This document shows positions 1-25,186 of a stretch of 25,186 bases of DNA, piece after piece. This DNA is from a virus. The position numbers were made by a program, and so were the translations under genes. The stretch is from the IMG/VR virus record IMGVR_UViG_3300010883_014904, positions 1 through 25,186 of that record; one strand, written 5' to 3'. Under the pieces are notes generated by a model. That model searched no databases. It saw only the letters and a list, made by a program, of their open reading frames with translations, and was not told where the DNA came from. Numbering within the stretch: the stretch's first letter is position 1; each line of letters begins with the position of its first letter.

Positions 1-2
1 AT

Positions 3-698
3 ATAGATTTGTATAAAGACACACATAATCAATTACTAGATATGGTTAGTAGAGTTACTAAGACAATCTTAGTACCTGCGTACAATGCTACGGTTGAATA
101 TGTTAAAGGGAGACAATCATATCTCAATAGTCAATTAGCGTCAAATTCTAATTTAAATTGGAGATCACCTCTTACTAATGGTGGATCACTATGTGCATTT
201 CATGGTGGTGCTAATTCTATTATTAAGGAGGGTGGTACGTTTGCTAATATGGAAGATTGGACATCTTCAGATAATTTTAGTAATGTAATGGACTGGACGG
301 TCGAATTGTTTAGTACAGTAGCTCTGAGTGCGAATAGAATTGATTTACCTTCCTATCAAGAAATAACGATCCCGGGAATTACACACTATCAAGGATCATA
401 TGAAGCGTTTAATACTACACTGGTACCTACCATTAGATCTCGCGGCAATCCAAGCCCTCAAGTGTATATTGATCAAGCAGGATTGGGTGGTAAATATACT
501 GTACAAGATTTCATTAACTTTAAAGAAGATTGGGAATTCGGAATGGAGTGGATCAATTCGAACCCGCGCGAGGCTGGAAATAATATTCCCGGCTTAAAGT
601 TTGAGGCAGAAAATATGTTAACAGGTATTGGTAGTATGAAGCCGTTAACGGCATTTGAGGAGAAGAAGATGAACGTTTCATCCAGGCACAATCTCTGA
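3..698 (+). CDS. Partial hypothetical protein, C-terminal part (possible virion protein)
   Basis: The frame is open to the left edge, so the true start lies outside the window; a TTG at position 9 is unlikely to be the start. About 230 residues are visible. I recognise no family. The visible part has no transmembrane segment and no clear catalytic motif. It is rich in Asn, Gly, Ser, Thr and aromatics (for example WTSSDNFSNVMDW), a composition common in phage structural proteins, but that is only a hint. It is the only plus-strand gene in the window. Its last 21 bases overlap the end of the dCMP deaminase gene on the other strand, so the two operons converge tail to tail with no room for a separate terminator. 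Coding confidence is high from the long open frame; function is unknown. Confidence 0.7.
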   Translation: MDLYKDTHNQLLDMVSRVTKTILVPAYNATVEYVKGRQSYLNSQLASNSNLNWRSPLTNGGSLCAFHGGANSIIKEGGTFANMEDWTSSDNFSNVMDWTVELFSTVALSANRIDLPSYQEITIPGITHYQGSYEAFNTTLVPTIRSRGNPSPQVYIDQAGLGGKYTVQDFINFKEDWEFGMEWINSNPREAGNNIPGLKFEAENMLTGIGSMKPLTAFEEKKMNVSSRHNL

Positions 699-1121
699 TA
701 ACTCTAGTAACTGAGTAGTTATTTCAGCTCGGTTTAATAATTCAATACCAGAAGTGTCGCGATACTCTTCACCATATACAACTCTAATTATTTTACTTTG
801 AATTATTAGTTTAGCACATTCAAAGCAAGGTGAAACAGATGCATATAATACAGAGTATCCACTATTTTGTGTACTCCTTGCGAGCTTCATCAAGGCATTA
901 CTCTCGGCGTGAATTACCTCTGGACGAGTTTCATAACCAAATCTAGTTTCGAATTCACAATCATTGTCGAAACCGTGAGGGGTACCATTATATCCATCCG
1001 ATATAATCCTACCACTATTTACAATTAAGCAACCTACTTTTTTCCGTCGAGCTCTTGATAGCTGTCCCCAGATATTGGCCATTTGGAGATATGTAGAATC
1101 TAATTTAATTTGAGCGGGCAT
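678..1121 (-). CDS. cd: dCMP deaminase (T4 cd-like)
   Basis: Converts dCMP to dUMP, the precursor for dTMP, in the cytoplasmic nucleotide pool used for phage DNA replication. The 147-residue protein has the zinc-dependent cytidine/deoxycytidylate deaminase signature: H71-A-E73, with Glu as proton shuttle, and P98-C99-x2-C102 as the other zinc ligands. An extra CEFETRFGYETRPEVIHAE region precedes the HAE motif, as in dCMP deaminases. The start ATG overlaps the nrdB stop by one base (TAATG), so it is the last gene of the nrdA-nrdB-cd module and is probably translationally coupled. Its 3' end overlaps the convergent plus-strand gene by 21 bp. Family assignment is firm. dCMP rather than another deoxycytidylate as substrate is inferred from family and neighbours. 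Confidence 0.92.
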   Translation of the reverse strand: MPAQIKLDSTYLQMANIWGQLSRARRKKVGCLIVNSGRIISDGYNGTPHGFDNDCEFETRFGYETRPEVIHAESNALMKLARSTQNSGYSVLYASVSPCFECAKLIIQSKIIRVVYGEEYRDTSGIELLNRAEITTQLLELSEIVPG

Positions 1122-2194
1122 TAGAATTTAAAGTCACCGACGTCCATATCGCCCATATCTTGCTCAAATGAACCGATCTTATATGATTCAATCTCAGTCT
1201 CTTGAGGGGCATTTTGTACCCTCTTACTCTCCGTCCAGTTCTGTATCCAGTTAATAGGATTTGTAGTGTCAGGGAAGATAGGCTTAACACCAACAGCTTT
1301 CATTCTCTTATTGGTTAGATGCTTCATATATTGAACTAATATTTGTTCATTGAGACCGAGAATTGAGCCATCCTTAAAGAGATATGCTGCCCATTCCATT
1401 TCTTCCTGCGCAGCATCTTCAAACATCTTAACAACAGTCTCTTCACACTCCTTCACAATGTGCTGAAACCCTTCATCCTTGTTGTCTCTCAGGTATTTTA
1501 ACACATTCTGTGTAAAGGCTAAGTGTAAGTTTTCATCCCTGTTAATCAAAGATATGATCTTAGCATTACCTTCCATCTTCTTGTTCTGAGCCATCGCATA
1601 TGAACAAGCAAACGAAACGTAAAACCTAATACCCTCTAATATGTTGATGCTAACTAGCGTGAGATATAGTTTTCTTTTCCTACTGTTTACATCTTTGTCT
1701 CCAAATGAGTTGATTAGGTCATCATAATATTTGGTTACTGATGTCGTTCGCTTGAGGACTTCTTTATCTAATAAGATGTCATCAAATACATCGGACGGAT
1801 CAGCGTAAACGTTTTTAATAATATAGGTGTAAGAATACGAGTGAACCGTTTCTGAGAATTCCCATGCTCTCGCGAAGGCTTCAAATTCCGGATTAGAGCA
1901 ATCATTAAGCAGGTGACTAATGCCTCTACCTTGAACACTATCCAAGAGAATCTGATATGATAGGTTCTTTGTAAAGATAAATTTTTCGTGCTCTGTTAAG
2001 GATAGAAAATCGTTCTTCTCTTTCCCGCTTAAATCCACCTCTTCAGGTCGCCAGAAAAATGATAATTGTTGTTGAAATAAATCAAACAATTTCTTATATC
2101 TGCATTTATCATACCTCTGTAGATTCAACCCCTCACCAAAGAATAATGGTTGCTTGGTTGTATCAATACATTTCTTATTGATTATACTCTTCAT
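1121..2194 (-). CDS. nrdB: Class Ia ribonucleotide reductase, beta subunit NrdB
   Basis: The small subunit of aerobic ribonucleotide reductase. It carries the di-iron centre and tyrosyl radical that NrdA uses to reduce ribonucleotides. From the ATG at 2194 (357 residues) the iron ligands are D85, E115, H118, E187, E221 and H224, and the radical tyrosine is Y122 in the motif ETVHSYSY; these positions are nearly identical to E. coli NrdB. I chose the ATG at 2194, which gives a 4-bp ATGA overlap with the nrdA stop. A GTG nine bases further upstream would add only three residues. All key residues are present, so the enzyme should be active. The gene lies between nrdA and dCMP deaminase. Confidence is very high. 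Confidence 0.96.
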   Translation of the reverse strand: MKSIINKKCIDTTKQPLFFGEGLNLQRYDKCRYKKLFDLFQQQLSFFWRPEEVDLSGKEKNDFLSLTEHEKFIFTKNLSYQILLDSVQGRGISHLLNDCSNPEFEAFARAWEFSETVHSYSYTYIIKNVYADPSDVFDDILLDKEVLKRTTSVTKYYDDLINSFGDKDVNSRKRKLYLTLVSINILEGIRFYVSFACSYAMAQNKKMEGNAKIISLINRDENLHLAFTQNVLKYLRDNKDEGFQHIVKECEETVVKMFEDAAQEEMEWAAYLFKDGSILGLNEQILVQYMKHLTNKRMKAVGVKPIFPDTTNPINWIQNWTESKRVQNAPQETEIESYKIGSFEQDMGDMDVGDFKF

Positions 2195-4452
2195 ATAGCA
2201 CACGCTCCGCTCTCACAATCACTAGTTTCTTCTTCCATATGCTCATCAGTCTTTCCATCATTACTGTTAGCGTAATAGAGAGTTTTAATACCCATCTTAT
2301 AGGCATATAAAATATCACGAGCTACATCTGATACAGGTAAATTACCGTCTTTGTACCTCGAGAAATCATAGTAATGATTAGCAGATATAGATTGGTCTAC
2401 ATATTTTTGAATAACTGCAACAATATTAGTATACCCTATATTATTTTCCATTTCGTATGCTAGCGTATATTTGTTGCGTAGCGAATAAATCTCAGGTACA
2501 ACTTGCGGTATGAGGCCTTGTTTCGATTTCTTAACGGATAGTAGTCCTCGAGGTGGCTCTACACCGTTAGTTGAATTAGTGACCAACGAACTAGACTCGC
2601 AAGGCATAAGAGCCGTCAATGTAGAATTTCTCATACCGTGCTTAGCGATATCTTTTCGAAGCTTCTCCCAAGGTAATTTGAGTTTTCTCGTTACAATCTT
2701 ATCGACCTCCTTGCAATAGGTATCAATCGGTAAAATTCCCTTAGAGTATTTGGTACGATCGAACCATTCACATGCACCCTTTTCTTTCGCCAATTCAACC
2801 GACGCCTTAATCATGTAGAATTGTATGTGTTCCATTAACTCGTCTACTAAGTTACAAGCTTCTGGATCATCATATGTAACTCCATTCTTCGCCAGGTAAT
2901 AAGCAAGATTTGTTATACCGACACCAATACTTCTCCTCTTGAGCATTTTTTGTGATGCTCCAACAGGGTATGATTGATGCTCAATTACAGCGTCTAGAGA
3001 TCTAACAATATTACGACATGTATCTCTCAATTCATCTAACTTAACAACACCTATATTAATTGCAGACAATACACATAATGCGATCTCAGCATCAGTATTG
3101 CAATTATCATCAATGTGCTTTAATGGAGTTGTAGGTAGGGTAATTTCTTGACAGAGATTAGACATCTTAATCTTATCTGTAAACGAACTATGATCATTGC
3201 AATGATCTAAATTCATTACATACATCCTACCTGTACCTATTCTCTCCTGACAGAACGAATTAAATAAGTCGCGAGCTTTGATTTGCCGCTTAAAGACAGA
3301 TCTTGAACGCTCATATTGCTCATACAACTCTTCAAACTTATCATTATCGTAACCAAACACTTCATATAAATCCTCTACTTCATGTGGTGAGAATAATGTA
3401 ATATTTTCATCAGCAACAAATCTTCTATAGAACAATCTACAGAATTGAATAGAGTAGTCCATTTTACGTACTCTATTATCCTCTGTACCTCTGTTATTTT
3501 TAAGTACTAATATGTCTTCTATCTCTTTATGCCAAAAAGGAAAATGTGAGGTACTCGAGCCGCCGCGGACCCCGTTCTGGGTACATGACTTAGTTGTAGA
3601 TTCATACATTTTTAAGAACGGGATAACACCTGTATGTACTACTTCACCATTACGAATCTTAGAACCTACGCCTCTAATTTCACCAAAGTTTAATCCAATA
3701 CCAGCTCTATTAGCAGTATAATAACCGACAGCAGTATTTGAGTTAAAAATAGATGGTAGATTGTCACCTACGTCAATTAATGTACAACTAGAATATTGAC
3801 GTGACGGGGTTCTGACACCGCACATTATAGGTGTAGGTAAACTAATCTTAAATGTCGATAGATCGTTATACAGATCTTTAATAAGAGAATGTCTGCGATT
3901 ACTATCCTCTTCTTTTGCTAAGAGGGTCATACAAATAAGCATATACATATACTGAGGAGTCTCATATGTCGTATCTGTAGATCTGTCTTTAAGGAGATAT
4001 TTGTCAATTAATTGTTGTAGACCGGCGTATACGAGATCATAATCACGTTTATGCTTAATTGTATTGTCAAGTCTCTTAATTTCCTCCTCAGTGTAATTTT
4101 CTAAGATAATTGGATCATATATATTAGCTTCAATGTTTTGTTTTATTACATCGAGCAAGGGAGGTAGATTATCTGATGCACCGAATACCTCTTTACGTAG
4201 AAAGAAGTTTAATAAATTAGCCGCGACGTATTGATAATTAGGAGTACGCTCGGTAATCATATCAGCACAACCCTGAACCAGGATCTGATGTATTTGCTTA
4301 CTGGTAATATTGTCATGAAACTGAGGTGCGACTTTAATTTCAATATCACTTACAGTTACACCTTTAATATTATGAGTAGCCCAGAAAAGAACCTGATGGA
4401 TCTTCTCATTATTAAAATCTTCTTCTCTACCGTCTCGCTTTACTACGTTCAT
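2191..4452 (-). CDS. nrdA: Class Ia ribonucleotide reductase, alpha subunit NrdA
   Basis: The catalytic subunit that reduces ribonucleoside diphosphates to deoxyribonucleotides, feeding phage replication. The 753-residue protein is close to E. coli NrdA length. An N-terminal ATP-cone-like region (about residues 1-90, starting VVKRDGREEDF) is present, so dATP/ATP allosteric control is plausible. Active-site residues can be placed: C223 and C460 form the reducible pair, C434 is the thiyl-radical cysteine with N432 and E436 (SNLCQEITLP), Y726-Y727 are the radical-transfer tyrosines, and the tail ends CESGACAI (C746 and C751), the thioredoxin/glutaredoxin-reducible pair seen in E. coli. No intein or intron interrupts the gene, unlike some phage nrdA genes. 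It follows a 44-bp gap and overlaps nrdB by 4 bp. Confidence 0.96.
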   Translation of the reverse strand: MNVVKRDGREEDFNNEKIHQVLFWATHNIKGVTVSDIEIKVAPQFHDNITSKQIHQILVQGCADMITERTPNYQYVAANLLNFFLRKEVFGASDNLPPLLDVIKQNIEANIYDPIILENYTEEEIKRLDNTIKHKRDYDLVYAGLQQLIDKYLLKDRSTDTTYETPQYMYMLICMTLLAKEEDSNRRHSLIKDLYNDLSTFKISLPTPIMCGVRTPSRQYSSCTLIDVGDNLPSIFNSNTAVGYYTANRAGIGLNFGEIRGVGSKIRNGEVVHTGVIPFLKMYESTTKSCTQNGVRGGSSTSHFPFWHKEIEDILVLKNNRGTEDNRVRKMDYSIQFCRLFYRRFVADENITLFSPHEVEDLYEVFGYDNDKFEELYEQYERSRSVFKRQIKARDLFNSFCQERIGTGRMYVMNLDHCNDHSSFTDKIKMSNLCQEITLPTTPLKHIDDNCNTDAEIALCVLSAINIGVVKLDELRDTCRNIVRSLDAVIEHQSYPVGASQKMLKRRSIGVGITNLAYYLAKNGVTYDDPEACNLVDELMEHIQFYMIKASVELAKEKGACEWFDRTKYSKGILPIDTYCKEVDKIVTRKLKLPWEKLRKDIAKHGMRNSTLTALMPCESSSLVTNSTNGVEPPRGLLSVKKSKQGLIPQVVPEIYSLRNKYTLAYEMENNIGYTNIVAVIQKYVDQSISANHYYDFSRYKDGNLPVSDVARDILYAYKMGIKTLYYANSNDGKTDEHMEEETSDCESGACAI

Positions 4453-4496
4453 ATTTCTTACATATTTAGTATGTTGAAAGTTTAAATATACGATTA

Positions 4497-5066
4497 TTAA
4501 CGCGGTGAATTTATTTGATAATCCAAATTATATCCTGTTGAAAATCCGAGAACAAATAAATTTAAATTGTTCAAGCTCGCGTACCATTCGTTATTATTTT
4601 CCTCCATCATTTCCTTAAATCCTGACCGCACTTCCTTCAAATAACTTTTTTTCGAAATGTGATCTAAATGCATAACGTCTATGGGATAGAGGCCATCCGA
4701 TAGATATCTATAGCATGTATCACAGGATAAATTATATTCACTTAACATACATTTATACCAGCTTGTAAATTCATTGACGTCTGTATTGATAGCAGTGTCA
4801 GTGTTATTATTCAATCTCTTTAATAATGATTTGAACGGCTTTTTTATTTGTATTTCGATACCATACATATAAAACGGTTCTAATTCTAATCGGAGACGAA
4901 AATGAGATATAAACTTAGGAGTATATTTAGATTTTATTTGTAATCTACATTCATCAAATTTGTTCTTAACTTTAATACCTAAGAACAATTTGGGCAATTC
5001 CCTTACGTCATAAATTTGGTAATTTTTTGTCGTTACGGGTTTCTCAGCAAGGTCTGTGCATCTCAT
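4497..5066 (-). CDS. Hypothetical protein, possibly a degenerate HNH-like protein
   Basis: I do not recognise this 189-residue protein. The N-terminal half (about 15-85) alternates hydrophobic and charged residues and looks beta-rich. The C-terminal half has C115-x2-C118 followed by H133-L-D135-H136-I and then, around residues 165-170, LNNLNL. That order (CxxC, LDHI, NL) recalls HNH nucleases, but the usual second CxxC and a clear metal-binding Asn/His are missing. An HNH origin is therefore only a possibility. Free-standing homing nucleases next to nrd genes are known in T4-like phages, which is why it is worth noting. The gene sits alone between two gaps of 41 and 44 bp, with a sigma-70-like promoter ending about 13 bases before the ATG and no Shine-Dalgarno sequence. 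Confidence 0.7.
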   Translation of the reverse strand: MRCTDLAEKPVTTKNYQIYDVRELPKLFLGIKVKNKFDECRLQIKSKYTPKFISHFRLRLELEPFYMYGIEIQIKKPFKSLLKRLNNNTDTAINTDVNEFTSWYKCMLSEYNLSCDTCYRYLSDGLYPIDVMHLDHISKKSYLKEVRSGFKEMMEENNNEWYASLNNLNLFVLGFSTGYNLDYQINSPR

Positions 5067-5068
5067 GT

Positions 5069-5106
5069 TTATATAAAGATTATATAATATCCTCAGTGAT
5101 AATCAA
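5069..5106 (-). promoter_or_regulatory. Sigma-70-like promoter and paired TTATATAA palindromes
   Basis: Reading the minus strand, TTGATT (5106-5101) is followed after 16 bases by TATAAT (5084-5079), a perfect -10 box with a 4/6 -35 box. The -10 lies inside the palindrome TTATATAA (5087-5080), and an identical octamer follows at 5076-5069, exactly 11 bp away, one helical turn. Transcription would start about 6 bases before the ATG at 5066, giving an almost leaderless message. It would serve the small unknown gene and perhaps nrdA-nrdB-cd. Low GC makes chance matches likely, but the position in one of the few gaps supports it. Confidence 0.5.
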
Positions 5107-5107
5107 G

Positions 5108-5332
5108 TTAAACTCTAAATTGAGTTACCAATTGACCGCTTGGAAGTTTATGTACACATCCGAGAAATGAGCCATTTACTAATTGTACTGTAAAAGACAC
5201 CTTATCACCTGATATTTGGAATGGACCTGTGACTTTTCCGCGTGGTGAGATAACACCAGCTTGCATACCAGTCTCTGCATTAGTTACTACAAGTACAGTA
5301 CCGCTATCTCTTACGTGATAAAACTTACTCAT
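5108..5332 (-). CDS. Small hypothetical protein, beta-rich (74 aa)
   Basis: A 74-residue protein that I cannot assign. It has no cysteine pair and no membrane segment. Alternating hydrophobic residues with Gly turns (for example SGTVLVVTNAETG and VSFTVQLVNGSFLG) suggest a small all-beta fold, either a tiny structural protein or an OB/SH3-like barrel; this is inference only. Its ATG overlaps the end of the upstream gene by 8 bp, which supports it as a real, translationally coupled gene of the 179/115/74-residue cluster between the portal and the nrd module. Confidence 0.65.
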   Translation of the reverse strand: MSKFYHVRDSGTVLVVTNAETGMQAGVISPRGKVTGPFQISGDKVSFTVQLVNGSFLGCVHKLPSGQLVTQFRV

Positions 5333-5672
5333 TTTTTAAAATATTTTCAATAAATTTTTTAACATCAGGATCTGTTTTAATTATCCCGATCGTTGGTTGA
5401 TCATTAGTATTTAATCTAAGTGTTGATGTGCTTACTAGATTTTTGGCTTCTTCATCTGTCATAGTACATGTAAACCCTTCAATGTTAAGAGTAGTTTGAA
5501 TATCTTCTATACTATAGCCTTTTTTGAGGAGCTGCTTTGCGTCTTTACATATATATGTTTTTTGTAATAGCTCTTCTGAGCCGACTTTCTCTACGCGCTT
5601 GTTGTAATATCCACCGTCAGCGAAGAGCTTTTTACCGGTAATGTTGCATGTCAGTTTCTTTGTTTTAGCCAT
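5325..5672 (-). CDS. Hypothetical protein, paralogue of the upstream 179-aa gene (N-terminal domain)
   Basis: A 115-residue protein of unknown function. Residues about 8-58 match residues 6-56 of the gene just upstream: both have C-x-[IV]-[TS]-G-x-K-K near the start, then K-x-G-S-E-E, I-C-x-x-A-x-x-L-L and an I-x-x-x-[LF]-N end. The two conserved cysteines are exactly 33 residues apart in both (C9/C42 here, C7/C40 there). So a small domain, probably helical in its second half, has been duplicated in tandem. The C-terminal part (60-115) is different and ends in a charged amphipathic stretch. The start overlaps the upstream stop by one base. DNA binding or another small regulatory role is possible but not shown. 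Confidence 0.72.
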   Translation of the reverse strand: MAKTKKLTCNITGKKLFADGGYYNKRVEKVGSEELLQKTYICKDAKQLLKKGYSIEDIQTTLNIEGFTCTMTDEEAKNLVSTSTLRLNTNDQPTIGIIKTDPDVKKFIENILKNE

Positions 5673-6211
5673 TATTTAAGCCTTTTCTTTTTCTTGTCTA
5701 ACGACTTTCTTTTGTTGTAGCAAAGACAGAACTCATAGCACGTACACCCGTCACATGCTTTATCATTCCATGTAAGAAAAATATCTGGTCTAATACAAGT
5801 ACCGCCACGCTCTCTACCGATACCTGTGCTATGCTCAACCCATTCCTGGTACGTTTGTGACTCTCTGTCTGACTTAATTTTAGCCATCTTGTCTTTAAAT
5901 TCCTTTGAATTTAAATATCTCGTTCGCTCAAGTACTTCTTCTGATTCACGAATACGTGACCCTTTCTTTTTACGCATCAAGTTTAGACGAGTCAATATAA
6001 TTGGCTTTACCTTAGGCAAGTCAGTCGCGTTGAATTGTTCTCTAATCTCATCAACAGTTTGACCAGCTCGTAGTAATTTTGCAGCTGCTGGGCAAATGAA
6101 ATGTTGTATAAATGCCTCTTCAGATCCAAATTTTTTAATTTTATCTTTGAGAAGTGATGGTGGAATATATTTCTTTATCCCAGAGACGATACAATGATAG
6201 TCATTATTCAT
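5672..6211 (-). CDS. Hypothetical protein: duplicated small domain plus C-terminal cysteine cluster
   Basis: A 179-residue protein of unknown function with two visible parts. Residues 6-56 are the domain shared with the next gene (C7 and C40, GSEEAF, ICPAAAKLLRAGQ). A basic, charged middle (about 75-125) follows. The C-terminus carries C139, C153, C156, C158, C162 and C164, enough ligands for a zinc or iron-sulfur site, and ends in a lysine/arginine-rich tail, which fits nucleic-acid binding. Only one ATG is usable as start. It lies two bases after the predicted transcription start of a strong sigma-70-like promoter, so the message may be leaderless. It is the first of the small-gene group after the portal. 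Family unknown to me; coding confidence is good because of the paralogue and the overlaps. Confidence 0.72.
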   Translation of the reverse strand: MNNDYHCIVSGIKKYIPPSLLKDKIKKFGSEEAFIQHFICPAAAKLLRAGQTVDEIREQFNATDLPKVKPIILTRLNLMRKKKGSRIRESEEVLERTRYLNSKEFKDKMAKIKSDRESQTYQEWVEHSTGIGRERGGTCIRPDIFLTWNDKACDGCTCYEFCLCYNKRKSLDKKKKRLK

Positions 6212-6219
6212 TACTCATG

Positions 6220-6248
6220 AGTATATAGTGTTAATGGGGGAACGTCAA
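6220..6248 (-). promoter_or_regulatory. Sigma-70-like promoter (TTGACG-N17-TATACT)
   Basis: On the minus strand TTGACG (6248-6243) is followed by exactly 17 bases and then TATACT (6225-6220). Each box matches the bacterial consensus at five of six positions. It fills the 40-bp gap between the portal stop and the 179-residue gene. Transcription would begin near 6213, about two bases before the ATG at 6211, so a leaderless mRNA is predicted. A perfect 10-bp palindrome, ACTCATGAGT (6213-6222), overlaps the end of the -10 box and could be an operator. It probably drives the small genes and perhaps, by read-through, nrdA-nrdB-cd, separating them from late virion transcription. Confidence 0.6.
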
Positions 6249-6251
6249 GCG

Positions 6252-8078
6252 TTATTGTGGTAACGCTGAGTCACCACCACCAGCTGGTGGGGGCGTAGGA
6301 GCTACAGGCTCGGCTCCTTCAGGTGGTGTACCTCCAGGTCCAAATTCAGGAGGAGGCACCGCGGCGCCTACCCCGCCACCGCCAAGACCGCCTCCCATAG
6401 GCATACCACCACCACCACCACCAGGTGCCATTTCAGCACCGGCACCGGCTTCAGCAGCTGCTAATTCTCTCCAATTTGGTCCCATAGCTTCAATTTGAGC
6501 AAGTTCCCATTTAAGCTCAGAGTCTTTTCTTAATAATTCCCTGTTAGTACTTATTTCGTCGTCTGTAAGTTTGAGATAATGCTTCTTAGCATACGTATCA
6601 GATACGAGCTGATTTTGAATTGCGCTACTATAATTATTCCATTTAAGTTCGAGTAATTGTTGGTTTCTCAATTCTTGAAAGTTGGGTGGTGGATTAAATT
6701 GTAATTTAATATGTGGCTCTTTTACCTCAAACTTGTCCCATATACCTCTTAATTTTAAATGCGCAACAAATGCATCTTTTAATCCGAACGCAACAGCATG
6801 CTGTAACCTCATAATAAATCTGGCAAATTTAAGTTCTTCTCTAACAATTGTTGAACCGCCAGAGTCAGCTTGAGTGTCAGGGTTTAATCTCTCAACAGGA
6901 ATTCTCAATGAACGGTAAAGCTTTTGTCTGAAATATTTCAGATCTTCTAATTCACCTAAATTTTGACCTCCAGCTAAGGATGTAACATTTGTACCCTCAC
7001 TACCAGCTCTCTTCGCGAACCAGAAGTTATCAAGCATAGATTGTGGATTGAATGCCTGAACGGATCTACCTTGATTAACATCATATGTTTTACGAGACCA
7101 GTAGTTATTCATCAACTTTTTCAAATATGCTTCCGCTTTGGGTGGAGGCATATTACCTACATCAACATTAAAAACTAATCTTTCTGGAGCTCTTACTAAT
7201 CTGTAAATAATAATTGAATCTTCAATGAGAGATAACTGCCTATAAGCGCGTCGAGCTTGTTCGATGAAAGGTAGTCTAATGGATTTAGATTCATTCCACA
7301 TACCACTATGGATATATGTTATTTGACTCTTGTCAAATGGTATATGTAAGACTTTATTCTTTTGATCGTTATTACCTGCTTGTGGAGCTGTTTTTGCGTT
7401 AGTCTGATCTATAACTGGCTTACGTAATAAGAATCCTTTAACTAATAAATTTTGAATATTGTCGTAGATTGGATCTACTAAATCAGAGGGTATACTAATA
7501 ACGCCAAGTAGACCTAAATCTGATCTCTCGTTATGTATTACATGCTCAAAAAATAGCTCACCATCTACTAAAAGTTGTCTGAAGTACTCCCAACCTCTCC
7601 CATGTAAATTGTAATGCTCAATAAACTTATCAAATTCATTACTTATGAGTGTTTCACCTATGCTATCGATCATATCTTCTTGGAGATGCAGTCTTACGAT
7701 TCTCCCCTTATCGTCCTGGTTAATACACTCGTCACATATTTCATCAAGTGCATCTGCAACTTCAGAATATTGAGCCATTACTCTATAATCACGTAACCGC
7801 TTTGATTTATCATAGTCAACATTTGCGTACATGAACGCATGATAATTTTTATCAACGGCAATACTAGCCATTGGATGCATTTCATCACCGCCCTTGTTAG
7901 TTGATACTGCGAATTTTGAAACTGCTTCTTGTCTTCTTGAACCTGTGCTCCAGAACTTTTCAAATTTTGGATTTAAAGCTGTTACATCATCAATTACATC
8001 AAATCCGCGACTGTAAGGAAGCGCATTAGACACATAATTCATTAAACCTCTACCGAAAGTTGACTTGTCTCCTGCCAT
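6252..8078 (-). CDS. 20: Portal vertex protein (T4 gp20-like)
   Basis: Forms the dodecameric ring at one head vertex through which DNA is packaged and to which the neck and tail attach. The 608-residue protein is recognisable as the T4/cyanophage gp20 family across most of its length, for example YSEVADALDEICDE (about 103-116), DGELFFEHVIH, EDSIIIYRLVRAPERLVFNV, YLKKLMNNYWSRK, and FRQKLYRSLRIPVERL in the core. Length exceeds T4 gp20 (524) mainly because of a low-complexity tail: residues about 540-608 are almost only Gly, Pro and Ala with a few acidic residues, encoded by a GC-rich patch (6252-6461) unlike the rest of the window. Similar tails occur in marine T4-like portals. A late-type GATAAATA motif lies just before its ATG. 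Confidence 0.93.
   Translation of the reverse strand: MAGDKSTFGRGLMNYVSNALPYSRGFDVIDDVTALNPKFEKFWSTGSRRQEAVSKFAVSTNKGGDEMHPMASIAVDKNYHAFMYANVDYDKSKRLRDYRVMAQYSEVADALDEICDECINQDDKGRIVRLHLQEDMIDSIGETLISNEFDKFIEHYNLHGRGWEYFRQLLVDGELFFEHVIHNERSDLGLLGVISIPSDLVDPIYDNIQNLLVKGFLLRKPVIDQTNAKTAPQAGNNDQKNKVLHIPFDKSQITYIHSGMWNESKSIRLPFIEQARRAYRQLSLIEDSIIIYRLVRAPERLVFNVDVGNMPPPKAEAYLKKLMNNYWSRKTYDVNQGRSVQAFNPQSMLDNFWFAKRAGSEGTNVTSLAGGQNLGELEDLKYFRQKLYRSLRIPVERLNPDTQADSGGSTIVREELKFARFIMRLQHAVAFGLKDAFVAHLKLRGIWDKFEVKEPHIKLQFNPPPNFQELRNQQLLELKWNNYSSAIQNQLVSDTYAKKHYLKLTDDEISTNRELLRKDSELKWELAQIEAMGPNWRELAAAEAGAGAEMAPGGGGGGMPMGGGLGGGGVGAAVPPPEFGPGGTPPEGAEPVAPTPPPAGGGDSALPQ
6255..6461 (-). repeat. Gly/Pro/Ala low-complexity coding tail of the portal
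   Basis: This part of the portal gene encodes about 69 residues dominated by runs such as GGGGGG, GGGLGGGG, VPPPEFGPGG and PTPPPAGGG. On the plus strand it reads as repeated CCACCACC/CCGCC units. Its GC content is visibly far above the surrounding AT-rich sequence. It is probably a flexible, disordered extension beyond the conserved portal fold, and prone to slippage length changes. Confidence 0.75.
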
Positions 8079-8085
8079 TTTTTAA

Positions 8086-8093
8086 TATTTATC
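8086..8093 (-). promoter_or_regulatory. T4-type late promoter motif GATAAATA upstream of the portal gene
   Basis: Minus-strand GATAAATA lies in the 44-bp gap before the portal gene, separated from its ATG by 7 bases. NATAAATA is the late promoter core of T4-like cyanophages (TATAAATA in T4), read by the gp55-type late sigma with the sliding clamp. The close spacing would put transcription start practically at the ATG. Only three such motifs were found on this strand, two directly before virion genes. Confidence 0.55.
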
Positions 8094-8122
8094 GTTGATC
8101 AAGGGATATTCTATGTTGAAAT

Positions 8123-8656
8123 CTACGGTGTTTTAATCTCGATGACTCTCTCTACTCCAGAACCTGCTAATCCCCTTGTTGTTAAGTCTTGTGCAAATTT
8201 AGCATACCCTGCTACATTGGCTATAATTACATCCATTTTACCTATATTATCTGCTGCAGATATTGTTACAGTCATTGCATTAGGTGAATGTATTACGTAG
8301 TATGTATCAGGTAATTGTATTGCAGAAAATGTCGGATATAGGGCGGATAAAGAATGAGTTGCAGAGGTTGACGATAGTCCTCCAAATAGATTAAATGCTG
8401 TTACAGCTGATAACTCATTCGTATTAGCATATACGTCTTTATTCGTGCTAAGATATACTGTAACGGAAGTATCAAAGTTGTATCCTTGTATTTGAAAATC
8501 TCTTGTAAATCCGAGATATGCTCTAGGGATTTCATCGTAATTCGGAACTACATATGTAATTTGTGGTCGTGCGGATAGAGATACTATTGTAGTAAGACTC
8601 GTACGAGCACCAGTAATAGAGCTCGTTGCAGACATGTTTGTTCCATATACAGGCAT
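8123..8656 (-). CDS. Putative virion protein with Ig/IPT-like beta domain
   Basis: A 177-residue protein between gp15 and the portal. It is rich in Ser, Thr, Tyr, Asn and Val, with no catalytic motif and few cysteines, typical of a beta-structured virion component. Residues about 33-135 resemble an immunoglobulin-like IPT/TIG pattern: ITYVVPNYDEIPRAYLGFTR, then FQIQGYNF (about 55-62), VTVYLS, a spaced middle, and near the C-terminus MDVIIANVAGYAKF, where IPT domains usually have V-V-V-x-N-x-G. This is by eye, so moderate at best. It is not recognisable as the T4 tail-tube protein gp19, although that gene precedes gp20 in T4. The ATG overlaps the gp15 stop by one base (TAATG), so the two are co-translated. 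Confidence 0.7.
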   Translation of the reverse strand: MPVYGTNMSATSSITGARTSLTTIVSLSARPQITYVVPNYDEIPRAYLGFTRDFQIQGYNFDTSVTVYLSTNKDVYANTNELSAVTAFNLFGGLSSTSATHSLSALYPTFSAIQLPDTYYVIHSPNAMTVTISAADNIGKMDVIIANVAGYAKFAQDLTTRGLAGSGVERVIEIKTP

Positions 8657-9321
8657 TACATGTACTCCAATCCAGTAACAGCGGTTATATTAGTATTAAT
8701 GTAGTAGATGTTCTTAGTTGTTGTAGCCGGACTATGTGGGAATAACCACCCCTTAATTGTAAAGCTTGTATCACCGGTCACGCGGGTAGGTTGTGATGAT
8801 TGAAGCTCAACCGGATACTCCATTGAGATACTTCCATTCCACAATACCTCACTCCTGATCTCTCTCAAATCACTTATGATACCTGACGGTACAGGCCATG
8901 ATAAAATAATATACGGATTTGAATACGGAACAAAATTAGATACAATCTGATCCATATCAGTTTGAAATCTTGTCATTATAGACATAGAGACCTCTATATT
9001 AACTGGTACGGGTGTAGGTAAGTAGTTTGACTCTAACGTTTTATTAGGATTGTCATATACTCCAAGAATTTTGTTAAACACTCTACTCTCATCTCGAGCT
9101 ACGCTTGTTATATTAACTGCTACCGCGGGGAGGGTTATGTGCTGAGCTTTATTGACAAGATCATGCATAACTCGCTCTTTTGGAGCGTAAAGAAATCTTA
9201 CTTTGATTTGATCAGCAATACTTTTATCTTTATTATACCGATTTATGACAACATCGTTAAATGCAGCTACAAACTGCGTCATCACATCCCTTATTTCAAA
9301 ATAAAAACTCTGGTTCTTCAC
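8656..9321 (-). CDS. 15: Tail sheath stabiliser and completion protein (T4 gp15-like)
   Basis: In T4, gp15 forms the ring that terminates the tail tube and sheath and joins the tail to the head neck. This 221-residue protein shows the same landmarks. YAPKERVMHDLVNKAQ (about 45-60) matches the T4 region YASKEHFMMKLNKW. MTRFQTDMDQIVSNFVPYSNP (from about 116) matches T4 TRYEDDMFQIVEQILPYFQP, and DTSFTIKGWLFPHSP (about 184-198) matches T4 SLTFEVNGWMYPP. T4 gp15 is longer (about 270 residues) because of a C-terminal extension missing here. The predicted start is GTG, encoding MKNQSF; the next ATG is at residue 14. A CATAAATA late-type motif sits 6 bases upstream. gp16-gp19 do not follow, unlike T4. 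Confidence 0.82.
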   Translation of the reverse strand: MKNQSFYFEIRDVMTQFVAAFNDVVINRYNKDKSIADQIKVRFLYAPKERVMHDLVNKAQHITLPAVAVNITSVARDESRVFNKILGVYDNPNKTLESNYLPTPVPVNIEVSMSIMTRFQTDMDQIVSNFVPYSNPYIILSWPVPSGIISDLREIRSEVLWNGSISMEYPVELQSSQPTRVTGDTSFTIKGWLFPHSPATTTKNIYYINTNITAVTGLEYM

Positions 9322-9327
9322 TAAGAG

Positions 9328-9335
9328 TATTTATG
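9328..9335 (-). promoter_or_regulatory. T4-type late promoter motif CATAAATA upstream of gp15
   Basis: Minus-strand CATAAATA overlaps the TAA stop of the preceding 116-residue gene and ends 6 bases before the GTG start of gp15. It fits the NATAAATA late core and has nearly the same spacing to the start codon as the portal motif (6 versus 7 bases). No Shine-Dalgarno sequence is visible between motif and start. Confidence 0.5.
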
Positions 9336-9681
9336 TATTGAACCGTATGGTAAGCTTATTATCGAAAAGCTTTGATTTTTTACCAATACTGGAATATATT
9401 GAATTTATCAAATAACTCCGTCGAGGGTCTTTTTTTATTACATTATCAATTGTATAATCAAATATCACCTCATCCGCGCCAAACATAGTAGCATAGGGTA
9501 CAGGTAATTCGTATATCTTGATAATATCCTTTTTCGTCTTAATATTGAAGGATATATAATAATCCTTCATATTGAACAATATTAATATACCCTCTCGTAC
9601 AACCTTATCGTTAATGATAAATTGTAGATCCTTTTGGAGTATTGTCTTAAGCTCCGCTTCTAGTTCTTCTAGTACTATCAT
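9331..9681 (-). CDS. Hypothetical protein (116 aa)
   Basis: A 116-residue protein of unknown family. It starts with an amphipathic helix-like stretch (LEELEAELKTILQKDL), followed by alternating hydrophobic residues (GILILFNMKDYYISFNI) suggesting a small beta-sheet, and a basic C-terminus. No cysteine pairs, signal peptide or transmembrane helix. Its start overlaps the upstream WYL_2-like gene by 4 bp (ATGA) and it ends 9 bases before gp15, so it belongs to the same transcription unit. It may be a small structural or assembly protein, but nothing in the sequence proves this. Confidence 0.65.
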   Translation of the reverse strand: MIVLEELEAELKTILQKDLQFIINDKVVREGILILFNMKDYYISFNIKTKKDIIKIYELPVPYATMFGADEVIFDYTIDNVIKKDPRRSYLINSIYSSIGKKSKLFDNKLTIRFNT

Positions 9682-10055
9682 ATGCTCATAAATGCCATTT
9701 TTTCGTCCGCGGACATATTACTTAGAGTCTCTGCATAATATGTCCAAAATGAATCGTTAGCTGGTAGGAGAGTGATCAAGTCACATACATCCATACTAAC
9801 AGCTCTGTAATTTTGCATAAAAATATCCCAGGTTAGTATGATATTTTTAGATGTAGGGTTATATTTTGGAGAGGAGGTAGTCGGTTTAAAATTTAAAGCA
9901 GTACGACCTCTTGCTGAGTTTAATAACTCATAAGAATTCGTACAAAACATTCTACGGTATGGTGAAGCTCCAGGCTTAGGTCGCCTTCTTTGGAACTTTA
10001 TTTCTACTACGTTTTCCTGTAGAACGCTTCTTAGAGTTTGTAGAGTTACTTGCAT
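9678..10055 (-). CDS. WYL_2/DUF2693-like Sm/SH3 beta-barrel protein
   Basis: A 125-residue protein whose pattern resembles the phage WYL_2 (formerly DUF2693) Sm-like SH3-barrel family: VVEIKFQRRRPKPG (16-29), then YRRMFCTNSYELL (33-45), a variable loop, IILTWDIFMQNYRAVSMD (72-89) and a hydrophobic VCDLI strand. That family typically shows V-E-V-x-F, R-x-M-x-x-T-x-x-x-L, V-V-W-D and W/Y-R-x-x-x-x-D. The role is unknown; nucleic-acid or ligand sensing is often proposed for WYL-like folds. The C-terminus (FWTYYAETLSNMSADEKMAF) is extra to the barrel. The first 80 bases overlap the end of the GroES-like gene in another frame, and the conserved EIKFQRRRP part lies inside that overlap, so the long version is required. 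Confidence 0.65.
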   Translation of the reverse strand: MQVTLQTLRSVLQENVVEIKFQRRRPKPGASPYRRMFCTNSYELLNSARGRTALNFKPTTSSPKYNPTSKNIILTWDIFMQNYRAVSMDVCDLITLLPANDSFWTYYAETLSNMSADEKMAFMSI

Positions 10056-10473
10056 TATTTTTTTCTACGTCCATCTTATCACATACACCGAAGATACGCT
10101 GTTCGTTAACGAACACAGCATCCCTAATTTGACCGTGTCCTTTAACATTAAGATTACATACCGGGACTCCTTTATCGTGCGGAAAGCAAACATAATCTCC
10201 GTCTGCAACTAAGGTACAGCGATGGCCGGCGAGAATAACATGTCCAATTCTCCATGCTTTTTGCATAGTATTAATAGGTAGATGTATTCCGTTACGTACA
10301 ATAGATTTACCGTCTTCGGTCATATCGACGTATTTAACTAAAATAACATCATCAAGTAAGCTTGATAGTTGGTATCCGAAAATACTGAATGAATCGTCAG
10401 AGTATGATTCGAGATTAATAAGTCCTCTCGCATTTGGCTCTAACGCCTGTAGTTCTCTCATGTCTAGTGGCAT
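9976..10473 (-). CDS. GroES/gp31-like co-chaperonin-fold protein
   Basis: A 165-residue protein whose middle (about 40-110) follows the GroES beta-barrel pattern: DDVILVKYVDM, a mobile-loop-like stretch (TEDGKSIVRNGIHLPINTM), then WRIGHVILAGH and VADGDYVCFPHDKGVPV, compared with GroES V-G-D-I-V-I-F-N-D-G-Y-G-V. T4 gp31 is a co-chaperonin that replaces GroES to fold the major capsid protein, so a similar job is plausible. Differences: an N-terminal extension of about 40 residues (including LDMRELQALEPNARGLIN) and a very basic C-terminal tail (SKKRSTGKRSRNKVPKKAT), partly within the 80-bp overlap with the next gene. Its ATG overlaps the gp62 end by 10 bp. The fold is likely; co-chaperonin activity is inferred. 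Confidence 0.6.
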   Translation of the reverse strand: MPLDMRELQALEPNARGLINLESYSDDSFSIFGYQLSSLLDDVILVKYVDMTEDGKSIVRNGIHLPINTMQKAWRIGHVILAGHRCTLVADGDYVCFPHDKGVPVCNLNVKGHGQIRDAVFVNEQRIFGVCDKMDVEKNNASNSTNSKKRSTGKRSRNKVPKKAT

Positions 10474-10862
10474 ATTGTTTTAAGTCTTTCTATATCTATA
10501 TTATGGGTGTCTATATAATATCTAATCTCTCTTTCAGAGATTTCAAGATTGTTACTGAGAATATTAATAACTGCATTATCATCATTAGACGTTTGCTTCA
10601 CCTTCTTGATGTAATTAATCCTATATGGTCTTTGTACCGGTAGTACACTGACTAGGAATTTATATCCTTCTCTCTTTGTATCAAAGATGGAATAATAGCG
10701 ATTTACAGTTTCATTAATAATTGTCGCTACCGTAGGAGAGTACATACTCAGCCATCTATTAATCATATACTGGTTATATTCTGGCTCGGAGTCAACATTA
10801 TCAAGAAGAGTACCCTTCTTGTTTGTCAATATGTCTGTAATGAAGCTAAAGATATTCATCAT
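10464..10862 (-). CDS. 62: Clamp-loader small subunit (T4 gp62-like)
   Basis: With gp44, gp62 forms the ATP-driven loader that places the gp45 sliding clamp on DNA; the clamp also activates late promoters. This 132-residue protein resembles marine T4-like gp62: an N-terminal FSFITDILTNKKGTLLD, the conserved EYNQYMINRWLSMY (about 28-41), a central helix with NRYY, YKFLVSVLPVQRPYRINYIK (about 67-86) and a C-terminal helical region. T4 gp62 is longer (187 residues), but cyanophage versions are about this length. gp44 and gp45 are not in the window, although they lie next to gp62 in T4. The start is one of two adjacent ATGs overlapping the upstream stop (4 bp). Confidence 0.8.
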   Translation of the reverse strand: MMNIFSFITDILTNKKGTLLDNVDSEPEYNQYMINRWLSMYSPTVATIINETVNRYYSIFDTKREGYKFLVSVLPVQRPYRINYIKKVKQTSNDDNAVINILSNNLEISEREIRYYIDTHNIDIERLKTICH

Positions 10863-11449
10863 TTAATAATGATCTTAGTTGTAGCCAACCACATATCATC
10901 GTTCATTTCATAAAACATATCTACTACACCTCTCATGAAATTTTCACATTGATCGTCTGTTAGGTTGGTTGAGTATGCAAACCCCGGAGCTTGACGTCCA
11001 GCGACTACATTAATTGCTGTATGGCCTAATGCTGCACCGTCACGAACATATGTAATACTAACACTGCATTTTCCTTTTTGCTGTACAATACCGTGCTGTT
11101 CAAATTCTTTATGTACTAGCAAATCATCTCCGTTAACTTCGATGGGAGCGTTGATAAATTGTGTACTGAGAAAGTTACCTAACTGTGTATTGAACAATCG
11201 CTGCCAAGCAACTGCTCCGAATGCATCTAATCCTGGAATTTCCCAAACAAAGTTAATTGCATCATCGCTATAGATATAATCGTTATCAAGTGTATCTTCC
11301 AAGTCAATCATACCATCAGCTTCTACCTTCATAGGAGCTCTAAAAGCTAAGATGTTACCAATCGGTAATGTTTTGTTCCGAAAGAATTTATATGCGAATC
11401 GTTGATGGATCAGATCACCGTTGTAGACTTCAATATCCTTAACAATCAT
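10859..11449 (-). CDS. DUF366-like protein
   Basis: A 196-residue protein matching what I know of the DUF366 family: an opening YNGDLIHQRFAYKFF (9-23), FRAPMKVEADGMIDLED (36-52), YSDDAINFVWE (60-70), a QRL segment (WQRLFNTQLGNFL), NGDDLLV and then KCSVSITYVRDGAALGHTAINV. DUF366 is mostly known from archaea and some bacteria and is of unknown function; its fold may be related to biotin/lipoate ligases, which I state from memory. No signal peptide or membrane segment is seen. It lies between the GME-like epimerase and gp62, with 4-bp overlaps on both sides. Why a phage carries it is unclear. Confidence 0.6.
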   Translation of the reverse strand: MIVKDIEVYNGDLIHQRFAYKFFRNKTLPIGNILAFRAPMKVEADGMIDLEDTLDNDYIYSDDAINFVWEIPGLDAFGAVAWQRLFNTQLGNFLSTQFINAPIEVNGDDLLVHKEFEQHGIVQQKGKCSVSITYVRDGAALGHTAINVVAGRQAPGFAYSTNLTDDQCENFMRGVVDMFYEMNDDMWLATTKIIIK

Positions 11450-12498
11450 ACGCTAATATTAGCATCAACCTGTTCATTAATCCACTTGTATGTTTTAATT
11501 AATCCCTCTTTAAGAGGTCGGCTCGGTGCCCATCCGAGCTTTTCTTTAATTAATATATTATCAGAATTCCTACCAGCAACTCCAAGCGGTCCAGTTATAT
11601 GCATCTTGGTTAGTTTCTTATTACCAATTTCACATGCATAGTCTACTAATTGATTAATGGTAACCATTTCATCTGACCCGATATTAACAGGTCCAATAAA
11701 ATCAGATTCCATTAATCGTCTTATACCTTCAACACACTCATCGATATACAGGAAGCTTCTTGTTTGTATACCAGTGCCCCAAATTTCAATTTCGTGATCA
11801 GCCTGAATAACTTTCCGACAAATTGCAGCTGGCGCCTTCTCTCTACCGCCGTCCCATGTACCTAATGGTCCAAAGATATTATGAAAACGAGCAATACGGA
11901 CTGGTATATCGTGATTACGATTATATGCTAGATATAGCCTCTCACTAAACAATTTTTCCCATCCATATTCACTATCTGGATTAGCAGGGTAGGCACTGTC
12001 TTCTGCACAATTAGGATTATCTGGATCCATTTGATTATGCTCAGGATACATACATGCACTACTACTATAAAAGATTTTAGTTTTTGGATGATCGCTTGGT
12101 ATTTCTCCTTCAATGTCAACATTAAATTTATGTACAGCGTCTAGAATATTAAGATTAATAGCCGCGGAATTGTGCATAATATCTGCGTCATTCTCACCTG
12201 TAAAAATAAAACCTGCACCACCCATATCGGCAGCTAATTGGTAAATCTCATCAAACGGTAGTCTATATTGATCCGGTACGCTACCGTAGAAGTTGCCTTG
12301 CACGCCATCAAACCGAACGACTCGTTCACAAATACCATAATCACGAAGATCATGACAAACAAATTCGTCGGCTTCTGTCTCACTATATTCCGGCTCTTTA
12401 AGATCGACACCTCGAACCCAATACCCTTCTTTCTTTAATCTCGATACAAGATGGTTACCTATAAATCCACCTGCTCCTAGTACTAATGCTGTCTTCAT
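11446..12498 (-). CDS. GDP-mannose 3,5-epimerase-like SDR enzyme
   Basis: An extended short-chain dehydrogenase of 350 residues closely resembling plant GDP-mannose 3,5-epimerase. The NAD site is GAGGFIG (8-14). LAADMGGAGFI (88-98), YSSSACMYPE (144-153), YGWEK (178-182), RFHNIFGPLGTWDGGREKAP (204-223) and QTRSFLYIDECVEG are all characteristic. The catalytic set is intact: Y178/K182 of the SDR pair, plus C149 and K221, which correspond to the acid/base residues of the Arabidopsis enzyme. Family members epimerise C3 and C5 of a GDP-hexose; here the substrate may be a GDP-hexose or a GDP-heptose, given the kinase, nucleotidyltransferase and transketolase upstream. It overlaps both neighbours by 4 bp. 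Family is very sure, substrate is not. Confidence 0.87.
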   Translation of the reverse strand: MKTALVLGAGGFIGNHLVSRLKKEGYWVRGVDLKEPEYSETEADEFVCHDLRDYGICERVVRFDGVQGNFYGSVPDQYRLPFDEIYQLAADMGGAGFIFTGENDADIMHNSAAINLNILDAVHKFNVDIEGEIPSDHPKTKIFYSSSACMYPEHNQMDPDNPNCAEDSAYPANPDSEYGWEKLFSERLYLAYNRNHDIPVRIARFHNIFGPLGTWDGGREKAPAAICRKVIQADHEIEIWGTGIQTRSFLYIDECVEGIRRLMESDFIGPVNIGSDEMVTINQLVDYACEIGNKKLTKMHITGPLGVAGRNSDNILIKEKLGWAPSRPLKEGLIKTYKWINEQVDANISV

Positions 12499-12902
12499 TT
12501 TAATCTGTCTATTATATTCGTAGTCGACATCCCGGCTACTGTGTTAAAAATTTTTACTTCAGCAATATCACAACCAACAACATCCTCCGGGTTGTAATCA
12601 CCACCTTTAACAATTATATCTGGTGATAGCTGTTTAATCAACTGATACGGTGTATCTTCATCAAAAATTATTACTTCATCAACATACTTTAAAGACTCAA
12701 GTACATATTTTCTATCGGATTCAACATTAATCGGTCTACTGTTACCTTTTAATCTCCGGACACTACACGTACTATTGAGACCTACGACGACTCTACCTGG
12801 ACCACCTGTAGTCTGGTATGCTAACTCATGACAATATTGAAGAAGTTTTACATGTCCAATATGTAAGATATCAAAACATCCGTTTGTAAAGATAGTCCTC
12901 AT
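12495..12902 (-). CDS. RfaE2/HldE C-terminal-like sugar-phosphate nucleotidyltransferase
   Basis: A 135-residue single-domain nucleotidyltransferase equivalent to the C-terminal domain of bifunctional HldE, which joins heptose-1-phosphate to ATP to give ADP-heptose (some homologues use GTP or CTP). Diagnostic features are FTNGCFDILHIGHVKLL (5-21) with the HxGH motif at 14-17, SVRRLKGNSRP, DEDTPYQLI, IVKGGDYNPEDVVG and the terminal STTNIIDRL. Nearly every HldE landmark is present, so the heptose-like assignment is strong for the family; which nucleotide is used cannot be told. It overlaps the kinase gene by 4 bp and the epimerase by 4 bp, so the two HldE activities are on separate, adjacent genes. 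Confidence 0.88.
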   Translation of the reverse strand: MRTIFTNGCFDILHIGHVKLLQYCHELAYQTTGGPGRVVVGLNSTCSVRRLKGNSRPINVESDRKYVLESLKYVDEVIIFDEDTPYQLIKQLSPDIIVKGGDYNPEDVVGCDIAEVKIFNTVAGMSTTNIIDRLK

Positions 12903-13648
12903 ACTACGCTAACACCTCTCTTCTGTACAACTGTTGTTGCACATTTATTTGCAAAGTGAATTGCAGCATTTATATCCTCAGATTCAATATATTGAAAAAC
13001 TAATCCTGCCAAAAATGAGTCTCCAGCACCTGATACATCTTTTACATCAACAGCATTAACTTCAAATTGTTGACCTCTATAAAATGCTCCATGTGGCCCC
13101 ATCGTTCTTATTATTTTATCATATAATTTATTATTAGATTCTATTATCGACTTACTTGCAACATATTCTTGATGATTTATTTTAATAAATTTAACAGTAT
13201 TGATCCAGTCCTCTGATAATAGTGGTTTTTTTGTATCTATAAATGTATTGGAATGGTTTTGACAGATATAATTAATATCCTCAGGATGGAGAAACCCCTT
13301 ATCATAATCTGATATAACAACAGCATCGTAATCCTCCCATTTAATGTTGTGATCACTAAAATCAATACGATCAACTTTGTGAGGTGAGTCTACTCTGATA
13401 AACATATAATTAGTATCCTTATCAATATATCGTGTCTTAGTGATATCTCTCCAATTATTATTGGTCAATATATCACATTTGAAGTCAAGGGCTTTAATAT
13501 TGCATTGAACATTCTTAGCCATTCCACCATTAAGAATTTCAGCACCGGAATTTAGAATCTGTACTGGAAACTCAGGTGCTAGCCGATCACAGGTACAGTA
13601 TACGAAAACGTCTCTACAGCTATCTCCAACTACTAATATATTTGACAT
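12899..13648 (-). CDS. RfaE1/HldE N-terminal-like PfkB-family sugar kinase
   Basis: A 249-residue ribokinase/PfkB-fold kinase. It begins ILVVGDSCRDVFVYC, with RLAPEFPVQIL and GGMAKNVQ, the order seen in the HldE kinase domain (RISPEAPVPV, GGAANVA). VVISDYDKGFL and the C-terminal DVSGAGDSFLAGL (204-216) are the PfkB signature, with D210 the catalytic base. HldE kinase domains are about 310-330 residues; this one is shorter mainly in the lid and central region, but keeps the active site. It would phosphorylate C1 of a heptose-7-phosphate or a similar sugar phosphate. The start overlaps the transketolase stop by one base. The pair with the next gene argues strongly for a sugar-1-phosphate to NDP-sugar step. 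Confidence 0.85.
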   Translation of the reverse strand: MSNILVVGDSCRDVFVYCTCDRLAPEFPVQILNSGAEILNGGMAKNVQCNIKALDFKCDILTNNNWRDITKTRYIDKDTNYMFIRVDSPHKVDRIDFSDHNIKWEDYDAVVISDYDKGFLHPEDINYICQNHSNTFIDTKKPLLSEDWINTVKFIKINHQEYVASKSIIESNNKLYDKIIRTMGPHGAFYRGQQFEVNAVDVKDVSGAGDSFLAGLVFQYIESEDINAAIHFANKCATTVVQKRGVSVV

Positions 13649-14595
13649 TAACCGAGGAATGTTTTGATGTCGTTTACTGACGCATCAAACCCACGACCGA
13701 AATGACTTCGAAGTAAATCACGACCTCCATAGACGTACGGGTATCCAGGCTCGGTGGGATATCCTAGTCTTAATGTTGGTCTATATACCCCTGAATCACA
13801 CAGCGTCTCGAGGATACTCGACCCAAGACCACCAGGTAAATAATGCTCTTCAACAACAGCTAGTTTTTTATTCTTACCAACAGCTTTTAGAAATTCTTCA
13901 ACGTTTCCAGGCTTACCGTTAACAAGTGTATGTACATCAATTACACCAACATCGTCAAGTTTTTCAGACATTTTTAATGCTTCATGTACCATGATTCCTG
14001 TCGATACAATATAATTCTTACCCTTCTTAATAACATTAAACCCTTTACTGAAGTCAGTCTTATCATCATATACATTTTCTGTGACTTGTCTCTCCATTCT
14101 AATATGTCTCGAATTATTAAAACATACATTATCGTCAACACAGAGACCGGCTACATGAGCCGACATAACACTATCTGTTAGCATATGTGTATCAATATTA
14201 GGATATACTCGCATGCATGCGATGTCTTCTAATTGAAAGTGTGTAGGACCAGCGTCTTCATAACTAAATCCTGCTCCACATGCGACAATAGTCATGGGAA
14301 TATTCATAACAGAATTTTCAATTCGAATTAACTCTATGGCTCTCAAGACCATGAATGTTGCAATAGCATACGCAAAAACTTTCTTACCTTCCATAGCTAA
14401 TCCCGAGCCGGCTGTTATTGTATTCTGCTCAGAAATACCTGTATTGTAAATCTGGTTAGGGAATTCGCGTCTAATATCGTCGAGAGCGGGGGCTCCCATA
14501 TCCGCCATTAAGATAATTATATCTCTATCACCCTCTTTGATTTTTTCATAAAGGGTATTAAAAAACGCGTCTCTTTGACTAAGTGTATTATTCAT
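13648..14595 (-). CDS. Transketolase, C-terminal subunit (pyrimidine-binding and C-terminal domains)
   Basis: The second half of a two-gene transketolase, about 315 residues. The Pyr domain has the catalytic glutamate of ThDP enzymes in NTGISEQN (E56), followed by AGSGLAMEGKKVFAYAIATF, and GPTHFQLEDIACMR further on; the transketolase C domain follows (VGVIDVHTLVNG, VVEEHYLPGGLGS). I chose the ATG at 14595, which has AAAGGA upstream at good spacing and overlaps the N-subunit stop by 8 bp. A TTG extending 24 residues upstream is unlikely. It would pair with the next gene product to move two-carbon units between sugar phosphates. The family is firm; the substrate is not. Confidence 0.9.
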   Translation of the reverse strand: MNNTLSQRDAFFNTLYEKIKEGDRDIIILMADMGAPALDDIRREFPNQIYNTGISEQNTITAGSGLAMEGKKVFAYAIATFMVLRAIELIRIENSVMNIPMTIVACGAGFSYEDAGPTHFQLEDIACMRVYPNIDTHMLTDSVMSAHVAGLCVDDNVCFNNSRHIRMERQVTENVYDDKTDFSKGFNVIKKGKNYIVSTGIMVHEALKMSEKLDDVGVIDVHTLVNGKPGNVEEFLKAVGKNKKLAVVEEHYLPGGLGSSILETLCDSGVYRPTLRLGYPTEPGYPYVYGGRDLLRSHFGRGFDASVNDIKTFLG

Positions 14596-15499
14596 TTGGT
14601 AAAATTCCTTTGTCACCTTCTTCTTCCGTCCATTGTGACTTTCCTGGATGACCGGACGGCTCTCCAACAGGCTCTGTATTAATTCCTAACTCTTTACGGC
14701 ACTGATCAATATCATCTTGCTTTGTTGGAGCCGCGGCATGCCAAATTGGTTTATTTTCAACATGAGGAATACCTGCTCCTTTAATAGTATCACAAATAAT
14801 AACCATTGGCTTATCTTGTTTACGCTGTCTTAGATCAGAGCATGCAGTAATAATTTCATCAATATTGTGTCCATTAATTCTACGTACCGCCCAGCCGAAC
14901 GATACCCATTTATCAACCAGTGGTTCTAGTTTGATAAGATTTTCTGTGAAGTCTGTAGTACAGAGATAGTTTCTATCTATAAGAACCACCAGATTGTTTA
15001 AGTTATGATGGGCGGCGAACATAGCAGTCTCCCAGACTGAGCCTTCATACATCTCACCGTCACCCATTGTACAAAATGTTAACCACAATTCTCGTTTAAT
15101 CTTAGCTGCTAAAGCTAATCCTGTAGCTACTCCGATTCCATGACCTAAGGACCCAGTTGAAATTTCAATACCGGGTACTGTTTTCTGTAAGTGTACTCCA
15201 AAAGGTCCATCGACTTGAGCAAATCTCTCTGTCCACGACTTATCATAGTAACCACAATCGGCAAGAAGATTATATAACGCAGGGCTCCCTTGACCCTTAC
15301 TGTAAATATGACGGTCACGATCTTTCCAATCGGGATCTTTCGGGTCGTGATTCATAATACCACCATAATATAACGATATTAAGATCTCAATCACAGAAAG
15401 AGATGATGTCAAATGACCAGTCTTAGCATCAATACACATCTCAAGTGTATCTTTTCTTAAGAGGTGTGCTTTTTCGTATAGTTCTTCAAGCGTAAACAT
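14588..15499 (-). CDS. Transketolase, N-terminal subunit (ThDP pyrophosphate-binding domain)
   Basis: A 303-residue protein equal to the first domain of transketolase. It has LTSSLSVIEILISLYYGG (30-47, typically a conserved His/Ser region), IYSKGQGSPALYNLLA, ISTGSLGHGIGVATGLALA (113-131) and the ThDP signature GDGEMYEGSVWE (146-157) ending at N177, with an extra C-terminal stretch linking to the partner. Two-subunit transketolases are known in many bacteria and archaea, so this is a natural split and not a broken gene. In this context it could supply sedoheptulose-7-phosphate for a heptose-type sugar, or form a different ketose. An AT-rich 17-bp gap separates it from the radical-SAM gene, including TTATATAA at 15505-15512. 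Confidence 0.9.
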   Translation of the reverse strand: MFTLEELYEKAHLLRKDTLEMCIDAKTGHLTSSLSVIEILISLYYGGIMNHDPKDPDWKDRDRHIYSKGQGSPALYNLLADCGYYDKSWTERFAQVDGPFGVHLQKTVPGIEISTGSLGHGIGVATGLALAAKIKRELWLTFCTMGDGEMYEGSVWETAMFAAHHNLNNLVVLIDRNYLCTTDFTENLIKLEPLVDKWVSFGWAVRRINGHNIDEIITACSDLRQRKQDKPMVIICDTIKGAGIPHVENKPIWHAAAPTKQDDIDQCRKELGINTEPVGEPSGHPGKSQWTEEEGDKGILPNE

Positions 15500-15516
15500 A
15501 ATTGTTATATAATATA

Positions 15517-17028
15517 TTATGACAAAACTGTGTCATCTTCAAGCAGTTTTCTCTTTAATCTAATTTTTGACATATCTACAATATGATCTTTAGCTTTCTG
15601 TCCGAACTTATCATTGACCATATTTAAATACACCGGGTTCTCACAATACTTATGGAATGCATCATCTCTAAACTGTAATACTTCTTTAGCTGAGATATGT
15701 TTGGTTGGTAGCGGCGTACAATCATAGCTATGTTGTGAGTAACCGTCCCATGTATCTGGCAATTTTAATCCATTTGCAACAGCTTCTCTATACAAGGGAG
15801 ATCCAGGATATGCCATAGCTGAATAAAAATTAATAAACTCACAATTTTGACCTACAGCCATATCAAGAGTTTGTTGCATCGTCTCGATTGTATCTTCTGG
15901 TAATCCGAATATGTAATTACCTTGAAGGTATATATCATGATCTTGAATCATCTTAACAACATCATTAATTGACACATTGTCTCTTTCAGCAGCAGTCTTT
16001 GCCTTACCTACATCGTCTCTTACTTCTAAATTACCAGATTCAATTCCTAAGCATACCCAATTAAATCCTGCTTTCTTCATCTTAGCTAAGAGATTTTTTT
16101 TAATAGTTGTAACTCGGGCATATACCCACATATTCAGATCATATCCGCGCTCAATTAAAATATCACAAAGTTCATGTACTCGTTTAGGGTGAAGAATAAA
16201 GAGCTCATCATCAAACCTAATATTTTTAACTCCTTGTTGTACTACTCTTTCAATCCAATATACAAGTTTCTTAACAGACCAATATCTAATTCCTGAGCCA
16301 CCGAATATATCATTAATCATACAATAATGACATGCGTATGGACAACCGAGAGATGCTTGAAATGCTGCATATGGAGCTCTAATATCTAGGAACTGTGGGT
16401 CAGTACTTTTTTCAAAATCCTGTAAGCATTGATGCTGATGAGCTCGGTATTTGTTAAATGATGGCAATAAATCCCAAGCGTAGTCATCCAGTGTGTCATC
16501 AAGATCCGTTATGTTCTTAGAAGGTTTAGTTGAAACTACTTCCCCCTCACATTCAAAATACAATCCCGGTACATCTTCAAATTTACCGTTACCGTTTTGT
16601 GCTTGAAGTAGTCCTTCAAGAGTATAAACAGCTTCACCCTTAATGACATAATCAGCGTCTGTTTCTCTTACAGTTTGTTCTGGTAGTGCTGATGGATGTT
16701 GTCCGCCTGTAACAACTAAGATATCAGGATGTGTCTCTTTTATCTCTTTAATTATCTTAGTAGCCGCGGCCATTGTTTGCGTTGATGCTGATGGCTGATG
16801 ACCATATACCATGACTGCTACAAGCTTAGGATTATAGTCTTTGATTTTATTAATATCCCATCCGTCAATATTAGTATCGAGAATAGCTGTGTCATAGCCT
16901 TTCTTGCGAGTATAATTAGCTAATAGGGGCGCCCAAAAAGGGGTTGATACAGATGTAATACCTCTCTCTTCTAGCTCTTGATATGTAATCGCTTGATTAC
17001 CGGGGTGAATTATTAAAATATCTAACAT
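15517..17028 (-). CDS. Cobalamin-binding-domain radical SAM protein
   Basis: A 503-residue enzyme with an N-terminal cobalamin-binding-like Rossmann domain (about 1-140; ILIIHPG, LVAVMVYGHQPS, ILVVTGGQHPSALPE) followed by a radical-SAM TIM-barrel. The [4Fe-4S] motif is C229-x3-C233-x2-C236 (SLGCPYACHYCMIN), then VKNIRFDDELF, VCLGIESGN and YIFGLPEDT, standard for this family. The N-domain lacks the DxHxxG lower-ligand motif, as in most of this class. Members methylate or rearrange unactivated carbons and are common in surface-glycan clusters. Here it sits between the RmlC-like epimerase and transketolase, so an unusual sugar modification is plausible. Its start overlaps the epimerase stop by one base and has GGAAGAG about 9 bases upstream. 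Confidence 0.88.
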   Translation of the reverse strand: MLDILIIHPGNQAITYQELEERGITSVSTPFWAPLLANYTRKKGYDTAILDTNIDGWDINKIKDYNPKLVAVMVYGHQPSASTQTMAAATKIIKEIKETHPDILVVTGGQHPSALPEQTVRETDADYVIKGEAVYTLEGLLQAQNGNGKFEDVPGLYFECEGEVVSTKPSKNITDLDDTLDDYAWDLLPSFNKYRAHQHQCLQDFEKSTDPQFLDIRAPYAAFQASLGCPYACHYCMINDIFGGSGIRYWSVKKLVYWIERVVQQGVKNIRFDDELFILHPKRVHELCDILIERGYDLNMWVYARVTTIKKNLLAKMKKAGFNWVCLGIESGNLEVRDDVGKAKTAAERDNVSINDVVKMIQDHDIYLQGNYIFGLPEDTIETMQQTLDMAVGQNCEFINFYSAMAYPGSPLYREAVANGLKLPDTWDGYSQHSYDCTPLPTKHISAKEVLQFRDDAFHKYCENPVYLNMVNDKFGQKAKDHIVDMSKIRLKRKLLEDDTVLS

Positions 17029-17528
17029 TATCTATCTCTTCCGTACAGTATAGGGTTATTTATAGGCCACTCTACCTTTAATCTAGGATCGTTCCATTTA
17101 ATAACAAATTGTAAGTCAACATCGCTGTATTCTCCGTCATATGCTAATTTGTAATGAAAAACAGCATCATCAGACAGTACTAAATGCGCATTACCATAAC
17201 CAGGTGGTACTAATACTTGTAATTTATTCCGGTCACTGATAATAAACGTTTCTACTTTAAGATATGTGTCTGAATCTCTGCGGTTATCAACAATTGCTAA
17301 GAATATGTCACCATAAACACATGATATTAATTTCCATGTTCGTTCATCTCCGTGAAACCCTCTAAGAACATGCTTACGAGAGTGTGAAAATTTATCATGA
17401 CAAAACTGTAAATCAGGATAAGACATACCTTTGTGCATATCCTTTGACCAAGTTGTATATATCTCACCTCTAAAGTCTACAAAGGAGGTAGGACGAAATG
17501 TTCTTAATCTTAAAATCTCAGATCTCAT
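17028..17528 (-). CDS. RmlC-like dTDP-4-dehydrorhamnose 3,5-epimerase-family protein
   Basis: A 166-residue cupin of the RmlC family, which epimerises C3 and/or C5 of 4-keto-6-deoxy sugar nucleotides. Landmarks: FVDFRGEIYTTW (16-27), VLRGFHGD (54-61) with the catalytic H59, KLISCVYGDIFLAIVDNRR (RmlC: KLV.V..GEVFDV.VDLR), VLVPPGYGNAHLVLSD and IKWNDPRLKVEWP. RmlC proteins are usually about 180 residues, so this is near full length. In Campylobacter modified-heptose pathways an RmlC-like epimerase follows a GMD-like dehydratase, and here it immediately follows one (11-bp overlap). The nucleotide (dTDP or GDP) cannot be read from sequence. Only one reasonable start exists. Confidence 0.85.
   Translation of the reverse strand: MRSEILRLRTFRPTSFVDFRGEIYTTWSKDMHKGMSYPDLQFCHDKFSHSRKHVLRGFHGDERTWKLISCVYGDIFLAIVDNRRDSDTYLKVETFIISDRNKLQVLVPPGYGNAHLVLSDDAVFHYKLAYDGEYSDVDLQFVIKWNDPRLKVEWPINNPILYGRDR
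17057..17064 (-). promoter_or_regulatory. Possible T4-type late promoter TATAAATA before the radical-SAM gene
   Basis: Minus-strand TATAAATA, identical to the T4 late consensus, lies 28 bases before the ATG of the radical-SAM gene, inside the end of the RmlC-like gene. Unlike the portal and gp15 motifs, it leaves room for a leader with a GGAAGAG ribosome site. It is in coding DNA (Pro-Ile-Asn-Asn codons), so chance is a real possibility. Confidence 0.35.
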
Positions 17529-18507
17529 CGCGCCAATAATTTAGTAAATCCTGACATATGTGTTTAACACCTTTTGTGACACTCCACCCGGTATCATTCT
17601 TAAATTTAGTACAATCTGGTATTTGTAGTGTTATATCTGTTGGCCTAACTCTAGCTTGGTCAACTACAACCTCAAATACTTTAGGACTAGTGCTTAGACT
17701 AATAAGTGTATCTAGTGCTTCTCCTACTTCACATGTTTCTTCACCACCAATAATATATACTTCTCCTATTTTTCCCTTCTCAATACATAGCCAATACGCT
17801 CGTACAGCATCATCAATATGGTTATAGGTACGAACTGATTTTATATTACCTACACAAATTTGATAAGGACCGTTATTTGGAAAATCTTCTGACTTCTCAT
17901 GTGTTGCAATTTGATTTGCGAAAGATGACAATGCAAATAGCTTCCCTCTACGGGATCCTTCATGACTAAACATTCTCGTAATAATAATTTTTAGTCCAAA
18001 CGCACTATGATAATATTGAGACATCAAATCTTGACCAACTTTACTAATTGAATAAGGATTTGCTGCTCTTATAGGATTCCTTTCCGAGATAGGTATTTCT
18101 TCAGGGCGAGGATTACCATATACTTCACTGGATGAAACGCTAACAATAATCGGATCAATATCACCGTCTCGATATATACAATCTAATAAATTAGTTGTAC
18201 CAATTATATTCGTTCGTAGTGTATGTACCGGTGTATAGAAGCTTGTTTCAGGTAAGCTCTGAGCCGCAAAATGATATACTACGTCTGGTTTCGCCATATT
18301 AAGCGCTCTCTTAATTGATACAGTATCATCGAGATCACCATTTAATAATGTTACACGTGGATGATTTATTAGATGGGCAATATTTTTTTCATCGCTTCTC
18401 CATCTCTTAAAGCCATATACATGTACATCATCACTTTGTTTGAGAATGTAATCGGCCATATGGCTCCCTACAAATCCTGTAATACCTGTTATGAAAAAAT
18501 TTCTCAT
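17518..18507 (-). CDS. GDP-mannose 4,6-dehydratase-like SDR enzyme
   Basis: A 329-residue extended SDR. The NAD(P) site is TGITGFVG (7-14). Catalytic residues are S127-E128 in SSSEVYG and Y152-x3-K156 (YSISK). SHEGSRRGKLFALSSFANQI resembles the GMD motif F-N-H-E-S-P-R-R-G-E-x-F-V-T-R, which separates GMD from dTDP- and UDP-sugar dehydratases. It would remove water to give a 4-keto-6-deoxy sugar nucleotide, GDP-mannose or, in this cluster, possibly GDP-manno-heptose. I used the ATG at 18507, one base after the upstream stop, rather than the TTG at 18519. It is followed by an RmlC-like epimerase, the usual order for GDP-6-deoxy-heptose making. Other 4-reductases or dehydratases of the same family remain possible. 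Confidence 0.8.
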   Translation of the reverse strand: MRNFFITGITGFVGSHMADYILKQSDDVHVYGFKRWRSDEKNIAHLINHPRVTLLNGDLDDTVSIKRALNMAKPDVVYHFAAQSLPETSFYTPVHTLRTNIIGTTNLLDCIYRDGDIDPIIVSVSSSEVYGNPRPEEIPISERNPIRAANPYSISKVGQDLMSQYYHSAFGLKIIITRMFSHEGSRRGKLFALSSFANQIATHEKSEDFPNNGPYQICVGNIKSVRTYNHIDDAVRAYWLCIEKGKIGEVYIIGGEETCEVGEALDTLISLSTSPKVFEVVVDQARVRPTDITLQIPDCTKFKNDTGWSVTKGVKHICQDLLNYWRDEI

Positions 18508-18508
18508 A

Positions 18509-19453
18509 TTATTTGTCAAATGGTTTTAATAGTCTATCATAGAGTGCACTAGTAGTCCACTTACTCATATATTCATCGTGTGCATTTTGTGCGACTTGCT
18601 CATACGTATGCCAATCTGCTAATATACCTTTGATTTTATTCTCCAGATCTACATCATCATCAAAATATATAAAATGCTCATCTGGCTTTAAGAAATGTTC
18701 AATTTCATTCCACGGGTCTCTGTGTACTAATAATAGACATTTACCTATACAGCTATCTGATACTCTACCTTTTAAGTGAGGTACCCAGTTGTCATCTATT
18801 CTACTAGCCCACTTATACATGTCCCAGTTTGGTAAATTTCTTACTGTAGTTGAATAGTTACCAAAATGTGAATTCTTAATTACAGAGATCTTCGTCTCAT
18901 TCATTATTTGCATCCTCTCAGCATCTGTAACTTGATCATGTGTTGCTGTCCCACTATCCATATGAGGCCAATGAGATATGTGAACTGAGTCCGGAAACTT
19001 TCTTAGAGTTTTTACAAACCCCTTGAGTAGTGCATCGTGTGTACCGCCACAATATCCAACAGAGTACTTCTTCTCTGCATCTGGGTTATACCACTTTGGA
19101 TTAACAGGATTTAGAATTGGTGCAAATTTATTTGTTTTATATACATCGTTAAGATACTGTGATACACTAGGACTGTGAGGATGTACAATCATGTCCCACT
19201 TATCAATGTTCCACGGTACAGGTTCATCTCTTTCATGAGGCAGTTTACCAGACTGAAATCCAATCGGTTCTTCTCCTTCAAGGTAGACATAATTATTATA
19301 CCCTTCAGGTAATTCCATTCTAAAGCCTGCTTGAATACCCCAACAAAAAAGCAATCTTTTGTCATCCTTATCATCCGAGCACAACTCGTCAAAGTTCATC
19401 GTATGGTGACCACCAAAGTGGTAGTCAGACGTCATGTCGTGTAATATGTGCAT
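18509..19453 (-). CDS. Glycosyltransferase, GT-B type
   Basis: A 314-residue protein whose C-terminal half looks like a GT-B nucleotide-sugar-binding domain: YSVGYCGGTHDALLKGFVKTL, MNETKISVIKN, ASRIDDNWVPHLKGRVSDSC, a GKCLLLVHRD stretch and the DEHFIYFDDDVDLENKIKGIL segment, followed by the usual C-terminal helix (AQNAHDEYMSKWT). The N-terminal half (MHILHDMTSDYHFGGHH...) is not recognised. The acceptor and donor sugars are unknown. It is soluble, with no membrane helix, and is translationally coupled to the neighbours (1-bp overlap upstream). It acts in the cytoplasm on a glycan or a protein acceptor, to judge by the cluster. Confidence 0.72.
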   Translation of the reverse strand: MHILHDMTSDYHFGGHHTMNFDELCSDDKDDKRLLFCWGIQAGFRMELPEGYNNYVYLEGEEPIGFQSGKLPHERDEPVPWNIDKWDMIVHPHSPSVSQYLNDVYKTNKFAPILNPVNPKWYNPDAEKKYSVGYCGGTHDALLKGFVKTLRKFPDSVHISHWPHMDSGTATHDQVTDAERMQIMNETKISVIKNSHFGNYSTTVRNLPNWDMYKWASRIDDNWVPHLKGRVSDSCIGKCLLLVHRDPWNEIEHFLKPDEHFIYFDDDVDLENKIKGILADWHTYEQVAQNAHDEYMSKWTTSALYDRLLKPFDK

Positions 19454-19929
19454 CAGTCCCAGCTAATTTCCCAATCCTTAAACTCAGCAGCTAGACAATC
19501 AATTTTATAGTCTTTTCTACCACCGAGAATTTCTTGAATTTTATTTTTCGCGACATTTCTTAGTCCGTTCAATCCATGTGTAAGCTCGAGCTTATTATCA
19601 CCTTCAACACCTTTACGATAATTTGATTCGTTATGCCAGATGTGTAAGTTCATTTGCGCTGTGACAATAATAGCTCTTAACGTCTCACCGTCAATATGTA
19701 TCTTATCATTACCAGTTCCAACATCCTTTACGACCTGTGTACCACAACTTTCATCCTCTAGAGTTACCTTGCCGTCACACCCTTTCAAAATTTGATCGAT
19801 GTCATGTACAATCTCTTTTATCTCCTGTGCATATTCTTCTTTATGTTCTGGAATAAACACTTCTTTTAACTGTATGATAGATAACCTATCAATCAGCTCC
19901 GCTAATGTTGGTAAATATTTTCTACTCAT
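19453..19929 (-). CDS. Conserved hypothetical protein (DUF4254-like pattern)
   Basis: A 158-residue, largely helical protein. It starts LPTLAELIDRLSIIQLKE (6-23), resembling the ELIDRLSIVNLK motif of DUF4254-like proteins found in surface-glycan operons; the second helix region has MNLHIWHNESNYRKG and later THGLNGLRNVAKNKI. The function is unknown and the DUF link is by eye. No catalytic motif or membrane segment. It lies between a GT-B-type transferase and an FkbM methyltransferase, with 1- and 4-bp overlaps, so it is probably an accessory of the glycan cluster. Confidence 0.6.
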   Translation of the reverse strand: MSRKYLPTLAELIDRLSIIQLKEVFIPEHKEEYAQEIKEIVHDIDQILKGCDGKVTLEDESCGTQVVKDVGTGNDKIHIDGETLRAIIVTAQMNLHIWHNESNYRKGVEGDNKLELTHGLNGLRNVAKNKIQEILGGRKDYKIDCLAAEFKDWEISWD

Positions 19930-20651
19930 CTAAATATTGCTCCGTTTATTGTATCATTATTTTTATCAATAAAAATTGAATTTGTATAATCAGCATACAC
20001 CTCTCTATATTCATTCTCTTGTAAAATGTTAACGGACTTTATACTGTTTTCAACCATGTCGGGAAAGTTATTAATAAAATGTGGGTCGCGATGACGAGTT
20101 TCAATAATAACTAACTTTGGTCGATACAAATTAAAATCATATATACCTAAGATTGTATACTCTGCCCCCTCAACATCAATACTAAAAAGGTCATAATTTT
20201 TCGGACAGTTACCTTCTTCAAGAATTTCATTGACCGGTCTCTGTGGAACACTTACAGGTGGCATTAAGGTACCTGGCTTGTCACCTGGTGGAGGGTACCA
20301 TCCTAATTTATCAAAAGCCTCAAACACATTTTTAAATGTTGTATCACCGTGCAGCTCTAGCTCATCGTGACAATTTCCAGCACAGCATTGAAAGCAGGAT
20401 ACATCATTGTCTTTGTGTCTATCCACGCATTCATCATAGTGACTAGGATGAGGTTCAACATATATACCCTTCCAACCTAAATCAGCTAGGTCGGCTGTAT
20501 TACTCGCTTTACCTTTACACTCTCCAACACCGAGTTCAACAAAGAAGCCGTCAGTCTTATATTTAAAAACGTGATTATACATACGGTCAAGCCCATTAAT
20601 CTGTTGAGCGCTCATATGTGATAGTGTATATTTTAATTCTTCGGTGTGCAT
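19926..20651 (-). CDS. FkbM-family SAM-dependent methyltransferase
   Basis: A 241-residue class I methyltransferase of the FkbM type, which usually O-methylates sugars. Visible motifs are GFFVELGVGECKG (35-47, SAM-binding glycine loop), WKGIYVEPHPSHYDEC (motif II with acidic E), and YDLFSIDVEGAEYTIL (characteristic FkbM IDVEG). AAGGA lies 8 bases before the ATG, supporting the long start despite a 19-bp overlap with the upstream gene. The acceptor is not known. It could cap or modify a glycan to block other enzymes or phages. Confidence 0.82.
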   Translation of the reverse strand: MHTEELKYTLSHMSAQQINGLDRMYNHVFKYKTDGFFVELGVGECKGKASNTADLADLGWKGIYVEPHPSHYDECVDRHKDNDVSCFQCCAGNCHDELELHGDTTFKNVFEAFDKLGWYPPPGDKPGTLMPPVSVPQRPVNEILEEGNCPKNYDLFSIDVEGAEYTILGIYDFNLYRPKLVIIETRHRDPHFINNFPDMVENSIKSVNILQENEYREVYADYTNSIFIDKNNDTINGAIFR

Positions 20652-21247
20652 ACTATATATCCTTGTTGTTTGTAAAATTTTTGTACATCATGTGTATCTT
20701 TGAACGCATCTTCAATGAAGCTTGCATCACTACCACACAAGTCTTGTCTCGTTTCACCGTTGTGGTGTATCTTCATCCAATCATTAAATAAGCCTGTCTC
20801 AAATGGACCGTCTTCGTACAACCATAAATCGTCAATTACAAGTACATCTTTAAATTTACCTACTCTTTGTGATATAATTTTGATTTCACTCTCTAGAGGT
20901 ACGCGGCGATCATAAACATTTTCACCTCCTGCAGTGCTATGCTTACTATCGGCACCTGGAAAATGAGCATCAAGCCAAAATAATATACCTGTACCTACTT
21001 TTGGTAATAACTCTTCTAACACGTCTGCTGAATGACCTTGGTGAATCTTAATTCTATGATCGTCTGCAAATTTGTGCTTAGCTGCCTCAGCTAAATTTGA
21101 AATAATTTCAATTGAATGTATTTGTTTGAACGGGAAAGCTTTAGCATACTCAACTCCCTCACCGTGAAGTGTGCCTGTTTCAATAAATGTCTCGACGCCT
21201 GTCTTTTCAACAATTTGGCCAACATCAAATGCTTGTATACATCCCAT
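20633..21247 (-). CDS. Class I SAM-dependent methyltransferase-like protein
   Basis: A 204-residue protein with a class I methyltransferase pattern: VETFIETGTLHGEGVEYA (18-35, motif I), IHSIEI (motif II with acidic residue), IKIHQGHSADVLEELLPK (61-78, motif III), GILFWLDAHFPGADS, and DVLVIDDLWLYEDGP. It lacks FkbM's IDVEG, so it is a different subfamily, possibly related to phage and cluster-linked enzymes such as TylF/CmcI-like ones. The substrate is unknown. It is separated from the GT9-like gene by 8 bases. Confidence 0.65.
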   Translation of the reverse strand: MGCIQAFDVGQIVEKTGVETFIETGTLHGEGVEYAKAFPFKQIHSIEIISNLAEAAKHKFADDHRIKIHQGHSADVLEELLPKVGTGILFWLDAHFPGADSKHSTAGGENVYDRRVPLESEIKIISQRVGKFKDVLVIDDLWLYEDGPFETGLFNDWMKIHHNGETRQDLCGSDASFIEDAFKDTHDVQKFYKQQGYIVCTPKN

Positions 21248-21255
21248 AAGTCTAC

Positions 21256-21954
21256 TTATACGTCAAGGTAATTCCAGTCAAGCTTGAATAGTTTACCTAC
21301 ATCATGCCACGACCCAGGTGTAAATCTCGAATATAAGTTTTTAACTTTCGCTTTCGGATTTAATTTATCGTAGATGTAATTAAAGCAAGTGTCAACCATG
21401 TGTATCTCTGTTGCGTCTTCTAATACTCTGCACCAATCAAGTACATTATAGTCATCTAGAAATTGAATATCAACTCTCTTTATATTAACTTCAATATTAC
21501 TCATTGCTTCTTTAATAATAGTATTTGGAGGTGTACCTACATACGGATTAATAAAGGCATACTCCTCGTCATCCTTCAATCCTAATACATCGTAATATAA
21601 TCTATCCTCTTTTTCCTTATTTCGCTTAAACTTAAAATAATCAGCCCAGTCCTTCCAATCAATACCAGCATAATCATACTTGGCCTCTAATACACTTGTA
21701 CATTGAACGCGTTGATCAGCATTTTGGAGATCTAGATAAACATCTGGCTGTACTTCTTTATCATTAACATGAATTTTTGTACCTGGTCCAACAAAATGTA
21801 CACCAGGTGAGTCTAGATAATCGTTATACCATAAAAGATCTTCTCTAACTGGCCATATTACTTTATATCCCTGCTCAACATAGTGCTGAGCAATCTTTTG
21901 ACCGAAGAATACATCACCGATACCTATTTGTTGATTAATATAACAAATTTTCAT
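21256..21954 (-). CDS. GT9-like (heptosyltransferase-type) glycosyltransferase, tentative
   Basis: A 232-residue protein resembling the GT9/ADP-heptose:LPS heptosyltransferase fold only in outline. It starts MKICYINQQIGIGDVFFGQK, where heptosyltransferases have G-x-G-D, then VEQGYKVIWPV, and a C-terminal half with DWCRVLEDATEIHMVDTC, comparable to the acceptor/donor loop region. GT9 proteins are usually 320 or more residues, so this is short or divergent. If correct, it could use an activated heptose, which would fit the upstream pathway; I treat this as a weak but interesting link. It overlaps the GT10 gene by 4 bp. Confidence 0.55.
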   Translation of the reverse strand: MKICYINQQIGIGDVFFGQKIAQHYVEQGYKVIWPVREDLLWYNDYLDSPGVHFVGPGTKIHVNDKEVQPDVYLDLQNADQRVQCTSVLEAKYDYAGIDWKDWADYFKFKRNKEKEDRLYYDVLGLKDDEEYAFINPYVGTPPNTIIKEAMSNIEVNIKRVDIQFLDDYNVLDWCRVLEDATEIHMVDTCFNYIYDKLNPKAKVKNLYSRFTPGSWHDVGKLFKLDWNYLDV

Positions 21955-22757
21955 TGTAGGTAATTGTCACAAATCCAATCGTCTAGTACATCTAGCTCTA
22001 ATGTTTTGTTGAGATTGTTCTTAATGTGTTCCATTTTGGATTGATATAGGTCTTCTGTGAGTGTACTAAAGTCAAACGTACCTGTTAGTGGTATAATTCC
22101 TCCAGCGTCATAGTGATCTCCGATGTTAGGTGGGCCAATATAGATTGGTACTGTACCAGTAGCGAAGCAATCTAGTAATTTTTCTGTGTAGTATGTTTCA
22201 TAACTATCGTTTTCAATAGCAATTGAAAATCTGTAGTCGCATAGCCCCTCCTCTTTGGTGTCAATTGGGTTAATCTCTCTACCATACATGTCTACGAGGT
22301 CACTTTCTTTTAATCTATCAATAATTTGACAACGTAATCTGTGTAACTCTGTTGAATTCTTACCTGAGGCTATCATCGAGCAGTTTTTTGTCTTTGGATA
22401 CACCTTAAGGTCTTCAATATATGTACCATAGGCAGGACACCAGACAAATTTCTCGTGGAGTTGTAATAATTCCTCATGGTGAGTGAATATTTGCTCATAT
22501 GTTTCAAGATAATTCTCTAAATTTGATTTTATATCATCAACAAATGGTTGAGAGATAAATCTTGACTCTAAAATCCAAGCATATTTCTTCTTACCATCAT
22601 TTTTATCTTCTAATCCTCTCGGAATTCCATTGTCACAATAAACAGAAACAGAATTATCTTTACTTTCGTAGTCCCATACTAACTTTTTAGGCTTCTTCCA
22701 CCAAGTACTGCTATGCGCGTGCTGAAATCCACCACCTATTAAGTTAAAATGCTTCAT
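21951..22757 (-). CDS. GT10-family (alpha-1,3-fucosyltransferase-like) glycosyltransferase
   Basis: A 268-residue enzyme with the clear GT10 signature at 177-210: FSIAIENDSYETYY, then TEKLLDCFATGTVPIYIGPP (GT10: FENSxxxDYVTEKL...AVPVYxG). GT10 enzymes transfer fucose (or related sugars) from GDP-fucose to Gal/GlcNAc by alpha-1,3/1,4 linkages, as in Helicobacter Lewis antigens. The N-terminal part, which binds acceptor, is short. Donor could be GDP-fucose, made by the host, or another GDP-6-deoxy sugar from this cluster. Overlaps 4 bp with both neighbours. Confidence 0.82.
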   Translation of the reverse strand: MKHFNLIGGGFQHAHSSTWWKKPKKLVWDYESKDNSVSVYCDNGIPRGLEDKNDGKKKYAWILESRFISQPFVDDIKSNLENYLETYEQIFTHHEELLQLHEKFVWCPAYGTYIEDLKVYPKTKNCSMIASGKNSTELHRLRCQIIDRLKESDLVDMYGREINPIDTKEEGLCDYRFSIAIENDSYETYYTEKLLDCFATGTVPIYIGPPNIGDHYDAGGIIPLTGTFDFSTLTEDLYQSKMEHIKNNLNKTLELDVLDDWICDNYLQ

Positions 22758-23374
22758 TGACTCTTAATATACAACGCGTCACCCCAGGTTTGCCCAGCCC
22801 AGTCGGTTTCGATGCGTACAAATTGATGCTTACCGAGAAAATAATCTAAATCGTCTACGTGTGGACATCCTTTATATACTTCTTGTCTATTAATTTCTGC
22901 ATAAATGTAGTCAATGTTGTGAAGAGTTCGCCTTGCACCGAGAAAAACATTCAATTCGAACCCTTGAACGTCAATATTAATCATATTCAATGTTGAATTT
23001 GGTTGAAATTTGTCAAGAGGCTCAACACTTACTTCGTATGTATCGTCAAATGTAATGTTAGGATATTGTTGTAAGTGAATTCCTGGCTCAAGAATTGAAT
23101 TAGACTGCCCTTCATTAGCAGTTTCCTTATTCATCTGCGCTTTACATGAAAAAGGACCAAGAGCTTTGTTAATACATACAACAGATTCATCATCACCAAC
23201 TGTTTCTTTTAACTTAGCGAAGCTATCTGGGTCAGGTTCAAAGAATATTATATTCTCAATAGTGGGATACTTCTTATATGTTGCGTATTCTTGACCAAAA
23301 TGAGCACCGATGTGTATTACACCGGTGACATTCATACCATACTTGGTATATAGCTTATCGAAATCTAATAACAT
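22754..23374 (-). CDS. FkbM-family SAM-dependent methyltransferase (second copy)
   Basis: A 206-residue FkbM-type methyltransferase. Landmarks: VTGVIHIGAHFGQEYATY (16-33, SAM loop), IENIIFFEPDPDSFAKL (about 39-55, motif II), SNSILEPG, and LNMINIDVQGFELNVFLGA (FkbM IDVQGxE). It is clearly a different enzyme from the one at 19926-20651, which has a longer variable middle. It lies between the GT11 and GT10 transferase genes, so it probably methylates the same glycan. One-base overlap with the GT11 stop. Confidence 0.84.
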   Translation of the reverse strand: MLLDFDKLYTKYGMNVTGVIHIGAHFGQEYATYKKYPTIENIIFFEPDPDSFAKLKETVGDDESVVCINKALGPFSCKAQMNKETANEGQSNSILEPGIHLQQYPNITFDDTYEVSVEPLDKFQPNSTLNMINIDVQGFELNVFLGARRTLHNIDYIYAEINRQEVYKGCPHVDDLDYFLGKHQFVRIETDWAGQTWGDALYIKSQ

Positions 23375-24150
23375 TATTTCTGTTCCCAGTGATCACAGTA
23401 AATGTCCTCATAGTCTTGTGGACCACCTGGTCCAAACCATAATTTAGGTACAATTACTCTTGGATTATTATTGTTAAGCCATGCTCCCCACCATGCGAAC
23501 GTACTATTTGACATAATTACATCATCGCATTGAGTCAACATGTACATATCTTCTAATTCATCCTTACTATTACATAAAATAGTGTTGTCATTACATAAAT
23601 TACTAGCTACCCAATCAGGAGTATCGGTTGCTACTACAAACACACTGTCGTCAAACGATTTTTGAGCATATTTGTAGTAAACTGGACTACAAGTTGGGTG
23701 AATATGAGGATTGTCTAAGTAATCCCCTCTACGTACATGTATACCTACAATACGCTTACCGTATGCATCACGAATTTTACCGAACGCTTTATGTATTCTA
23801 TCTTTTACATCGTCTGGAAATGTAAATAGTTGTTTTACCTTGTCTGCATTGTGTTTAAAGTATTTTTCACTCTGTAAATACCCATGTAACATCATTCCTG
23901 ACTCTTGATAGGGTATTTCCTTGTGGTGATGGAAGGGTTCCTGGTATTGATTGACAGGTACTTCATCTGTTGACGGGACATTCTTAAATAAGTTGTCCTT
24001 GTATTTGTGTTTTGTATTACCTTGCAATAAATGATGCTGGATATTGTAATTAATACCGTAATCATCATTATTATCAAGTGCTAAGCTATAACCAGCTGCA
24101 ATTTGAAACATCTGGTTACCTACTCCGCCGCATATGTTGTTAATAATCAT
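23374..24150 (-). CDS. GT11-family (alpha-1,2-fucosyltransferase-like) glycosyltransferase
   Basis: A 258-residue enzyme with GT11 motifs: an N-terminal GGVGNQMFQIAAGYSLAL (8-25), GIHVRRGDYLD (136-146; the HxRRGD GDP-binding motif) and SNSTFAWWGAWL (214-225). GT11 enzymes transfer fucose alpha-1,2 to galactose, with GDP-fucose as donor; bacterial examples of about 290 residues occur in O-antigen clusters. The catalytic regions are intact. The ATG immediately follows the TAG of the upstream transferase. With the GT10 gene, two fucosyltransferase types lie in one cluster, but no recognisable GDP-fucose synthase is present here. Confidence 0.88.
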   Translation of the reverse strand: MIINNICGGVGNQMFQIAAGYSLALDNNDDYGINYNIQHHLLQGNTKHKYKDNLFKNVPSTDEVPVNQYQEPFHHHKEIPYQESGMMLHGYLQSEKYFKHNADKVKQLFTFPDDVKDRIHKAFGKIRDAYGKRIVGIHVRRGDYLDNPHIHPTCSPVYYKYAQKSFDDSVFVVATDTPDWVASNLCNDNTILCNSKDELEDMYMLTQCDDVIMSNSTFAWWGAWLNNNNPRVIVPKLWFGPGGPQDYEDIYCDHWEQK

Positions 24151-25023
24151 CTATAATCTCCAATTCTTTATATATTCTCTTAATGCTGGTTGGTCGTGCT
24201 GTACTGACTCAACATATGACACGACTTGTCTGTTGTGTTCATAAAATTCTTGATGCTCTTTCTTCGACCCGGTACCATCGTAGTGGTGTAGGTGCCAGCA
24301 AGGCTTACGTATACCGGACAACCTTCCAACATCATAACCTAACGAGTTAATTCTAACCGGAAACTCATCATCCTCATATCCCCATCCCTTAAACAGGGGA
24401 TTATACCCGTTACATTTAATAATATTATCACGGCGCCCAGTTACACAACCGCCCTTACTATGTACATGCCCGACAAGAACGTTATTATACGTCTTATTAA
24501 CATGTTGATGATATAATTCTAAATTCTCACCAACATTACCATCATAATCTAACAATTGTTCTGGAAATTTATTATCTAGAGTATCGTAATCACAGTTTGA
24601 CTGTATGAATTCTTGCTTTAAATCACTATCCGTACATAGAAATAATCCATTGAATGGATATATTAATCCACATGCAGGATTTTCACTGAGCTGTTGATGC
24701 GCTTCAAGAATTTGTAATGGATGTATAATGGCATCAACATCGTTAAACACTAATGTATTTGTTTTTGCCAATTTAATACATTTGTTATACCCTTCACACT
24801 TTTTCCATTCTGTAGGATTATATTGAAACGTATATACATCATTTTCTGTCAACTTTATTAATTGAGGTACTTTGGGCTCCAGTCCATCTTCTGAAATAAT
24901 AAACTGTACATTGTCTCCGTAGCGACGATAAAAGGATACCATCGCTTTTAAATTTTGTTGACGCTCTTCGTTATCAACTCTACAGAACACACAAAATGTT
25001 ATATTGCTAAGATCGTACTTCAC
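24151..25023 (-). CDS. Glycosyltransferase, GT-A type (galactosyltransferase-like C-terminus)
   Basis: A 290-residue GT-A-fold transferase. The N-terminus FCVFCRVDNEERQQNLKAMV (10-29) and the DxD motif N94-D95-V-D97 (LVFNDVDAI) are those of GT2-like enzymes, which bind a UDP/GDP-sugar through a metal. FKGWGYEDDEFPVR (211-224) is the GWGxEDxE-type acceptor-binding motif of beta-1,4-galactosyltransferases and related families. The start is GTG at 25023; no ATG lies before residue 28, which would remove the first strand. The 3' end abuts the GT11 start with no gap. The sugar transferred is not known; galactose or GalNAc is a common family choice. Confidence 0.8.
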   Translation of the reverse strand: MKYDLSNITFCVFCRVDNEERQQNLKAMVSFYRRYGDNVQFIISEDGLEPKVPQLIKLTENDVYTFQYNPTEWKKCEGYNKCIKLAKTNTLVFNDVDAIIHPLQILEAHQQLSENPACGLIYPFNGLFLCTDSDLKQEFIQSNCDYDTLDNKFPEQLLDYDGNVGENLELYHQHVNKTYNNVLVGHVHSKGGCVTGRRDNIIKCNGYNPLFKGWGYEDDEFPVRINSLGYDVGRLSGIRKPCWHLHHYDGTGSKKEHQEFYEHNRQVVSYVESVQHDQPALREYIKNWRL

Positions 25024-25186
25024 TTTTACTATATCTTTCTTTAATTAGATTAACTCTACTTACAATTTCCTCTTCGTCCGTGTCCGGTATTTCACCAGGA
25101 GCGAATCCGTTTTTCTCTATAAAGTACTCAGCGCCTTTTTGTATATTATCTCGCCAATCTTTTTTTGGTATTTTCTTTTCCGCGTC
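25007..25186 (-). CDS. Partial hypothetical protein, C-terminal 59 residues
   Basis: The minus strand is open from the right window edge to a TAG at 25009-25007, giving 59 residues of a gene whose start lies outside. The visible part is charged and helical-looking (KDWRDNIQKGAEYFIEKNGF, then a D/E-rich stretch and KERYSKSEVRS). No family is recognised. It overlaps the GTG start of the GT-A-type gene by 17 bp, fitting the tightly packed operon, so I regard it as real. It could be the last domain of another glycan enzyme. Confidence 0.55.
   Translation of the reverse strand, partial: DAEKKIPKKDWRDNIQKGAEYFIEKNGFAPGEIPDTDEEEIVSRVNLIKERYSKSEVRS

Follow-up and report, generated by a model that had tools for sequence, protein, structure and literature searches.

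GT10 and GT11 glycosyltransferase genes of a T4-like phage share a gene run with a GDP-mannose 3,5-epimerase: L-galactose as a candidate donor sugar

Two glycosyltransferases and a methyltransferase in one gene run

The window, the whole stretch of DNA analyzed here, is a 25,186-base piece of a viral contig. Three overlapping genes on its minus strand encode two glycosyltransferases of families named for fucosyltransferases and, between them, a methyltransferase:

21951-22757, minus strand: GT10-family (alpha-1,3-fucosyltransferase type) glycosyltransferase, 268 aa; open frame with a PF00852 match
22754-23374, minus strand: FkbM-type SAM methyltransferase, between both glycosyltransferases, 206 aa; PF05050 and TIGR01444
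23374-24150, minus strand: GT11-family (alpha-1,2-fucosyltransferase type) glycosyltransferase, 258 aa; PF01531

Transcription proceeds in the order GT11, FkbM, GT10, with overlaps of 4 bases between GT10 and FkbM and 1 base between FkbM and GT11. GT11 matched PF01531 at 90.1 bits (E = 2e-25; cut-off, 23.9), and GT10 matched PF00852 at 40.7 bits (E = 2.6e-10), above the curated cut-off of 23.9 but over half of the domain model only. The FkbM gene scored 60.7 bits against PF05050 (cut-off, 22.7) and 68.0 bits against TIGR01444. Residues Y189/E192/K193 of GT10 align with the donor-site Tyr246/Glu249/Lys250 of the Helicobacter pylori fucosyltransferase HpFucT and are invariant in 14 phage GT10 proteins. 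GT11 carries HxRRxD at positions 138 to 143 (HVRRGD) and NSTFAWWGAW at position 215, and its donor-site motifs are conserved over 17 phage proteins. Judged by sequence, the two family signatures are not due to chance. The AlphaFold model of GT10 (pLDDT, 89.9) returned HpFucT, FUT9 and AtFUT11 as its top PDB folds in Foldseek; that of GT11 (pLDDT, 90.7) returned NodZ, FUT8, AtFUT1 and also POFUT1, so the modeled GT11 has a GT-B fucosyltransferase fold. The first-pass annotation had described GT10 and GT11 as intact and separated by an FkbM methyltransferase gene alone, and both statements hold.

The trio is part of a 19-gene run, most of whose genes overlap, that extends from 25023 down to 10464. 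The genes that flank it are as follows:

24151-25023, minus strand: GT7-C-domain (beta-1,4-galactosyltransferase-like) glycosyltransferase, the first complete gene of the run; PF02709, 42.6 bits
21256-21954, minus strand: conserved protein beside GT10, probably a sugar-modifying enzyme or transferase

The PDB sequence matches of the GT7-C protein were beta-1,4-galactosyltransferases only, all of them weak (best E = 3.9e-5). Its gene also adjoins GT11 in records L215 and L322, and together with GT11 and GT10 it would amount to a Lewis-y-like enzyme set. Searches of Pfam, PHROG and PDB gave no match to the protein at 21256-21954, a homologue of which comes after GT10 in L215, L305, L322 and L367.

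Nucleotide-sugar genes of the run

One gene in this same minus-strand run of overlapping genes encodes an enzyme that could supply a donor to GT10 and GT11:

11446-12498, minus strand: GDP-mannose 3,5-epimerase (GME), the proposed source of GDP-L-galactose for GT10 and GT11, assigned by homology and catalytic residues

Its best PDB match was 2c59, the GME of Arabidopsis thaliana (E = 1e-89), over residues 6 to 346, nearly the full length. All four catalytic residues (C149, Y178, K182 and K221) are present; we take them to be C145, Y174, K178 and K217 of plant GME, a correspondence checked on the 2c59 alignment. From this homology and these residues we infer that the enzyme forms GDP-L-galactose. 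GME yields mainly this product but also GDP-L-gulose, which could feed another transferase. A DUF366 protein is encoded directly after GME (10859-11449), and it is conserved near GME in L035, L036, L038, L083, L215, L225 and L322.

We also considered whether 11446-12498 is a GDP-L-fucose synthase (GFS). This assignment was rejected: the gene scored 79.8 bits against NF047922, whose cut-off is 500, and the last catalytic position holds Lys in place of the catalytic His of phage GFS. That score was nevertheless the best of any gene in the profile search of the window for GFS, so the earlier remark that GDP-fucose synthase is lacking is correct for this 25,186-base fragment. A GFS gene may be present beyond the ends of this fragment. 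Pfam, TIGR and NF profiles likewise revealed no true GDP-mannose 4,6-dehydratase (GMD) in the 25 kb.

Between GME and the trio lie several genes of heptose type:

12495-13648, minus strand: split HldE-like pair, with a nucleotidyltransferase at 12495-12902 and a PfkB-type kinase at 12899-13648
13648-15499, minus strand: split transketolase-like pair; PF00456, PF02779 and PF02780
17028-17528, minus strand: RmlC-fold epimerase closest to Campylobacter GDP-4-keto-heptose 3(,5)-epimerases; PDB match 8dak
17518-18519, minus strand: short-chain-type (SDR) protein closest to GDP-D-glycero-D-manno-heptose 4,6-dehydratase; PDB match 7us5

The SDR protein matched 7us5 (E = 5e-67) ahead of the GMDs (about E = 1e-27). 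Its identification as a GMD that would complete a fucose route was rejected, as it scored 132.5 bits against TIGR01472 gmd (cut-off, 415) and 7us5 is nearer. The epimerase matched 8dak at E = 5e-50 versus 4e-19 for RmlC. The HldE-like pair scored 148.5 bits (TIGR02199) and 100.6 bits (TIGR02198), both below cut-off. The N- and C-terminal transketolase halves lie in different reading frames that share 80 bases, and TTG serves as a start codon; the start assigned to the C-terminal half is putative. The heptose-type nucleotide-sugar genes (12495-18519) lie on both sides of 15517-17028, which encodes a B12-binding radical SAM protein. In phage Bellamy, the homologue of the dehydratase is encoded together with a further SDR, a GHMP kinase and a nucleotidyltransferase, a neighborhood consistent with a GDP-heptose route.

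Donor genes beside GT10 and GT11 in other phages

A GT10/FkbM/GT11 trio, counted where all three genes share a strand and fit into 3.2 kb, occurs at a minimum of 16 phage loci, including that of isolate S-SRM01. Five loci (L227, L273, L305, L322 and L367) have the order of the window, and the others are reversed, as in S-SRM01. Recurrence of the GT10/GT11 pair among phage records and contigs rules out that it is unusual in a phage. Aquatic phages commonly carry such gene sets, and the window phage is of the marine type.

We then counted donor genes. Among 20 phage records with GT10 or GT11 (GT11 in 19, GT10 in 8), 15 had GME only, 4 had GMD and GFS only, 1 had both and none had neither. The mutual exclusion of GME and GMD plus GFS gave a one-sided Fisher value of 0.001 in these records, which are a non-random sample with some related members. 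Two sets of 80 contigs were collected without reference to donor genes. Those found through GT10 alone comprised 50 with GME only, 10 with GFS or GMD only, 6 with both and 14 with neither. Those found through GT11 alone comprised 9 with GME, 35 with GFS or GMD, none with both and 36 with neither; here a GFS threshold of 250 bits had missed divergent enzymes, and lowering it to 120 bits raised the number of GFS contigs from 1 to 27 and made the exclusion between GME and GFS clearer, not weaker. Scanning of viral contigs with a single GT11 protein returned nothing, and an alignment returned matches. A broader first GT10 set, obtained with the window GT10 as query and composed mostly of short contigs, speaks against the link to GME, which occurred in only 4 of 33. 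Greedy clustering at 70% reduced the GT10 set to 6 groups, which left a per-cluster test without power. Phage GT10 and GT11 go with GME or with GMD plus GFS in a nearly exclusive manner, and rarely with both. Both donor pathways in one phage were seen in S-SCSM1 and L296.

The linkage was also evident from the side of GME. GT10 or GT11 lay within 10 kb of GME at 42 of 56 viral GME loci versus 7 of 68 cellular ones, a contrast that may partly reflect glycosyltransferase models built on phage proteins. GME directly adjoins GT10 in isolates S-SM2, S-T4 and Sf-CH8, and GT11 in isolates Bellamy, S-CAM9 and S-8S53. Because the immediate downstream neighbors of GME vary, direct adjacency alone is weak evidence.

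Donor labels were clustered on the protein trees, with 9 changes (at least about 7) for GT10 as opposed to a shuffled mean of 18.3, and 18 changes for GT11 as opposed to 46.0. The window GT10 belongs to an eight-member group in which seven rows are GME-only and one has both donor types (SH-aLRT 91, not starred). Of the five rows nearest to the window GT11, four are GME-linked. Since the label changes several times on the trees, either the donor was switched or some enzymes accept both; one glycosyltransferase type may accept either donor.

Three contigs of uncultured phages in IMG/VR (L215, L225 and L322) are colinear with the window, with GT7-C, GT11, (FkbM), GT10, GME and DUF366 followed by structural genes, at 23 to 68% identity. 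L215 and L225 differ from the window in having no FkbM gene between the glycosyltransferases. None of the three matched the transketolase, HldE-like or heptose dehydratase genes, and their whole records contain no true GMD or GFS; GMD plus GFS beside GT10/GT11 is thus absent from the window and unseen in its colinear relatives, all of which are fragments. The gene kept with the transferases in these relatives is GME, not the heptose genes.

Outside the run, the window encodes a T4-like portal protein (6252-8078) with about 33% identity to the best-listed cultured phages, which are cyanophages. This low identity places the window in a divergent T4-like lineage. Most of the closest portal relatives are fragments; in the longest of them, at 117 kb, there are two SDR matches, and no GME-, GFS- or GMD-like match was found near its portal gene.

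Three cultured phages offer comparisons. S-SM2 (GU071095) resembles the window in that GME, GT10, transketolase-like, heptose kinase, isomerase and GT11 genes form one cluster, and its GT10 is about 50% identical to that of the window; its genome has no GMD or GFS. However, its GT10 directly follows GME, and GT11 is about 13 kb away. Genes of this cluster are annotated as "UDP-glucose 4-epimerase" and "putative transferase." S-SRM01 (MW015081; PMC8557907) likewise has GT10, FkbM and GT11 side by side, but in the opposite order and with GMD and GDP-L-fucose synthase instead of GME. S-SCSM1 (MK867354) shares GME and GT11 in one cluster and differs in having MPI, GMD and GFS and no GT10 match.

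wcaG RNA (RF01761), which takes its name from a GDP-fucose synthase gene, occurs shortly upstream of GME in Bellamy (L117:1502-1601) and of an SDR-GME pair in S-SM2 (L115:12704-12799); in S-SCSM1 its annotation precedes the GMD-GFS-GME genes. An Rfam scan of the window gave no match.

L-galactose or L-fucose

H. pylori builds Lewis-y with the same two classes of enzyme, FutA/B (GT10) and FutC (GT11). The H. pylori system uses GDP-L-fucose, whereas the only enzyme of matching kind in the window is predicted to form GDP-L-galactose. As GME is the only matching donor-sugar gene there, GT10 and GT11 may attach L-galactose. This sugar is L-fucose with a hydroxyl on C6, so enzymes of fucosyltransferase type can use GDP-L-galactose, and several fucosyltransferases do accept it (PMC8787198). 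On balance we favor the reading that GT10, GT11 or both transfer L-galactose instead of L-fucose, probably within a phage cassette for surface glycans.

The gene families, catalytic residues and linkage to GME are observed; for what such a cassette does (which donor and acceptor it uses, which linkage it forms, whether it methylates the sugar and to what end) we propose the following. Phage GME (11446-12498) would epimerize host GDP-mannose at C3 and C5 to GDP-L-galactose. GT11 and GT10 would add L-galactose to a glycan of the host or of the phage, possibly one built by the adjacent beta-1,4-galactosyltransferase-like enzyme (24151-25023), and the FkbM enzyme would O-methylate the added L-galactose. 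The outcome would be an altered surface of the cell (or virion) during infection. The first-pass annotation had pointed to the Lewis-y-like glycans of Helicobacter and suggested that difucosylated or methyl-fucosylated surface structures could be produced. Its enzyme families and gene order stand, and the weak beta-1,4-galactosyltransferase matches upstream lend a hint to the Lewis-y-like architecture; the choice of L-fucose is weakened by the GME gene in the window.

The main rival holds that GT10 and GT11 are ordinary fucosyltransferases, supplied with GDP-L-fucose by the host or by phage GMD and GFS encoded elsewhere, and that GME serves a different transferase. Family and fold are those of fucosyltransferases, S-SRM01 pairs the same trio with its own GMD and GFS, and a 25-kb fragment leaves room for such genes. 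We nonetheless judge this arrangement unlikely, though a serious contender, given that records with GT10/GT11 and GME mostly lack GFS, whole isolate genomes included, and that the colinear relatives keep GME in records devoid of GFS and true GMD.

GDP-6-deoxy-heptose is a much less probable donor. It would come from a transketolase/HldE-type route encoded within the run, with the dehydratase (17518-18519) and the epimerase (17028-17528), whose nearest solved relatives act on GDP-heptose, as the enzymes that form it. Against this, L215, L225 and L322 combine GT11, GT10 and GME without matches to the heptose genes, the window has no heptose guanylyltransferase or isomerase, and an HldE-like domain normally gives an ADP-sugar. 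Slightly less probable still is that GT10 and GT11 belong to their families in name only and are inactive or use an unrelated donor, as the half-length PF00852 match might suggest; the frames are intact, donor-site motifs are conserved in 14 GT10 and 17 GT11 phage proteins, and the confident models match fucosyltransferases.

Earlier work has described fucosyltransferase genes of phages and, in a single phage, GME; in the accessible portion of the S-SCSM1 paper, GME and fucosyltransferases are both named but listed separately and not linked (PMC9602691). The searchable literature, which mostly excludes subscription journals, contained no statement on phage GT10 or GT11 enzymes that are coupled to GME or act as L-galactosyltransferases, and the swap between GME and GMD plus GFS appears undescribed there.

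With the preferred donor, L-galactose, the predicted sugar of the cassette shifts away from L-fucose. Fucose-binding lectins, which the first-pass annotation had proposed as a test, could miss or misread glycans carrying it. L-galactosylated glycans have so far been made with borrowed promiscuous fucosyltransferases (PMC8787198), and the cassette offers natural candidate enzymes for them. For phage GT10 and GT11 genes, many of them annotated as fucosyltransferases, a simple rule emerges: they are accompanied by GME or by GMD plus GFS. More tentatively, and at somewhat less than even odds in our estimation, many "fucosyltransferases" of aquatic phages may be natural L-galactosyltransferases, in phages where a single GME has taken the place of GMD plus GFS, and would decorate surfaces with L-galactosylated (O-methylated) Lewis-like glycans while infection proceeds.
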